Positions 1 through 64,000 of a stretch of 64,000 bases of DNA are shown piece after piece (the first letter of the stretch is position 1; each line of letters starts with the position of its first letter). The DNA is from Gammaproteobacteria bacterium RIFOXYD12_FULL_61_37 (GTDB lineage Bacteria > Pseudomonadota > Gammaproteobacteria > Chromatiales > Chromatiaceae). The stretch covers positions 62,001 to 126,000 of the forward strand of contig MGZB01000018.1 in the NCBI GenBank assembly GCA_001801995.1. Direction: 5' to 3'. A program made the translations under genes and the position numbers. The notes under the pieces were generated by a model. It was not told the DNA's origin. It saw only the letters and a program-made list of their open reading frames with translations, and did no database searches.

Positions 1-8
1 CGTTTCAT
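1..8 (-). CDS. First codons of a gene cut by the left edge
   Basis: On the minus strand an ATG (8-6) lies 3 nt past the stop codon of the SCO1-like gene. It is preceded by a GGAG box (18-15) at a 6-nt spacing. Only Met-Lys and part of the next codon are inside the window, so the product cannot be named. The tight spacing suggests it is cotranscribed with the SCO1-like gene. Confidence 0.4.
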
Positions 9-11
9 GGA

Positions 12-617
12 TTACTCCTTGGTTTGGGGATGTAGCAGCTTCGAAAGGGCCGAACTTATCTCTTCCGGTGGTGTACCGTGAGCAAGCTGGCCGGATAGTT
101 TGCCTTGGGTGTCGATTAAATAGAGATTGGCGGAGTGGTCTACCGTGTAGGCTGTAGAAGATTTCTCCGCCACTTTGCGGTAAGCGGCGCCGTAGCTGTC
201 GGCGACGGATTTGATCACATCGGGCGAGCCCGTAAGGCCGATGAAGCTCTCATGGAAATACCGGCTGTATTGCTGTAAATGGTCCAGGCTGTCGCGCTCG
301 GGATCGACGCTGACGAACAGGGGCTGGATTTGTTTCTGATCTTCGGGAGGAAGCCGGTGCAAGGCGGCGGAAACCAGGGCGAGCGAGGAAGGACAGATAT
401 CGGGGCAAAAGGTGTAGCCGAAGTAGAGCAACACGACCTTACCCTTGAAATCCCGGAGGGAGACGGGGCCATCCTTGCTGTTCAGGGTGAAATCCCCACC
501 GGCTGGCGTCATGGTCAGTGGACTAGAAGTAGTGGATGCATCCTGACGCCAAAGCAGAATGGCGCTTAAGGCAAAGGTGGCGAGCAAAATGGCGATAATC
601 AGAAATCTATGGGGCAT
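12..617 (-). CDS. SCO1/SenC family copper chaperone
   Basis: This is a membrane-anchored thioredoxin-fold protein of 201 aa, of the type that delivers copper to the CuA site of cytochrome c oxidase or acts as a thiol reductase there. Residues about 5-23 form one hydrophobic segment that anchors it with the domain in the periplasm. The metal-binding CxxxC lies in TFCPDICP, and the third ligand, a histidine, is in TVDHSANLYLID. Length and motif order are normal for the family. A further gene begins 3 nt past its stop, so it is probably not the last gene of its transcript. No cytochrome oxidase gene is in view, so the partner oxidase is inferred. Confidence 0.9.
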   Translation of the reverse strand: MPHRFLIIAILLATFALSAILLWRQDASTTSSPLTMTPAGGDFTLNSKDGPVSLRDFKGKVVLLYFGYTFCPDICPSSLALVSAALHRLPPEDQKQIQPLFVSVDPERDSLDHLQQYSRYFHESFIGLTGSPDVIKSVADSYGAAYRKVAEKSSTAYTVDHSANLYLIDTQGKLSGQLAHGTPPEEISSALSKLLHPQTKE

Positions 618-814
618 GGATAGATAATCCCTTCAGGACCGGCTGTCTACATGAATGACAGATTATGGAATAAATCGATCCGGAAAATTGAGCTGAATCG
701 AGTGGAGAGCCCCTTGGGGTGATATTTTGGAATAGGGGCTGGATGGTGCGGCATTTCGCCATGCCAAATGGTCAAATGACTCAAAAAAGCATGCAGTTAG
801 GATTTAGAGGAAGA

Positions 815-1429
815 ATGAACCCGATCTATCGAAAGACCTGTTTTCTCACCAGCGCGGCCCGTCCTGAGCAGGCCCCGCCTGATCAGGGCTATGAAGTGGC
901 CTTTGCCGGACGCTCGAATGCCGGTAAATCGAGCGCGCTGAATGCCCTTTGTGATCAGAAGGGTCTGGCCAAGACATCGAAGACGCCGGGGCGCACGCAG
1001 TTGCTCAACTTTTTCGCCCTGGACGAGGAGCGCCGCTTGGTGGACCTGCCCGGTTATGGCTATGCCAAGGTGTCCGAGGGCATCAAGCGCGAGTGGCAGG
1101 TCTCCATGGGTCGCTACCTGGAGACGCGCGATTGTCTCAAGGGCATTATCCTGGTCATGGATGTGCGCAATCCACTGAAGGAATTCGACCTGATGATGCT
1201 GGAATGGTCGAGGCATTTCCGAATCCCCTGCCACATCATCCTGACCAAGGCGGACAAGCTGACGAAAAACGAGGCCAACAAGGCCCTGTTCCAGGTCCAA
1301 AGCGCTATCGCCAATGCCGGCGGCCAAGTGTCGGTGCAACTATTCTCCTCCTTGAAAAAGCAGGGAATAGACGAGATCCATGCCTGTCTCGATCATTGGC
1401 TGGAAATGCCGGCGCCGGAGGGGGAATAA
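815..1429 (+). CDS. engB: Ribosome biogenesis GTPase EngB (YihA/YsxC)
   Basis: A small essential GTPase needed for assembly of the 50S ribosomal subunit. The G motifs are present in order: G1 [10 protein letters not shown]3 DLPGYGYA, G4 TKADK and G5 SSLKK. The frame is open back to 719, but the start at 815 is preferred. It has an AGAGGAAG-type ribosome site just upstream and gives the usual length of about 204 aa beginning MNPIYRK. The gene is convergent with polA. The 190 bp between them contain a probable small RNA on the other strand whose terminator touches the engB stop codon, the same neighbourhood as Spot 42 in enterobacteria and ErsA in Pseudomonas. Confidence 0.93.
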
Positions 1430-1469
1430 AAAAAGCCCCGGTGCATGGGGGAATATGCTGACCGGGGCT
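1428..1469 (-). terminator. Intrinsic terminator, minus strand
   Basis: A 9-bp GC-rich stem (1434-1442 with 1461-1469) is followed on the minus strand by seven T residues (1434-1428). There is no T-run on the plus side, so it ends minus-strand transcripts: the predicted small RNA and any polA readthrough. Its T-run overlaps the end of engB. Confidence 0.88.
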
Positions 1470-1541
1470 GAACGAACTCCCGAAGGGCTCGGGAGTGGAC
1501 CGTCTAGGGAGGAGAAACGGCCCTTTCCTTCTCGTCGTTCA
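1428..1541 (-). ncRNA. Probable ErsA/Spot 42-like small RNA
   Basis: The predicted transcript is about 114 nt, from 1541 to the T-run at 1428. Its 5' end, UGAACGA (1541-1535), can pair with UCGUUCA (1475-1469), closing a domain with two hairpins. One is CCGU/ACGG (1520-1517 with 1503-1500) with a 13-nt loop showing UCUCCUCCC (1515-1507), complementary to a Shine-Dalgarno sequence. The other is ACUCCCGA/UCGGGAGU (1496-1489 with 1483-1476). A terminator hairpin and U-run follow. A sigma-E-type promoter sits just upstream. The site between polA and engB is where Spot 42 (enterobacteria) and ErsA (Pseudomonas) are encoded, both Hfq-dependent regulators. No long reading frame explains this stretch. 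Homology to ErsA is inferred from position, promoter and structure, not from alignment. Confidence 0.72.
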
Positions 1542-1546
1542 GTAAC

Positions 1547-1573
1547 TGAGACCGGGTCTATGAAAGAAAGTTC
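1547..1573 (-). promoter_or_regulatory. Sigma-E/AlgU-type promoter for the small RNA
   Basis: The minus strand reads GAACTT (1573-1568), 16 nt, then TCTCA (1551-1547). This is close to the extracytoplasmic-stress promoter pattern GAACTT-N16/17-TCTGA. The expected start, 5-7 nt downstream, coincides with 1541, where the predicted closing stem of the RNA begins. Confidence 0.65.
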
Positions 1574-1619
1574 AGGGATTCCTAATCGTTTTTATAGGAA
1601 ATCCATCCGTTGGGCTGGA

Positions 1620-4319
1620 TCAGTGGGCCTCATCCCAGTTGCCGCCGACACCGATATCCACCAGTAGCGGAACCCGAAGCTCGGCGGCCCCCTCCATCAG
1701 TTGGCGAATCCTTTCGATGGAGGGTTCAAGGAGGTCCTCAGGGATCTCGAACACCAGCTCGTCATGCACCTGCATCAGCATGCGTATCCTGTCTGCCCCT
1801 GCTTCCTGCTGAATCCAGCGGTCCACAGCCAGCATGGCGCGCTTGATGATGTCGGCGGCCGTGCCCTGCATGGGCGCATTAATGGCTGTGCGTTCGGCGG
1901 CGGCCCGGCGGTTGCCGTTACGGGAGTTGATCTCCGCCAAGTAGAGACGGCGGCCGAACAGGGTCTCCACGTATCCGCTCCGATGGGCCTCCTCGCGGAT
2001 GCGGTCCATGAACACCTTCACGCCGGGATAGCGCTGAAAATAGAGATCGACGTATTGCTGCGCGCTGGCCCGGCCTATGCCCAACTGCTGGGCCAGGCCA
2101 AAGGCGGACATGCCGTAGATCAGCCCAAAGTTGATGGCCTTGGCGGAGCGCCGCTGTTCCGGCGTGACCGCCGCCATATCGCCGCCGGTGAAAACCTCGG
2201 CAGCGGTGGCGCGGTGGATATCGGCACCGCTGGCGAAGGCCTTCAGAAGATTCTGATCGCCGGAGAGGTGCGCCATGATGCGCAATTCGATCTGGGAGTA
2301 GTCAGCCGCCACCATGCGGTAGCCGGGTTCGGGCACGAAGGCCTGGCGGATGCGGCGGCCTTCCTCGCTACGGACCGGGATGTTCTGCAAGTTGGGATCG
2401 CTGGAGCTTAGCCGGCCCGTCGCCGCCACGGCCTGGTGATAAGAGGTATGCACCCTGCCCGTGACCGGGTTGACCATTTGCGGCAACTTGTCGGTATAGG
2501 TGGACTTGAGTTTGCTCAGGCCGCGATGCTCCAGCAGCACTCTCGGCAACTCATGCCCCAGCGCCAGTTCCTCCAGCACGGATTCCGCCGTGGATGGCGC
2601 TCCGGTGGGGGTGTGGGATACGGGCTTCAATCCCATTTCTTCGAAAAAGACCTGTGCGATCTGCTTGGGGGAACCCAGGTTGAATGGATGCCCCGCAAGC
2701 GAGTAGGCGCGCTGCTCCAGATCGATCATACGTCGCGCCAGCAGGTGGCTTTGTGCCTGCAACATGGGGGCGTCGATACGTACCCCGATGCGCTCCATGC
2801 GCGACAGGACGGAAGCCAACGGCAGCTCCAGCTCGGAGTAAAGGGTTGAGAGGGCTTTTTCCGGCTCCAGCATGCGCCACAAATGGCGGTGCAGGCGCAG
2901 GGTCACGTCGGCATCCTCGGCAGCGTAGGGTCCGGCGTTCTCCAAGGGAACCTCGTCGAAACCCAACTGCTTGGCACCCTTGCCCGCCACATCCTCGAAC
3001 TTGATGGTCCGGAGACCAAGGTACTTTTGAGCCAGGCTGTCCATGTCGTGACGACCGGCGGCATCCAGCATATAGGATTCCAGCATGGTGTCGTGGGCAA
3101 CGCCGCGCAGGCCGATGGCGTATCGGGCCAGCACACTCATGTCGTATTTGAGGTTCTGCATGACCTTGGGCCTGCCGGGGTCTTCCAGCAGGGGCTTGAG
3201 CCGCTCCAGAACCCAGGCGCGATCCAGTTGCGGCGGTGTTCCCGGCGCGGTGTGGGCAAGGGGGACGTAGGCGGCTTCGCCCGGTTGCAGGGCAAAACTC
3301 AGGCCCACCAACTCGGCCTGCATGTAATCGAGACTGGTGGTCTCCGTGTCGAAGGCGAACAGCTCTGCCTCTTGAAGACGCGCAAGCCAGCGTTCGAATT
3401 CCTGTGGGTCGAGGATGATGCTGTAATTGGCCGTATCCGTTGACCTCTCAGCCGAGGGTGCCTCTTCGCCAGGGGTGTTATCGAGACCGGCGAGCAGGCG
3501 CCGGGCGCCCATGCCCTCAAAGAGGGAACGCAAGCGGTCCTTGTCCGGAGGCATGATACAAAGCTCTTCGGGCGCCTGCGGCAGCGGGACATCGAGCTTG
3601 AGGGTGACAAGATTCCGTGAGAGCGGCAATTGGTCCAGGGCGGCGCGGAGATTTTCGCCTATCTTGCCGCTGATTTCACTGGAATGGGCCACCAGACCGT
3701 CGATGCTGCCGTACTCATGGAGCCATTTGACCGCGGTCTTGGGGCCGCATTTGGGAACCCCAGGGACGTTATCCGAGGCATCGCCGATCAGGGCCAAATA
3801 GTCAACGATCTGTTCCGGGGACACGCCGAATTTTTCGAGTACCCCCTGCCGGGCGAAGACACGTTCGCTCATGGTATCGACCTGAGAGACGCGGTCGTTT
3901 ACCAATTGGGCGATGTCTTTGTCGCCGCTGGATATGAGCACGGGACCGGCTGCGCGTACAGCCAGGGTTCCGATGACATCGTCCGCCTCGACCCCCGATT
4001 CCATGATCAAGGGAAACCCCATGGCGCGAACCACCTCATGCAGCAAGGGAATCTGCGCCTTGAGATCTTCCGGGGCCGGTGGGCGGTGTGCCTTGTATTG
4101 GCTGTAAAGTTCGTCTCTAAAGGTGGGGCCTGGGGCGTCGAAGATCACCGCCATGTGGCTGGGCCGGTATTCATCCAGCAGTTTCTTCAGCATGTTGACC
4201 ACACCCACCACGGCCCCGGTGGGCTCGCCCTTGGAATTGGTCAGCGGCGGCAGAGCGTGGTAAGCGCGGTAAAGATAGGAAGAGCCATCGACCAGGATCA
4301 GGGGCTTGTCTTGCGGCAT
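1620..4319 (-). CDS. polA: DNA polymerase I
   Basis: An 899-aa replication and repair polymerase that removes RNA primers and fills gaps. Three domains are visible. The N-terminal 5' nuclease begins PLILVDGSSYLYRAYHAL. The proofreading 3'-5' exonuclease has its acidic residues intact (DTE near residue 324, NLKYD, YAAED). The C-terminal polymerase has motif A DYSQIELR, motif B RRSAKAINFGLIYG and motif C VHDE near residue 850. The frame is open to 4496 but the extra N-terminus is speA sequence in another frame. The start at 4319 matches the family. The gene follows speA by 10 bp with only a weak ribosome site, so expression may be coupled to speA. Confidence 0.97.
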   Translation of the reverse strand: MPQDKPLILVDGSSYLYRAYHALPPLTNSKGEPTGAVVGVVNMLKKLLDEYRPSHMAVIFDAPGPTFRDELYSQYKAHRPPAPEDLKAQIPLLHEVVRAMGFPLIMESGVEADDVIGTLAVRAAGPVLISSGDKDIAQLVNDRVSQVDTMSERVFARQGVLEKFGVSPEQIVDYLALIGDASDNVPGVPKCGPKTAVKWLHEYGSIDGLVAHSSEISGKIGENLRAALDQLPLSRNLVTLKLDVPLPQAPEELCIMPPDKDRLRSLFEGMGARRLLAGLDNTPGEEAPSAERSTDTANYSIILDPQEFERWLARLQEAELFAFDTETTSLDYMQAELVGLSFALQPGEAAYVPLAHTAPGTPPQLDRAWVLERLKPLLEDPGRPKVMQNLKYDMSVLARYAIGLRGVAHDTMLESYMLDAAGRHDMDSLAQKYLGLRTIKFEDVAGKGAKQLGFDEVPLENAGPYAAEDADVTLRLHRHLWRMLEPEKALSTLYSELELPLASVLSRMERIGVRIDAPMLQAQSHLLARRMIDLEQRAYSLAGHPFNLGSPKQIAQVFFEEMGLKPVSHTPTGAPSTAESVLEELALGHELPRVLLEHRGLSKLKSTYTDKLPQMVNPVTGRVHTSYHQAVAATGRLSSSDPNLQNIPVRSEEGRRIRQAFVPEPGYRMVAADYSQIELRIMAHLSGDQNLLKAFASGADIHRATAAEVFTGGDMAAVTPEQRRSAKAINFGLIYGMSAFGLAQQLGIGRASAQQYVDLYFQRYPGVKVFMDRIREEAHRSGYVETLFGRRLYLAEINSRNGNRRAAAERTAINAPMQGTAADIIKRAMLAVDRWIQQEAGADRIRMLMQVHDELVFEIPEDLLEPSIERIRQLMEGAAELRVPLLVDIGVGGNWDEAH

Positions 4320-4329
4320 GGCTGCGTTA

Positions 4330-6207
4330 CTAATCTTCAAGATAGGTGTATCCGTGCAACCCCGCCTTGAGTTCGTCATAGTACTGATCGGCGGCCCGTG
4401 CGGGTATTCCTGCGGTATGGAGTTTTTTGCGATAGCTGTCGAGCATGGACTCGATATCGAAGTGGACGTAGCGCAACAGCTCGTCCACGGTATCACCCTG
4501 CTCCGGCTGCGTGAGGCAGTAGCCGTCTGCGGTCAGCTCCACATTGACGGCGTCGGTATCGCCGAAAAGGTTGTGCATGTCGCCCAGGATCTCCTGATAG
4601 GCCCCCACCAGAAAGAAACCGAAGAGATAGGGCTCACCGGGGACCGGGGCATGCACGGGCAGGGTGGATTCCACGCCGTCCTGTTCGACATAGTGCTGTA
4701 TGCGTCCGTCCGAGTCGCAGGTCAGGTCATGCATGATGGCACTGCGCGTCGGTTCTTCATCCAGCCGGTGCAGGGGTGCGACCGGGAAGATCTGGTCGAT
4801 GGCCCAAATATCGGGCATCGATTGGAAGAGGGACAGGTTCATGAAGAGTTTGTCGGCAAGAATTTCATGCAGTTCGTCCAGGATTTCCCGGTGGCGGTGA
4901 GACCCCGGTTGCAGGAGCGGATAGACCTGGTGACAGGTGGCGTAAAAAAGCTGCTCCGCCAGGGCGCGCTGTTCTAACGTCATCCCTCCTTGCTGGAAGA
5001 GTTCATGTGATTCCTCCAGGCCATGCCGTGCCTCTTGATAGAGTTCCAGCACGGAGACTTCATGGCCATGATCGAGATTGTATGCCAGCGTATGCAGAAC
5101 CTCGGGGGCATCCTCCGGCACAGGGGGGGGCTGCGTGACTTCAGGGGCGTATTCGCGGTCGCTGACATTGGCGATCAGGACGGCGTGATGGGCGGTGACG
5201 GCGCGGCCTGACTCGGTGAAGATGTGGGGGGGCGGCAGTCCCTGTTCGAGACAGATACGATTCAGTGCCTTAACCACCTCGCGGGCATAGGCCTCCATGC
5301 TGTAGTTCATGGAGCAGTAATGGCGGGTGGCTGTGCCCTCGTAATCCACGCCCAATCCGCCACCCACGTCCACGATCTCGATGTTGGCCCCCAGCCGGCG
5401 CAATTCGCCATAGAATCGAGCAACCTCCCCCATGCCACGGCGGATGTCGCGCAGATTCGGAACCTGGGAGCCGATGTGGGTATGGATAAGACACAGGCAG
5501 TCGAGTAGATCCTCCTGGCGCAGTTTCTCGATCAACTCCAGCACCTGCATGGAGGCAAGGCCAAACTTGGACTTGTCGCCGCCGCTGTTCTGCCAGTTGC
5601 CCAAAGCCGAGGCGGCCAGCCGCACCCGGACCCCCAGCAAAGGACGGATGCCCAGATCGACCGACTCCTCCAATACCAGATCGAACTCAGAGGGCTTCTC
5701 GATGACGATATAGACCCGGTGGCCCAGGGCCAGCCCAATAAGGGCCAGGCGGATATATTCACGGTCCTTGTAGCCATTACAGACAATGACGCTGCCGGGC
5801 CGGGAGAGGGCCAGCACCACCATCAGCTCCGGCTTGCTCCCCGCTTCGAGCCCCACGCAATCGCCACCCTTGGCGAGAATTTCCTCAACCACGATCCGCT
5901 GCTGATTCACCTTGATGGGGTAGATCGAGCTGTGCCTTCCGCTATAGCCGGACTCCGCGGCGGCATCCCGGAAAGCGGCGCATAGGCTGGCGACCCGGTG
6001 ATGGAGGATGTCAGTGAATCGGACCAGAACAGGCCAGGAAAGACCCGTCTCGCGGATCTCATTGGCCAGTTGATAGAGATCGATACGGACCTTCCCGAGG
6101 GGATTGGGGCGAGCGAAAAGGTGGCCGTTCTCGCCGATCTCGAAAAAACCGCTACCCCAGCGGCCGATACCGTATGTTTGATGGAAATTTTCGAGAGAGT
6201 CCGTCAT
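4330..6207 (-). CDS. speA: Biosynthetic arginine decarboxylase
   Basis: A PLP-dependent enzyme of 625 aa that converts arginine to agmatine in the route to putrescine and spermidine. The N-terminus (QTYGIGRWGSGFFEIG) and the lysine of YPIKVNQQ that should carry PLP near residue 98 identify the SpeA branch rather than lysine or diaminopimelate decarboxylase. The glycine-rich phosphate site VDVGGGLGVDY and a C-terminal YRKKL-containing tail are also present. It is the upstream gene of a speA-polA pair. The polyamine gene speE lies 6 kb away on the other strand. Two stop codons in tandem end the frame (TAG TAA). Confidence 0.95.
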   Translation of the reverse strand: MTDSLENFHQTYGIGRWGSGFFEIGENGHLFARPNPLGKVRIDLYQLANEIRETGLSWPVLVRFTDILHHRVASLCAAFRDAAAESGYSGRHSSIYPIKVNQQRIVVEEILAKGGDCVGLEAGSKPELMVVLALSRPGSVIVCNGYKDREYIRLALIGLALGHRVYIVIEKPSEFDLVLEESVDLGIRPLLGVRVRLAASALGNWQNSGGDKSKFGLASMQVLELIEKLRQEDLLDCLCLIHTHIGSQVPNLRDIRRGMGEVARFYGELRRLGANIEIVDVGGGLGVDYEGTATRHYCSMNYSMEAYAREVVKALNRICLEQGLPPPHIFTESGRAVTAHHAVLIANVSDREYAPEVTQPPPVPEDAPEVLHTLAYNLDHGHEVSVLELYQEARHGLEESHELFQQGGMTLEQRALAEQLFYATCHQVYPLLQPGSHRHREILDELHEILADKLFMNLSLFQSMPDIWAIDQIFPVAPLHRLDEEPTRSAIMHDLTCDSDGRIQHYVEQDGVESTLPVHAPVPGEPYLFGFFLVGAYQEILGDMHNLFGDTDAVNVELTADGYCLTQPEQGDTVDELLRYVHFDIESMLDSYRKKLHTAGIPARAADQYYDELKAGLHGYTYLED

Positions 6208-6352
6208 GAATGCCGCATCGGAAAGGGAGGTGGGCCGTTAGTGTCCCAGAGTACGAAGGGCTAGGGAAGCGGCGGGGAATCGAATGCGAAATATCAAAGA
6301 CAGAGCAGGCAACGGCTAAAATACCGGGGCATCCTTTCAATGGGGTAGATGC

Positions 6353-7180
6353 GTGAAATTCCGCCACATCCTGATAGCCGGCCACATGGCGCTTGTCGCC
6401 TCGCTTTGTATAGCTGCAGCCGATGATTTCCGGGCAACCGGCCCGGTTCCTGCCCTGACGGAGGAGGAAAGGGAGTTGATCGGGAAGGCGGTATGCGGTG
6501 AAGGGGATTACGAGAACAAAGACAGCGGGGTGCGTTGCTTCGACTGTCCTAAATTCACCGGACGAGCGGGTTCGAATGAAGGCCTGGAGATCAGCCACCT
6601 GATTCGAGGCCGTTTTACGGGCAAGCAAACGGAGGAATTGCTGTTGGACTTGGACGGGTGCGAGGCGCACTCCTCCAGCTACGGTGGCGCCTTATTGCTG
6701 GTTTCCGCAACGGACACGCCGTCTTATAAACAGGTCTACTACAAACCGGGATTTCGCCTCAATGACCGTCTGAAACTGGATGCCGGGAAGGAGGGAAACG
6801 TTCTGGTTTGCAACGAATCGGATATCGCCCAGGGAGAGGTCTTCGGTCAGGTCTCCCTGGTGGAGGTTTCGGACAAGGAGATCAGCCGGAAGCGGTTGTT
6901 TCGCTGGTACGACAACAGGGCGGCAGGGGGACCGCGCGTGGTCCATGCCGTTCCGGAAAAAATCGAAGTTATAAGTCCGCCAAAGAAAGAGCCCGCCAGA
7001 GTACAGGTGACGTTGAGGACCAGGGAAATTTCCCGTGCAGCCCTTGATAAGGGCGAACCTGGGGCGGAGAAGGTCGAGTCGCTGCTCTTCGAGCAAAAAG
7101 GCAAACAACTAGCGGCAGACAAAAAGACCCAGCAGATTCTGGCCCGTATCGATGCCCTGATCCACGCCGGATCAAAATAA
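6353..7180 (+). CDS. Exported protein of unknown function
   Basis: 275 aa, starting with GTG 8 nt after a GGGG box. Residues 1-24 form a signal peptide ending near CIAAADD, so the mature protein should be periplasmic. Five cysteines remain after the signal peptide, three clustered around CGEGDYENKDSGVRCFDC, suggesting disulphides or a metal site. The middle (LLLDLDGCEAHSSSYGGALLL) looks like a beta-rich domain. The C-terminal quarter is charged and helical. I do not recognise a family. It stands alone, divergent from speA and convergent with the mscS-type gene 13 bp away. Confidence 0.7.
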   Translation: MKFRHILIAGHMALVASLCIAAADDFRATGPVPALTEEERELIGKAVCGEGDYENKDSGVRCFDCPKFTGRAGSNEGLEISHLIRGRFTGKQTEELLLDLDGCEAHSSSYGGALLLVSATDTPSYKQVYYKPGFRLNDRLKLDAGKEGNVLVCNESDIAQGEVFGQVSLVEVSDKEISRKRLFRWYDNRAAGGPRVVHAVPEKIEVISPPKKEPARVQVTLRTREISRAALDKGEPGAEKVESLLFEQKGKQLAADKKTQQILARIDALIHAGSK

Positions 7181-7193
7181 TCGGAATTACCCG

Positions 7194-9455
7194 TTATTCC
7201 GGAAGCGGATGCTCCGGAGGCGTCTTTTCTACGGGCAATGGGGGCGCTATGTGGTAAACCCGCTGCGGATAGGGGATCTCTATGCCGGCCTCGCGGAAGG
7301 TCTTTTCGATGGCAAACAGGAGATCGCTACGAACAGAGTAGCGTTTGTCGATATCGCGTATGAAACAGCGAAGCTCGAAGTTGAGGCAACTGTCGCCGAA
7401 ACTGATGAAAAGCACATTGGGCGAAGCGACGCCATGGCTCTTACCGATCACCATGGGGTGCGCGTTGGCGATCCGCAAGAGGGTTTCCTTGACACGTTCG
7501 GTGTCGGTTCCATAGGCCACACCCACGGGCACGATGACGCGGCCGATGCTGTCCCGCAGCATCCAATTGGTGACTTGGTGCGAGATAAGTTCGGAATTGG
7601 GCACCATGACATCGGCTCGGTCGAAGGTCTGGATCAGGGTGTAGCGGATGCTGATCTTTTTGACGTATCCCTCTGTGCCGCCGATTACCACCCAATCACC
7701 CGGCCGCACCGGCCTCTCGAACAAAAGGATGAGTCCAGAGACGAAATTATTGACGATGTTTTGCAACCCGAAACCGATACCCACCGAGAGGGCGCCGGCG
7801 ATGATGGCCAGATTCTGGAAATCGGCGCCCATGATGCTCAGCACCACCAGCAGACCCGCGCCGATGACGGTGTACCCGGTCAGGGTGACAATGGATTGAC
7901 GTGCGCCTGCGTCAAGGCGGCTGTTCATCAGCCAGCGGTCGTGCATTTGCCGCCGCAACCATTTAGCGAAAACCCAGAGGACCATAAAAGTCAGGCCGGC
8001 GACCAAAAGCCGTAGGGGAACGATATTGACGGCGCCGATCTGAAAGCCGTTGAACAGTATGTCGTAGATAACGGCGGTGTCGGCAGGAGAGATTTGCCAG
8101 ACGCGCAGGAGCCAATACCCAAAGGCGGCCAACAACAGGGCTCCTATAGCCTGACGGATAAGGACGAGGCCCTGAATGGTTTCATTGTCGGCATAACCTA
8201 ACAGTTGTCTAAAGCGAGCGGCCGCTCCATCTCCCCCTTCCAGCCGCAGCAATGCGGAAGAGGCTGCGCGGTAGATTTGCCAAAAAAGAAAGGCCCCGGT
8301 AGCGGTTCCGTACACCCCCAAAAGCAGCAAATTGCCAAGGTTGCGATAACCCAGCCAATCCGCAGTGGGTCCCGCCAGAAGGGCGAGTATGGTCGCCTTG
8401 CGGAAGGCGTCGAGCAGCCCCATATCCTCGCGCCGCGACAGCCTATTAAACAGCCACAGGGCCAATACCGGCAGCAACAGAAGGACCAGTGCGCGCAGGG
8501 AGAGGTAGATGGGTTCGGGCAGGTAGTCGTGGACACGCACCAAATGAAGCGTTGCAGCCAGCAGGATGAGCGCGAACAGGGTTCGCACGGGCAATCCCTC
8601 CGAGCACTGCTCCTTGCTTCGGCAGATCAGCAATTGCATCAACGGCGACAGCAGCAGGGCGGCCGCAATGGCCAGCAGCGGCGCAAAGAGCGGCTTGGCG
8701 CCGGCACCGTAGAGAAAAAGGACCGGCACCAGCAGGCCTGCGACCCAGGGCAACCGGTAGGCGTACATCCGGCCCAGGGAGTAGCCACGCGGACCATCCC
8801 CCTTCTCTTTCAGGCGGGTAAGCAGCCAGCCGCGAAGGCCAAAGGCCAGGGGGAACAGGATGATCAGAGCGGTGATACCCAGGCTGGTGGAGTTCCAACC
8901 CAGTTCGAATTGCAGTGGCCGCTGGGCCGGTGGCAGATTCTCTCCGCCATTGGCCAATGCCTGGAATGAATCGCTGACCGCCTTCCACAACGGGGTTTCA
9001 CGCGTTCCCAGCTCCTGCGAAAAGGTCTTCTGGCGGAACTGTTGAATGTGGCTCTGCAACTCGATGCCGGAAAGACTGAGCAACCGGCAGAAGGCCAAGC
9101 GGCGTTCTTGTTGCTTCTGTTCGTTGGTGATTTCGCGGCGGCGTTTGCCCAGTTCGGGATCTTCGCCCTTGGTGGAGGGGCCGAGGGCCTCGGCCTTTCC
9201 CTTGGCGGATTCTTGGTCCAGCTTTGCCTGATCGACACAGGCGTCGGCGGAATTTTTAAACTCAAGGATTTCGCGGTACAGGTTCCCAACCCTTGCATCC
9301 GAGGGCGGGTCCAGGTCCCACCCCTTAAGCTCTTTTTTATAGGCATCCAGTGCCCGGTCCGCAGTTTCGAGCCAATCCCTGGGCTCCTCGGATTCGGCCC
9401 CGGTCAGGGCAAAGGAGAGGAGCAGAAAAGGTAGTAAAAAAAGAAGTCGCATCAT
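7194..9455 (-). CDS. MscS-family mechanosensitive channel, large form
   Basis: A predicted tension-gated inner-membrane channel that releases solutes on osmotic downshock. It is about 753 aa. A signal peptide (MRLLFLLPFLLLSFALTGA) is followed by a periplasmic coiled domain to about residue 190, then eight or more hydrophobic segments. Next come the conserved pore helix and hinge (GALSVGIGFGLQNIVNNF) and the beta domain start (RPVRPGDWVVIGG). The layout matches MscK/YbiO-type channels, not the short 280-aa MscS. Two adjacent ATGs (9455, 9452) precede the signal peptide. The longer frame to 9491 would bury the signal sequence, so I start at 9455. Confidence 0.9.
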   Translation of the reverse strand: MMRLLFLLPFLLLSFALTGAESEEPRDWLETADRALDAYKKELKGWDLDPPSDARVGNLYREILEFKNSADACVDQAKLDQESAKGKAEALGPSTKGEDPELGKRRREITNEQKQQERRLAFCRLLSLSGIELQSHIQQFRQKTFSQELGTRETPLWKAVSDSFQALANGGENLPPAQRPLQFELGWNSTSLGITALIILFPLAFGLRGWLLTRLKEKGDGPRGYSLGRMYAYRLPWVAGLLVPVLFLYGAGAKPLFAPLLAIAAALLLSPLMQLLICRSKEQCSEGLPVRTLFALILLAATLHLVRVHDYLPEPIYLSLRALVLLLLPVLALWLFNRLSRREDMGLLDAFRKATILALLAGPTADWLGYRNLGNLLLLGVYGTATGAFLFWQIYRAASSALLRLEGGDGAAARFRQLLGYADNETIQGLVLIRQAIGALLLAAFGYWLLRVWQISPADTAVIYDILFNGFQIGAVNIVPLRLLVAGLTFMVLWVFAKWLRRQMHDRWLMNSRLDAGARQSIVTLTGYTVIGAGLLVVLSIMGADFQNLAIIAGALSVGIGFGLQNIVNNFVSGLILLFERPVRPGDWVVIGGTEGYVKKISIRYTLIQTFDRADVMVPNSELISHQVTNWMLRDSIGRVIVPVGVAYGTDTERVKETLLRIANAHPMVIGKSHGVASPNVLFISFGDSCLNFELRCFIRDIDKRYSVRSDLLFAIEKTFREAGIEIPYPQRVYHIAPPLPVEKTPPEHPLPE

Positions 9456-9600
9456 GCCTATCAATCTGTGACAAGAATTAGGTTTCAGCAACGTTGGAGG
9501 AGAATTGCGTCCGAAGGTTCAGTAGCGGCGGTCTCTTTTTCGCGGGATGCCAAGGTTCATCAAGGGAGGGGCGCCAATACCAGACTTCGGAATGCGGGGG

Positions 9601-9625
9601 CCGGGGGGATTGGTCATCCCCCCGG
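9601..9625. repeat. Perfect 10-bp inverted repeat hairpin
   Basis: 9601-9610 and 9616-9625 are perfectly complementary around a 5-nt loop (TGGTC). The stem is mostly G/C. No T-run follows on either strand, so it is not a standard terminator. It lies about 70 nt past the stop of the small exported protein (9698-9928) and could stabilise the 3' end of that mRNA. Nothing else was seen in the 240 bp between 9456 and 9697. Confidence 0.6.
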
Positions 9626-9697
9626 AAGAACGCTGAGGATTATGCCGCTGACCGTTCAAGCCCCTTTGTTGCGGGTTGGCGTAAGAATGCCGGGTGG

Positions 9698-9928
9698 TCA
9701 GTTCTTTCCTTCCTTATCGGCCTTGGCTTCGTCAGGGTCTTCGCCGGCATTCTGCTCCTCGGTCAAATAGACGATACAGTCCTTCATGTACGCCTCCTTC
9801 TCATCAGCGGCTACCCTGTCCTCAGTGGCGAACTTCTCGCACTGGGCACGGAAATCCGCATCATCCGCGTTGACGGCGAAGGGGAGAGAGAAAGTGGCCA
9901 GAAGAACGGCAAGGGCATAATTCCGCAT
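9698..9928 (-). CDS. Small exported acidic protein, unknown function
   Basis: 76 aa with a clear signal peptide (MRNYALAVLLATFSLPFAVNA) and a mature part of about 55 residues rich in Asp, Glu and Lys. Two cysteines (AQCEKF and KDCIVYL) are spaced to form one disulphide in a helical hairpin. A GGAG box lies 10 nt upstream of the ATG. No family is recognised. It is isolated between the mscS-type gene and the TauD-family gene on the same strand. Confidence 0.7.
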   Translation of the reverse strand: MRNYALAVLLATFSLPFAVNADDADFRAQCEKFATEDRVAADEKEAYMKDCIVYLTEEQNAGEDPDEAKADKEGKN

Positions 9929-10042
9929 GTTGAGATTGCTCCAGATGTTGGGGAGAGGGGCACGGCTATAAGCCCTGCGGGTCTACCGCAATTCTAGTGA
10001 CGAAATGGCCCGATCGTCACCTGGGAAATGCAGTGGATTCGC

Positions 10043-10936
10043 TCAGGTCCCTCCAATCCGGTCATAAAACCGTGCCCGGTAGAGCAATCTCGGAAACGCG
10101 GGATCGTCGTTGAACCCGCTGCGGTCATGCAGAATGTTGTTGCTGATCAGGCCCATGCCGGGCTGCAGGGTGGCACGGTAGATATAGGGCGTGTCGCCGG
10201 CAAGAAGGGTCTCCAGCGCATTGAGCGCCCGGCGGGTTTCCTCGTCATCCTTCCAAAGGATATTGCGCTTGCGGGCTGTGTAGCGCATGTGCAGATAACC
10301 TTTCTCAGGATGCACCGAAAAGACGGGACCGGGGCGATCCGGCCGGTCAAAGCCGTGCTGGTCGTTGAGCGGGATGGTCATCGCATCCTGGGCCATGAAG
10401 GCACTGATATAGCCGGGATCGGCATCGCGCAGCAGGATATACGCCATTTCATGATCCATGAGGGCATTCTCTCCCCCCTCCTTGGCGGGCCGCACACAGT
10501 GCAGATTCAAGCCGCCGATCTGCTTGTCCGGTTCGTTGTAGTAGCCGTCGGTATGCCAGTGGATCTGGAGGTTGGTATAGGGGATGTAAAGGGTGCGGAT
10601 CTGGTCGTCCTCACGCACTCTCAGCGAGGTAATGCCGTCATCATCGGCCAGGCGGTTGGGATCGAGCCAGAGTCGAGTGAGGCCGAACTGGGCGCCCAAG
10701 CGGTGGGAAATCTCCTTGTCCTCCTCACCCACCGTGTCGCTGACATAAACCGCCATATTGGTCTTGCGAACGCGCTCCATGACAGCCCCCCGCTCTGCGG
10801 GAGTCAGTTGGCGCGGGTCCTTGATCTCGACGACCAAGTCCTCGATACGGGTTGGATAAGCCTCCAGCTTGGCGTCGCGCCAAGACAGGTAGGCATCGGT
10901 ATTGCTCAGATTGAACGGACTGGTTTCAGAGATCAT
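10043..10936 (-). CDS. TauD/TfdA-family Fe(II)/2-oxoglutarate dioxygenase
   Basis: A non-haem iron oxygenase of 297 aa. The iron-binding facial triad is visible: H128 and D130 in IHWHTDGYY and the distal histidine in NNILHDRSGF, followed by the 2-oxoglutarate-binding arginine in LLYRARFYD. The substrate cannot be told; taurine and 2,4-D enzymes share this fold. The start at 10936 (MISETSPFN) has GGAG 8 nt upstream and is preferred over the longer frame to 10972. It lies 88 bp downstream of the thioredoxin/CcdA-like gene on the same strand, so cotranscription is possible. No sulphonate transport genes are nearby, which argues against a simple taurine role. Confidence 0.85.
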   Translation of the reverse strand: MISETSPFNLSNTDAYLSWRDAKLEAYPTRIEDLVVEIKDPRQLTPAERGAVMERVRKTNMAVYVSDTVGEEDKEISHRLGAQFGLTRLWLDPNRLADDDGITSLRVREDDQIRTLYIPYTNLQIHWHTDGYYNEPDKQIGGLNLHCVRPAKEGGENALMDHEMAYILLRDADPGYISAFMAQDAMTIPLNDQHGFDRPDRPGPVFSVHPEKGYLHMRYTARKRNILWKDDEETRRALNALETLLAGDTPYIYRATLQPGMGLISNNILHDRSGFNDDPAFPRLLYRARFYDRIGGT

Positions 10937-11024
10937 GCCAAGACTCCATCGAAAAGTGTGGGTGGCGTGCATGAAAACATGGGTGGCGTATCGTCCGGCT
11001 GACGAAAATCAAATGGCGCCGGAC

Positions 11025-12272
11025 CTATGGCCCATTTTTCACAAAACGCAGGGCCAGCAGGGTGATGGCCCCCGAAGCCCCCAACAGAACGACGCCCGAC
11101 ATGAGATTGTTGAGGGCCTGGGGCGCAACCAGCAGGAGCAAGGCCAGCCCCGCCATCATCAGGCCGGACAATAGCTTCAGGCCCCGGCCTTCCCGCTCAC
11201 TCAGCTTCCGGCGACCCATGGTGGCGGTAAAGATCAACACGATGGCCAGCAAGGGGGTGACGTAGACCAGGTTGTAGAGCAGCAGGTAGAGATAATAAGC
11301 AGGCTCGGCCCCGGTCTGTAGCGTCAGCACCCGCGTGTAAACCATGGGAAATCCGGCGGTGCAGAGCAATTCATAGCCATTGGCGGCCACCGCCAGAAAG
11401 GCGGTTCCGATCAGCATGGTGGTCATGTTCTCCGCCGACAGCAGTCTTCGCATGCGGTCGAACAGCCCCGGCTTGGCCGCCTCGGGAATGGAGAGGGAGG
11501 GGCCGCTCTTGAAAAGGAAAAAGTCCTTGATGTTCAGAACACCGATGATCAAGGCCAGCAGACCGGCACCGCCGGTGACCCAGGGCAGCGCCCCGACCAC
11601 CAGGAAAAGCTTCAGCCAGGCGGCCATGAACAGAAAATAGATCGCCCCGGAAATAAGCACATAGACCCCGCCCACCAACAGCATGCGCCAGCGGTTGCGA
11701 ACATTGACCATGAGACTGAGCAGGAAGAGCAGGACAAAAAAAGCGCAGGGGTTGAAGGCGTCGAGGGCGGCAATGGCGAGAGTAAAGAGGGGAAGGGACA
11801 TCCGGTTCGGGTCTATGCCCCCCGGCAGGGCTGGGTAAGTCTCCGTGGCCGCCAATCCCTGGCGGCAGTCATGCAAGGCCTGTCGCAAGGTCCTGCCCAT
11901 CCCGTCGGGGTTGTCGTAGCCCACGTACATACGGCCGCAGATGAAAAAGGCCGGAACCGAGCGAGCCTCTTCCCCAACCTCCGCCGCCATGGACTGGTAG
12001 AGATGGACATTCTCGCGGCTTTGGGTCAGCTCGCGACTCTGAACATCCAGCCAATCAAGCTCCTGTTGCAGGGACTTGATGAAAGGTAGCGCCTCGCGGC
12101 AATGGGGGCACTTGGCGGACCAGAAGAAATACATCTGGACCCGCGCCTGGGTATTACCGGGATTCGCGGACGCCTGCGCGAAGATCTCATGGGCGGAGGA
12201 GGCCAAAATCATGAAGGGCAGCAGCGCCAATAGGCTAAAATGCCGCCATCTTTTCAATAGGGTGATTGACAT
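11025..12272 (-). CDS. Thioredoxin domain fused to CcdA/DsbD-like membrane domain
   Basis: About 415 aa. A signal sequence (MSITLLKRWRHFSLLALL) leads to a periplasmic thioredoxin fold with CPHC at residues 55-58. From about residue 165 there are six to eight membrane segments. Two membrane cysteines, in DAFNPCAFF and ELLCTAGFP, match the pair that carries electrons across the membrane in CcdA and DsbD. It therefore probably moves reducing power from the cytoplasm to a periplasmic thiol target, with the thioredoxin module at the N-terminus instead of the C-terminus as in DsbD. Its ATG shares two bases with the speE start codon on the opposite strand. Confidence 0.8.
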   Translation of the reverse strand: MSITLLKRWRHFSLLALLPFMILASSAHEIFAQASANPGNTQARVQMYFFWSAKCPHCREALPFIKSLQQELDWLDVQSRELTQSRENVHLYQSMAAEVGEEARSVPAFFICGRMYVGYDNPDGMGRTLRQALHDCRQGLAATETYPALPGGIDPNRMSLPLFTLAIAALDAFNPCAFFVLLFLLSLMVNVRNRWRMLLVGGVYVLISGAIYFLFMAAWLKLFLVVGALPWVTGGAGLLALIIGVLNIKDFFLFKSGPSLSIPEAAKPGLFDRMRRLLSAENMTTMLIGTAFLAVAANGYELLCTAGFPMVYTRVLTLQTGAEPAYYLYLLLYNLVYVTPLLAIVLIFTATMGRRKLSEREGRGLKLLSGLMMAGLALLLLVAPQALNNLMSGVVLLGASGAITLLALRFVKNGP

Positions 12273-13131
12273 GTCTCTGGATGAAAACTGGTTTACCGAA
12301 ATCCACCATGGCACCGGCTCGGCGTTCTCGTTGCAAGTCAAAGGCAAACTCGACGAGGAACAGAGCCCCTTTCAGAAAATCACCATATACGACACCACTG
12401 ACTGGGGCCGCTTCATGGTGATCGACGGTTGCACCATGGTAACCAGTCGGGACAATTTCCTCTATCACGAAATGATGTCCCACCCCGTATTGTTCACCCA
12501 CGAAAACCCGCGCCACGTGGCCATCATTGGCGGCGGGGACTGCGGCACCCTGCGCGAGGTGCTGAAACACCCCACCGTGGAAAAGGCGACCCAGATCGAC
12601 ATCGACGAACGGGTGACCCGCCTCTCCGAGGTCCATTTCCCCGAACTCTGCGAATCCAACGGCGACCCCCGCGCCGAACTCCTCTTCGATGACGGAATAA
12701 AATGGATCTGCGAGGCCCCGGCCGCATCACTGGATGTCATCATCGTCGATAGCACCGACCCCATCGGCCCCGGCGAAGTCCTCTTCACCCCCGAGTTCTA
12801 CAAGGGGTGTCACGAGGCATTGGGCCAGCGTGGCATGGTGGTGCAGCAGAGTGAGTCCCCGCTGCTCCACATGGAAATAATCGAAAAGATGCACAGGAGC
12901 CTGCGCAAAGCCGGATTCGATGACGTGCGCACCCTCTTCTTCCCCCAGCCCATCTACCCCTCGGGCTGGTGGAGCGCCACCATCGGCCGCAAAGGCGGCA
13001 AGATCGAAGGCTTCCGGGAGGCCGACGTGGAGCAACGCCCCTTCCAAACCCGTTACTACAACGCCGACATCCATCGCGGCGCCCTCGCCCAGCCGGAATT
13101 CTTCAAACAGGCGGTTGCTGGGTGGGGGTAA
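12271..13131 (+). CDS. speE: Spermidine synthase
   Basis: Transfers an aminopropyl group from decarboxylated S-adenosylmethionine to putrescine. 286 aa, starting MSLDENWFTEIHHG as in other SpeE proteins. The nucleotide-binding GGGDCGTLREV, the polyamine-site DSTDPIGPGE and the C-terminal SGWWSATIG block are all present. The frame is open back to 12076, but that part is the opposite-strand thioredoxin gene. The ribosome site (GGGTGATT) is modest. The promoter must lie inside the divergent gene. In GGGDCG, Cys replaces the Gly common in this loop; this is conservative. Confidence 0.95.
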   Translation: MSLDENWFTEIHHGTGSAFSLQVKGKLDEEQSPFQKITIYDTTDWGRFMVIDGCTMVTSRDNFLYHEMMSHPVLFTHENPRHVAIIGGGDCGTLREVLKHPTVEKATQIDIDERVTRLSEVHFPELCESNGDPRAELLFDDGIKWICEAPAASLDVIIVDSTDPIGPGEVLFTPEFYKGCHEALGQRGMVVQQSESPLLHMEIIEKMHRSLRKAGFDDVRTLFFPQPIYPSGWWSATIGRKGGKIEGFREADVEQRPFQTRYYNADIHRGALAQPEFFKQAVAGWG

Positions 13132-13138
13132 TCCGTGC

Positions 13139-13339
13139 TCATAGACCTAGGAAGTATTGCAGGATCTCCTTGCCGAGGAATTCGGCGATACCGGCGGCCA
13201 GGACGAGGAAGAGGATGAAGGTGCCGAGTTTGCCTGCCTTGGACTCGCGTGCGAGTTGCCAGATGATGAAGAACATGTAGCTGATCAGGAGGGTGAGACC
13301 AAAGGTCAGGGAGAGGGATTCGAATTGCTCGATGGTCAT
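13139..13339 (-). CDS. Small inner-membrane protein (DUF2788-like)
   Basis: 66 aa with two hydrophobic helices (about residues 12-29 and 40-62) separated by the basic stretch ARESKAGK. The N-terminus MTIEQFESLSLTFGL recalls the DUF2788 family of short proteobacterial membrane proteins, whose function is unknown. The family call is from memory. It is convergent with speE, with 7 bp between the stop codons. Confidence 0.75.
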   Translation of the reverse strand: MTIEQFESLSLTFGLTLLISYMFFIIWQLARESKAGKLGTFILFLVLAAGIAEFLGKEILQYFLGL

Positions 13340-13447
13340 AGCGGCCCCGGATTGCGGATTGTCAATCCGAAAAGACTAAGGGAGTCAGTCCAGAAGGATC
13401 AATTGCTAATTCGACTGATATGGCGCGTGAAGTGAGGGGAATTCTTC

Positions 13448-13942
13448 TTACCGGCAGTCTCTGGCTATGGCTGCTTTCAGGTTGGCGACCTCTGTATCCC
13501 GTTGCTTGTTGTCCAAGTAGCGCCTGCCGCCATTCGCTTGTTCCTCAAACATGAGCGAGGACCGCTCGTAGTGTTCCAGAGTCTGGCGCATCTTGTCGCA
13601 TTGGCGATTCTTCTGGGCTTGCTGGCGCTTTTGCTCTTCGTCGGTCTTGGCCTTTTCTTCCCGGCTGCGGTCGTAGCTTTCCAACAACTTCTGCTGCTGT
13701 TCCTGGCGGGCGGCCTTGGGACCCTCAACGCTGTTCAGGGGATTGAGCTGGACCTCTTGAGTTGTCACGTCTTTTTGAGGCCGGTCGCCAAAATGGGACT
13801 TTCCCTGTTCGTCCACCCACCTATAAATCTGCCCGGCCTGGGCGGCGGCGCCCCCTAGCAGAAGGCCGATAAACAATGGAGCCCAGTGATGGCTCTCCGG
13901 GCGGCGATTTCGCGCGAGGCGGAAGGGGGGCTTGTCTGTCAT
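13448..13942 (-). CDS. DUF4124-domain membrane or periplasmic protein
   Basis: 164 aa. After a basic N-terminus there is one hydrophobic segment (WAPLFIGLLLGGAAAQA). It is followed by the short DUF4124 signature IYRWVDEQGKSHFGDRP, typical of exported proteobacterial proteins of unknown role. The C-terminal 100 residues are a charged coiled coil (QEQQQKLLESYDRSREEKAK) ending with a conserved-looking CDKMRQTLEHYERSS and a terminal Cys-Arg. The start at 13942 gives the hydrophobic segment a sensible position; the open frame extends to 13993. It stands alone upstream of the amtB terminator. Confidence 0.75.
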   Translation of the reverse strand: MTDKPPFRLARNRRPESHHWAPLFIGLLLGGAAAQAGQIYRWVDEQGKSHFGDRPQKDVTTQEVQLNPLNSVEGPKAARQEQQQKLLESYDRSREEKAKTDEEQKRQQAQKNRQCDKMRQTLEHYERSSLMFEEQANGGRRYLDNKQRDTEVANLKAAIARDCR

Positions 13943-14042
13943 GGCTCTTGTCTCGTGAACGTCTACTGCTAAGGGTAGACAACGATGAGTCATTTTGGGC
14001 GGAATCCGGGTGGCTCTTGCCGGTGCGGCGGGTGCTGGATTG

Positions 14043-14063
14043 AAAAAGGGGGCCGAAGCCCCC
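14043..14063 (-). terminator. Intrinsic terminator of glnK-amtB
   Basis: On the minus strand a 6-bp GGGGGC/GCCCCC stem (14063-14058 with 14053-14048) closed by a TTCG tetraloop is followed by five T residues (14047-14043). It begins about 22 nt after the amtB stop codon. Confidence 0.92.
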
Positions 14064-14085
14064 TCTGAATGGCGTCCGTTAGCCT

Positions 14086-15483
14086 TTAGAGGTTGTAGGC
14101 ACGCTCGCCATGCTGCGTGGTGTCCAGACCTTCGCGTTCCTCTTCCTCGGGTACGCGCAGTCCGATGATGAGATCAACCAGCTTGTAGCAGACGAATGCC
14201 ACGACGCCGGACCAGATCAGGGCGGTCAGGACGGCCTGGGCCTGTATCCACACCTGGGTGCCGATGGATGTGTCGATAATGGTGTTGTTGACGTAGTCGA
14301 TGATGCCAGTGCCGCCCAGGGACCAGGTGTTGAACACGCCGGTCAACAGGGCGCCCAGGATGCCGCCGATCCCGTGCACGCCAAACACGTCCAGCGCGTC
14401 ATCGGCGCCCAGCAGTTTCTTCAGACCGGATACGCCCCAGAGGCAGACCACGCCCGCAGTCAAACCGATGACCAGGGCGCCGCCGACACCGACCCAGCCG
14501 CAGGCCGGGGTGATGGCGACCAGACCCGCTACGGCGCCGGAGACCGCACCCAGCATGGAGGCCTTGCCCTTGAGCAGCCACTCGGCGAAGGTCCAGGAGA
14601 GGGCTGCGGCAGCGGTGGCGTTGAGGGTATTGATGAAGGCCAGGGTGGCGGTGCCGCCGGCTTCCAGCGCGGAGCCGGCGTTGAAACCGAACCAGCCCAC
14701 CCACAGCAGGGAGGCGCCGATCATGGTCATGGTCAGGCTGTGGGGGGTGAAGGCTTCCTTACCGTGACCGACACGCTTGCCGATGACGTAAGCACCGACC
14801 AGGCCGGCGATACCGGCGTTGATATGGACTACGGTGCCGCCCGCGAAGTCGAGGGCGCCCTTCTGGAACAGCCAGCCGGAAGCGGCGACGGCGGCGGTTG
14901 CAGCGTCGGCGTCGGTGAAGGCATCAGGGCCGGGCCAGAACCAGACCATATGGGCCATGGGGATGTAGGCGAAGGTGAACCAGAGGACCGAGAACAGCAT
15001 CATGGCGGAGAACTTCATGCGCTCGGCGAAGGCGCCTACGGTCAGGGCGACGGTGATGGCCGCGAAGGTGGCCTGGAAGGCGACGAAGGCGAACTCGGGG
15101 ATCACAACACCCTTGCTGAAGGTCGCCGCGTTGGCTACCGTGCCGGTCATGGGGTCATAGATCCCTTTGAGGAATAGCCGGTCCAAGCCGCCGAAGAAGG
15201 CATTGCCGGGGGTAAAGGCGAGCGAGTAGCCATAGATCGCCCAAAGCACGGTGATCAACGCGAAGATGGAGAACACTTGCATGAGGATCGACAGCATGTT
15301 CTTGCTGCGCACCAGGCCGCCATAGAAGAGCGCCAACCCCGGAATGGACATCATGATGACCAGCAGGGTGGAGACCAGCATCCACGCGGTGTCGCCCTTG
15401 TTGGGTGTGGGCGCGTCAGCGAAAACCGGGGCGGCAAGGCCTAGACCGATGAGTATTACTAAATAAAAGGGCCATTTCTTCAT
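14086..15483 (-). CDS. amtB: Ammonium transporter AmtB
   Basis: A trimeric inner-membrane ammonium channel of 465 aa. A cleavable signal peptide (MKKWPFYLVILIGLGLAAPVFA) precedes eleven membrane helices. The two pore histidines are in GGTVVHINAGIAGL and DVFGVHGIGGILG. The C-terminal tail EEEEREGLDTTQHGERAYNL is the region that binds the PII protein. It follows glnK by 12 bp. Transcription should start at the sigma-54 promoter upstream of the glnK leader and stop at the terminator just past the stop codon, which implies induction under nitrogen limitation. Confidence 0.97.
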   Translation of the reverse strand: MKKWPFYLVILIGLGLAAPVFADAPTPNKGDTAWMLVSTLLVIMMSIPGLALFYGGLVRSKNMLSILMQVFSIFALITVLWAIYGYSLAFTPGNAFFGGLDRLFLKGIYDPMTGTVANAATFSKGVVIPEFAFVAFQATFAAITVALTVGAFAERMKFSAMMLFSVLWFTFAYIPMAHMVWFWPGPDAFTDADAATAAVAASGWLFQKGALDFAGGTVVHINAGIAGLVGAYVIGKRVGHGKEAFTPHSLTMTMIGASLLWVGWFGFNAGSALEAGGTATLAFINTLNATAAAALSWTFAEWLLKGKASMLGAVSGAVAGLVAITPACGWVGVGGALVIGLTAGVVCLWGVSGLKKLLGADDALDVFGVHGIGGILGALLTGVFNTWSLGGTGIIDYVNNTIIDTSIGTQVWIQAQAVLTALIWSGVVAFVCYKLVDLIIGLRVPEEEEREGLDTTQHGERAYNL

Positions 15484-15495
15484 TTCAGGTACTCC

Positions 15496-15855
<360 letters not shown>

Positions 15856-15978
15856 TTAAAGTTTTTGGGTCAAGGAGAAGCCCCTGTGACTGTTACTGGT
15901 CCCGCCGAGGCTGCTGCCATTGACCGCGCTGGCGATTAAACCTGTGGCGCGGGTGAGGTAAAGGAGTGTCTGTTTCAT
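15856..15978 (-). pseudogene. Remnant of a TorF-like porin gene in the glnK leader
   Basis: A 40-codon frame starts at an ATG (15978) with GGAG 8 nt upstream and ends at TAA 22 nt before glnK. It encodes a poor signal-peptide-like start (MKQTLLYLTRATGLIASA), then SLGGTSNSHRGFSLTQ. The latter resembles the first beta-strands of TorF-family porins, usually TSNYxxRGxSxTQ after the signal peptide. Such porin genes often precede glnK-amtB in gammaproteobacteria. I infer that the rest was deleted, leaving the promoter and ribosome site. It might instead be a working leader peptide. The family link is from remembered motifs, not a search. Confidence 0.5.
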
Positions 15979-16023
15979 TCAGTAATCTCCGTTCGGCAAA
16001 ACGAGACAGCTTTCCTGCTTTTA

Positions 16024-16065
16024 TTTCAGCATGAGTCGTGCCAACCCTGTTTTCTTATGCTGAAA
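16024..16065. repeat. 9-bp inverted repeat flanking the sigma-54 site
   Basis: TTTCAGCAT (16024-16032) and ATGCTGAAA (16057-16065) are perfect complements. The first arm overlaps the -12 element. The pair brackets the sigma-54 core site. It could be an operator or a DNA-bending element. No known protein is assigned. Confidence 0.5.
16028..16043 (-). promoter_or_regulatory. Sigma-54 promoter of glnK-amtB
   Basis: The minus strand reads TGGCACG, 4 nt, ATGCT. The -24 element is perfect and the -12 GC dinucleotide is kept at the correct spacing. It lies about 195 nt before glnK. A 6-bp inverted repeat (16111-16127, GCGCCC and GGGCGC) sits 70-85 nt further upstream, where NtrC dimers normally bind. 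Its match to the NtrC consensus is only partial. Confidence 0.75.
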
Positions 16066-16224
16066 CAAATGGATATGCAGCAATTGCTGCCCAGCGGCTG
16101 GAAATGGCGTGCGCCCTTTTGGGGCGCGGCGAGATTCTGGGCCGGGTGGCTTGCACAATCGCGAGGCGCGGTTTGATCTGTGCCGTCACTGGACAGGCCA
16201 GGCGATGACCGTTAATGTGCCCGC

Positions 16225-16476
16225 ATGGACCCAAAACACCTCGACGATTTGGCGCGGAACCTGATGGATGGCTTGCCGAAAGGCTTTCAGACCCTTCAGG
16301 CGGACGTGGAAAAGAACCTGCATTCCCTGGTGCAGGCGGCGCTCTCGCGTATGAATCTGGTGACCCGCGAGGAATTTGATGTGCAGTCCGCTGTGTTGCG
16401 CCGGACCCGCGAGAAGCTGGACCGGCTTGAAAAACAGCTTGCCGAACTGGAACGCCGGGTTCCAGCCAAACTGTAG
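16225..16476 (+). CDS. ubiK: Ubiquinone biosynthesis accessory factor UbiK
   Basis: An 83-aa protein of the BMFP/YqiC family that binds UbiJ and lipids and aids aerobic ubiquinone synthesis. The N-terminal half is an amphipathic helix (LARNLMDGLPKGFQTLQADV). The C-terminal half is a leucine-zipper-like coiled coil (REKLDRLEKQLAELERRV). The motif VTREEFDVQSAVLRRTREKL is typical. It is divergent from glnK and followed by comM, the order known from Pseudomonas. ubiH, ubiI and coq7 for the same pathway are elsewhere in the window. Confidence 0.92.
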   Translation: MDPKHLDDLARNLMDGLPKGFQTLQADVEKNLHSLVQAALSRMNLVTREEFDVQSAVLRRTREKLDRLEKQLAELERRVPAKL

Positions 16477-16512
16477 CCGAACGGCGCCAAAAGGGTCCGG
16501 CCAGGGAAGGCG

Positions 16513-18024
16513 ATGTCACTTTCACTCATTCATTCAAGGGCTCGCAACGGCATCTCCGCCCCTCTGGTGGCGGTTGAAGTCCATCTTTCCAACGGTCTCC
16601 CCTCTCTCTCCATCGTAGGCCTGCCCGAGAAGGCGGTTCAGGAAAGCAAGGATCGCGTTCGCGGCGCCATCCTCAATAGCGGTTTCGAATTTCCTCCCCG
16701 GCGCATCACTATCAATCTGGCCCCGGCTGATCTCCCCAAGGAGGGCGGCTGCTTCGACTTGCCCATTGCCTTGGGGATCTTGGCGGCCTCGGGCCAGATT
16801 CCGAACCGGGGTCATGAGCGATTGGAGTGCATGGGCGAACTGGCGCTTTCCGGCGAACTGCGTCCAGTGAAGGGGATATTGCCGGCAGCCTTGGCGGCCC
16901 GTGATGCGGGCCATTCCCTTGTGGCTCCCCTCGCCAACAGGGAGGAGGCGGCCCATGTGAGCGGGCTGGATGTGTATGCGGCGGGCCGGTTACTTGATGT
17001 GTGCGCCCATCTGCGCGGCGAAAAGGTCCTGGATACCTGCTCCCGGTCGGCGGGTTCCAAGCCTGGTGCGCCAGTGGCCGACCTGGTGGAGGTGAGGGGT
17101 CAGCCCCATGCCAAGCGAGCCTTGGAGATTTGCGCGGCCGGGGGGCATTCGTTGCTGATGCTTGGCCCGCCGGGGACGGGAAAGTCCATGTTGGCCCGGC
17201 GTTTGCCGGGGATTCTGCCTCCGATGACAGAAAAGGAGGCAATCGAGAGTGCCTCGATCCTGTCCGTCAGTAGCGGGGGCTTTGATCCTGCGGCCTGGGG
17301 TCGGCGTCCCTTCCGTTCACCGCACCATTCCGCTTCCGGCCCTGCCCTGGTAGGAGGTGGGAGCAATCCCCGTCCGGGCGAGATCTCCCTCGCCCATAAC
17401 GGCGTCCTCTTTCTCGACGAGTTGCCGGAATTTGACCGCCGGGTACTGGAGGTACTAAGGGAGCCCTTGGAGAATGGCTGCATAACCATCTCCCGTGCCG
17501 CCCGGCAGGCGGAGTTTCCCGCCCGCTTTCAGTTGGTGGCCGCGATGAATCCCTGCCCTTGCGGTTATCTCGGCGACTCGACCCGGCAATGCCGATGCAC
17601 GGGCGAGCAGATCAGGCAGTATCGCGGAAGAATTTCGGGTCCCCTGCTGGACCGTGTCGATATGCAGATCGAGGTGCCCAAGGTGCCCGCCGATTTATTG
17701 CTCGACCGGTCCCCTGCCGCAAGCGAAGAGCCGAGTTCGACGGTGCGGGCAAGGGTGTCGGAGGCCCGGCGGCGGCAATTGGAGCGGGCGGGTACAGCCA
17801 ACAGCGGGCTCACTCCCACGCAGATCGAGCGGTTCTGTTGGCCGGACGAGCCGGGAATGCGTCTGTTGCAAGGGGCGATGGATAAACTAGGCCTCTCGGC
17901 CCGCGCCTATCACCGGGTGCTCAAAGTGGCGCGGACTGTCGCCGATCTGGCGGGAGAAAATCAGGTCAGGGGGGCCCATGTGGCGGAGGCCATCGGCTAC
18001 CGCCGTTTTGATCGCGAGAGGTAG
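16513..18024 (+). CDS. comM: ComM/YifB AAA+ ATPase (Mg-chelatase-like)
   Basis: A 503-aa hexameric helicase of the ComM type. In naturally competent bacteria it promotes branch migration during integration of incoming DNA. The N-terminal Lon-like domain (GLPSLSIVGLPEKAVQESKDR) is followed by the AAA+ core with Walker A GPPGTGKS, Walker B VLFLDELPEF and the CPCGY plus CRCT cysteine motif near residue 350. The length is normal. It begins 36 bp after ubiK on the same strand. With pilU close by, DNA uptake is plausible but not shown. Confidence 0.94.
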   Translation: MSLSLIHSRARNGISAPLVAVEVHLSNGLPSLSIVGLPEKAVQESKDRVRGAILNSGFEFPPRRITINLAPADLPKEGGCFDLPIALGILAASGQIPNRGHERLECMGELALSGELRPVKGILPAALAARDAGHSLVAPLANREEAAHVSGLDVYAAGRLLDVCAHLRGEKVLDTCSRSAGSKPGAPVADLVEVRGQPHAKRALEICAAGGHSLLMLGPPGTGKSMLARRLPGILPPMTEKEAIESASILSVSSGGFDPAAWGRRPFRSPHHSASGPALVGGGSNPRPGEISLAHNGVLFLDELPEFDRRVLEVLREPLENGCITISRAARQAEFPARFQLVAAMNPCPCGYLGDSTRQCRCTGEQIRQYRGRISGPLLDRVDMQIEVPKVPADLLLDRSPAASEEPSSTVRARVSEARRRQLERAGTANSGLTPTQIERFCWPDEPGMRLLQGAMDKLGLSARAYHRVLKVARTVADLAGENQVRGAHVAEAIGYRRFDRER

Positions 18025-18051
18025 TCACGGAACCTGCTAAAATCCCTCGCC

Positions 18052-19962
18052 ATGCTCAAGTTCAACAATCTCGCGTTACGGCGCGGCACCAAATGCCTTT
18101 TTGAAAAGGCCGATTTCACCATTTTTCCAGGCCAGAAGGTCGGCCTTACCGGGGCCAATGGGTCTGGTAAGTCGAGCCTCTTCGCCTTGATTCTGGGTGA
18201 ATTGCACGCCGATACCGGCGAGTTTTCACTGCCGCCGAAGTGGGAGATCGCCCATGTGGCACAGGAGAGTCCGGCGACCGATAGCTCCGCCATCGACTAT
18301 GTGATTGACGGTGACGCCGGATTGCGCGCAATTCAGCAGTCGCTGGTTGAGGCCGGGGCGGCCGGGGATGGCGCTCGCCAGGCGGTACTCCATGCCGAGC
18401 TGGAGGCGGTTGATGGCTATCGCGCCCCCAGCCGCGCAGCAACCCTGCTGCACGGGCTCGGTTTCAGTTCGCCGGATGAGGTTCGGCCGGTCAAAGCCTT
18501 TTCGGGTGGATGGCGCATGCGGCTCAATCTGGCGCGGGCGCTGATGTGCCGTTCCGATCTTTTGCTGCTGGACGAGCCCACCAATCATCTGGATCTCGAT
18601 GCGGTCATCTGGCTGGAAGATTGGCTGCGAGCCTACCCCGGAACTCTTTTGCTAATCTCCCATGACCGGGATTTTCTCGATACCGTGGTGGATCAGGTGG
18701 CCCATATGGAGCAGGGCCGCATAACCCTCTATAGCGGTAACTACTCCGCCTTCGAGCGGATAAGGTGCGAGCGTCTTGCCCAGCAGCAATCAGCCTTCGA
18801 CAAGCAGCAGCGCGACATCGACCACATCCGCCATTTCGTGGACCGCTTTCGCGCCAAGGCATCAAAGGCCCGGCAGGCACAGAGCCGCCTCAAGGCATTG
18901 CAGCGCATGGAGCAGATCGCACCGGCCCATGTCGATTCCCCCTTTCACTTCGAGTTTCTGCCGCCGGAGAAAAATCCAACCCCCTTGCTGTCCCTTGAAC
19001 GAGCGGTAATGGGTTACTCAGGGAGAGAGGTGCTGACGGTCGAGCGGCTCGTGCTCAACAGCGGCGACCGGATCGGGCTGCTGGGCCATAACGGCGCGGG
19101 CAAATCGACCCTGGTTCGCACCCTGGCGGGCGAACAGCCGCTATTGGATGGGAATCGCTTCGAGGCGCAGGATCTCAAGATTGGGTACTTTGCCCAGCAT
19201 CAACTGGAACAGCTTCATCCCGAGCTTACGCCGGTCGAACATCTGCTGAGACTCGATCCTCGCGCGGCGGAACCGCAACTCCGGAATTTTCTCGGTGGCT
19301 TCGGCTTTTCCGGGGAGCGCGCCCTTGATCCCATCGCTCCCTTTTCCGGCGGGGAGAAGGCCCGTCTGGTGCTGGCCCTGCTGGTCTACCAGAGGCCAAA
19401 TCTGCTGTTGCTGGATGAGCCGACCAACCACCTGGACCTGGAGATGCGCCAGGCCCTGTCGTTTTCTTTGCAGTCCTTCGAAGGCGCGGTGCTCCTGGTT
19501 TCCCATGACCGGCATCTGATGCGCAGCACGGCAGACCTGCTGTGGCTGGTGAATGAGGGTAAGGTGACGGAGTTCCCCGATACCATCGACGACTACCCGC
19601 GCTGGCTGGCCCGGCAGCAATCATTGACCCTGGCGGAAGAGAGGTCGTTGCAGGAGGTGGCGGAACATTCCGCCGCCGGACGCAAGGAACGCAAGCGGCA
19701 GGAAGCGGAGCAACGGCAGCGTTTACAGCCGCTGACCAAGCGCCTCAAGGAGCTGGAACGGGAGCTGGAGGTATTCAACGACCGCAAGGACCTCCTTCAG
19801 CAAAGGCTGTCCGATAGCGATCTTTACGGCGAAAAGCGCAAGGATGAGCTTAAGAGCCTGTTGGCGGAGCGTGCCGGCCTCGACAGGTGCATAGAGGAGG
19901 TGGAAGACACATGGATAAGGATCGGCGAGGAGTTGGAGGAGCTGCAAAAGGCTGAGGGGTAG
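18052..19962 (+). CDS. yheS: ABC-F ribosome-associated ATPase (YheS-like)
   Basis: 636 aa with two ABC cassettes in one chain and no membrane segments, the mark of ABC-F proteins that act in the ribosomal E site on stalled translation. Walker A motifs are GANGSGKSS and GHNGAGKST. The signatures are FSGGWRMRL and FSGGEKARL. The Walker B sites share LLLDEPTNHLDL. The linker between cassettes is helical and basic. The C-terminal 90 residues form a charged coiled coil. Length and C-terminus match YheS better than Uup. It follows comM by 27 bp. Confidence 0.9.
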   Translation: MLKFNNLALRRGTKCLFEKADFTIFPGQKVGLTGANGSGKSSLFALILGELHADTGEFSLPPKWEIAHVAQESPATDSSAIDYVIDGDAGLRAIQQSLVEAGAAGDGARQAVLHAELEAVDGYRAPSRAATLLHGLGFSSPDEVRPVKAFSGGWRMRLNLARALMCRSDLLLLDEPTNHLDLDAVIWLEDWLRAYPGTLLLISHDRDFLDTVVDQVAHMEQGRITLYSGNYSAFERIRCERLAQQQSAFDKQQRDIDHIRHFVDRFRAKASKARQAQSRLKALQRMEQIAPAHVDSPFHFEFLPPEKNPTPLLSLERAVMGYSGREVLTVERLVLNSGDRIGLLGHNGAGKSTLVRTLAGEQPLLDGNRFEAQDLKIGYFAQHQLEQLHPELTPVEHLLRLDPRAAEPQLRNFLGGFGFSGERALDPIAPFSGGEKARLVLALLVYQRPNLLLLDEPTNHLDLEMRQALSFSLQSFEGAVLLVSHDRHLMRSTADLLWLVNEGKVTEFPDTIDDYPRWLARQQSLTLAEERSLQEVAEHSAAGRKERKRQEAEQRQRLQPLTKRLKELERELEVFNDRKDLLQQRLSDSDLYGEKRKDELKSLLAERAGLDRCIEEVEDTWIRIGEELEELQKAEG

Positions 19963-20048
19963 GGGTTGCCTATGGTCCTTCATTATTCATGGTCTTATTC
20001 AAAGATCGGATACTATTGGAAGTTTCCAGAGAAAGTTGTGTAGAGCCG

Positions 20049-21164
20049 ATGGATATCACCCCCTATCTCAAGCTCATGGTGCAAAAGAATGCCTCGGACC
20101 TCTATTTTAGCACAGGGACTCAGGTCCATTTGAAGCTGGAAGGGCGGACCGTGCCGATCGGCGAGACCCGGTTGGGGCCAGGCCTAGTCCGTAAGCTGGC
20201 GTATTCCATCATGAACGATGAGCAGACGCGCGAATTCGATCGCGAAATGGAGTGCAACCTGGCGCTCTCCTCCGAAGGGGTCGGGCGCTTCCGCGTCAAC
20301 ATCTTCCGCCAGCGGGGCGATGTTGCCATGGTGATCCGCTACATCAAGGGAGAGATACCCTCCATCGAGCAGCTCAATCTGCCCTTGGTGCTGAAGGATC
20401 TGGTGATGGAGAAGCGTGGCCTCATCCTCATGGTCGGTTCCACCGGTTCGGGCAAATCCACGTCGCTGGCGTCCATGATCGATCACCGCAATCAACAGCA
20501 GTGCGGCCATATCCTTACGCTGGAAGATCCGATCGAGTTTCTGCATCGCCATAAGAAGTCCATCGTCAATCAGCGCGAGATAGGATTTGACACCAAGTCC
20601 TACGAGGTGGCGCTGAAGAATGCCATGCGCGAGGCCCCGGATGTGATCCTCATCGGTGAAATCCGCGACCGCTCCACCATGGAGCAGGCCATCGCCTATG
20701 CTGAAACCGGTCATCTCTGCATGTCCACCTTGCATGCCAACAACGCCAACCAGGCCCTCGATCGCATCATCAACTTCTTTCCGGATAGCGCCCATCGCCA
20801 GTTGTTTTTGGACCTGTCTCTCAACCTGAAGGCAGTGGTCTCGCAACGTCTGGTCCGAGGAACCGACGGAAAACGGATTGCAGCGGCCGAGGTCATGTTG
20901 CTGACCTCTTATATCAGCGAGCTGATCCAGAAGGGTGATGTCCACGCCATCAAGGAAGCCATGGAGCAAGGGGCTCAGCGGGGCATGCAGACCTTCGATC
21001 AGGCGCTGTTCGAGTTGTACAGCCAAGGCAAAATCGGCCTGGAAGAGGCCCTGCACAATGCCGACTCGCGCAATAATCTCTCCCTTAAAATCCGGCTCGC
21101 GGAGGGGGCGGGGGGCGATCCTGAGTCAACGGATTTTTCGCTTCGCACCGACGACGATTTTTAG
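20049..21164 (+). CDS. pilU: Type IV pilus retraction ATPase PilU
   Basis: A PilT-family hexameric ATPase of 371 aa that supports PilT-driven pilus retraction and twitching. Walker A is GSTGSGKST, the Asp box is in LTLEDPIEF, Walker B is DVILIGEIRD, and the His box is in STLHANNANQALDRI. The PilU type is favoured by the opening MDITPYLKLMVQKNASDLYF and a long acidic C-terminal tail. The frame is open to 19989, but the start at 20049 fits the family. The ribosome site is weak. pilT is not next to it here, unlike in Pseudomonas. Confidence 0.9.
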   Translation: MDITPYLKLMVQKNASDLYFSTGTQVHLKLEGRTVPIGETRLGPGLVRKLAYSIMNDEQTREFDREMECNLALSSEGVGRFRVNIFRQRGDVAMVIRYIKGEIPSIEQLNLPLVLKDLVMEKRGLILMVGSTGSGKSTSLASMIDHRNQQQCGHILTLEDPIEFLHRHKKSIVNQREIGFDTKSYEVALKNAMREAPDVILIGEIRDRSTMEQAIAYAETGHLCMSTLHANNANQALDRIINFFPDSAHRQLFLDLSLNLKAVVSQRLVRGTDGKRIAAAEVMLLTSYISELIQKGDVHAIKEAMEQGAQRGMQTFDQALFELYSQGKIGLEEALHNADSRNNLSLKIRLAEGAGGDPESTDFSLRTDDDF

Positions 21165-21236
21165 CCGGAGCCTGGGCGCTGCTGGCTTCGCCGAGGCGCC
21201 TAGGCTTACAGATTTGTTTTTTATCAAGGGGTTGTA

Positions 21237-23774
21237 ATGACCAATCATATCCGCAAAGAGATGTGCAGTTTCGCGGAGCTTTGCGAATCCAACGGACATA
21301 ACGGGCTGACGGACATGCCGCCACTGGGAATGGATAACAGAAGCCTGACCGAGGACTTCCGCCACTATTTCACCCATACCCTGGGGCGGGATCGTTACTG
21401 TAAATCCACTCACTATCACTACAAGGCTTTGGCTCAGACCTTGCGGGACCGGCTCATGGAGCGCTGGAAAAATACCCGTTATGCCTACGACGAGTCCAAC
21501 TGTAAGCGCACGTTTTATCTCTCCATGGAGTTCCTCATGGGCCGCGCCCTGCGCAATGCCATGCTGAATCTGGATGTGGAGGAAGAGATCCGGGAGGGGC
21601 TTGAGGAATTCGGTCTGAAGCTGGAAGAAATCGTGGAAAGGGAGCCCGACGCCGGTCTCGGCAATGGCGGCTTGGGGCGTTTGGCTGCCTGCTTCCTCGA
21701 TAGTTGCGCCACGTTGCAACTGCCTGTGACGGGTTACGGCATTCGTTATGAGTACGGCATGTTCCGGCAGGTGATCGATAACGGCAATCAGGTCGAAGAG
21801 CCCGATCACTGGCTTAGAGACGGTAACCCTTGGGAAATCGAAAGGCCGGAATATACCCAGCGTATCCACTTCGGCGGGCGTGTCGAACACTTCACCGACC
21901 CCGAGGGGCGGCGGCATGCGCGCTGGGTGGATACCTGCGATGTGCTCGCCGTGCCCTACGACACCCCGATCCCCGGTTACCGCAATGGAACGGTGAATAC
22001 CCTGAGATTGTGGAAGGCGGCCGCCACCGACGAGTTCAACCTGGATGAATTCAACGCCGGTGACTATGCGGATGCAGTTGAGTCCAAGAATCAGGCCGAG
22101 CACATCTCCATGGTGCTCTATCCCAACGACTCCAGCGTTAACGGTAAGGAGCTGCGGCTGAAGCAGCAGTATTTCCTGGCATCCTCCAGCTTGAAGGATG
22201 TCATCCGCGGCTGGAAGCGCGTGCATAAGGATTTTAGGGATTTCTCGGATAAGAATGGCTTCCAGCTCAACGATACCCATCCCACGATTGCCGTGGCCGA
22301 GCTGATGCGCTTGCTGATCGATATCGAGCGGCTGGAGTGGGATGAGGCCTGGGAAGTCGTCACCCGGACTATCGCCTATACCAATCACACCTTGCTTCCC
22401 GAGGCGCTGGAGCGTTGGCCGGTCGCCATGTTCGAGCGGATGCTGCCGAGGCTGTTGGAGATAATTTACGAGATCAACGCCCGTTTTCTCAGCGAGGTTT
22501 CCTCGCGCTGGCCCATGGATAAATTCCGCCTGGGGCGGATGTCCATCATTGAGGAGGGAGATGAGAAGCAGGTACGCATGGCCCACTTGGCCATCGTCGG
22601 CAGTTACTCAGTCAACGGTGTGGCGGAGCTGCATTCCACTCTGCTGAAGGAGGGGTTGTTCAAGGATTTCCATGATCTTTGGCCGGAAAAATTCAATAAC
22701 AAGACCAACGGTGTTACCCAGCGCCGCTGGCTGGCGAACTGTAATCACGGCTTGCGGGATTTGATCAACGGAACCATCGGCGAGGGATGGGTCTATGACC
22801 TGAGCGAGCTGGAGGCATTGAAGCCTTTTGCCCTGGACGCCGCTTTCCAAGAGAAGTGGTCCGAGGTCAAACGTAAGAACAAGGTCCACCTGGCCGAAAT
22901 GGTCTGGCAGGAGTGCGGGGTGCGCTTCGATCCCGATGCCATGTTCGATGTTCAGGTAAAGCGTATCCATGAGTACAAGCGCCAACTGCTGAACGTGCTG
23001 CACGTCATCCACCTCTATGACCGGATCAAGCAGGGCGACATAGAGCAGCGGACCCCGCGTTGCGTACTCATCGGCGGCAAGGCCGCGCCCGGCTACCAAC
23101 GGGCCAAGCTGATCGTCAAACTGATCAATAACGTGGCCAGGGTGATCAACCGCGACCGTGAGGTAAAGGAATACCTGCAACTGGTGTTTTTACCCAATTA
23201 CCGTGTGACGGCCATGGAACATATCTGTCCCGGTACCGATCTTTCCGAACAAATTTCGACGGCGGGCAAAGAGGCCTCGGGAACGGGCAACATGAAGTTC
23301 ATGATGAACGGCGCCCTGACCATCGGCACCCTGGACGGGGCCAATATCGAGATCCGCGAGGCGGTGGGCGAGGACCATTTCTTCCTTTTCGGGCACAACG
23401 CGCGAGAGGTCGCAGCCCTTCAGGGGAATTACGACCCGAACGCCTTTGTCACCGGTAACGAGGATTTTTCCAGGGTCATGGCATTGCTGGAAAATGGCCA
23501 TTTCAATCAGTTTGAGCCGGGCATGTTCGATGAGCTGATCCAATGCATCCGCAATCCTCGTGATCCCTGGGTGGTCGCGGCGGATTTTGCCGGCTATGTG
23601 GAGGCGCAGCGCAAGGCCAACGAGCATTATGGATGGAGTGAACGCTGGGTTCGGAGCAGCATCCTGAATACGGCATCAAGCGGGCGTTTCTCCACGGACC
23701 GCACCATGCAGGAATATAACCGGGAGATATGGAAGTTGACGCCGGTTCGGCCTCTGGTCATGGAAATGGGTTGA
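21237..23774 (+). CDS. glgP: Glycogen/alpha-glucan phosphorylase
   Basis: A PLP enzyme of 845 aa that releases glucose-1-phosphate from glycogen or maltodextrin. The PLP lysine is in EASGTGNMKFMMNGAL, and the N-terminal FYLSMEFLMGRAL and GLGNGGLGRLAACFLDS blocks are conserved. AAGGGG lies 5 nt before the ATG. The next gene, a glutamate dehydrogenase, starts 4 bp after the stop, so the two are very likely cotranscribed. No other glycogen gene is in view. Confidence 0.95.
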   Translation: MTNHIRKEMCSFAELCESNGHNGLTDMPPLGMDNRSLTEDFRHYFTHTLGRDRYCKSTHYHYKALAQTLRDRLMERWKNTRYAYDESNCKRTFYLSMEFLMGRALRNAMLNLDVEEEIREGLEEFGLKLEEIVEREPDAGLGNGGLGRLAACFLDSCATLQLPVTGYGIRYEYGMFRQVIDNGNQVEEPDHWLRDGNPWEIERPEYTQRIHFGGRVEHFTDPEGRRHARWVDTCDVLAVPYDTPIPGYRNGTVNTLRLWKAAATDEFNLDEFNAGDYADAVESKNQAEHISMVLYPNDSSVNGKELRLKQQYFLASSSLKDVIRGWKRVHKDFRDFSDKNGFQLNDTHPTIAVAELMRLLIDIERLEWDEAWEVVTRTIAYTNHTLLPEALERWPVAMFERMLPRLLEIIYEINARFLSEVSSRWPMDKFRLGRMSIIEEGDEKQVRMAHLAIVGSYSVNGVAELHSTLLKEGLFKDFHDLWPEKFNNKTNGVTQRRWLANCNHGLRDLINGTIGEGWVYDLSELEALKPFALDAAFQEKWSEVKRKNKVHLAEMVWQECGVRFDPDAMFDVQVKRIHEYKRQLLNVLHVIHLYDRIKQGDIEQRTPRCVLIGGKAAPGYQRAKLIVKLINNVARVINRDREVKEYLQLVFLPNYRVTAMEHICPGTDLSEQISTAGKEASGTGNMKFMMNGALTIGTLDGANIEIREAVGEDHFFLFGHNAREVAALQGNYDPNAFVTGNEDFSRVMALLENGHFNQFEPGMFDELIQCIRNPRDPWVVAADFAGYVEAQRKANEHYGWSERWVRSSILNTASSGRFSTDRTMQEYNREIWKLTPVRPLVMEMG

Positions 23775-23778
23775 AACG

Positions 23779-25089
23779 ATGGGGCAGCCTTCGCAAGTGG
23801 AAAATCTGAATCCTGCTGAGATCAGCCGGGAGCAATTTCGCCGTGCCAATGCCCACCTGCTGGGATTGAAAAAGGGCTTGGTGGATTTTCTCAACAACCC
23901 CAAACGGATTATTAGTGTCTGTTTTCCCATAGAGATGGCTGACGGGTCGGTGCGGAGCTTCGTCGGGTACCGAGTACTGCACAACAACGTCCTGGGACCC
24001 GGCAAGGGGGGGATTCGCTATCACCCGGATGTGTCGCGCGAGGAAGTGGTCTCCCTGGCCACTTTGATGACGTGGAAATGCGCGTTGGTCAGGATTCCCT
24101 TCGGCGGTGCCAAAGGCGGCGTGATTTGCGATCCCAAAGGGTTGGACAAGGGAGAGCTGCGCCGTATCACCCGGCGCTTCATTGCCGAACTGGCGGATAG
24201 TATTGGCCCCCACACCGATATTCCCGCACCTGATGTCTATACCGATGAGCAGACCATGGCCTGGGTCTTCGACACCTATGACATACTGCATCCCGGCCGT
24301 AACAATCGCCCTGTGGTGACGGGCAAACCCCTGGAGCTGGGCGGTTGTGTCGGCAGGGATGAAGCGGTCGGTCGGGGTCTGCTGTATGTGATCCAGCGAT
24401 TCCTGGATCGGGCAGCGGTTCCCTCTCTGCCCTCCCTGGACGGCGCGCGGGTGGTAGTGCAAGGGCTCGGCCAGGTCGGCCGGGCCACGGCCCGCCTCAT
24501 GAAGGAAGCCGGGGCTGTCATCCATGCCATCAGCGATTCGCAAGGGGGGGTTCAAGCTATCGGCGATGATGGCCTCGATATCGACAGGGTTCTGGAGCAT
24601 AAACGCCAGAACGGAACAGTGGCGGGCCTGCCGGGTACCTGTCCTATCAGCAATAGGGATCTTCTGAGCCTGGAGTGCGACATCCTGGTGCCTGCCGCCC
24701 TGGGAAGCCAGATCCGCGCCGATAACGCGGGTTCAATCCGTTCGAAGATCATCATGGAGGGGGCCAACCGCCCTGTAACACCCGAGGCGGACGATATACT
24801 GAGCCGCAAAGGAATCGTCGTGATCCCCGACATTCTGGCCAACGCGGGCGGTGTCGTCGTCAGCTATTTTGAGTGGGTGCAGAATATTCAGAATCGGGAC
24901 TGGGAGATATCCGAGGTACAGACGCAATTAAAGGAGAAAATGGATTTTGCCGTCGACAAGGTGATAGATCGCTGGAACCAAATGCAATCGGCGGATGAGG
25001 GGCTCTGCCGCGATTTGCGCACGGCGGCCTTGGTCGAGGCCATCGAGCGCATTGCCCGCATCACCCTGCAACGCGGCATATGGCCCTGA
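23779..25089 (+). CDS. Glu/Leu/Phe/Val-family dehydrogenase, probably glutamate
   Basis: A 436-aa amino-acid dehydrogenase that interconverts glutamate and 2-oxoglutarate plus ammonia, or acts on a branched-chain amino acid. The substrate-binding GPGKGGIRYHPDV and the catalytic lysine in GGAKGGV are intact. The nucleotide fold carries VQGLGQVGRATARLM. An ANAGGVVVSYFEW block near residue 355 is typical of glutamate dehydrogenases. Cofactor choice cannot be read safely. It is coupled to glgP by a 4-bp gap with no strong ribosome site of its own. Confidence 0.85.
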   Translation: MGQPSQVENLNPAEISREQFRRANAHLLGLKKGLVDFLNNPKRIISVCFPIEMADGSVRSFVGYRVLHNNVLGPGKGGIRYHPDVSREEVVSLATLMTWKCALVRIPFGGAKGGVICDPKGLDKGELRRITRRFIAELADSIGPHTDIPAPDVYTDEQTMAWVFDTYDILHPGRNNRPVVTGKPLELGGCVGRDEAVGRGLLYVIQRFLDRAAVPSLPSLDGARVVVQGLGQVGRATARLMKEAGAVIHAISDSQGGVQAIGDDGLDIDRVLEHKRQNGTVAGLPGTCPISNRDLLSLECDILVPAALGSQIRADNAGSIRSKIIMEGANRPVTPEADDILSRKGIVVIPDILANAGGVVVSYFEWVQNIQNRDWEISEVQTQLKEKMDFAVDKVIDRWNQMQSADEGLCRDLRTAALVEAIERIARITLQRGIWP

Positions 25090-25120
25090 CGCAGAGTGCA
25101 TCAGCGCCGAGGATTGGATT

Positions 25121-25150
25121 TTCAAACGATCGCCGGTGCGAGGTTATACT
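25121..25150 (+). promoter_or_regulatory. Candidate sigma-70 promoter
   Basis: TTCAAA (25121-25126), 18 nt, TATACT (25145-25150). The -10 is strong and the -35 is fair. Transcription from here would give the gene at 25289 a leader of about 130 nt. Confidence 0.45.
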
Positions 25151-25162
25151 TGAAACATCAGT

Positions 25163-25248
25163 CACGGCCAACACGATACTTAGAAGATTTAAGGCGAGAA
25201 ATACGGGGCCAGCCCTGTGTCAGGGCCACAGGGGTCCGTGGGGCCGTG
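25163..25248 (+). other. Structured mRNA leader, unknown class
   Basis: CACGGCC (25163-25169) pairs perfectly with GGCCGTG (25242-25248). They close a domain that contains two mutually exclusive hairpins using the same 5' arm: CCCTG with CAGGG (25213-25217/25221-25225), or CCCTGTG with CACAGGG (25213-25219/25227-25233). It lies between a candidate promoter and the gene at 25289. It does not match the c-di-GMP, glycine or other riboswitch consensuses that I can recall. Confidence 0.4.
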
Positions 25249-25288
25249 TCGCAGGTCGAGAAAATTCACTAAAAATCGCAACGATCAT

Positions 25289-26257
25289 ATGCCGACTGAA
25301 CTTTTTTTTATCGTACTGACTGGCAAGCTGAAGGAGGGACGAAGTCCCGATCAGGCCGCCGTCATCCTTTCAAAGGCATTTGGGATACCGGTAGAGCAGG
25401 GGCGAACCCTGTTCAACGGTGCCCCTACGCCAATGGGAAAGAAACTGGAGAAACGGCTGGCAGAGAAGGTGATGCATCTTCTGCAAGAGGCTGGCGCGGG
25501 CTGTGAACTCAAGGAAGTCCAGGGGACACCGCAGTGGTCCCTTGTGGAGATGGAGGACAAAAAAGAGGCGAAGGAGGCTGAGCCGGAACATGAGAATGTT
25601 TATGTTCGTAATATGCCGCCAGTGACGAGATCCTTGCCTGATGATTCATCGAAGAAGGCGATGGACGATCCGGGCCAGAAACCCACGGCTCAGGCTCGGC
25701 CTCCGCATGGCGAGGGCCACAAGGCTTCAAGCCACCGTTCGGTGATTCAGCAGAATGAGGGATCTGCCCATGAAGGGGAACCGGCTGAGGGAGTGGCACA
25801 GAAGCCGTCCGTCAAATCCCATCGGCCTGCTTTGGTAGCAATGTTCGTTTTGATGCTCGCGGGGGCTTCATATTTCATTTTGTTTCCTGGCGAGGAAACG
25901 GGACCAGAACAGGTTGTCGGCAGTCAGCCCCAAAAAACATCTCCCGCACTTGACGTGTCTAATCTGAATGATCCCGCCTTGCGCGATTCCGAGATGTCAC
26001 TGACGAAGCTCAAGCTCAAATCACTGGCACAATCCGTGCGGGTCTGGATGCTCCAGTTCGGTGGTGGCTATGATACGGATCAAGTCACTATTTCCCGATT
26101 GCAGAGGGACATGGGCGTCAGTGACGACGATCTTACCGACGCCTGGGGCACTAAAATTCTTTATCAACCGAGCAAGAGCGAGTTCAGCATCAGCTCCGCT
26201 GGCCCCGATAAGACCTTTGGCACAGCGGATGACGTAATTGTTCTCCAGAAAAGGTAA
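25289..26257 (+). CDS. Single-pass membrane protein with GspG-like C-terminus
   Basis: 322 aa in three parts. Residues 1-80 form a compact domain (ELFFIVLTGKLKEGRSPDQA...) of a kind seen at the N-terminus of assorted proteobacterial membrane proteins. A low-complexity charged linker follows to about 195. One membrane helix lies near 200-218 (ALVAMFVLMLAGASYFILF). The C-terminus (DAWGTKILYQ...SAGPDKTFGTADDV) resembles the end of type II pseudopilin GspG, which binds calcium. No prepilin cleavage site is present, so it is not itself a pseudopilin. The function is unknown. The frame is open to 25217, but 25289 gives a sensible N-terminus. The ribosome site is unclear. Confidence 0.75.
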   Translation: MPTELFFIVLTGKLKEGRSPDQAAVILSKAFGIPVEQGRTLFNGAPTPMGKKLEKRLAEKVMHLLQEAGAGCELKEVQGTPQWSLVEMEDKKEAKEAEPEHENVYVRNMPPVTRSLPDDSSKKAMDDPGQKPTAQARPPHGEGHKASSHRSVIQQNEGSAHEGEPAEGVAQKPSVKSHRPALVAMFVLMLAGASYFILFPGEETGPEQVVGSQPQKTSPALDVSNLNDPALRDSEMSLTKLKLKSLAQSVRVWMLQFGGGYDTDQVTISRLQRDMGVSDDDLTDAWGTKILYQPSKSEFSISSAGPDKTFGTADDVIVLQKR

Positions 26258-26265
26258 TTGCCATC

Positions 26266-27051
26266 GTGAGGAGATTGCTGCTATCGGTCCTGTTTTTCTC
26301 AGGACTTGCCCATGGGGGAGTCGTCAGCCAGGAAGTTGAATACATGGATGAGGGGGTGCAGCTTCAAGGCGTCATGTATTGGAACGATTCCGTGAAGGTG
26401 AAGAGGCCTGGAGTGCTGGTGTATCACGAATGGTGGGGGTTGAACGAGCAAGCCCAGCGGCGCGCTCGAATGCTTGCGGAGGAGGGGTATGTCACCTTCG
26501 CCCCCGATATGTACGGCAAGGGCAAGGTCACTAACAATACAGATCAAGCAAATGAATGGATGCAGGGAGTCGTATCCGATAGCGGGCGTTGGCTTCAGCG
26601 CACCATTGCCGCCTTGGACCAACTCAAGGGGTTTTCCCAAGTTGATCCGATGAGAATTGCGGCGATTGGGTACGGCTTCGGGGGTAGTTCGGCCCTGCAA
26701 ATGGCTTTCACTGGGGAAGATCTTAAGGGCGTGGTCAGCTTCCATGGTTCTCCGCCTGCCGTCCCTGAGGTGACCGATCTGAAGGTAAAGTCCAGTCTCT
26801 TACTTTTGCAGGGACGGGCCGATACCTTCATTTCTCCTGAGGTTGTCGCAAACTTTCAGGCGAGGCTGGAGGACGCCGACATCAAGTGGGAAATGGATGC
26901 CTATGGCGGTGTCCGGCATGGCTTCACAAACCCGGATGCCGATCAATACGGCATCGAGAATCTCAAATACGATCCCCTGGCAGACCAGCGGTCGTGGGCT
27001 CGCACACAAGCCTTTCTCAATGAAGTATTTGGCGAGAAAGCCAAACAATAA
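26266..27051 (+). CDS. Dienelactone hydrolase-like protein, nucleophile missing
   Basis: 261 aa with a signal peptide (MRRLLLSVLFFSGLAHG) and an alpha/beta-hydrolase fold of the dienelactone hydrolase family: YHEWWGLNEQ near 54 and FAPDMYGKG near 78. The nucleophile elbow reads GYGFGG (135-140), with Gly137 where the family has Cys or Ser. The other two triad residues are present (D186 in GRADTFIS and H218 in VRHGFTNP) at the usual spacing. It may be inactive, may bind without hydrolysis, or may use the following serines. GTG start. It is 8 bp after the previous gene, so probably in one transcript with it. Confidence 0.85.
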   Translation: MRRLLLSVLFFSGLAHGGVVSQEVEYMDEGVQLQGVMYWNDSVKVKRPGVLVYHEWWGLNEQAQRRARMLAEEGYVTFAPDMYGKGKVTNNTDQANEWMQGVVSDSGRWLQRTIAALDQLKGFSQVDPMRIAAIGYGFGGSSALQMAFTGEDLKGVVSFHGSPPAVPEVTDLKVKSSLLLLQGRADTFISPEVVANFQARLEDADIKWEMDAYGGVRHGFTNPDADQYGIENLKYDPLADQRSWARTQAFLNEVFGEKAKQ

Positions 27052-27074
27052 TTTCCTAACCGGGAGCGCCCCGC

Positions 27075-27956
27075 ATGAACCCTTCGGGTAATGACAGGCT
27101 TTATCGTTACCTCTTCGAGGGCATAGGCGTTCGCGGTGCCTTGGTGCATCTCGATGCCGCTTGGCAGGCCGTGCTGGAAAGACACCCCTATCCCGCTGCC
27201 GTGATTCCGCACCTAGGCGAGATGAGCGCGGCTGTACTGTTGTTGTCCGCGACCCTCAAGTTAAAAGGGGCCTTGATACTTCAGGCCCAGGGACCTGGCC
27301 CAGTCACTGCCTTGATTGCCCAGGCTACCCATGACCGCCATTTCCGCTCCTTGGCCCGTTGGAGTTACGAGCCTGAAGAGGAGGAGACGCTGACTGAAGT
27401 CACGGGCGATGGACATCTCGTGCTGACGATTGATCCTATCGAAGGGAAGCGCTATCAAGGGGTGGTCGGACTTGAAGGCGAACGATTGCAGGATGCGATC
27501 GAGCACTATTTCGAGCACTCGGAGCAACTCCCCACCATGATACGGCTGGCTGCCGACACGCAGCGGGCTGTCGGGCTGCTGATACAGATTTTGCCCTCAG
27601 AGCTGCGTACGGAGGATGATTGGGCTCGTATCAGTCTGCTGACATCCAGTGTCCGCCGGGAGGAACTGCTTGGGCTTTCTCCCAAGGAATTGTTACGCCG
27701 TCTCTATCATGAAGAGGATATCCGGCTATTCGATCCCGAGCCTGTCGCATTCCGTTGCACCTGTTCCCGAGAGCGGGTGGGCGCCTCGCTGGTGGCGCTT
27801 GGCCAAAGCGAACTGAAAATTATGCTGGCCGCTACGGGAAATATCGAAACCACCTGTGAGTTCTGCAACCGGATGTATAAATTCGATGCGGTCGATGTGG
27901 AGCAGATGTTTCGCCTAAATAAGCCCAGCCACGCGGCGCCGCTATCGCCTCAATAG
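27075..27956 (+). CDS. hslO: Redox-regulated chaperone Hsp33
   Basis: A 293-aa cytoplasmic holdase switched on by oxidative unfolding. The C-terminal zinc site CxC plus CxxC is complete (FRCTCSRERV and TTCEFCNRMY). The N-terminal domain has the family's VRGALVHLDAAWQAVLERHPYP and a GEMSAAVLLLSATLK block. It starts 23 bp after the hydrolase-like gene and ends 3 bp from the convergent ABC permease gene. Confidence 0.95.
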   Translation: MNPSGNDRLYRYLFEGIGVRGALVHLDAAWQAVLERHPYPAAVIPHLGEMSAAVLLLSATLKLKGALILQAQGPGPVTALIAQATHDRHFRSLARWSYEPEEEETLTEVTGDGHLVLTIDPIEGKRYQGVVGLEGERLQDAIEHYFEHSEQLPTMIRLAADTQRAVGLLIQILPSELRTEDDWARISLLTSSVRREELLGLSPKELLRRLYHEEDIRLFDPEPVAFRCTCSRERVGASLVALGQSELKIMLAATGNIETTCEFCNRMYKFDAVDVEQMFRLNKPSHAAPLSPQ

Positions 27957-27959
27957 CTG

Positions 27960-29168
27960 TTAAATTTCGCGCAGACCCTCTGATGGTTCGATTCGTGATG
28001 CGCTGAGGCCGCCCAGCATGGCCGCGATCACAGCGGCAGTGATGGTCAGTACCAAGGCGACAATGAAATGTTCAGGGAGCAGCCGGCAAACAGACTGGCC
28101 TACCTCCAACTGGTCCGCAAACATCTTGTTGATGGCAAAGGAGACGCCGAAAAAGATGCCGGAGGCGAGGAGCCAGCCGACCAGGCCGGTTAAGATCGAT
28201 TGCACGACTGGAAAGAGCACGATGTCGCCTGTATGGAACCCCACCAGACGCAGGACACTCAGCTCCCTGCGCTTGCGGTCCACATTGGCGAGCAGGCTGG
28301 CGCCGAGGGAGAGGGCGAATCCCGCCAAACCGATCACCGCGATTACCCAGAAGACCAGGGTCAAGTTGCGGTCCATATCCTGCACCACGGCGATATCATC
28401 TGCCCTGGTGCGTACTTGCAGGCCTTGGGCGGTCAGGTCCTTCTGCAAACCGGCGACATCGTAAATAGTTTTGGCGTAGAGCCGGAAACCGGGGTAGACA
28501 CGCTCGCCACCAGACTCCGTGCCATCCCAGCCCAATGAGGGCACTTTCCGGCCGTCTCGAAAGTCCTCCACCGCCTGCAACAACTCCACGGAGACGAAGG
28601 CGCCCTCGCGGTTAAAAACAGCCGCCGGAGCAACCACGATGATCTTGAGATCGAGGTGCTGACGTTCGGCTTTCCCACGAAACATTCTCGAAATACTGCC
28701 GTCAATCGTGTCGCCGGTTTTCACCATGAGCTTTTCTGCGGCCAATTCTGAGAGGACGATCTGATCGGCCCCAGTTGGGGTGTTGCCGATGCCCTGCAAC
28801 AAGGGATCACCGGGGCCGGAAGGGACCAGTTCCACATTGACGATCCGGCTGCTTCCCTTATTTGAAAGCTGGATGTCGGCAGCGATGCGGCGAGTCCTGG
28901 GAACGACAAAGGCGACATCGGGCCTTTGCCCCATCTTTTCGATCCATTGGAGATTGTAGTGGCCATTGCCAAGGGAGAGGACCTCACGGTTACGAGGATC
29001 TTGCACCAATTCGACGACCATGCCGCCGATCACGCCGAACTTGAGCCCAAAAAGGACCATCATGGGTCCCAGTACGGCGGCCAAGGCGACGATGAAGGAA
29101 CCGGATATGCGCCATTCGCGCAGATAATCCTTGCCGGAGAGTCTCAATGCCTCGCTAAAGTGCGCCAT
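27960..29168 (-). CDS. FtsX/MacB-type ABC transporter permease
   Basis: 402 aa with one membrane helix near 25-50, a periplasmic domain of about 220 residues, and three more helices near 270-292, 320-345 and 370-392. This is the topology of mechanotransmission-type permeases (FtsX, MacB, LolC/E). The periplasmic part contains PRTRRIAADIQLSNKG and a YPGFRLYAKTIYDVAGLQKD stretch. Its start codon shares one base with the stop of the ATPase gene (TGATG), so the pair is translationally coupled. Last gene of the four-gene module. Confidence 0.85.
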   Translation of the reverse strand: MAHFSEALRLSGKDYLREWRISGSFIVALAAVLGPMMVLFGLKFGVIGGMVVELVQDPRNREVLSLGNGHYNLQWIEKMGQRPDVAFVVPRTRRIAADIQLSNKGSSRIVNVELVPSGPGDPLLQGIGNTPTGADQIVLSELAAEKLMVKTGDTIDGSISRMFRGKAERQHLDLKIIVVAPAAVFNREGAFVSVELLQAVEDFRDGRKVPSLGWDGTESGGERVYPGFRLYAKTIYDVAGLQKDLTAQGLQVRTRADDIAVVQDMDRNLTLVFWVIAVIGLAGFALSLGASLLANVDRKRRELSVLRLVGFHTGDIVLFPVVQSILTGLVGWLLASGIFFGVSFAINKMFADQLEVGQSVCRLLPEHFIVALVLTITAAVIAAMLGGLSASRIEPSEGLREI

Positions 29169-29941
29169 CAGCCAGTCACCACCGTTTCTGTCAATTTGCC
29201 GTCGCTCGTTCTTTGGGTACGGTGCGACAGTTGTCTCAGGCCCAGTTTTTTGATGTGCCGCCAGGCATGGCTGGCGACGATCACTGTAATGTTTAGCTCA
29301 TCTACCAGCTCGATGAAAAGATTCATGATCTTTTCGGCGGCGATGGGATCAAGGGAGGCGGTGGGCTCATCGGCGATTACGATGGAGGGTCTGTGAGCCA
29401 GGGCGCGCCCAATGGCGACACGTTGTCGCTCACCTGTTGATAAGGCGCTGGGGTATTTATCGAGGTGCCGGCGAATGCCGAGATGGCCTGCCAATTCCTC
29501 CACCGCCTTGTCGTTGTTGGTCATTTGCAGGAGGTTGCGAGAGAGGGAGATGTTGTCGCGCACGGTCAGATAGGGCACCAACCCGCCGGTTTGCATCACA
29601 TATCCGATGTACTTCTTGCGCAAATCGCCGAGGTGGTTCTGGCGGGACTTGTCCCAATAGGCGGCTATGTCGATGGGCTCATCGCTACGCTCCGGGCGGA
29701 AACGAAAGGCCCCCGATTCGGTCGGCTGGAGAATGAAGGCCAGCATGTCGAGTAATGTACTTTTGCCGCAACCGCTATGGCCGATCAACGCGATCTTTTC
29801 ACCCATGGCGATTTGCAGACTGGGAACCCGCAACCGGAAGCCCGTCCCCTCAGCCTCGCGAGTTCTGACAACGTCACGCAGGTGATAGATCAACACTTTA
29901 TCCGACGGCCGTATCAGCACGGCCTCTGTGGAGTTCTCCAT
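29168..29941 (-). CDS. LolD/MacB-type ABC transporter ATPase
   Basis: About 257 aa. Walker A GHSGCGKST, a Q-loop in GYVMQTGGLVPYLTV, the signature LSTGERQRVAIGRALA and Walker B IVIADEPTASLDP are all intact. The H-loop histidine is in VIVASHAWR. Several upstream ATGs exist. The one at 29941 has GAGG 6 nt before it and is preferred. It starts 8 nt after the vWA gene and overlaps the permease by one base, so it should form a transporter with that permease. The substrate is not indicated. Confidence 0.88.
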   Translation of the reverse strand: MENSTEAVLIRPSDKVLIYHLRDVVRTREAEGTGFRLRVPSLQIAMGEKIALIGHSGCGKSTLLDMLAFILQPTESGAFRFRPERSDEPIDIAAYWDKSRQNHLGDLRKKYIGYVMQTGGLVPYLTVRDNISLSRNLLQMTNNDKAVEELAGHLGIRRHLDKYPSALSTGERQRVAIGRALAHRPSIVIADEPTASLDPIAAEKIMNLFIELVDELNITVIVASHAWRHIKKLGLRQLSHRTQRTSDGKLTETVVTG

Positions 29942-29949
29942 TACCATCC

Positions 29950-31914
29950 TCAAGGCAGCATTTCTAATGGAACGGGGAAGACCGAGTCACCGTCCACCGG
30001 ACCGCCATCAAGGGAGACCCAAAGATCGGTGTGGTCATGCAGGGCGCGATAATAGCTCACTTTTTCTTCGAGGCGTTGAATGAATTCAAGCTGGCGCTTG
30101 GCGGGCCAGTTCCGCCAATCTTCAAGCGAAACGGACATGACCTCGCCGGTATAGGGCAAGCCTTCGATGTATTCCATCATGAAGCCCATATCGGAGAGAT
30201 TTTTGGCCCCGCTCGACCGGGTGCTGCCGGCCATTCGTTCCGGATCGCGGCTGGCGGTGGCAGCTAGGCTCTTGATGTCATCAAGGAAGTTGCGAGGCGA
30301 CAACAACCCCTCCTCGGCAGTCTCCAGGACTTCGCGCAACATCTGGTAAAGCTCGCTGAGCTGGTCTCGGGTCAAAAGGACTCGTACATCCACGGTCTTT
30401 CGCTGGGGCTCCTTGGGGTCCCGGTCAACCATCCAGGCATCGAATACCACGGGGATATTGCCCTTGCGCGGGCGGTCGAGGTACTGCATGCGCAATGCGT
30501 ATCCGAGTTTATTGACCTTCTCCTGAAGCTGGGTCAGTTGCTGATCTTGGGTAGCACCGGCTTCTTGCGTGGACGGTTCTGCCGTGTCCGGGCGGCGCAT
30601 CTGGGCCACGAGCTGATCGGTGAGCAGGTCTACTATCCGGCCGAACTCGCTGACGGCTCCGCCTTTAACGCCATAATAGAGATCGCCGATACCGGGATAG
30701 AGTGAGAGTGCCTTGTATTGCTTTTCGGCGCTTGCGTGGTTATCGGCCCCGGCGGGTGTCAACAGGTGCAGAACAAAGATCGCGGCGTTATTGTCGCGCG
30801 CAAGCTGGCGTAAGGTATCGGCGCCCATTTTTGTCCCGGAGAGCGGATCATTGCCCTCGCGTGCGCCGGCGTCCGTGACAAGAATTATGTAACGCGCCTG
30901 AAAATCGCCCCAACTGATATCGTCGATGGCGCGCTTGATCCCGGCGTAGGAGTCCTCGATGAAATCCTTGTTGGAGACCTTGTCTGTTTCTACCTCACCC
31001 ACCTGCGAAAAGAACTCCTTAGCGGTTGATCCCTTCTGGAGATCGGCAAAAACCATTGTGCGATATTCAAGCCCCTCGACGGAGGTTGTCTCGTCGCGGA
31101 ATGCTACCAGGCCGAATGCCATGTTTCCCTGCGGGTCTTTCTTGGCGATTCGATCGTAAATTTTGCGCACGGCGGCCTTGGTTCGCGATATGTAAGGCGC
31201 CATGGAGAGGGTGGAGTCGATGACGAACACCACGCCAGTAGACAGGGACTTCCCGCTTTCGGGTGTGGCTGGCGGCGTAGCCACAGCCTCGACCGGGGCA
31301 TTGTGGGGAACCGTGGATACGCGCAACAGCCGTCCTTGTTCGGGACCGACGAAGACATCCTTGAATTCGCGGATCGGAACCAGATAAAAGTCATCCTTTA
31401 TGTCGACGTAGGCCGAAGGTTGCAAGGCCACCACGGGGCTGTCGGGAGGCAACTGATCCTTGATGGCGGCCTGGTATAGGCTATCCAGTTCGGCACCGTT
31501 GGTTCCGGCCCCCAGTTTGCTGGCCTGCTCCGCGTCACGAAACAACATGGCGCGGTTGTGTCCTGCCGGGTCCCGGAAGGAGACGGTCAGGCCATGGTTC
31601 CATTCGATCAGATCTTGGTCCGGAATCCAGCCGCCCTTCTTGCCGTGGCTGTCGTAGCCGACCTGGACCCAGTTTTTGCCCTCGATTTCAACGCGGCTAT
31701 AGACGTAAAAGGCCGTGAAGGGTGTCACGGGAGCGGCATCGCCCTTGCCGGGGATGGAAACAAGCTTGGCGCCGGGTTTGGCCAGCGCCCGTTGATAGAG
31801 GGACTTCTTGCCCTCGATCAACAGTGGCTTGCTCTCCCCGGCTTCTTGCGCCAAGGCGCTGCCTGAAACCAGCAGCGCCGTAATGATCAACAGTCCTCGA
31901 ACAACTCTCGTCAT
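29950..31914 (-). CDS. Exported SH3-like and von Willebrand A domain protein
   Basis: 654 aa. The signal peptide MTRVVRGLLIITALLVSGS is followed by an SH3-like beta domain (about 30-105) and a linker. The vWA domain begins near 226 (GVVFVIDSTLSMAPYISR). Its metal-binding residues are D233, T235 and S237, with a later ILVTDAGAREG loop. The C-terminal 200 residues are helical. The vWA part resembles, from memory, the periplasmic region of PpkA-type kinases of type VI secretion, but no kinase domain is present. A GGAG box 8 nt upstream supports the start at 31914. Second gene of the module. Confidence 0.8.
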   Translation of the reverse strand: MTRVVRGLLIITALLVSGSALAQEAGESKPLLIEGKKSLYQRALAKPGAKLVSIPGKGDAAPVTPFTAFYVYSRVEIEGKNWVQVGYDSHGKKGGWIPDQDLIEWNHGLTVSFRDPAGHNRAMLFRDAEQASKLGAGTNGAELDSLYQAAIKDQLPPDSPVVALQPSAYVDIKDDFYLVPIREFKDVFVGPEQGRLLRVSTVPHNAPVEAVATPPATPESGKSLSTGVVFVIDSTLSMAPYISRTKAAVRKIYDRIAKKDPQGNMAFGLVAFRDETTSVEGLEYRTMVFADLQKGSTAKEFFSQVGEVETDKVSNKDFIEDSYAGIKRAIDDISWGDFQARYIILVTDAGAREGNDPLSGTKMGADTLRQLARDNNAAIFVLHLLTPAGADNHASAEKQYKALSLYPGIGDLYYGVKGGAVSEFGRIVDLLTDQLVAQMRRPDTAEPSTQEAGATQDQQLTQLQEKVNKLGYALRMQYLDRPRKGNIPVVFDAWMVDRDPKEPQRKTVDVRVLLTRDQLSELYQMLREVLETAEEGLLSPRNFLDDIKSLAATASRDPERMAGSTRSSGAKNLSDMGFMMEYIEGLPYTGEVMSVSLEDWRNWPAKRQLEFIQRLEEKVSYYRALHDHTDLWVSLDGGPVDGDSVFPVPLEMLP

Positions 31915-31933
31915 GGTGTCTACTCCAAGACCT

Positions 31934-32578
31934 TTACCATCCCACCAACAGACGCCGCGCATTTTCATCCCCTCCGGCCGCTGCGGCCTTCACCCGCAAC
32001 TTAAGATCGGTCAACCTCTTCTCTGCTTGCTCCTGGCCCAGTATCAGGGCCTGGACATACCATTTATGGGCCTGGGTGAAATCGGGGGCATCCAGAAAAC
32101 TCGTGCTGGCGTTACGAAAACTCGGATCAGCCATTTCTGCCAGCAACATGGCGGAAGGACCGTGTCCCTGTTTTACCAGATAGAAATGCAGCAGATAAGC
32201 GTCCGCCTTTTTCCCGGCCCGGCTGTACTCCTCCGCCTGGGCAAAAATTTCGGCGGCTTGCGGAGGTTCAGCCGCCTGCCGGGCTTTAGCGATGAGGGAG
32301 CGCGCTTCCTCTCCGCCCCTTGCATCGGCTTGCCCTTCTTCCTCGGCAAGTGATGTCTCGGTGGCTGGTGCGGCCGCGCCCTGAGCCAAAGGCTTCTCGT
32401 CAACTTTGGAGCCAGGTTTGGCGATACCGGGCTCGTCCCAGTCGACAAAAAAGATATTCCATGCCAAGAGCCCAATGATGCCGACGACCAAGATGATCCT
32501 CAGGTTTTCACCCCGCAGGAATCCTCGCTGTTTTCCGCCAACTTCACCCCAACCGGTGAATCCTCTATGATCGGCCAT
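31934..32578 (-). CDS. Single-pass membrane protein with Sel1-like helices
   Basis: About 214 aa. A short basic N-terminus is followed by one membrane helix (residues about 27-45, RIILVVGIIGLLAWNIFFV) and an acidic Ala/Pro-rich linker. The helical C-terminal half (AHKWYVQALILGQEQAEKRL and similar) recalls Sel1/TPR repeats used for protein contacts. First gene of the vWA/ABC module, 19 bp before the vWA gene. Start alternatives are ATG 32578 and GTG 32590. Its function is unknown. Confidence 0.7.
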   Translation of the reverse strand: MADHRGFTGWGEVGGKQRGFLRGENLRIILVVGIIGLLAWNIFFVDWDEPGIAKPGSKVDEKPLAQGAAAPATETSLAEEEGQADARGGEEARSLIAKARQAAEPPQAAEIFAQAEEYSRAGKKADAYLLHFYLVKQGHGPSAMLLAEMADPSFRNASTSFLDAPDFTQAHKWYVQALILGQEQAEKRLTDLKLRVKAAAAGGDENARRLLVGW

Positions 32579-32665
32579 CTGCTTACCCACCAGGCGCGTT
32601 GAGCGCCAGCTCGAAACCTAGATTATTTTCTATCATACACGTCATTGACGCGGGAAAAAATCCCT

Positions 32666-35600
32666 ATGCCCCAACACAATAGCAAAGAAATCGAAATTCT
32701 GCTTGAAGAGCGAATCCTAATTCTGGATGGGGCCATGGGTACGATGATCCAGCGCCATGGACTGCAAGAGGCGGATTACCGGGGCGAGCGTTTTGCCGAT
32801 TGGCAGTTCAATCTGAAGGGCATGAACGATCTTCTCGTCCTGACCCGGCCTGAAATCATCCAAGGTATCCACGAGCAGTATCTGGCGGCGGGCGCCGACA
32901 TCATCGAGACCAACAGCTTCGGCGCCACCGCCAAGGACTTGGAGCGTTTCGGCCTGCAAGAGTTCGCCCATGAAATCAATGTCGCGGCCGCCCAGCTCTG
33001 CCGCGAGGCGGCCGACCGCTATTCCACGCCGGACAAGCCTCGTTTCGTCGCCGGGGTGCTGGGACCGACCCAGAAGACGGCCTCCATGTCGGTGGATGTC
33101 AACGATCCTGGCGCCCGCGCGATCCATTTCGACGAATTGGTAGCCGATTATTGCGAGGCGGCGCGGGGCCTGATCGAGGGCGGCACGGATATTTTGCTGA
33201 TCGAGACCATTTTCGACACGCTCAACGCCAAGGCAGCCGTCTTCGCCTGCGAGCGCGTGTTCGAGGAGGATGGCATCCGCTTGCCGATCATGATCTCCGG
33301 CACCATCACCGACGCTTCCGGGCGCACCCTCTCGGGCCAGACTACGGAGTCTTTCTACAACAGCCTGCGCCACGCCCGGCCCATTTCCTTCGGTCTGAAT
33401 TGCGCCCTCGGCCCCAGCCAGTTGCGCCAGTATGTGGAGGAGATGTCCCGCATCTGTGAATTCCGGGTTTCTGCCCACCCCAACGCCGGGTTGCCCAACG
33501 AATTCGGCGAGTACGATCTGGACGCAGCCCATATGGCCGGTTATCTGTCGGAATGGGCCGACAGCGGCTTTCTCAACATCGTTGGGGGCTGTTGCGGCAC
33601 CACGCCGCTCCATATCAAGGCCATCGCCGAGGCGATGAAAGGCCGGAGGCCGCGCCAGCCGCCACGTCCTGCGCCGGCCTGCCGCCTCTCGGGGCAGGAG
33701 CCCCTGAACATCGACAAGGGACTCAATTTCGTCAACGTGGGCGAGCGCGCCAATGTTACTGGCTCCGCCCTGTTCAAGCGGCTGATCCTCAACGAAGAAT
33801 ACGAGAAGGCCCTGGATATCTGCCGCGCCCAGGTGGAAAACGGCGCACAGGTCGTCGATGTCAACATGGACGAGGGGATGCTGGACGGCGTAGCCGCCAT
33901 GCGCCGGTTCCTCAACCTGATGGCCTCCGAGCCCGAGATCGCCAAAGCGCCCTTCATGATCGATTCCTCCAAGTGGGAGATCATCGAGGCGGGGCTTCAG
34001 TGCGTCCAGGGCAAGCCGATTGTCAACTCCATCTCCCTCAAGGAGGGCGAGGCGAAATTCGTCGAGCACGCCCGGCTTTGCCGCCGCTATGGCGCGGCGG
34101 TGATTGTCATGGCCTTCGACGAGCGCGGCCAGGCCGACAGCCTGGACCGGCGCCAGGAGATCTGTGGCCGCGCCTACCGGATATTGACCGAGCAGGTCGA
34201 TTTTCCGGCCGAGGACATCATTTTCGATCCCAACATCCTCACCGTCGCCACCGGCATGGAGGAGCACAACAACTACGGCGTCGATTTCATTGAGGCCGTG
34301 CGCTGGATCAAGCACAACCTGCCCCACGCCCTGGTCTCTGGCGGGGTTTCCAACGTTTCCTTCTCCTTTCGCGGCAACAACCCGGTACGCGAGGCGATCC
34401 ACGCGGTCTTCCTCTACCACGCCATCCAGGCCGGCATGGATATGGGTATCGTCAACGCCGGGCAACTGGTGGTCTACGACGAGATCCCCGAGGAGCTGTG
34501 CCGGGCGGTGGAGGATGTGATCCTCAACCACCGTCCCGACGCCACCGAGCGGCTGATCGAGTTGGCCCCCCAATACAAGGGAGAGGGGGTTGCCGAACAG
34601 AAAGAGACTTTGGAGTGGCGTTCCTGGCCCGTGGAAAAGCGCCTGGAACACGCCCTAGTGAAGGGAATCACCGAGTTCATCGATGAGGACGCCGAGGCGG
34701 CGCGGCAACAGGTATCGAGGACGCTAGAGGTGATCGAGGGACCCCTCATGGCGGGCATGAATGTCGTCGGCGACCTGTTCGGCGCCGGCAAGATGTTCCT
34801 GCCCCAGGTGGTCAAGTCCGCGCGCGTCATGAAAAAGGCCGTGGCCTATCTGGAGCCCTACCTGGACGCCGAAAAGGCCGCTCTGCTTGAATCGGGCCTG
34901 GCCAGAGCCCAGGGAAAGATCCTGCTCGCCACCGTCAAGGGCGATGTCCATGACATCGGCAAGAACATCGTTGGCGTGGTGCTGCAGTGCAACAACTACC
35001 AGGTCATAGATCTGGGCGTCATGGTCTCGGCCGATACCATATTGAAACGGGCTCAGGAGGAGCAGGTGAACATTGTCGGCCTCTCCGGGCTGATTACGCC
35101 CTCCCTTGACGAGATGGTGCATGTGGTCAAGGAGATGCAGCGACTCGGCATGGACATCCCTGTGATGATCGGCGGTGCCACCACCTCCAAGGCCCATACG
35201 GCCGTCAAGATTGCTCCGGAATATCGGGGGGCAGTGGCCTATGTGCCGGATGCCTCGCGTGCGGTCGGTGTCGCCAGCAGCTTGCTTTCGGAGAATTTGA
35301 GCACGGCATTCATCCAGGCGCTGAACGCGGAACATGCGGCAGTGCGGGAACGCCGCGCGGCGCGGAACGAGGCAAAGAGCCTGGTAACGCTCGCCGAGGC
35401 GAGGGCCAATCCCATCCCCATCGACTGGAGCGGCTATCAGCCGCCGATTCCCGCGCGGCCGGGCGTTCATGTCCTTCCCGATATTGACCTGGAAGCCATA
35501 ACTTCTTATATCGATTGGACCTTTTTCTTCCATGCCTGGCAGCTCAAGGGCCGCTATCCGCAGATCCTGGAGGATGTAGAGAAGGGCGAAGAGGCGCGAA

Positions 35601-36367
35601 AGCTCCTCGCCGACGCCGAGGCCATGCTGCGGCAGATTATCGACGGCAAATGGCTCAGGGCCGCCGCCGTCATCGGCCTCTTCCCGGCCAACGCCCAGGG
35701 CGACGACATTGAGTTTTTTGCCGACGAGACACGGGAGAAGCAGATCGCTACCCTGCACAATCTGCGCAAGCAGGGCCGCCAACCCGCAGGCCAATACAAC
35801 GACTGTCTTGCAGACTTCGTCGCGCCCATGGGATTGGGCAAGGCTGACAGTATCGGGGCCTTTGCCTGTACCGCAGGCATTGGCATAGACGCCAAGGTGG
35901 CCGAATTCGAACAGGACAGGGACGATTATCAGGCCCTTCTGCTCAAGTCCCTCGCTGATCGTCTCGCCGAGGCCCTGGCCGAATGGCTGCACGAGCAGGT
36001 ACGCAAGAAATACTGGGGGTACGTTGCCAGCGAGTCGTTCAGCAAGGCGGAGCTGGTCGAGGAGAAATATCGTGGGATACGTCCAGCCGTGGGTTATCCC
36101 GCCAGCCCCGACCACACCGAGAAGGATGTTCTGTGGCACCTGTTGGATGTCGAGCGCACCATCGGCATGACCCTGACCGAGTCCAAGGCCATGATTCCGA
36201 CGGCATCGGTGAGTGGCCTCTACTTCAGCCACCCCAAGGCGAGCTATTTCGCCGTCGGTAAAATCGGCAAGGACCAAGTCGAGGATTATGCCGCACGAAA
36301 GGGAATGGACTTGGCTGAGGTCGAGCGCTGGCTGGGACCGAATCTGGCCTATGAGACGGATGACTGA
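32666..36367 (+). CDS. metH: Cobalamin-dependent methionine synthase
   Basis: A 1233-aa enzyme that makes methionine from homocysteine and 5-methyltetrahydrofolate. All four modules are present in order. The homocysteine domain has its zinc cysteines (GLNCALG and GGCCGTTP). Next is the folate domain ([13 protein letters not shown]). The B12 domain has the cobalt-binding histidine in [12 protein letters not shown] near residue 760. The C-terminal reactivation domain binds S-adenosylmethionine ([18 protein letters not shown]). The start at 32666 ([10 protein letters not shown]) is chosen over an upstream TTG. The short gap to the divergent gene leaves no room for a riboswitch. Confidence 0.97.
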
Positions 36368-36373
36368 GGTAAT

Positions 36374-37018
36374 TTAGAGGTAACAGGCCGACTTTGTCAT
36401 GATCTTGGATACCAGCTTCATCGCTGACCGGATAGGGAACGGGAGGCCGGCGGCACCTGCCTCGACCGCCGTGATAGCGTGCCGCATCTCGTCTTCCTTC
36501 ATCTGCTCCAGAATGGCCTTGCTTTTCTCGTCCTGGGGAGGGAGCCGGGAAAGATGGTTTTCCAGATGCGCCGTCACCTGTTTCTCGGTTTCCGCGACAA
36601 ATCCCAGGCTCCACCTGTCTCCGGCGATTCCTGCGGCCGCGCCGATCAGAAAAGAGCCCGCGTACCAGGCGGGGTTAAGCAGGCTCTTTCTGTCGTGGAG
36701 TTCTTCCAGCCGCCTCTCGCACCAATCGAGGTGGTCGTTTTCTTCTAGGGCCGCCCTCTCCATGACCATGCGAATCTCCGGCAAGTTGGCGGTCATCGCC
36801 TGGCCTTGATAAAGGGCTTGGGCGCAGACCTCGCCACTGTGGTTGATGCGCATCAAGCGAGCGGCGAGGCGCCGTTCGCTTTCGTCCATCTCATGCTCCG
36901 GCAGACCGGAGGAGGGGTTGGGCCGCTCGGTCAGGCGGGGCCTGCCGAAAACAGTGCGAAGGCTGTTGTCCAGGCTGATCACCAGTCTGTCCATGGGGGT
37001 CAGGTTTCGGGTCGGCAT
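36374..37018 (-). CDS. coq7: 2-polyprenyl-3-methyl-6-methoxy-1,4-benzoquinol hydroxylase
   Basis: A di-iron hydroxylase of 214 aa that carries out the C6 hydroxylation in ubiquinone synthesis; some bacteria use UbiF instead. The di-iron ligands lie in the repeats RINHSGEVCAQALY, LEENDHLDW, EKQVTAHLENHL and MKEDEMRHA. AGGA precedes the ATG by 10 nt. It is convergent with metH (6 bp) and lies 12 bp after the GlcF-like gene on the same strand. Together with ubiH, ubiI and ubiK it completes a set of aerobic ring-hydroxylation genes in this window. Confidence 0.94.
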   Translation of the reverse strand: MPTRNLTPMDRLVISLDNSLRTVFGRPRLTERPNPSSGLPEHEMDESERRLAARLMRINHSGEVCAQALYQGQAMTANLPEIRMVMERAALEENDHLDWCERRLEELHDRKSLLNPAWYAGSFLIGAAAGIAGDRWSLGFVAETEKQVTAHLENHLSRLPPQDEKSKAILEQMKEDEMRHAITAVEAGAAGLPFPIRSAMKLVSKIMTKSACYL

Positions 37019-37030
37019 GGCATATGTTCC

Positions 37031-38260
37031 TTAGGGAAGAGGCAAGAGACCTGCGATAAGTTCGACCGGGTGGCGAATCGGTATGTCGATCCCTCGTTTT
37101 TCAAGGCCACGCCTCATGTGAAGATGGCATCCGGTATTGGAGGTAAGGACAATCTTAGGCCTAAGTTGGGCAATCTGATCGAGGATAGGTTCCAGCAATT
37201 GCTGGGAAGCCCCGTCGGGGTCCATCAGGTGCATGCCGGCACCGCCACAACAACCGTAACCGGCGGATAGCGGTACACAAGCGGCACCGGGTATCTTGCC
37301 GAGCAACCGGAAAACGGGCGATTCGGACTTCATGGCGTTACGAAGCGAGCAGGGGGTATGGACGGCAATCAGTCCGTCGAATGTCTTCAGCCGAAGATCC
37401 AGGGGCGAGGTGGCCTGCTCAAGAAGGGTGCATGCGTCCATCACCCGTTCGCCGAGGTAGGTTTGCAGATAAGCGCCACAGCCGCTGGCGAATGAAATGA
37501 CCCTATTTGCCCCATCAAAGGCTTGGATATTGCGTTGCCGACATTTGTCCGCCTTGGCCTGATGGCCAGTGTGACCGTGGATGGCGCCGCAGCAGCCCTG
37601 GCTGCGGGGTACGCTGACCAGGACTCCAAGCCTCTGAGCAATGGAACTGAACGCCGCGAAAACAGGCTGATCCGTCAGTTGCGAAAGGCAGCCGAGGAAA
37701 AGCGAGGTACTCGCGTTGGCCGGACTAACGGTCTCTAGCGATAGCTCCTCGGATAAAGGGGGCAATAGACGCAACAGGTCTTGCTGTTTCCGCGGGGCCA
37801 ATTTCAGGGTAACCGGGTATAGAGGACTTTTTCGGAATTTCCTGACGGTTTCTCTGCCGAACGCTGATGTGGCGAGGTGGCTCAGGGCATCGGCCACAGG
37901 TGCGAAGTGACGGGGCAGGCGGCAAATGGCGGCATCAATGATGGTTGAATACTTGACCCCGGATGGACAGGCATCGCTGCAATTAAGGCAGTGCAAGCAA
38001 TTTTCCAGATGCCGGCGCATAGGGCCATCAACGGGCAAGCCAGCCGAAACCATGCCTTGGATAAGGGCAATCCGCCCACGCGGGGACTCGCACTCGTCGA
38101 GGCTTAGTCGATAGGTCGGGCAATGGGGCAGGCAGAGGCCGCATTTGACGCAAAGGTCGGCCTCCCGTAACAGTTGTTCGTCGTTCAATGCGATGGGCTT
38201 TGGTGGCCAGAGGTATACTGGAGCCTGAATATTATCGAAATTACGAGGGAGGCGTCGCAT
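37031..38260 (-). CDS. GlcF-like iron-sulphur oxidoreductase subunit
   Basis: 409 aa with two [4Fe-4S] motifs (CVKCGLCLPHCP and CLHCLNCSDACP) and two CCG domains (RSQGCCGAIHG and GYGCCGGAGM). This is the layout of GlcF, the electron-transfer subunit of glycolate oxidase, and of related lactate and heterodisulphide-type reductases. No GlcD or GlcE flavin subunit is nearby, so the dehydrogenase partner is unknown. The ATG at 38260 shares bases with the divergent start codon and has no clear ribosome site. A TTG at 38188, just before the first cluster, is an alternative start. Confidence 0.85.
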   Translation of the reverse strand: MRRLPRNFDNIQAPVYLWPPKPIALNDEQLLREADLCVKCGLCLPHCPTYRLSLDECESPRGRIALIQGMVSAGLPVDGPMRRHLENCLHCLNCSDACPSGVKYSTIIDAAICRLPRHFAPVADALSHLATSAFGRETVRKFRKSPLYPVTLKLAPRKQQDLLRLLPPLSEELSLETVSPANASTSLFLGCLSQLTDQPVFAAFSSIAQRLGVLVSVPRSQGCCGAIHGHTGHQAKADKCRQRNIQAFDGANRVISFASGCGAYLQTYLGERVMDACTLLEQATSPLDLRLKTFDGLIAVHTPCSLRNAMKSESPVFRLLGKIPGAACVPLSAGYGCCGGAGMHLMDPDGASQQLLEPILDQIAQLRPKIVLTSNTGCHLHMRRGLEKRGIDIPIRHPVELIAGLLPLP

Positions 38261-38585
38261 GGCTTTTTACCGATACCATCTGTTCATATGCGCCAACCAG
38301 CGCGACGATGGCAGTCAATGTTGCGCCATGTTCGGGGCGCGAAAGGCCGGGGAGTACCTGAAGAACAAGGCCAAGGAGGCTGGTATCCACGGGCCTGATG
38401 GCGTCAGGATCAACCGTGCGGGCTGCCTGGGGCGTTGCGACGATGGGCCTGCATTGGTCATCTATCCGGATGAAGTCTGGTACACCTATGTGGATAACGA
38501 GGATTTGGATCAGATTTTCAATGATCACCTGGTGGCTGGGAAGGTCGTGGAGAGATTGCGTCTCCGCACCGGGCGGGAGGGTTGA
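38259..38585 (+). CDS. Thioredoxin-like [2Fe-2S] ferredoxin
   Basis: 108 aa of the 'Shethna'-type fold. Cluster cysteines are in FICANQRDDGSQCC and NRAGCLGRCDDGP, and VIYPDEVWYTYV forms the core strand. Such proteins pass single electrons; the partner here is not known. A strong GGGAGG box lies 6 nt before the ATG. The start codon overlaps that of the GlcF-like gene on the opposite strand. The rplM promoter follows after 22 bp. Confidence 0.88.
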   Translation: MAFYRYHLFICANQRDDGSQCCAMFGARKAGEYLKNKAKEAGIHGPDGVRINRAGCLGRCDDGPALVIYPDEVWYTYVDNEDLDQIFNDHLVAGKVVERLRLRTGREG

Positions 38586-38607
38586 GTGATTTATTTGTTC
38601 GCCAGCC

Positions 38608-38636
38608 TTGATTGGTTGCCTATGTGCAGGTATAGT
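38608..38636 (+). promoter_or_regulatory. Sigma-70 promoter of rplM-rpsI
   Basis: TTGATT (38608-38613), 17 nt, TATAGT (38631-38636). A short hairpin, GATCT with AGATC (38641-38656), lies at the start of the expected transcript. A GGAG box sits 8 nt before the rplM start. Confidence 0.75.
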
Positions 38637-38687
38637 TTGCGATCTTTTTCGAGATCAATTCATTTCGTTGCCTTTGGAGCAGCCTAA

Positions 38688-39116
38688 ATGACAACAGTGA
38701 GTACTAAACCAGCGGACGTTCGCCGTGACTGGTATGTGGTAGACGCCTCCGGCAAGACCCTGGGACGCTTGGCTTCGGAGATAGCCCGTCGTTTGCGCGG
38801 CAAGCATAAGCCCGAATATACCCCCCACGTCGATACCGGCGACTATATCGTCGTGGTCAACGCCGAGAAGGTGGCCGTGACGGGAAACAAGATGAAGGAC
38901 AAGATGTATCATCATCACACGGGCTTTATCGGCAACCTCAAGTCCATCAGCCTGGAAAAGCTGCTGGCGAAGGCGCCCGAGCGAGTCATCCAGCAGGCGG
39001 TGAAGGGCATGATGCCGCGCAACCCCTTGGGCCGCGCCATGTTGGGCAAGTTGAAGATTTATGCAGGGGCCGAGCATCAGCATCAAGCTCAGCAGCCGAA
39101 AATACTCGATATCTGA
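38688..39116 (+). CDS. rplM: 50S ribosomal protein L13
   Basis: 142 aa, full length for the family. The N-terminal [16 protein letters not shown] and the central [18 protein letters not shown] are diagnostic, as is the [19 protein letters not shown] block. It is translated ahead of rpsI with a 14-bp gap, the universal gene pair. In other bacteria L13 binds 23S rRNA early in assembly. The leader here is short, about 45 nt, with one small hairpin. Confidence 0.98.
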
Positions 39117-39130
39117 ACCGGAACACTATC

Positions 39131-39520
39131 ATGGCTGAAGTCATCAATTGCACCGGACGTCGCAAGACCTCCACCGCCCGCGTCTTCCTCTCTTCCGGCA
39201 ACGGCAACATCACCATCAACAACCGTAGCCTGGAGAATTTCTTCGGGCGCGAAACCGCCCGGATGATTGTCCGTCAGCCCCTGGAAGCAGCAGCCGTGCT
39301 GGAAAAGGTGGATTTGCAAATCACCGTCGTCGGTGGCGGCATCAGCGGTCAGGCCGGCGCCATTCGCCACGGGATTGCCCGCGCCCTATCCCTGTACGAT
39401 GAAGGCCTGCGCAGCACCATGCGCCAGGCCGGTTACTTGACCCGAGACGCCCGTATGGTCGAGCGTAAGAAGGTCGGCCTGCACAAGGCGCGCAAGCGTC
39501 CGCAGTACTCCAAGCGCTGA
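39131..39520 (+). CDS. rpsI: 30S ribosomal protein S9
   Basis: 129 aa. The [14 protein letters not shown] start and the basic C-terminal tail [17 protein letters not shown], whose last residues reach the P-site tRNA, are conserved. It follows rplM and is followed after 34 bp by a tRNA-Gln gene and a terminator, so the three are probably one transcript. Confidence 0.98.
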
Positions 39521-39554
39521 TTTGGCTTCGGCGCTCGGCAAGGATTGATTTCCT

Positions 39555-39628
39555 TGGGGACTCGTCTAATGGTAGGACAGCGGACTCTGACTCCGTATGT
39601 GGGGGTTCAAATCCCTCGTCCCCAGCCA
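39555..39628 (+). tRNA. tRNA-Gln (anticodon CUG)
   Basis: A 74-nt cloverleaf with encoded CCA. The acceptor stem TGGGGAC pairs with GTCCCCA, including the weak U1-A72 pair typical of glutamine tRNAs. The anticodon loop is CTCTGAC (anticodon CUG, reading CAG), and the T-loop is GTTCAAATC. It lies between rpsI and a terminator. Confidence 0.95.
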
Positions 39629-39635
39629 ATATTTA

Positions 39636-39660
39636 AAAAGGCCCTTAACGGGCCTTTTTT
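39636..39660 (+). terminator. Intrinsic terminator of rplM-rpsI-tRNA
   Basis: AAAAGGCCC, a 5-nt loop, GGGCCTTTT, then more T residues (39636-39660). It begins 8 nt after the tRNA CCA end. Confidence 0.95.
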
Positions 39661-39733
39661 CATGGTTTGCTGACTCCTCATATCCCAAGCCGGCATTCCT
39701 GGTCCATCTCCTTTCATTTCAGCCTGTTGCGCC

Positions 39734-39746
39734 ACATTAGTAATGT
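39734..39746. promoter_or_regulatory. 13-bp palindrome upstream of lptD
   Basis: ACATTAGTAATGT is perfectly symmetrical about its central G, in the 180 bp between the terminator and lptD. It may be an operator. No regulator is assigned. Confidence 0.35.
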
Positions 39747-39843
39747 CGGTTGTGACATAACAGACTGTTTCTATTGAAGAAAGCAGTGTTCTGGGTGATA
39801 TTATGCGACCTTGCCTCGGCCGAGGGCTTGGCTGAAGCGACTC

Positions 39844-42414
39844 ATGCGTGCAATGGGGATGAATGTGTCCAAGAAGAAGATGCTGACCATTATTGTCAGG
39901 GGGCTGTTGATGGTCCCAATGGTTGCCGCGGCGGGTCCGAGCGGATCAGGTGGGTGCGGTGTTGACGATTTTGAATGGAATTGCCCGGATGAAGCGGGTG
40001 GTGGGGCAGTGGTTCGCCCGCTGCTGGCGGAGAATGATACACTCTCGTCCGCATCTTCGAGCCCGGCTAAACTGGATCAGCCACAATGGACGGATACAAA
40101 GCCGTTAGCTATTGCTGCGAATGATACTTCCACCTCCACGCTGCCAAGCCGTTCTGCAAGCCAGCCAGCGTCTCTCACCAAAAAGCAACAGGGCGTTCGC
40201 GAAACGATGCCCGCCGACACATATGCACGGGGAGACCGGCTTGCCAAGCTGGACGAGGGGCTGGCTTGGGAGCGTTGCGGTGTCCCTGCGACCCAGTCCT
40301 CAATATCGAGGGGACGTCCAGCGGACAGGGACCTCAATGTCAGTTCTGATGCGGTGAGCTGGGAAAGAAATGACCAGCTCGCGCTGTTTACAGGCAATAT
40401 AGAGGCGTACCAAGAAAATCAGTATCTAGAAGCGGATTGGTTGCGCTATTCACGCAGAGACGGAAAGGTTAATGTCAAGGGCGACTTCTACTACGAGACT
40501 CCGTCGCTACGGCTCCTAGCCAACGAAGGCGAGTTTTACCTGAACGAGAAAAGGGGCAGCACCACCGGGGTGAAGGGTTACCGCCTCCCGGATAACGATG
40601 GTCGCGGGACAGCGGACAAGATCGTTGTAATGGATGCCAACCATAGTCGACACGAAAATATCACCTATACCACTTGCCGCCCCGGCAACGATGACTGGTA
40701 TATCAGCGCAGACGAGCTGGAGATAGATAAAGAATCGGGTTGGGGGGAGGCTAAGGATGCAACTGTGCGGTTCATGGGCACCCCCATTCTCTATGCCCCT
40801 TATTTCAAATTCCCCATAGATGACCGACGTATGTCGGGCTTTCTCACCCCGTCGATCGGGAACTCGAACAAAACAGGTCTTGATGTTACTGCACCCTATT
40901 ATTTGAACTTGGCGCCAAATTACGATGCAACCCTCTATCCGCGTGTCATGTCCGATCGTGGGATGATGTTGGGGGGCGAGTTCCGTTTTTTGACAGAAAA
41001 TTCCAGCGGTTTGATCGGGGCAGAGATTTTACCGGATGACAGGGGTAATCGTCCGGAGACCGAGAGTACGCGCGGCTCATTGGCATTGCGTTATGCGGCA
41101 AACCCGGCACCGCGCTGGGCTACCCAGGTGCATGTGGATTATGCGTCCGACGACACCTATCTCACCGATTTCGGCTCGAATCTGGGTGTGACAAGTGCGG
41201 TCCACCTCCAAAGAACCGCTGTAACCAGCTATTCGGGAGACTATTGGAGTCTTACCGGCTTGGTGCAGGACTATCAGACGATTGATAACACCGTCGCCGC
41301 AGCGAACAAGCCGTACAGCCGCTTGCCCCAAATGTTGTTCAATTTGGAGCAGCCCGATGCTTCGACCGGGCTGACGTATCACTTTCTGGGTGAGTATGCC
41401 CACTTCTTCCACGAAGATGCTGTGTTTGGTCAGCGGCTGGATTTGATGCCTGGCGTCAGCTATCCGGTTATGCGACCCTGGGGACACCTTATTCCCAAGG
41501 TTAGTGGTCGTTATACGACCTATGCGCTGGAAGACCAAACAGCAGGGCGGCCCAGCGACCCAGATCGAGCTTTGCCGATCCTGAGCCTGGATACTGGCCT
41601 GGTGTTCGAGCGGTCGACGGATTGGCTCGGAAACGCGGCGGTGCAAACTTTAGAGCCACGACTGTTCTACCTTTATACCCCCGATGTTAATCAGGACGAA
41701 CTACCCATCTTCGATACCTCCGAATACGGCATGTCTTTTGACAGTCTATTCCGTGAAAACCGATTCAGTGGCGCTGATCGCCAGGGTGACGCCAATCAGT
41801 TAACTACGGCACTCACCAGCCGCTTTTTTTCTGATGGAACAGGACGGGAGTGGCTCAATCTCGGCTTAGGCCAGATCCTTTATTTCGAGGATCGGGACGT
41901 GCAAATCCCAGGAACTACAACTGTACAGAACAGTAGTTCCTCTATGGTGGCTGAGGTCAGCAGCAACTTCGCGCCGAATTGGTATACAAGGATCTTTTAC
42001 CAATGGAACACGCATGACAGTGATACAGAGAAGACCGCAGCCATGATTCGTTACAAGGATGACGAGATGCGCGTTGTCAATTTGGCCTACCGATACGAAG
42101 TAAATCCGCAGAACCAAACCAATCTTCAGGATCAAGTCGATGCCTCGTTCCACTGGCCTGTAAGTGCAAGCTGGAGTTTAGTTGGCCGATGGAATTACTC
42201 CATGCTGGACGAGTCCACACTTGATCGCTTTGGGGGGGTCGAATACAACAGTTGCTGTTGGGCGTTCCGGGTCGTAGGGCGTCATTTTGTGAACAACGAC
42301 GAAACAACGACGGGTGTTTTTGCTCAACTTGAGTTGACCGGTTTGGGTGCTATTGGACAAAGCGTCGATAAGATGATCGAGGATGGCGTATTAGGATACA
42401 AGGTTAAGCACTGA
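39844..42414 (+). CDS. lptD: LPS-assembly outer-membrane protein LptD
   Basis: About 856 aa. It forms the outer-membrane barrel that, with LptE, inserts lipopolysaccharide. After a signal sequence (MLTIIVRGLLMVPMVAAA) comes a linker of about 110 residues rich in Ser, Thr and Ala. The OstA-type periplasmic domain follows (DLNVSSDAVSWERN...) and then the barrel. The adjacent barrel cysteines are present (EYNSCCWAFR), as are N-terminal partners (GGCGVDDFEWNC, WERCGVP, YTTCRPGNDDW), so the usual interdomain disulphides are possible. The linker is unusually long. Several in-frame starts exist. 39844 is used because a GAAG box lies 6 nt before it; 39853 and 39859 are also possible. surA starts 2 bp after the stop. 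Confidence 0.92.
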   Translation: MRAMGMNVSKKKMLTIIVRGLLMVPMVAAAGPSGSGGCGVDDFEWNCPDEAGGGAVVRPLLAENDTLSSASSSPAKLDQPQWTDTKPLAIAANDTSTSTLPSRSASQPASLTKKQQGVRETMPADTYARGDRLAKLDEGLAWERCGVPATQSSISRGRPADRDLNVSSDAVSWERNDQLALFTGNIEAYQENQYLEADWLRYSRRDGKVNVKGDFYYETPSLRLLANEGEFYLNEKRGSTTGVKGYRLPDNDGRGTADKIVVMDANHSRHENITYTTCRPGNDDWYISADELEIDKESGWGEAKDATVRFMGTPILYAPYFKFPIDDRRMSGFLTPSIGNSNKTGLDVTAPYYLNLAPNYDATLYPRVMSDRGMMLGGEFRFLTENSSGLIGAEILPDDRGNRPETESTRGSLALRYAANPAPRWATQVHVDYASDDTYLTDFGSNLGVTSAVHLQRTAVTSYSGDYWSLTGLVQDYQTIDNTVAAANKPYSRLPQMLFNLEQPDASTGLTYHFLGEYAHFFHEDAVFGQRLDLMPGVSYPVMRPWGHLIPKVSGRYTTYALEDQTAGRPSDPDRALPILSLDTGLVFERSTDWLGNAAVQTLEPRLFYLYTPDVNQDELPIFDTSEYGMSFDSLFRENRFSGADRQGDANQLTTALTSRFFSDGTGREWLNLGLGQILYFEDRDVQIPGTTTVQNSSSSMVAEVSSNFAPNWYTRIFYQWNTHDSDTEKTAAMIRYKDDEMRVVNLAYRYEVNPQNQTNLQDQVDASFHWPVSASWSLVGRWNYSMLDESTLDRFGGVEYNSCCWAFRVVGRHFVNNDETTTGVFAQLELTGLGAIGQSVDKMIEDGVLGYKVKH

Positions 42415-42416
42415 TC

Positions 42417-43715
42417 ATGTGGCTCAGGTATTTTTTTGTAGTTCTTTTGTTGTTGCCGAGCGTTCTGTTCGCGGAAGAGATCAAAGATGTTGATAGCATC
42501 GTAGCTGTTATCGATGAGGATCTGGTGATGCGTAGCGAGCTGGACCGGCGTATCAAACAGGTCGTTATACAGTTAAAGCAAAAGGGCCAGCAGTTGCCTC
42601 CAAAGGAGGTGGTGGAAAAGCAGGTGCTTGAGCGGCTTATCGTCCGCCGGCTACAGATCAATGCCGCTAGGGCAGCAGGAATTGCGGTTGATGAGGGGAT
42701 CATTGCAAAAACCCTGGGTAATCTGGCCGAAAGAAACAAAATGAGCCTTGGTCAGTTCCGCCAGGCGCTGGAGTCCTCCGGGTTGAGTTTTGAGCAATTC
42801 AAGGAAGATATGCGCGAAGAATATTTAATAAGCCGCCTTCATAGCCAGAATGTACTGAGCAAAATCCAAGTCCCTGAGCGGGATATCGATGCTTTTCTGG
42901 CCAAGGAGGCGCAAGCGGGCGACGAGGATGTGTCTTATCGGGTTGGTCATATCCTGATTTCAGTTCCAGAGGGGGCGGAATCGGAGAAGCTGGTAAAAAT
43001 ACAGGCGAAGGCCGAAAAGCTAGTCCAGGAATTGCGCGCCGGGGCCGAGTTTCGTGATACCGCCGCAAAATACTCAAATGCAAGCAATGCCCTGGATGGC
43101 GGAGATTTAGGTTGGCGGAAGCGGGGGGAGTTACCAGGCTTACTGGTCGAAGGAATCGTTCCCCTAAAACCAGGGGAGGTCAGCAACCCCATTCGTAGCC
43201 CCAGCGGTTTCCACATCGTCAAAATGCTCGAAAAGAAGGGATTGTCGCGTGAGGTAGTAAATCAGACCCATGTACGGCATATCTTACTTCGAACCGATGA
43301 AGTGACATCAGATGACGAGGCTAAAGCCCGGCTGGAGCAGTTGAGGGCGCGAATTGCCGGTGGTGACGACTTTGAGGCCTTGGCTCGTTCCCATTCGAAC
43401 GATACCGCCAGCGCGGTAAAGGGGGGCGATCTGGGTTGGCTAAGCCCCGGCGATGTCTTTCCGGCCTTTCAGCAGGAGATGGATGCCCTTCAGCCAAACG
43501 AGATTAGCAAGCCGTTTCGTACACAGGCGGGGTGGCACCTGATGCAGGTTCTGGAGCGCCGGGTCTATGACAGCACTGATGATGTGCGCAGGAACAAAGC
43601 CCGTGCAGCGATCAAGCAGCGCAAGGGTGATGAAGCCGTCGATCAGTACGTGAGGAGACTACGCGACGAGGCCTATGTGGAGATACGGCTCCCGAAAGAA
43701 ATCGATAAAGATTGA
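42417..43715 (+). CDS. surA: Periplasmic chaperone and peptidyl-prolyl isomerase SurA
   Basis: 432 aa. It escorts outer-membrane proteins, including LptD, to the BAM complex. A signal peptide (MWLRYFFVVLLLLPSVLFA), an N-terminal chaperone domain and two parvulin domains are visible. The parvulin domains begin SYRVGHILISVP and THVRHILLRTD and each carry a GGDLGW motif. The C-terminal helix completes the chaperone core. It is 2 bp after lptD, so the chaperone and its main client are co-expressed. Confidence 0.96.
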   Translation: MWLRYFFVVLLLLPSVLFAEEIKDVDSIVAVIDEDLVMRSELDRRIKQVVIQLKQKGQQLPPKEVVEKQVLERLIVRRLQINAARAAGIAVDEGIIAKTLGNLAERNKMSLGQFRQALESSGLSFEQFKEDMREEYLISRLHSQNVLSKIQVPERDIDAFLAKEAQAGDEDVSYRVGHILISVPEGAESEKLVKIQAKAEKLVQELRAGAEFRDTAAKYSNASNALDGGDLGWRKRGELPGLLVEGIVPLKPGEVSNPIRSPSGFHIVKMLEKKGLSREVVNQTHVRHILLRTDEVTSDDEAKARLEQLRARIAGGDDFEALARSHSNDTASAVKGGDLGWLSPGDVFPAFQQEMDALQPNEISKPFRTQAGWHLMQVLERRVYDSTDDVRRNKARAAIKQRKGDEAVDQYVRRLRDEAYVEIRLPKEIDKD

Positions 43716-43742
43716 ATCCGGGGTGGCACTGCCCCTGGCGGC

Positions 43743-44786
43743 ATGGCAGCGATGGAAGCAAATCCGATACTCCTGACCCCCGGTGAGCCTGCTGGCATTG
43801 GCCCTGACCTCTGCGTCGAACTGGCCCAGCAACCTGGCCCCCATCGCGTCGTCGCAGTGTCTGACCCCGGACTTCTCCTGTCTCGCGCTGAACGCCTGGG
43901 TAAACCCCTCCGATTGATACCCTATCAACCTTCTACAGTTCACAAAGCCGAGCCGGGCTGTATGGAGGTTCTGCCGGTGGAGCTGCCCTCAGCGGCGCTT
44001 TGCGGGGTCTTGAATCCGGCCCATGCCGGCTACGTCCTGAAGACGCTGGACATGGCCGCCGGCCTCTGCCTCGGAGGTGAGGCTGTGGCCTTGGTGACCG
44101 GCCCCGTTCACAAGGGAATCATCAACGAGGCGGGGATACCCTTCACAGGCCATACCGAGTACCTGGCGCAGCGGACCGGCGGCAACCCGGTCATGATGCT
44201 TGCCACCTCCGGGTTAAGGGTGGCGCTGGCAACTACCCATCTGCCGCTGAGGGAGGTAAGCGCGGCCATAACCAGGGAACTGTTGCATGGGGTGATCCTT
44301 ACCTTGTGGCATGAGATGCGGACGCGCTTCGGGCTCGCCGAGCCACGACTGCTCGTGTGCGGCCTCAATCCGCACGCCGGAGAGGCAGGGCATCTGGGGC
44401 GGGAGGAGCTCGACGTGATCATCCCGGTTCTAGACGAATTGCGTGCGAGAGGCCTACGTTTGCAAGGTCCTCTACCGGCGGATACGGCCTTTACCCCTCG
44501 TGCGCTGCAACAGGCCGACGCAGTGCTCGCCATGTATCATGACCAAGGACTGCCGGTGCTCAAATACCAGGGGTTCGGCCAGGCCGTGAATATCACCCTG
44601 GGCCTTCCCATCATCCGAACCTCCGTGGATCACGGCACAGCCCTAGAACTGGCGGGCAGCGGCCGGATCGATACCGGCAGCCTGCGCTACGCCATCGAGG
44701 TTGCGGCCGAAATGGCGGGACGGAGCCTGAGAGGCTGTGGAAATACCCTCCCCCGTCCCTCCCCTTGGGTTAACAGACAGGCATAG
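43743..44786 (+). CDS. pdxA: 4-hydroxythreonine-4-phosphate dehydrogenase
   Basis: A 347-aa enzyme of pyridoxal phosphate synthesis, NAD-dependent, with a metal site. [12 protein letters not shown], the histidine in [37 protein letters not shown] and [12 protein letters not shown] are conserved. The last 20 or so residues (after [13 protein letters not shown]) are rich in Pro and Arg and run up to the IS fragment, so the C-terminus may have been altered by the rearrangement. The usual next gene, rsmA, is missing here. A second ATG, at 43752, is also possible. Confidence 0.93.
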
Positions 44787-45272
44787 TGCGCTGGTAGTTG
44801 ACTGAGGACAGCCGCAACATCCCGAGTTTAAGCTGCACAATCCACTTCACACGCAGCAGAATGGCACTGCCCCACTGCCCTGGTTTCTGATTCTTCCTCC
44901 TTGGCGAGCTTGTCCAGAACCTTTGCCCCCCATTCTCCATCACATACACTCGGTTAGGGGTATTGTTGGAGAGTGATTGGTGCGGCCGCTCGGCGTTGTA
45001 GAAGGCGAAGTATCCGACAGTCCGCGTATCAGCTCGCCCATGCCGGCATAGCCCTTCAGATAAATGTCTTCATGCTTGAGGCTCCGCCAGAGCCGCTCGA
45101 CGAAGATGTTGTCCAGTGCCCGGCCCCGTCCGTCCATGCTGATCCGGATATCCTCCCGTTTGAGGACGTCGGTGAAGACCGTGCTGGTGGACTATGAACC
45201 CTGATCGCTGTTGAAGATGTCCGGTTTACCGTGCAGCCGCAGGGCCTCCTCCAGGCAATCGACACAGAACAG
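44787..45272 (-). mobile_element. Decayed IS3-family transposase fragment
   Basis: The minus strand encodes the C-terminal part of an IS3-type OrfB integrase core. It reads FCVDCLEEALRLHGKPDIFN, then SDQGS, a TAG stop (45192-45194) where Gln is expected, then VFTDVLKREDIRISMDG, DNIFVERLWRSLKHEDIYLK, a frameshift near 45004-45026, and YFAFYNAERPHQSLSNNTPN. The N-terminal half, OrfA and recognisable terminal repeats are absent, so it cannot move by itself. This fragment fills the gene-free stretch between pdxA and fthC and supplies the last codons of fthC. Confidence 0.85.
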
Positions 45273-45852
45273 GGCCAAGCTCCGTCACCACCAAGTCCAT
45301 GGGGATGTCCCAGGGACGAACCTCCAGCAAACCAACCCTCTGGCATTCATGCGCGACACCGATCAAGCGCGGCCTATGCCAGCAGCTTCTCTTGAGTGGT
45401 ACGAGGGTTCTGTCGTAATACCCGCCCCCCATGCCAAGGCGATGCATCGAGGCATCAAATCCGACCAAAGGCATCAATATGGCATCAATGGCCCTTAGTT
45501 TAAGGGGGGAGTGCCTCCGTGTATCGGGCTCAAGAATTCCATACCGGTTGAGATAGAGGGCGTCCCCTGGTGCAAAGGGGGCGAACCAGAGACGGCGGCC
45601 CCCTCCCGGACGCAGCACGGGCAGGCAGACCCTTTTGCCCTTCCTCAAGAAATACCGAAGCAACAGAGCCAAATCTACTTCTCCGTCATTGGAGAGATAG
45701 AGCGCGACTGTGCCGCTCCGCTGGATCAGCGGGTGACGGGCCAGGGCCTCGGCAATGCGGATTTCATTTTGGCGTCGCGCTTTTGGCGACAAAGAACGTC
45801 GAGCCTGGCGGAGGCTCTTTCTGAGAGAGGGAGTGGAGGCAAGAGGACGCAT
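45226..45852 (-). CDS. fthC: 5-formyltetrahydrofolate cyclo-ligase, C-terminus replaced
   Basis: 208 aa. It converts 5-formyl-THF to 5,10-methenyl-THF using ATP. RKSLRQARRSLSPKAR, the phosphate-binding LVGFDASMHRLGMGGGYYDRTL and RPWDIPMDLVVTELG are conserved. After the last block the final 15 or so residues (PVLCRLPGGGPAAAR) are read out of frame from the IS fragment, replacing a short native tail. Activity is probably kept because the tail is variable in this family. The frame is open to 45924, but that part lies inside the 6S RNA. The start at 45852 is used. In gammaproteobacteria this gene commonly follows 6S RNA. Confidence 0.87.
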   Translation of the reverse strand: MRPLASTPSLRKSLRQARRSLSPKARRQNEIRIAEALARHPLIQRSGTVALYLSNDGEVDLALLLRYFLRKGKRVCLPVLRPGGGRRLWFAPFAPGDALYLNRYGILEPDTRRHSPLKLRAIDAILMPLVGFDASMHRLGMGGGYYDRTLVPLKRSCWHRPRLIGVAHECQRVGLLEVRPWDIPMDLVVTELGPVLCRLPGGGPAAAR

Positions 45853-45869
45853 ATAGGAAAACGGCGCGC

Positions 45870-46045
45870 CCGCCTGTGCCGTTGCCGACCTCGTTCCTGA
45901 ACCGGTAGGTTCAAGTGGAAGCAACAGTGACGCTTCAGGCTTTCCGTCGCAAGACGAACATGCACAACGGCGTCGAAATTATGCTCCCAGGGCACACTTT
46001 AAGGCTCAAGAAAATACCCAGTCGAAACACGAACACGGCAGGAGC
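45870..46045 (-). ncRNA. ssrS: 6S RNA
   Basis: About 176 nt between zapA and fthC, the standard site. The ends pair: CCTG and CCGT near 46042 with ACGG and CAGG near 45873, separated by a 2-nt bulge. The 3' half has the characteristic hairpin CTTGAACC TACC GGTTCAGG near 45900-45920, preceded by AAGCCTGAAGCG. The 5' half includes TGGGTATTTTCTTGAGCC. It binds RNA polymerase with sigma-70 in stationary phase. The ends are approximate. Confidence 0.85.
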
Positions 46046-46074
46046 GCCTGACCCTTACATTACCGCTAATAGAC

Positions 46075-46386
46075 TCAGACTTCCAGTTGAGAATGTTGAT
46101 GCAGGGCATGTTCGATCTTTTCTTGCAAGCTACGCAAGCGCGTCTCGATCTCCCTACGTCTGACGGAGCCTTCGGTATCTTGTTGCAGGTATTCGTGAGA
46201 AATATTCAGCGCGGCCATCACCGCGATCCGCTCACCGCCCAGCACCTTACCCTTGCTACGGATCTCGCGCATCCGCTCATCCAAATGGCGAGCCGCGCGC
46301 AGTAGATTCTCCTGCTCGCCCCTTTCGCAGGCCACCCGGTATTCTTTATCGAGGATTTTGACGGTGAAAAGGTTGGCGTCGCTCAC
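46075..46386 (-). CDS. zapA: Cell division protein ZapA
   Basis: A 103-aa protein that bundles FtsZ filaments at mid-cell. The N-terminal globular part (FTVKILDKEYRVACERGEQ) carries the family's LLRAARHLDERMREIR helix and ERIAVMAALNISHEYL. The C-terminal 40 residues form the dimerising coiled coil. It starts with GTG, which overlaps the stop of the upstream ZapB-like gene (GTGA). 6S RNA follows on the same strand. Confidence 0.94.
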   Translation of the reverse strand: MSDANLFTVKILDKEYRVACERGEQENLLRAARHLDERMREIRSKGKVLGGERIAVMAALNISHEYLQQDTEGSVRRREIETRLRSLQEKIEHALHQHSQLEV

Positions 46387-46616
46387 GTACCGGATTCCAG
46401 CGCCTTCAGTCGAGTGATCATCGCCTCCACACGGCTGCGCGCCAGCTCGGTCTTCTCGATAAGCGCCGCTCTCTCGGCCACCAGCTTCTCTTGCTGAGCG
46501 CGTAGAGACCGGTTTTCTTCACCCAGCTTGCCGCACTGCTCAATCAATTCCTCAACCCGCGACTCAAGCTTGCGGAGATCGAGTTCCGTCACTTCATTGT
46601 GGGCTGTCTTAATCAT
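46383..46616 (-). CDS. Small ZapB-like coiled-coil protein
   Basis: 77 aa, nearly all a coiled coil (LESRVEELIEQCGKLGEENR). It belongs to a family of short proteins encoded just upstream of zapA in Pseudomonas-type genomes and thought to act in division like ZapB. The start at 46616 (MIKTAHNEV) is preferred over the open frame to 46676. The gene overlaps zapA by 4 nt, so the two are translationally coupled. It is divergent from ygfB. Confidence 0.82.
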   Translation of the reverse strand: MIKTAHNEVTELDLRKLESRVEELIEQCGKLGEENRSLRAQQEKLVAERAALIEKTELARSRVEAMITRLKALESGT

Positions 46617-46705
46617 GTGATGAATATAGAGTTTGCACTTTCCATGGTCAATGATCCGGTTCGCACATGGTAGCATTAAAGTTTACCTATCTTTGCAAAG
46701 AAATG

Positions 46706-47257
46706 ATGACCGCTCCCACAACCGATTTCGGACAGCTGGAAAAGAAACTATCCGCAGCAGACGTCTCCGTTAGCCCGGCCGAGGCTCAGGGTTTACTCTG
46801 CGGACTGCTGTGCACAGGGCACGATGAGGCCCAGTCCTTATGGCTCCAGGAACTGATCCCTGACCAAGATGGGACAGCGGTCCCCTTGCCGCCGGAGCAT
46901 CGCCAGTCTCTCATACGGTTTTTCCAGGAAACCCTGGATGCATTTGAAGGTCCGGGGGTTGGCTTCGAGCTGCTGCTGCCGGATGAAGATCAGCCCCTTA
47001 GAACCCGAGCCTCCGCTCTTGTCGATTGGTGCCAAGGTTTTCTCTACGGGCTCGGCCTGGCCCAGGCTCGATTCGACGGACTCAGCCAAGAGACCCAAGA
47101 GGGGCTCAAGGACATCGTCGAGGTCACCAAGCTCGACCTGGATGCCCTCGGCAGCGGAGAGGAAGATGAGATCGACCTTACCGAGATCACGGAGTTCATC
47201 TGGGTCGCCGCCATGCTGGTACGGGAGGAGCTGGTGCATCACCCGAGGGGCGAATAA
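46706..47257 (+). CDS. ygfB: UPF0149 family protein YgfB
   Basis: 183 aa, helical and acidic. The N-terminal AEAQGLLCGLLCTGHDEAQS and central WCQGFLYGLGLAQ are typical. In Pseudomonas aeruginosa YgfB lowers expression of ampDh3 by opposing AlpA. Whether that holds here is unknown. It starts the ygfB-pepP-ubiH-ubiI run: pepP begins 5 bp after its stop, and the gene order is conserved in gammaproteobacteria. The alternative ATG at 46703 is adjacent. Confidence 0.9.
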   Translation: MTAPTTDFGQLEKKLSAADVSVSPAEAQGLLCGLLCTGHDEAQSLWLQELIPDQDGTAVPLPPEHRQSLIRFFQETLDAFEGPGVGFELLLPDEDQPLRTRASALVDWCQGFLYGLGLAQARFDGLSQETQEGLKDIVEVTKLDLDALGSGEEDEIDLTEITEFIWVAAMLVREELVHHPRGE

Positions 47258-47262
47258 AGCCG

Positions 47263-48570
47263 ATGCGCATGACTGAGTTCAAAAAGCGACGCCGTAGCCT
47301 GATGCGTATGATGAGCAAGGGCGACATAGCCATTCTGCCAACCGCCCCCACCATGACCCGCAGCCGCGATGTGGAACACCCCTACCGCCCGGACAGTGAT
47401 TTCTATTACCTGACCGGATTTGCGGAACCCGAGGCGGTCGCGGTACTCCGTCCCGGCCATGAAGGGGGCGAATATCTCCTCTTCTGCCGCGAGCGCGACC
47501 CCGAGAAGGAGCTCTGGAACGGCCTGCGTGCCGGGCTGGAGGGGGCCAAGAAACGGTACGGCGCCGACGAGGCCCTGGCCATCGGTAAGCTGCACGAGGC
47601 CTTGCCGCGCATGCTGGAGTCCAGTGAGCGGGTTTACTACGCCATCGGCAGCCATGATGAACTGGACCGGCGCCTGCCGGAGTGGATCGCCCTCACCCGC
47701 GCCAAATCCAGATCCGGGATCAGAGGCCCGAGAGAGATCGTCGCCCTCGACCTCATCCTCCACGAGATGCGCCTATTCAAGGACAAAACCGAGATCGAGG
47801 CCATGAGGCAATCAGCCGCCGCCGCCGCCGAAGGCCACAAGCGGATGATGCGGGCCTGCAAACCGGGCATGCCCGAGTACCGGCTGGAATCGGAATTTCT
47901 CCATGAGTGCGCCCACCATGGGGCGCGGCAGGCTTCCTATTCGGCCATCGTCGGCGGCGGCGCCAACGCCTGTATCCTCCACTACACCGAAAACAGGGAC
48001 CTGCTCCGGGACGGCGAACTGGTCTTGATTGATGCTGGCTGTGAATTCGACTACTACGCCTCGGACATCACCCGCACCTTTCCGGTCAACGGGGTCTTCA
48101 GCTCAGTCCAAAAAGAACTCTATCAACTGGTCCTCGACGCCCAACATGCGGCCATCGCCGAGGTGTGGCCCGGTAACTCCTGTGACGCCCCCCACAAGGC
48201 CGCCGTTCGTCTCCTCGCCAAGGGCCTGATCAGGCTGGGACTGTTGAAAGGTCCCCTCTCGCGCCTGATCAAGAAGGAGGGCTACAAACGTTTTTACATG
48301 CACCGCACCAACCACTGGCTGGGGATGGACGTGCATGACGTGGGTGATTATTTCCAGGGCGATAAGCCGCGTCCCCTGCAACCCGGCATGGTCCTGACCA
48401 TCGAGCCTGGACTTTACATCCCCAGGGATTGCAAGGAGGTTGCGAAGCAGTGGCGAGGCATCGGCATCCGCATCGAGGACGATGTCCTGGTGACGGCGGA
48501 GGGGCATGAGATCCTCAGCGCTGCCGCGCCAAAGGAGATCGACGAGATCGAGGCATGGATGGCCTCATGA
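47263..48570 (+). CDS. pepP: Xaa-Pro aminopeptidase P
   Basis: A 435-aa metallopeptidase that removes N-terminal residues preceding proline. The five metal ligands of the pita-bread fold are visible: LVLIDAGCEFDYYASDITRT (two Asp), a histidine in GMDVHDVGDY, and two glutamates in LTIEPGLYIP and GIRIEDDVLV. The N-terminal creatinase-like domain (RPDSDFYYLTGFAEPEAV) is also present. The last bases overlap the ubiH start (ATGA). Length and domain order are normal. Confidence 0.95.
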   Translation: MRMTEFKKRRRSLMRMMSKGDIAILPTAPTMTRSRDVEHPYRPDSDFYYLTGFAEPEAVAVLRPGHEGGEYLLFCRERDPEKELWNGLRAGLEGAKKRYGADEALAIGKLHEALPRMLESSERVYYAIGSHDELDRRLPEWIALTRAKSRSGIRGPREIVALDLILHEMRLFKDKTEIEAMRQSAAAAAEGHKRMMRACKPGMPEYRLESEFLHECAHHGARQASYSAIVGGGANACILHYTENRDLLRDGELVLIDAGCEFDYYASDITRTFPVNGVFSSVQKELYQLVLDAQHAAIAEVWPGNSCDAPHKAAVRLLAKGLIRLGLLKGPLSRLIKKEGYKRFYMHRTNHWLGMDVHDVGDYFQGDKPRPLQPGMVLTIEPGLYIPRDCKEVAKQWRGIGIRIEDDVLVTAEGHEILSAAAPKEIDEIEAWMAS

Positions 48571-49778
48571 CCCGGCGGACGTTCGATATCGCCATTGTCG
48601 GCGGCGGCATGAACGGCGCCGCCCTGGCCCTAGCCTTGAACGGCAGCGGCCTGAGCGTCGCCCTGATCGAGTCCCTGGCCCTGGACGCCGGATATCGTCC
48701 CAACTATGACGACCGTAGCATCGCCATGGCCCATGGCACCGCGTGCATCCTCCACGACATCGGCGCCTGGGAACCTCTTCGGCAAAACGCCGAACCCATC
48801 CTACGCATCCATGTCTCTGACCGCGGCCACTTTGGCTTTACCCATCTGGACGCAGAGGAGGAGGGGGTCGATGCCCTGGGCTATGTCGCCACCGCTCATG
48901 CCATCGGGGCTGCCATGGCCGCTGGCCTAAGGACGGCGGAGGGTCTGCATCTCTTCTGTCCCGCCACTCTGGAGCATTTCGCCGCTGGTCCAGACCGGGT
49001 CGATCTGACCCTTCGCCAGCAGGGGCAACCCATCCAGATCGGGGCGCGACTCCTGGTTGCCGCCGACGGGACCGAATCCCCCATTCGTGCCCAGTTGGGC
49101 ATCCCTGTACGTGAATGGCGCTACGGCCATCATGCCCTGACCGCCAATGTCACCCCTACCCTTCCACATCAGGGTGTTGCCTATGAGCGATTCACCGATA
49201 GCGGCCCCCTGGCGGTCCTGCCCCTGCCCGGCAACCGTTGCGCAGTCGTCTGGACTGCCCTCGACCACCAAACCGAGGAGATCATGGGGCTGGACGATGA
49301 CGCCTTTCTGTCCCGGCTCCAGCAACGATTCGGTCACCGGCTCGGCCGCTTCGGCATGGTAGGCAAACGGACGGCCTACCCCCTCAAAATGAGGCAGGTC
49401 CGCGAACACTACCGTCAGCGGACCCTCATTATCGGCAACGCTGCCCATGCGGCCCACCCCATCGCCGGTCAGGGTTTCAATCTGGGCATCCGCGATGTGG
49501 CCCTCCTGGCCGAACTTTTGATCGAAGCCGCCCGCGCCGGGGGCGACCCCGGCGCCGAGACCCTGCTGCAAGCCTATGCCTCTGGCCGCGACAGGGATCA
49601 ACAAGGGACGACCCTGATCACCGACATACTGGCGCGTCTCTTCACCAGCCCTCTGCCACCCCTGCGGGTCGCCCGCGACCTGGGTATGCTCGCCCTCGAT
49701 CTGCTGCCAGGGGCCAAGCACCTGCTCGCCCGCAATGCCATGGGACTGGGTGGCAGGTTGCCGAGGTTGCAGCGATGA
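48567..49778 (+). CDS. ubiH: 2-octaprenyl-6-methoxyphenol hydroxylase
   Basis: An FAD monooxygenase of 403 aa in aerobic ubiquinone synthesis. The dinucleotide fold is IVGGGMNGAALALAL, the second FAD motif is ADGTESPIRAQL, and the GD-type motif is IIGNAAHAAHPIAGQGFNLG, with Asn in place of the usual Asp of GDAAH. It begins inside the last codon of pepP and overlaps ubiI by 4 nt (ATGA). Assignment to UbiH over UbiI rests on gene order. Confidence 0.9.
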   Translation: MTRRTFDIAIVGGGMNGAALALALNGSGLSVALIESLALDAGYRPNYDDRSIAMAHGTACILHDIGAWEPLRQNAEPILRIHVSDRGHFGFTHLDAEEEGVDALGYVATAHAIGAAMAAGLRTAEGLHLFCPATLEHFAAGPDRVDLTLRQQGQPIQIGARLLVAADGTESPIRAQLGIPVREWRYGHHALTANVTPTLPHQGVAYERFTDSGPLAVLPLPGNRCAVVWTALDHQTEEIMGLDDDAFLSRLQQRFGHRLGRFGMVGKRTAYPLKMRQVREHYRQRTLIIGNAAHAAHPIAGQGFNLGIRDVALLAELLIEAARAGGDPGAETLLQAYASGRDRDQQGTTLITDILARLFTSPLPPLRVARDLGMLALDLLPGAKHLLARNAMGLGGRLPRLQR

Positions 49779-50998
49779 CAATCCTGGATTTTGACGTTGT
49801 CATCGCCGGCGGCGGCATGGTGGGCTCCGCGCTGGCCTGTGCACTCGGACGCGAGGGTTTTCGCGTCGGCTTGGTGGAAAGCCGCGAGCCGCAACGGGTG
49901 TGGCCCCAGGGTGAGATCGATCTGCGCGTCTCGGCCCTGAGCCGTGCCTCGCAGAATATCATGACCAATCTCGGTGCCTGGCCCCGCATGGCCGCGCTAC
50001 ACATCTACCCCTACCGGCGCATGGAGGTCTGGGATGCGGGAAGTAGCGGCCGTATCAGCTTCGACTGCGCCAGGATCGGCGAGCCGGATCTGGGTCATAT
50101 CGTGGAGAATCGCGTCACCCAGCTGGCCCTCTGGCAGGAGATGGAAGGCATCGAGAGCATCGAGCGCTTCTATCCCGCCCGCGCCCAAGACCTCGATCTG
50201 AAAGGGCATTCCCTCAGACTGGAAGACGGCAGAGTGCTGCACGCCGGTCTGATCGTTGCCGCCGACGGTCGGGATTCGCCTATTCGGGGGATGGCTGGGA
50301 TCGAGGCGCACGGCTGGTCCTACGATCAACATGCTGTGGTCGCCACCGTCACCCCCGCCGGTGATCACTGCCGAACAGCCTGGCAACGCTTCCTGCCCAC
50401 CGGTCCCCTGGCCTTCCTGCCCGTCGACGACGGCCGCTGCTCCATCGTCTGGTCCAGTTCTCCGGAAGAAACGGCCCGGTTGAGCGAATTGGAAGAGATC
50501 GAATTCCTTCGCCAATTGACCAAGACCAGCGAAGAGGTGCTCGGGGAGATCCTGGCCGTGGGACCAAGGGCCGTCTTCCCCTTGCGGCTGCAACATGCCC
50601 TGTCTTACGTACTTCCAGGCCTGGCATTGGTGGGCGACGCCGCCCACGCCATTCACCCCTTGGCCGGCCAGGGGGTCAATCTCGGCCTGCTCGATGCCGC
50701 CACCCTGGCCCAGTGCCTGGTCGAAGGCCGCAACGCCGGACGTCAGGCCGGGGATATCCGCGACCTGCGCCGTTACGAACGCAGCCGCAAGGGTAACAAC
50801 ATCGCCATGCTGGCCGCCATGGACACCTTTAAACGCCTGTTCAGCAACCACAACCCCTTGCTAGGACTGGCGCGTGGCCTGGGGCTGAACCTGGCCGACC
50901 GAATCCCCCTCCTCAACCACTGCTTCATGCGCCAGGCGCTCGGCCTGGAAGGGGAGCGGCCACCTCTCGCCATACGTCTTCGTGGAATGGATCTCTAA
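49775..50998 (+). CDS. ubiI: UbiI-type FAD-dependent ubiquinone hydroxylase
   Basis: 407 aa, related to UbiH. FAD motifs are IAGGGMVGSALACAL, ADGRDSPIRGMAG and VGDAAHAIHPLAGQGVNLG. In Escherichia coli UbiI (VisC) hydroxylates C5 of the ring. It is translationally coupled to ubiH and ends the operon. The glycine riboswitch and gcv operon follow after about 65 bp. Which ring carbon it acts on cannot be read from sequence. Confidence 0.88.
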   Translation: MTILDFDVVIAGGGMVGSALACALGREGFRVGLVESREPQRVWPQGEIDLRVSALSRASQNIMTNLGAWPRMAALHIYPYRRMEVWDAGSSGRISFDCARIGEPDLGHIVENRVTQLALWQEMEGIESIERFYPARAQDLDLKGHSLRLEDGRVLHAGLIVAADGRDSPIRGMAGIEAHGWSYDQHAVVATVTPAGDHCRTAWQRFLPTGPLAFLPVDDGRCSIVWSSSPEETARLSELEEIEFLRQLTKTSEEVLGEILAVGPRAVFPLRLQHALSYVLPGLALVGDAAHAIHPLAGQGVNLGLLDAATLAQCLVEGRNAGRQAGDIRDLRRYERSRKGNNIAMLAAMDTFKRLFSNHNPLLGLARGLGLNLADRIPLLNHCFMRQALGLEGERPPLAIRLRGMDL

Positions 50999-51063
50999 AT
51001 AGTCCTCTTCCCGATTGCGCCAATGAACGGCGACTGGTTATAGTTGCTCCTCGGCCCAAAACC

Positions 51064-51256
51064 CCTTGGGAGAGCCCGGTAACCATACCGGCGCCGAAGG
51101 CGCAATCCCGCCCGGAATCGCTCAGGCAAAAGGACCATGGGGAATATGGCCGACTCTGGAGAGAGGCGATTTGCTCGCCCACCGACGGGGCAGAAGCGGA
51201 ATGATTTGAATCGCACCGCTTCAAACTCTCAGGTTCCCGGACAGAGGGGCGGCGCG
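51064..51256 (+). promoter_or_regulatory. Tandem glycine riboswitch
   Basis: Two glycine aptamers lie back to back. The first has GGGAGAG near 51068, the core GCGCCGAAGGCGCAA near 51090-51105 and CTCAGGCAAAAGGACC near 51121-51136. The second starts ACTCTGGAGAG near 51153, has CACCGACGGGGCAGA near 51180 and ends CTCTCAGG...GGACAGAGGGG near 51226-51249. Both are followed directly by an intrinsic terminator ahead of gcvT. Known glycine riboswitches in this position raise gcv expression when glycine binds. Confidence 0.93.
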
Positions 51257-51290
51257 TGACCTTTGTCCCGCGCCGCCCCTTTATTTCTTT
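51245..51290 (+). terminator. Riboswitch expression-platform terminator
   Basis: A perfect 12-bp stem (51245-51256 with 51269-51280), almost all G/C, is followed by TTTATTTCTTT. It lies between the second aptamer and gcvT, and its 5' arm overlaps the closing sequence of that aptamer. This suggests that glycine binding prevents terminator formation. Confidence 0.9.
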
Positions 51291-51307
51291 ATGGCGAGAA
51301 CCCAGAC

Positions 51308-52396
51308 ATGACCCGACAAACCAGCCTCAATACTACCCACCGCGAGATGGGCGCCCGTATGGTCCCCTTCGGCGGCTGGGACATGCCGCTCCACTATGGC
51401 TCCCAGATCGAGGAACATCATGCCGTCCGCCGCGATGCGGGGATGTTCGATGTCTCCCACATGAGTGTGGTGGACCTGATGGGCCGGGGTGCCCGCGACT
51501 ACTTGAGGCACCTGTTGGCCAACGACGTGGACAAGCTCCGGTCCCTCGGGCGGGCGCTCTACAGTTGCATGCTGAAGGAAAATGCCGGGGTGATCGACGA
51601 CCTGATCGTCTATCGGCTGGGTGACGCCTTCTACCGCCTGGTCGTCAACGCGGCCACCACGGAAAAGGACTTGGCTTGGCTGCGGCAACAGTCCTCGGGT
51701 TTCGAGCTGGAAATCCTGCACCGGGCCGATCTGGATATGATCGCCATCCAGGGTCCCAACGCCCGCACCAAGACCCTTCCCCTCCTGCCCGCCGATTGCG
51801 CGGCAGCGGCTGGGCTCGCCCCCTTCAACGCCGTCCTGGGCAAGGACTGGGTGGTCGCCCGCACCGGTTACACCGGCGAGGACGGCTTCGAGGTCATGCT
51901 CCCCAAGGAGAAAACGGTCGCCTTCTGGCATGCCCTCCATGACGCCGGAGTCCAGCCCTGTGGCCTGGGCTCCCGCGACACCCTGCGCCTGGAGGCCGGC
52001 ATGAATCTCTACGGCAGCGACATGGACGAGCAGACCTCCCCCCTGGAGGCCGGTCTCGGCTGGACCCTGGCCTGGGAGCCGGCCGACCGTGACTTTATAG
52101 GCCGCTCGGCCCTTGAGGCGCAAAAGGCCAGGGGAGAGTTGCAAAGCTTCGTCGGCCTGCTTTTGGAAGGGAAAGGTGTATTGCGCAACCATCAGAAACT
52201 CTTCCAGGGCGACCGGGAGATCGGCGAGATCACCTCGGGTGGTTTCTCGCCCACGCTGCAACTCTCCATCGCCCTGGCACGCATCGCACCGGATGTCGAA
52301 GGGGCCATCCAGGTCGAGATGCGCGGCAAATTTCTGCCGGTCCGGCGGGTAAAGCCGAACTTCGTCCGTCACGGCCAGTCCTTAATCGAATCTTGA
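51308..52396 (+). CDS. gcvT: Glycine cleavage system T protein (aminomethyltransferase)
   Basis: 362 aa. It transfers the methylene carbon from the H-protein to tetrahydrofolate and releases ammonia. [39 protein letters not shown] and [14 protein letters not shown] are conserved. The frame extends back to 51263, but the start at 51308 places it just after the riboswitch terminator. gcvH follows after 16 bp. Confidence 0.96.
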
Positions 52397-52412
52397 CCCA
52401 GAGGGGAACACC

Positions 52413-52808
52413 ATGAGCGATCTGCCCAACGAGCTGAAATACACCAAGACCCACGAGTGGGCCCGCAACGAGGGTGACGGCACCCTCACCGTCGGCATCA
52501 CCGATCACGCCCAGGAATTACTCGGCGATCTGGTCTTCGTCGATCTGCCCCAGATCGGCGCGACCGTGACGGCCGGCGGCGACTGCGCCGTGGTCGAGTC
52601 GGTCAAGGCCGCCTCCGACATCTACAGCCCTGTCAGCGGCGAGATCATCGCCGTCAACGAGGCGCTGAGCGACAGCCCCGAAATCATCAATGAATCGGCC
52701 TTCGGCGAAGGCTGGATCTTCAAGGTCCGCATGAGCGATGCCAGCGAATTCGACGCCCTGCTGGACTCCAACGGCTACGCAGCCGTCATGGCCGAAGACG
52801 ATCACTGA
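52413..52808 (+). CDS. gcvH: Glycine cleavage system H protein
   Basis: The lipoyl carrier of the complex, 131 aa. The lipoylated lysine is K65 in [13 protein letters not shown]. The [18 protein letters not shown] block is also typical. The stop codon is one base before the gcvPA start, indicating translational coupling. Confidence 0.97.
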
Positions 52809-52809
52809 G

Positions 52810-54207
52810 ATGCCGTTCATCCCCCACACCGAGGAAGAGATCCACGCCATGCTTGCCGCCATCGGCGCGGACAGCCTGGAAACCCTCTTCGACGAGATCC
52901 CCGCCGGGCTACGCGCCGGCGAACTGGGCGCCATCCCCGCCGGCATGAGCGAGATGGAGGTAAGCGCCCTGATGGAACAGCGCGCCCGCGCGGACGGTCA
53001 GCCGCTGATGTTCATCGGTGCTGGCGCCTACGATCACCACATCCCGGCTGCGGTCTGGCAACTGGTCGGTCGTGGGGAGTTCTACAGCGCCTATACCCCT
53101 TACCAGGCCGAGGCCAGCCAGGGGACCCTGCAACTGCTGTACGAATACCAATCCATGATGACGGCGCTGACCGCCATGGATGTCTCCAATGCCTCGCTCT
53201 ATGACGGGGCCTCCGCCCTGGCCGAGGCCATCCTGATGGCGGTGCGGCTCAACCGCAAATCCAGCTCCCGCAAGGTGCTTGTGCCGCGCAGCCTGCACCC
53301 TGCCTACCGCAAGGTGGCGCACAATATCGTCAGGAATCAGGGCATCGAACTGGTGGAGGTCCCCTTCGACCCGGAGGCTGGCCACACGGACCCCGCCTCG
53401 CTCGAAGCTTACGCGGGCCAGGACATCACGGCCCTGGTGATCCCTCAGCCCAACTTCTTCGGCGTCCTGGAAGAGGTCGATGCCCTCACCGACTGGGCCG
53501 CCCGGAACAACGCCATCAGCATCGGGGTGGTCAATCCCCTGGCCCTGGCCATCCTGTCGCCGCCGGGGGACTGGGGGGAAAAGGGCGTCGATATCTGTTG
53601 CGGGGAAGGACAACCCCTGGGCATCCCCCTCAGTTCCGGCGGCCCCTACTTCGGCTTCCTGTGCTGCCGGGAGGCCCATGTCCGGCAGATGCCGGGCCGC
53701 ATCATCGGCCGCACCCTGGACCTGGACGGCAAGCCCGGTTTCACCCTGACCCTACAGGCACGGGAGCAGCACATCCGCCGCTCCAAGGCGACCTCCAACA
53801 TCTGCACCAATCAGGGCTTGATGGTCACCGCCGCCACCATCCACATGGCCCTGCTGGGGGCGGAGGGGCTGGCCCGCGCGGCAGCCGCCAGCCATGCCAA
53901 TAGTCTGGCCCTGAACGCCAAGTTCTCCGCCATCGAGGGGGTCGAACCCCTCTTCGACCGGCCCTGTTTCCACGAACGCCCCTACCGGCTGGCAGCCCCC
54001 GTGCCTGAGGTGCTGCGTTCCCTGGCGGCGCACAATGTCCTGGGGGGCTATGACTTGGGCCGCGACTACCCCGAACTGGGCAATGCCCTGCTGGTCTGTG
54101 CCACGGAGAAACGCACCGCTGCGGAGATGGATCAGTACGCCGACAAGCTGGGGCGGGTGCTGCGCGCCCGCACCGAACCCACCTGCCCTACCCGGCCCAA
54201 ATTCTGA
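52810..54207 (+). CDS. gcvPA: Glycine dehydrogenase (decarboxylating) subunit 1
   Basis: The N-terminal half of P-protein as a separate gene, 465 aa. It forms a heterotetramer with gcvPB that decarboxylates glycine and loads the aminomethyl group on H-protein. [49 protein letters not shown] and [10 protein letters not shown] are conserved. It lacks the PLP lysine, as expected. The frame is open to 52738, but the start at 52810 follows gcvH directly. Confidence 0.96.
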
Positions 54208-54219
54208 CAGGACGGAATC

Positions 54220-55671
54220 ATGCTGATCCACGAGCACTCCAAACCCGGACGGCGCGCCTCCGCCCAAGCCCCCAGTCAAATGGCGCCCCTCGACGACTTG
54301 CCGGGACATCTCCGCCGCCGCCGGCCGCCCGCGCTGCCCGAGGTGTCCGAGATGCAGGTCGTCCGCCACTACACCCGGCTGTCGCAGAAGAACTTTTCCA
54401 TCGACACCCACTTCTATCCGCTCGGCTCCTGCACCATGAAGTACAACCCGCGCGCGGGCCACGGCCTGGCCATGCTGCCCGGCTTCCTGGCGCGCCACCC
54501 CCATGCCCCGGACAGTCACAGTCAGGGCTTCATGGCTTGCCTCCATGATTTGCAGGAAATGTTGAAGGAGGTCACCGGCATGAAGGCGGTCTCCCTGACC
54601 CCCGCCGCCGGCGCCCAGGGTGAATTCGCCGGTGTCGCCATGATCCGCGCCTACCATGAGGCCAGGGGCGACCATCAGCGAACAGAGATCATCGTCCCCA
54701 ACGCCGCCCACGGGACCAACCCCGCCACGGCAGTGATGTGTGGCTACCAGGTGCGAGAGATCCCCACCCTGGCGGACGGCGACGTGGACATGGCCGCGCT
54801 CGAAGCGGCCCTGGGACCGCAAACCGCCGGGATCATGCTCACCAACCCCTCGACCCTGGGGGTCTTCGAGCGGCGCATCCGCGAGATCGCGGATTTGGTG
54901 CATCAGGCCGGGGGGCTGCTCTATTACGACGGCGCCAACCTCAACGCCATCCTCGGCAAGGTGCGGCCAGGCGACATGGGCTTCGATGTGATCCACATGA
55001 ACTTGCACAAGACCTTCTCCACCCCCCACGGCGGCGGCGGTCCGGGGGCGGGTCCCGTGGGGGTCAGCGCGCGGCTGGAGCCCTTCCTCCCCGTCCCCTT
55101 CGTGGCCTTCGACGGCCGCGACTATAGCTGGCTGACCGAGGCGGAGCGGCCCCAGAGCATCGGCCGTCTCTCGGCCTTCGCAGGCAATGCCGGCATCCTG
55201 CTGCGCGCCTACGTCTACGCCCGTATGTTGGGGGCCGAGGGCATGAAGCGGGTCGCCGAATACTCGACCCTGAACGCCAACTACATGTTGAAGCGCCTCC
55301 AGGCCGAGGGCTTCGAGGCCGCCTTCCCCGATCGCCGCGCCACCCACGAATTCATCCTTACCCTGAAGCGCGAGGCCAAGGAACTGGGCGTCAACACCAT
55401 GGACTTCGCCAAGCGTCTGCTCGATTACGGCTTCCACGCGCCGACCACCTACTTCCCTATGCTCGTGCCTGAATGCCTGCTGATCGAGCCCACCGAGACC
55501 GAGTCCCAGGAGGAATTGGACCGGTTCATCGAGGCACTGGTAAAGATCCGCGAGGAGGCGAGAACCCAACCAGAACGGGTCAAGGGCGCCCCCCACAACC
55601 AGCCCGTCCGGCGGCTGGATGATGTCCGCGCCGCCCGAGAACTGGACCTGGCCTGGAGAGAAAGGGACTGA
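54220..55671 (+). CDS. gcvPB: Glycine dehydrogenase (decarboxylating) subunit 2
   Basis: 483 aa, the catalytic half of the split P-protein. The PLP lysine is in [34 protein letters not shown] and [19 protein letters not shown] are diagnostic. It starts 12 bp after gcvPA. The stop is one base before the dgkA start, so the gcv operon extends into lipid metabolism. Confidence 0.96.
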
Positions 55672-55672
55672 G

Positions 55673-56050
55673 ATGGGAAGCGTTCACCACAGCAATCGCG
55701 GCCTGAAGCGCCTCATACATGCGTACAGCTATTCCATGGCCGGTTTCCGCGCCTGCTTCCTCCATGAAGAGGCCTTCCGTCAGGAGATCTTCGCCCTGAT
55801 CATTCTTATCCCCTCGGGGATCTGGCTCGGCAACTCGCCCGTCGAAAGGGCGCTGATGGTTGCCAGCCTGCTGCTGGTTCCCATCACCGAACTGCTCAAC
55901 AGCGGCATTGAGGCCGTCGTCGACCGAATCGGCACGGAGAGGCACGAACTCTCCGGCAGGGCAAAGGACATCGGCTCCGCTGCCGTCTTTCTCAGTATCG
56001 TCCTGGTGCTGGTGGTGTGGGGACTCATCCTCATTCCCCGTCTCTACTGA
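55673..56050 (+). CDS. dgkA: Diacylglycerol kinase
   Basis: A trimeric inner-membrane kinase of 125 aa that recycles diacylglycerol from membrane-derived oligosaccharide and LPS modification. EEAFRQE, the catalytic-site ELLNSGIEAVVDRIG and LSGRAKDIGSAAVFLS are conserved, with three membrane helices. It begins one base after the gcvPB stop and ends just before a hairpin, so it is the last gene of the glycine-riboswitch operon. Confidence 0.95.
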   Translation: MGSVHHSNRGLKRLIHAYSYSMAGFRACFLHEEAFRQEIFALIILIPSGIWLGNSPVERALMVASLLLVPITELLNSGIEAVVDRIGTERHELSGRAKDIGSAAVFLSIVLVLVVWGLILIPRLY

Positions 56051-56057
56051 CTGCCAT

Positions 56058-56094
56058 AAAAAACCCCGGCGGCCCTGATGAGGCCTGCCGGGGT
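56058..56094 (-). terminator. Intrinsic terminator between convergent genes
   Basis: ACCCCGGC (56063-56070) pairs with GCCGGGGT (56087-56094), with an inner GGCC/GGCC stem. The minus strand continues into six T residues (56063-56058), so it ends the small gene at 56108-56434. On the plus strand, 8 nt past dgkA, only CCTTTGG follows, a weaker terminator. Confidence 0.85.
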
Positions 56095-56107
56095 CCTTTG
56101 GGTAGAG

Positions 56108-56434
56108 TTATTTGGACAGATATTCGGGATTGCCCGCGCCAGCTTGATCCAAGGCCTGCTGATAGCCCAGTTCCCCTTGTGACTTGGCCGAGGCGTATTT
56201 TTTGACAGCCTTCTCGCAATCACCTTCGGCAGCCGCTTCCGCCGCTTGCTCCAGGGCTTTTCCCAGATCGCGCCATTCGCCACCCACAGATTGCGCCTTT
56301 TTCTGGGCAGTCTGGGCCTCTGCCATGACAGCCGCAACATCACATTTGGGTGGCGGCGGCGGTTCTTCCGCAACGGAAGCGAAGGTGCCAAGGACAGCGA
56401 CAATCGCGGCAGCCGCTAGATTCTTGGATTGCAT
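56108..56434 (-). CDS. Small periplasmic helical protein, unknown function
   Basis: 108 aa with a signal peptide (MQSKNLAAAAIVAVLGTFASVA), then a Pro-rich segment and a helical domain with two cysteines (PPKCDVAAV and EGDCEKAV). A strong AGGAGG box lies just before the ATG at 56434, so the longer frame to 56602 is rejected. I do not recognise the family. It is divergent from the DUF4124-type gene and ended by its own terminator. Confidence 0.78.
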   Translation of the reverse strand: MQSKNLAAAAIVAVLGTFASVAEEPPPPPKCDVAAVMAEAQTAQKKAQSVGGEWRDLGKALEQAAEAAAEGDCEKAVKKYASAKSQGELGYQQALDQAGAGNPEYLSK

Positions 56435-56619
56435 GCTTCCTCCTGGTGTCGCAGCATTTGTGTTTGTAATTCTTGAGACATATAGTCTGGTTTGATTTTG
56501 CTCCCGCACCCATCGCATTGCAACCGCGCTGGGACGCCGCCGGGGCCAGCATTGCCTTTTCTCCGATGGCGCATTAGCCTTGGAGGCGGCAATAATATTC
56601 ACCTACAAGGAGGTCGGTC

Positions 56620-57006
56620 ATGCGTTATCCCTTCATCATTCTTGCTCTCACATTCGCCTTCCCGCTACAGGCGGCCATCTACCGCTGCGAAACCCCGGCA
56701 GGCACCAGCTTCCAGGAAACACCCTGCGCCGAAGGGCTATCTACCGAGGTCAAGGTTGAGGATTACCGGATCGGCACTCGCGCCGTGCCTAAGGTGGATC
56801 TGGGTCTCGACAAGGAAGCCCGCCATGGCCCAAGGAGCTACATGCAAAAGGCCCGGAAACAAAACGACAGGGCCTGCTTTTCCAAGAAACAGCAACTGGA
56901 AACCCTGCAATGGAAGCTGCGGAAAGGCTACAAGGCAAGCGCCGGCGAACATATGCGGCAACGGCGCCGGCAGATCGAAGATTATATGCGGACCCTTTGC
57001 CGGTGA
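56620..57006 (+). CDS. Exported DUF4124-type protein
   Basis: 128 aa. The signal peptide MRYPFIILALTFAFPLQA is followed directly by AIYRCETPAGTSFQETPCAE, the DUF4124 pattern with two cysteines, and a basic helical C-terminus ending TLCR. A near-perfect ribosome site (AAGGAGGT, 5 nt spacing) suggests strong translation. The role is unknown. It is convergent with the broken thioredoxin-like gene. Confidence 0.8.
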   Translation: MRYPFIILALTFAFPLQAAIYRCETPAGTSFQETPCAEGLSTEVKVEDYRIGTRAVPKVDLGLDKEARHGPRSYMQKARKQNDRACFSKKQQLETLQWKLRKGYKASAGEHMRQRRRQIEDYMRTLCR

Positions 57007-57013
57007 CCGGTTA

Positions 57014-57342
57014 TCAAGGCCGTGCGCCGCGGGTCATGCGCCAGCGCAAATAGCTGGGTTCGTCGAGATAGCCACGGCTGCTGATGTAGCGGAGCAGGTT
57101 ATTCAGACGGAAAAAACGCACCACCGAATCGACCCGTATGATCTCCTTCCCGCGTTCATCGAAAAAGATCAGCGACGGGGCGTAGAAAACCCCAGCGAGC
57201 GAGCCCAGGCCTTGGCCGTGGTACGCCGTCCATCGGGCGTGATGTCGGGGTGCCGGACCAGGGCGGGTATCTCCGCAACACCGGCAAGTGACATGGTAAG
57301 CATGGCCAGGCATGCACCAATCAGGGCCGGCAAGCGACGCAT
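57014..57342 (-). pseudogene. Broken thioredoxin-like (SoxW-type) gene
   Basis: A signal peptide (MRRLPALIGACLAMLTMSLA) with a GAGG box 6 nt upstream leads into DGRRTTAKAWARSL in one frame. The match continues in another frame as GVFYAPSLIFFDERGKEIIR and LRYISSRGYLDEPSYLRW, the C-terminal half of a SoxW-like thioredoxin. One G is missing from a G4 run (57193-57190). The part that should hold the redox CxxC is absent altogether, so an internal deletion preceded or accompanied the frameshift. The homopolymer error could be technical, but the deletion is not. Confidence 0.7.
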
Positions 57343-57388
57343 GGGGTTCCTCGTATAACAGAACTGAAAAACGTGTGGTCTATCGCTG

Positions 57389-57419
57389 CCCTGGGCTTCA
57401 AGCCACATGCAGCCCAGGG
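57389..57419. repeat. 9-bp inverted repeat hairpin after nudE
   Basis: CCCTGGGCT (57389-57397) and AGCCCAGGG (57411-57419) are perfect complements with a 13-nt loop. It lies downstream of nudE on the minus strand. No adjacent T-run is seen there, so termination is uncertain. Confidence 0.5.
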
Positions 57420-57452
57420 TTGTTGCCCAGGAACTCTGATAGGAGAAAAAGC

Positions 57453-57998
57453 TTACCCTATCCCCAGCCGCATCTTCAGCAGCAAGAGGGCCAGGATAGA
57501 CCTTGCCTCGGTGAAATCGGGGCGGCCCAGGAGGAGGTGACTGTCCGCCAGGCGCCAAGGGATCACTTCGATGGGTTCGGGTTCGTCCCCCTCGGCGCGG
57601 CATTCGTAGAGTTCCCGTGCGACCACCATGTGTGTGGTGTGTTGCAGGTAACCGGGGGCAAGGGTGACGGAGTGGAGCGGTTCGATGACGTGCGCGCCGT
57701 AGCCGGTCTCTTCCTGGATCTCGCGGTCGGCGGCCTGTTCCGGTGTCTCGCCTTGTTCAATGTGGCCCTTGGGAAAGGCCAGTTCGTAGCGGTCCATGCC
57801 GGCGGCGTACTCGCGGATGAGAAGGACGGTTTCCGCATCGAGCAGGGGCACCACCAGCACGGCCCCTTCCGGCGAACCCAGGATGCGCTGGTAGCACCGG
57901 GTGGCGCCGTTGGAAAACTCCAGGTCCAGCGTTTGGATGCGGAAGATACCGGTGTCGGTGATGAGGCCGGTCTTGTGGATCTTGGGTGGTGTCGGCAT
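57453..57998 (-). CDS. nudE: ADP compounds hydrolase NudE
   Basis: A 181-aa Nudix enzyme that hydrolyses ADP-ribose, NADH and diadenosine compounds. The Nudix box is complete ([20 protein letters not shown] followed by TGY). [12 protein letters not shown] and a [19 protein letters not shown] stretch match NudE. It is divergent from yrfG, the same neighbour pair as in Escherichia coli. Confidence 0.92.
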
Positions 57999-58077
57999 GG
58001 GGTTTGGCGTGAATGCTGTGTTGTTGGGAAATCCTGTGTAGAGTTTAGCGCCTTACCCACCCCGAGAACCCAACTCC

Positions 58078-58764
58078 ATGATCAACTGGCGTGAAATCGA
58101 TACGGTGCTGCTGGATATGGACGGAACCCTGCTGGATCTCCATTTCGACAACCATTTCTGGCTGGAATATGTACCCCGACGATACGCGGAGGCGCGGGGA
58201 CTGCTGCTGGAGGAGGCTAAGCGGGAACTGCTGGGACGCTACAACGACATCCAGGGGACGCTGGAGTGGTACTGCGTCGATCACTGGAGCCGGGAATTGG
58301 AGCTGGACATCGCCCTGCTGAAGGAAGAGATCAGTCACCTGATCGCGGTTCATCCCCATGTGGCCGATTTCCTGGAGGGATTGCGCGGGGTCGGCAAGCG
58401 GGTGGTGCTGGTGACCAACGCCCATCAGAAGTCGTTGCGGCTGAAGATGGAAAAGACCCAGCTCCAGGGCCATTTCGACAACATCGTCTGCGCCCACGAC
58501 CTGGGCCACGCCAAGGAGGAGCAGGCCTTCTGGCACAAGCTGCAAGAGCTGGAGCCCTTCGATCCGCAACGCAGCCTTTTCGTGGACGACAGCCTCTCCA
58601 TGCTCCGGTCCGCCCGGCACTACGGCATTCGCTGGTTATTGGCGGTGCTTAGGCCCGATTCGAAACAACCGGCGCGTGATCCCCAGGAATTCCCCGCCGT
58701 GCAGGATTTTTCCGAAGTGATGCCGGTCCGGCAGGTGTTACCGGACGACGTGATAGCAGGGTAG
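58078..58764 (+). CDS. yrfG: GMP/IMP nucleotidase (HAD family)
   Basis: 228 aa. HAD motif I is [15 protein letters not shown], motif II is VLVTNAH, and the motif III/IV region includes HAKEEQAFW and [10 protein letters not shown]. It dephosphorylates purine mononucleotides in Escherichia coli. The last 27 bp overlap the end of the convergent rhlB-ppnN gene. It is a neighbour of nudE and of a nucleotide nucleosidase domain, so three nucleotide-salvage activities lie side by side. Confidence 0.92.
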
Positions 58765-61392
58765 ATACTGCCTGCCTGGCAGCTTCATGCGGTGCTGGGC
58801 GACGAAGGAGGCGAGCAGTTCGTCCATGCGCTCCATGATTTCAGGCTCTCCGCAGATCTCGTAAAGTCCTTGGCGTTCCACGGCGCGGATGCCTTCTTCT
58901 TTCACATTGCCCGCCACCACTCCGGAGAAGGCGCGGCGCAGGTTGGCGGCCAGAAGGTGGCCCGGCTGTTCCCGGTGCAGGGCAAGTCCGCGCATGTTTT
59001 CATGGGTAGGGGCGAAGGGTTGTTGGAATTCAAGGCCGATGCGAAGCTTCCAATTGAAGTAGAAGGCGTCGTTTTGAGATAGGCGGAACCCCTCCACACG
59101 CATGATGCCCTCGGCCATTGCGCGGGCGACCGCCACGGGGTCGTCGATGATGATGCGGTAGAGTCCTTGTGCCTGGGCACCGAGGGTCGCGCCGATGAAA
59201 TCGTCGATCCGGCGGAAATAGTCCCCGGCCGTTCGCGGTCCCGTGAAGATCAAGGGAAAGGGCATGCCGGCGTTGTCGGGGTGGAGCAGTATCCCCAAAA
59301 GATAAAGGATCTCCTCCGCCGTGCCCACGCCGCCGGGGAAAACCAGGAAGCCGTGGCCGGTACGCACGAAAGCCTCCAGCCGCTTCTCGATGTCCGGCAT
59401 GATCACCAGGTCGTTGACGATGGGGTTGGGGGGTTCGGAGGCGATGATCCCCGGCTCTGAAATGCCGATATAGCGGCCACCGCAGATACGTTGCTTGGCG
59501 TGGCCGATGGTGGCGCCTTTCATGGGACCTTTCATGGCGCCGGGGCCGCAACCGGTGCAGATATCCAGCCCGCGCAGGCCCATCTGGTAGCCCACTTCCT
59601 TGGTGTAATCGTATTCGTTGCGGGGGATGGAATGACCGCCCCAGCAGACTACCAGGCTGGGTTGCGCGGTGGAGCGCAGGATGCCGGCGTTGCGGAGGAT
59701 GTGGAAGACGGCGTTGGTGATTCCGCTGGAATGGCTGAGGTCGAACCTGGGGCTGTTGTCGATCTCGTCGTGGATGAAGATGACATCACGCAAGACCGTG
59801 AACAGGTGCTCGCTGATGCCTTTGATTATCTTGCCCTCGACAAAGGCCTTGGGCGGGGCATTTCTTAGCTCCAGCTTGATGCCGCGCTCTTCCTGCACCA
59901 CGCGGATGTCAAAGTCGCTGAACCGTTCGAGCAGTTCCTTGCCGTCGTCAATGTCGCCACCGCTATTGAGGACGGCGAGGGAGCAGTTGCGGAAGAGCTG
60001 GTAGAGGCCCCCTTTGCTGCGGTCGAGCAAATGATCGACCTCGAACCGGGACAGCACATCCAGCCGTCCTTCCGGGTAAATGGTCGCGTCGACCGGGGCG
60101 ATGGACAGAGATTCAGCCACGGGGCTCGGGGATGGATTAGGCGGACTTGCGTGGCGGGCGCCGCCACTTCCGCCCCTTCTTTCCTGGGAGGGGTGGAATG
60201 CCTCGCGGCGCACCAGGCTGTCCCGTGAGATCTCGGCCAGCATTCGGCCCTCGACCGGCTTCACCGGGATTTTGTGGCGGATGAATGTCTCTATGTCGGG
60301 CAGCGAGAAGGCGTGGGTCTCGCAGACGAAGCTGATGGCGTCGCCAGAGGCCCCGGCCCGCGCGGTACGGCCGACGCGATGGACATAGTCCTCGCAGTCG
60401 TCCGGCAGGTCGAAATTGATGACGTGGCTGACATCGGGGATGTGGAGGCCGCGTGCGGCCACATCGGTTGCTACCAGTACCTTGACCTCCCCCTGCTGGA
60501 ATTTCTTCAACAGGGAGAGCCGTTTTTGCTGCGGTACGTCGCCGGAAAGGATCGCGGAGGGGATGCCGTTGCCTTCCAAATACCCCCAGACCTTGTCGGC
60601 GGAGCGCTTAGTGTTGACGAAGACGATGGTGCGCGAGGGTTCCGAGTGGCGCATCAGGCCAATCAAGAGCGGGATCTTCTCCTCGTTGGCCACCATATAG
60701 GCGCACTCCAGCACCTTGTCAGCAGTGATTTTTTCGGTCTCCACCACCACGCTCTGGGGGTTGTTCATATGCTCGTAGGCCAGTTCCGTCACCCGGTAGG
60801 AGAGGGTGGCAGAAAAGAGCATGCCCAGCCGTTTATGGGGCGACGGCATGCGCCGGAGCAGGAAACGGATGTCCTTGATGAAGCCGAGATCGAACATGCG
60901 GTCGGCCTCATCAAGCACAACCGCCTGGACATGGTTCAGGTTGAAAAGGTGTTGCTTGTGGAAGTCGATCAAGCGGCCGGGGGTTCCGATCAGCACGTCC
61001 AGGCCCGCCTTGACCATATCGCGTTGCTTTTCGTAATCCGAGCCGCCGTACACCACGCCGATGCGGAGGCCACAATGCTTGCCCAGCACTTCCGCGTCCT
61101 TGTGGATCTGCACCGCTAGTTCACGAGTCGGGGCCAGAATGACGGCCCTGGGATGGGACGGGTCAGGTTCCGTGCCGAGCAGCCGCTGAAATACAGCGAT
61201 CAGGAATGCGGCAGTCTTGCCGGTACCGGTCTGGGCCTGGCCGGCCACGTCCTGGCCGGAGAGGGCGACGGGCAGCGATTGGGCCTGGATGGGGGTGCAG
61301 TAGTGGAATCCGGCCTCGTGGATGCCTTGGAGGATTTCGGGACCGATGGCCAGATTGTCGAAAGTGACTTGGGTCAGGTGATGTTTGCTCAT
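58738..61392 (-). CDS. Fusion of RhlB-type RNA helicase and PpnN-type nucleosidase
   Basis: One 884-aa frame. Residues 1-400 are an RhlB-like DEAD-box helicase with its Q motif near 11-42, AQTGTGKT near 53, DEAD at 161, SAT near 194 and [10 protein letters not shown] near 338. Residues about 400-430 are a Pro/Ser/Gly linker. Residues 430-884 match the whole of PpnN (YgdH), the (p)ppGpp-bound enzyme that cleaves purine and pyrimidine monophosphates: [15 protein letters not shown], the LOG motif [11 protein letters not shown] and the C-terminal AQHRMKLPG. Normally these are two genes. No stop codon, ribosome site or convincing start lies between them; a GTG at 60120 has no Shine-Dalgarno. The helicase is divergent from trxA-rho, as rhlB is in Escherichia coli. 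Confidence 0.85.
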
Positions 61393-61514
61393 GAAGCGCA
61401 AGGATACAGTAAATCAGCGCGCATGTTGCATTGGTTGCTATCTTGGGCTCAAATAACCCGGACACGAGATTGTTATGAGCGCCCATTGGCTCGGTTAACC
61501 CTGGAGAGTGGATT

Positions 61515-61841
61515 GTGAACGAACATATTGTTCAGTTGTCCGACGATAGCTTTGAAGCCGAAGTGTTGAAGTCTGGTGTCCCCGTGCTGGTGGACTATTG
61601 GGCCGAGTGGTGCGGTCCCTGCAAGATGATCGCGCCTGTGCTGGACGATATCGCAGGCGAGTATCTGGGTAAGGTGAAAATCGCTAAACTCAATATCGAT
61701 GCTAATCCCCTGACTCCCCCCCGTTACGGCATCCGTGGCATTCCCACCCTGATGTTGTTCAAGAGCGGCGAGGTGGAGGCCACTAAGGTTGGCGCTGTCT
61801 CCAAGTCCCAGTTGACGGCCTTCATCGACAGTAATCTCTGA
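61515..61841 (+). CDS. trxA: Thioredoxin
   Basis: A 108-aa cytoplasmic disulphide reductase. The active site WCGPC is at residues 32-36, and the cis-proline is in [11 protein letters not shown]. It starts with GTG, with GGAG about 10 nt upstream. It lies between the rhlB part of the fusion gene (divergent) and rho, the order known from Escherichia coli. Confidence 0.97.
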
Positions 61842-62044
61842 CCTGGCTCGCGCAAGCGGACCGCCCGGATGTCTTGTGCCAAGGACGCCGGGACGGTTTG
61901 CTTGTGAAATAAAACCGATGGTGTTAAATTCCGATGCCATGTCCTGATCGGGACCCTCTGCCCGACAAGAATCCCACAAACCCTGTCAATCCCCAAAGCC
62001 GTCGCGTCCGCGAACGGCTATTTCCCCACAACTCAAAAAACCCT
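61842..62044 (+). promoter_or_regulatory. rho leader, C-rich and G-poor
   Basis: A 203-nt untranslated region. A weak candidate promoter (TTGTGA 61902-61907, 17 nt, TAAATT 61925-61930) is followed by a stretch from about 61950 to 62044 that is rich in C and poor in G, with repeated CCC groups. Such sequence resembles Rho loading sites. In Escherichia coli Rho terminates in its own leader to limit its level. Confidence 0.5.
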
Positions 62045-63301
<1,257 letters not shown>

Positions 63302-63311
63302 GACATTCCCC

Positions 63312-63980
63312 ATGAAGGCCATGATCCTCGCCGCCGGTCGCGGCGAGCGGATGCGTCCCCTCACCGACCACTGTCCCAAGCCCCTGCTCGAAGCTGGCGG
63401 CAAGCCCCTCATCGTCCACCACATCGAACGGCTGGTTGCGGCGGGTTTCCGTGAGCTGGTGATCAATCACGCCCACTTAGGCGCCCTGATCGAGGCAAGG
63501 CTCGGTGATGGCGCCCAGTGGGGGGTTTCCATCTCATACTCGCCGGAACAGAAGGCCCTGGAGACCGGCGGCGGCATCTTCAAGGCACTGCCGCTGCTGG
63601 GAGAAACCCCCTTTCTGGTGCTGAACGCTGATGTCTGGACCGATCTCGATTTCAGCCGCTTCAATGGACTGGAACCGGATGGGCTGGCCTACCTGATATT
63701 GGTCGATAACCCCGAGCACAATCCCAACGGCGATTTCGCCCTGTCCCAGGACCGAGTCTCCAGCGAAGGGGCGGCTCGGCTGACTTTCAGCGGTATTGGC
63801 GTCTATCGCCCCGATCTCTTTGCAAATTGTGAAAGCGGGGCCTTTCCCCTGGCGCCCCTGCTGCGTGATGCCATGGCGCGGGGACTGGTTGCTGGCGAAC
63901 ACTTCCGGGGCAACTGGCTGGATATCGGCACCCCGCAGCGGCTGCTCGATCTGGATAGCAGATTGCGAAACTCTGCCTAA
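63312..63980 (+). CDS. murU: N-acetylmuramate alpha-1-phosphate uridylyltransferase
   Basis: A nucleotidyltransferase of 222 aa. The signature AMILAAGRGERMRPLTDHCP and the substrate loop ETGGGIFKALPLL are clear, as is the metal-binding LNADVW. Size and motifs match MurU of Pseudomonas, which recycles cell-wall MurNAc to UDP-MurNAc. Hexose-1-phosphate nucleotidyltransferases are close relatives, so the substrate is inferred. Its usual partner kinase AmgK is not in view. It is 10 bp after rho. Confidence 0.82.
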   Translation: MKAMILAAGRGERMRPLTDHCPKPLLEAGGKPLIVHHIERLVAAGFRELVINHAHLGALIEARLGDGAQWGVSISYSPEQKALETGGGIFKALPLLGETPFLVLNADVWTDLDFSRFNGLEPDGLAYLILVDNPEHNPNGDFALSQDRVSSEGAARLTFSGIGVYRPDLFANCESGAFPLAPLLRDAMARGLVAGEHFRGNWLDIGTPQRLLDLDSRLRNSA

Positions 63981-64000
63981 GCGCTTTATAGGCTGAAAGC

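Follow-up and report, generated by a model that had tools for sequence, protein, structure and literature searches.

A four-gene operon encoding kinase-less relatives of TagST and PpkA in a genome without type VI secretion

What can proteins resembling the Tag and PpkA components of type VI secretion systems (T6SS) do in a genome in which type VI secretion is missing? The question is raised by four ORFs, all on the minus strand, located within positions 27960-32578 of the stretch of 64,000 nucleotides analyzed (the window). Read 5' to 3' on the minus strand, they encode a Sel1-like protein, a vWA protein, an ABC ATPase and a permease (Table 1). The Sel1-like and vWA genes are separated by 19 nt, the vWA and ATPase genes by 8 nt, and the ATPase and permease genes overlap by 1 nt. 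Four same-strand genes so spaced had been described in an earlier note on this DNA; their placement is as first described.

Table 1. Features of the four-gene locus (positions in the window)
Feature	Position	Strand	Remarks
Sel1-like single-pass inner-membrane protein	31934..32578	-	start ATG 32578; GTG 32590 also possible
Short cytoplasmic tail, helix and periplasmic Sel1 part of the Sel1-like protein	helix ~32444-32503; Sel1 part ~31937-32314	-	
Exported periplasmic vWA protein, matching a kinase-less PpkA ectodomain	29950..31914	-	full-length match to TagF-linked PpkA periplasmic half
vWA domain	30664..31239	-	MIDAS intact (D251, T253, S255, T365, D366 of P0003)
SH3-like beta-rich stretch	31603..31791	-	prediction only: secondary structure, block pLDDT 44-86
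C-terminal part of the vWA protein, no named domain	29953..30537	-	present across family and in PpkA
TagT-like ABC ATPase	29168..29941	-	Walker A 29756-29782
Alternative starts of the ATPase	ATG 29947; TTG 29953	-	ATG in frame, would leave a 2-nt gap
TagS-like FtsX/LolC-type permease, 4 TM	27960..29168	-	periplasmic domain ~28404-29000

The Sel1-like protein features one hydrophobic segment and the permease four, and a signal sequence is found at the N-terminus of the vWA protein. No Sel1 repeat was found by Pfam in the Sel1-like protein of the window itself. The single pass proposed earlier is borne out, but the Sel1 assignment is drawn from homologs, with Sel1 matches in loci L057, L063 and L092, and a RefSeq entry annotated as 'sel1 repeat family protein' in Gluconobacter. 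The protein is homologous to the C-terminal part of kinase-TM-Sel1 proteins; its Sel1 part is conserved in the clade of window-type loci, its N-terminal cytoplasmic tail is not (top-residue frequency 0.13). The vWA protein scores below the Pfam vWA cut-off (21.1 vs 27 bits). A vWA model is matched by all 14 of the 14 family members and PF00092 by 11, and the predicted domain resembles integrin I-domains (TM ~0.75), the whole-chain model being poor (mean pLDDT 51) and usable for the vWA domain only. The protein has a predicted vWA fold (Rossmann-like) with a MIDAS (DxTxS...T...D); all 51 clade rows have D251, S255, T365 and D366, and 92% have T253. Matches to the family profile run to the last residue in relatives and in PpkA, so including the unnamed C-terminal part; a PDB sequence search with the vWA family gave zero matches. 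Export, vWA domain and intact metal site thus stand as the earlier note had them, but its SH3 domain is weak, no Pfam match being found for it and the predicted beta-rich stretch being what suggests it.

Calls of an ABC ATPase and an FtsX-like permease were confirmed. The ATPase scores above the Pfam ABC_tran cut-off, and features complete Walker A, Walker B, signature, Q-loop and H-loop motifs, the catalytic residues being conserved in 98-100% of 52 clade rows; the ATPase is complete and presumably active. The permease matches Pfam FtsX (5e-10). Its predicted model has the fold of LolC/E and MacB (Foldseek), at moderate overall TM-scores (~0.4-0.5), and its best PDB sequence matches are LolC, LolE and LolF. 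A large periplasmic domain is predicted between TM1 and TM2, followed by three TM, as in type VII mechanotransmission ABC proteins.

The arrangement is more than chance, as relatives with enough flanking sequence keep the vWA-ATPase-permease order. Far from being rarely linked, vWA and ABC genes are universally linked in the samples analyzed. In a scan of contigs, ATPase and permease genes adjoin the vWA gene at 26 loci wherever the contig reached. The vWA protein is encoded by 116 of 195 genomes of the window's order; in a class-wide sample of 321 genomes, exactly the same 23 encode the vWA and permease families, either in full length or in large pieces, and among plasmids the two are found in 125 records each, with the same genus counts. 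The permease family is set apart from other FtsX proteins by scores, members of the module matching at E <=1e-85 (except fragments in genome G367) and the next proteins at ~1e-15. In one gammaproteobacterial lineage (L012-L034, L156, L157) the module lies between leuS-lptE and holA, a core gene cluster. It thus travels there with core envelope genes, a placement counted in favor of the envelope reading given below. In several relatives of the window the module is found beside metH. Neither metH nor the lptE/holA neighbors were retained as functional partners; both neighborhoods seem to reflect where the module sits on the chromosome in a given lineage.

T6SS clusters of the window's order were ruled out as the source of the TagST/PpkA resemblance by zero matches, ten regions containing no vWA or permease of the module's families. 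Across the class, three scanned kinases at TagF loci carry FGE domains and not the vWA family of the module, and the comparison was therefore repeated in Pseudomonadaceae (identified via OprF). Here, TagF is found in 11 loci beside a protein of ~1,010-1,190 residues made up by a kinase, a helix and the whole vWA-family region. The periplasmic half of this PpkA-like protein matches the vWA family in full (E ~1e-190), and ATPase, permease, FGE protein and lipoprotein genes follow downstream. The order is PpkA-TagT-TagS-TagR-TagQ of the H1-type T6SS, names being given from gene content, order and literature. Identity to the PpkA periplasmic half is 34-35% over residues ~39-672 of the window vWA protein, the whole mature length; identities to T6SS-linked TagT and TagS are 42-46% for the ATPase and 42-45%, over ~395 residues, for the permease. 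At the level of sequence, the Tag/PpkA resemblance noticed earlier is almost certainly homology, full-length and with the same gene order. It is strongly supported that the vWA protein corresponds to the PpkA ectodomain minus the kinase, and that the ATPase is specifically related to TagT and the permease to TagS. No characterized transporter family of different function came closer, TagST/PpkA being the closest characterized proteins.

The kinase is absent from the locus, as the earlier note had it; no PpkA kinase domain was found by profiles in the window vWA or Sel1-like proteins, nor in the minimal-clade loci. The claim of a module without type VI secretion was also sustained, as VipB and TagF are missing from the window's own genome (completeness 100). 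No TagQ-like lipoprotein was detected by profile scan of the locus, and no full-length TagR-like match in the genome, in which only generic FGE domains (5e-26 or weaker) and a single vWA-family copy are found. In the same genome (G000:C55:19129-21288), open frames of equal length (745 aa) contain a kinase domain and an FGE domain and are probably a single fusion; they recall the kinase-FGE proteins that adjoin TagF in other families, though this genome lacks a T6SS. VipB is missing in 14 and present in 13 of the 27 genomes encoding a window-type vWA relative (>=50% identity). The module is independent of T6SS, because 14 of the 27 lack VipB.

A few arrangements were distinguished by profile searches of the collected loci. 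The window type consists of Sel1, vWA, ATPase and permease genes and nothing more. The Srf type, found in enterobacterial and alphaproteobacterial plasmids and in Pseudomonadaceae, has the order SrfB-SrfC-Sel1-vWA-ATPase-permease-FGE protein-lipoprotein. In the kinase type (L057, L088, L092) a Ser/Thr kinase domain and a helix precede the Sel1 part of the same protein. The long-permease type features a ~600-residue permease, an FGE protein and a lipoprotein, and the T6SS type TagF, PpkA (kinase-helix-vWA), ATPase, permease, FGE protein and lipoprotein. Neither SrfB nor SrfC was found by profiles at the window region (L075) or at the other minimal-clade loci scanned (L076-L086, L156-L168, L175). 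In a maximum-likelihood tree of 92 vWA regions, window-type loci form one side of a branch supported 100/100, the clade spanning many gammaproteobacterial families. Kinase types group together (100/97), as do T6SS types, except that one contig-truncated locus falls inside. The tree is unrooted, and includes some long branches, the deeper joins being unsure. Judged from the surrounding types, with the root not placed, the window clade likely lost the FGE protein and the lipoprotein.

A T6SS-free Tag module is not new in itself, because tagQRST-ppkA genes next to srfBC were reported in 2013 (PMC3608642); a search of openly licensed papers turned up neither the four-gene form lacking kinase, TagR, TagQ and Srf nor an experiment on any minimal-type locus. 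In Enterobacter 638 pENTE01 and Klebsiella plasmids (L107, L108, L153) a vWA-TagT-TagS-TagR-like set lies directly downstream of srfC, and a TerA-like or VWA-annotated gene precedes srfA; the vWA gene is found in 114 Klebsiella records.

Further variation was observed. In Ca. Thiodictyon syntrophicum pTs485 (338-385 kb; L152, L155), TagS-like, TagR-like and TagQ-like genes occur without vWA or ATPase, adjoining VgrG/PAAR, ~22 kb from a T6SS gene cluster and beside anti-phage genes. A 1066-aa Tubulin_2 protein (L059:4406-7606), possibly another cytoplasmic output, is encoded directly upstream of vWA-ATPase-permease-FGE-lipoprotein genes. Long-permease variants follow a giant protein of ~2,100 aa (L067:10970-17287, L094:1787-8098), possibly a surface partner, which at L067 carries Big, CARDB and carboxypeptidase-regulatory domains. 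In TagF-adjoining T6SS kinases of several families (L113, L117, L112), an FGE domain stands at the C-terminus in place of the vWA half, as though TagR had been fused to the kinase.

In P. aeruginosa, TagQ and PpkA are needed for the H1-T6SS to respond when the outer membrane is damaged mechanically or chemically, a response ascribed to the TagQRST/PpkA pathway (PMC11881912; PMC6657622); both TagQ and TagR are needed (PMC6657622), and how damage is sensed has been called unknown (PMC12133291). According to the earlier note, the vWA protein would serve a mechanotransmission ABC complex as its sensor or adaptor in the periplasm, with a role in envelope sensing or lipoprotein handling, a plausible view. 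We would give an even chance to the window operon being a minimal, kinase-less TagST-PpkA envelope sensor, an ATP-driven device responding to the envelope state, with a probably periplasmic output. We infer complex formation, ligand, direction of signalling and physiological role of the module along the following lines. TagS- and TagT-like proteins would form a mechanotransmission ABC complex in the inner membrane, in which cytoplasmic ATP hydrolysis would move the LolC-like periplasmic domain, no substrate being pumped. This domain would act on a periplasmic receptor whose two components, the vWA protein and the Sel1 protein anchored in the membrane, would correspond to a split PpkA ectodomain. 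Since T6SS loci have the kinase joined to the PpkA ectodomain, and L057, L088 and L092 have it on the Sel1 protein, both vWA and Sel1 proteins would lie on the receptor side; that they form the receptor side of one complex is the simplest reading of these fusions. The vWA metal site may bind a ligand in the envelope, either cell wall or a component of the outer membrane such as a lipoprotein; the availability of this ligand would report envelope integrity, and the ATP cycle would set or reset its binding. The ligand could be captured, released or positioned at damaged sites, all in the periplasm. With no conserved domain left for a cytoplasmic output, a periplasmic one is most likely. The input may differ from that of P. 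aeruginosa, because TagQ and TagR, needed there, are missing in the window.

Alternatively, the output may be cytoplasmic and act in trans, with a Ser/Thr kinase encoded at an unlinked locus, or some other partner, receiving the signal of envelope damage. The kinases borne by relatives on PpkA or on the Sel1 protein are consistent with it, as are seven PF00069 protein-kinase matches elsewhere in the genome, none at the module locus. However, the cytoplasmic tail of the Sel1-like protein is short and unconserved, kinase profiles gave zero matches across minimal-clade loci, and we regard this version as unlikely, if worth keeping in view. Rather improbable is a LolCDE paralog extracting or sorting a particular lipoprotein or outer-membrane component, with the vWA protein as periplasmic acceptor. 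The fold of the permease, its best PDB matches and the location of the module beside lptE in one lineage would fit; yet a LolCDE identity was rejected, as the window permease scores 12.1 bits on the LolC/E model (cut-off 362) and another gene of this genome encodes a canonical LolC/E (515 bits, above cut-off), and the closest relatives, TagST, act in signalling (PMC6657622). An ordinary MacB/BceAB-type exporter of peptides or drugs, as might be suggested by an FtsX/MacB superfamily permease and an ATPase with apparently intact catalytic residues, is very improbable given the constant linkage to vWA, an operon without a MacA- or TolC-like partner, and the specific relationship to TagST. That a T6SS control locus was lost and has left these genes to decay, in line with the lack of kinase, TagR, TagQ and T6SS, is hardly credible, being already contradicted by conservation: the genes form a single well-supported clade in many families, with catalytic and metal-site residues conserved, in genomes both without and with VipB (14 and 13 of 27). 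A defense system was also discarded, since PADLOC gave no match for the vWA and Sel1 proteins, and for the others only generic ATPase or weak TM-region matches.

The kinase-less envelope sensor may be part of a broader picture. The PpkA-ectodomain/TagST core could be a general envelope-state device onto which varied cytoplasmic outputs are plugged (T6SS kinase, SrfBC, Sel1-fused kinase, perhaps a tubulin-like protein), the window clade having no cytoplasmic output and acting outward, in the periplasm; we consider this generalization tentative, with somewhat less than an even chance. A natural version free of both kinase and T6SS isolates the part common to all variants, the vWA receptor and TagST, and makes the role of these proteins testable without the weapon. 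Moreover, it provides a concrete membrane-receptor half for the srfABC islands that are common on Klebsiella plasmids.

Known systems match the module to different extents. LolCDE shares permease fold and ATPase type, but the window permease falls below the LolC/E cut-off in a genome with canonical LolC/E elsewhere. FtsEX, MacB and BceAB share an FtsX-type permease and ATPase-driven periplasmic action; in the operon, the place of a MacA or histidine-kinase partner gene, both missing, is taken by the vWA protein. The srfABC-tag islands of enterobacterial and alphaproteobacterial plasmids and host-associated Deltaproteobacteria (PMC3608642) feature the same Sel1-like-vWA-ATPase-FtsX order and do not require T6SS, but carry SrfB/SrfC, normally TagR-like and usually TagQ-like genes, none found in the window, where the cytoplasmic tail of the Sel1 protein is far shorter. 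The kinase-Sel1 variant (L057, L088, L092) has the Sel1-vWA-ATPase-permease order, and differs because its Sel1 protein carries a cytoplasmic Ser/Thr kinase, TagR- and TagQ-like genes following. TagQRST-PpkA of the Pseudomonas H1-type T6SS has, in contrast to the window, kinase domain, TagR, TagQ, TagF and T6SS. Yet PpkA ectodomain, TagT and TagS match in full length and in the order vWA-T-S, preceded in the window by an extra gene for a TM-Sel1 protein.
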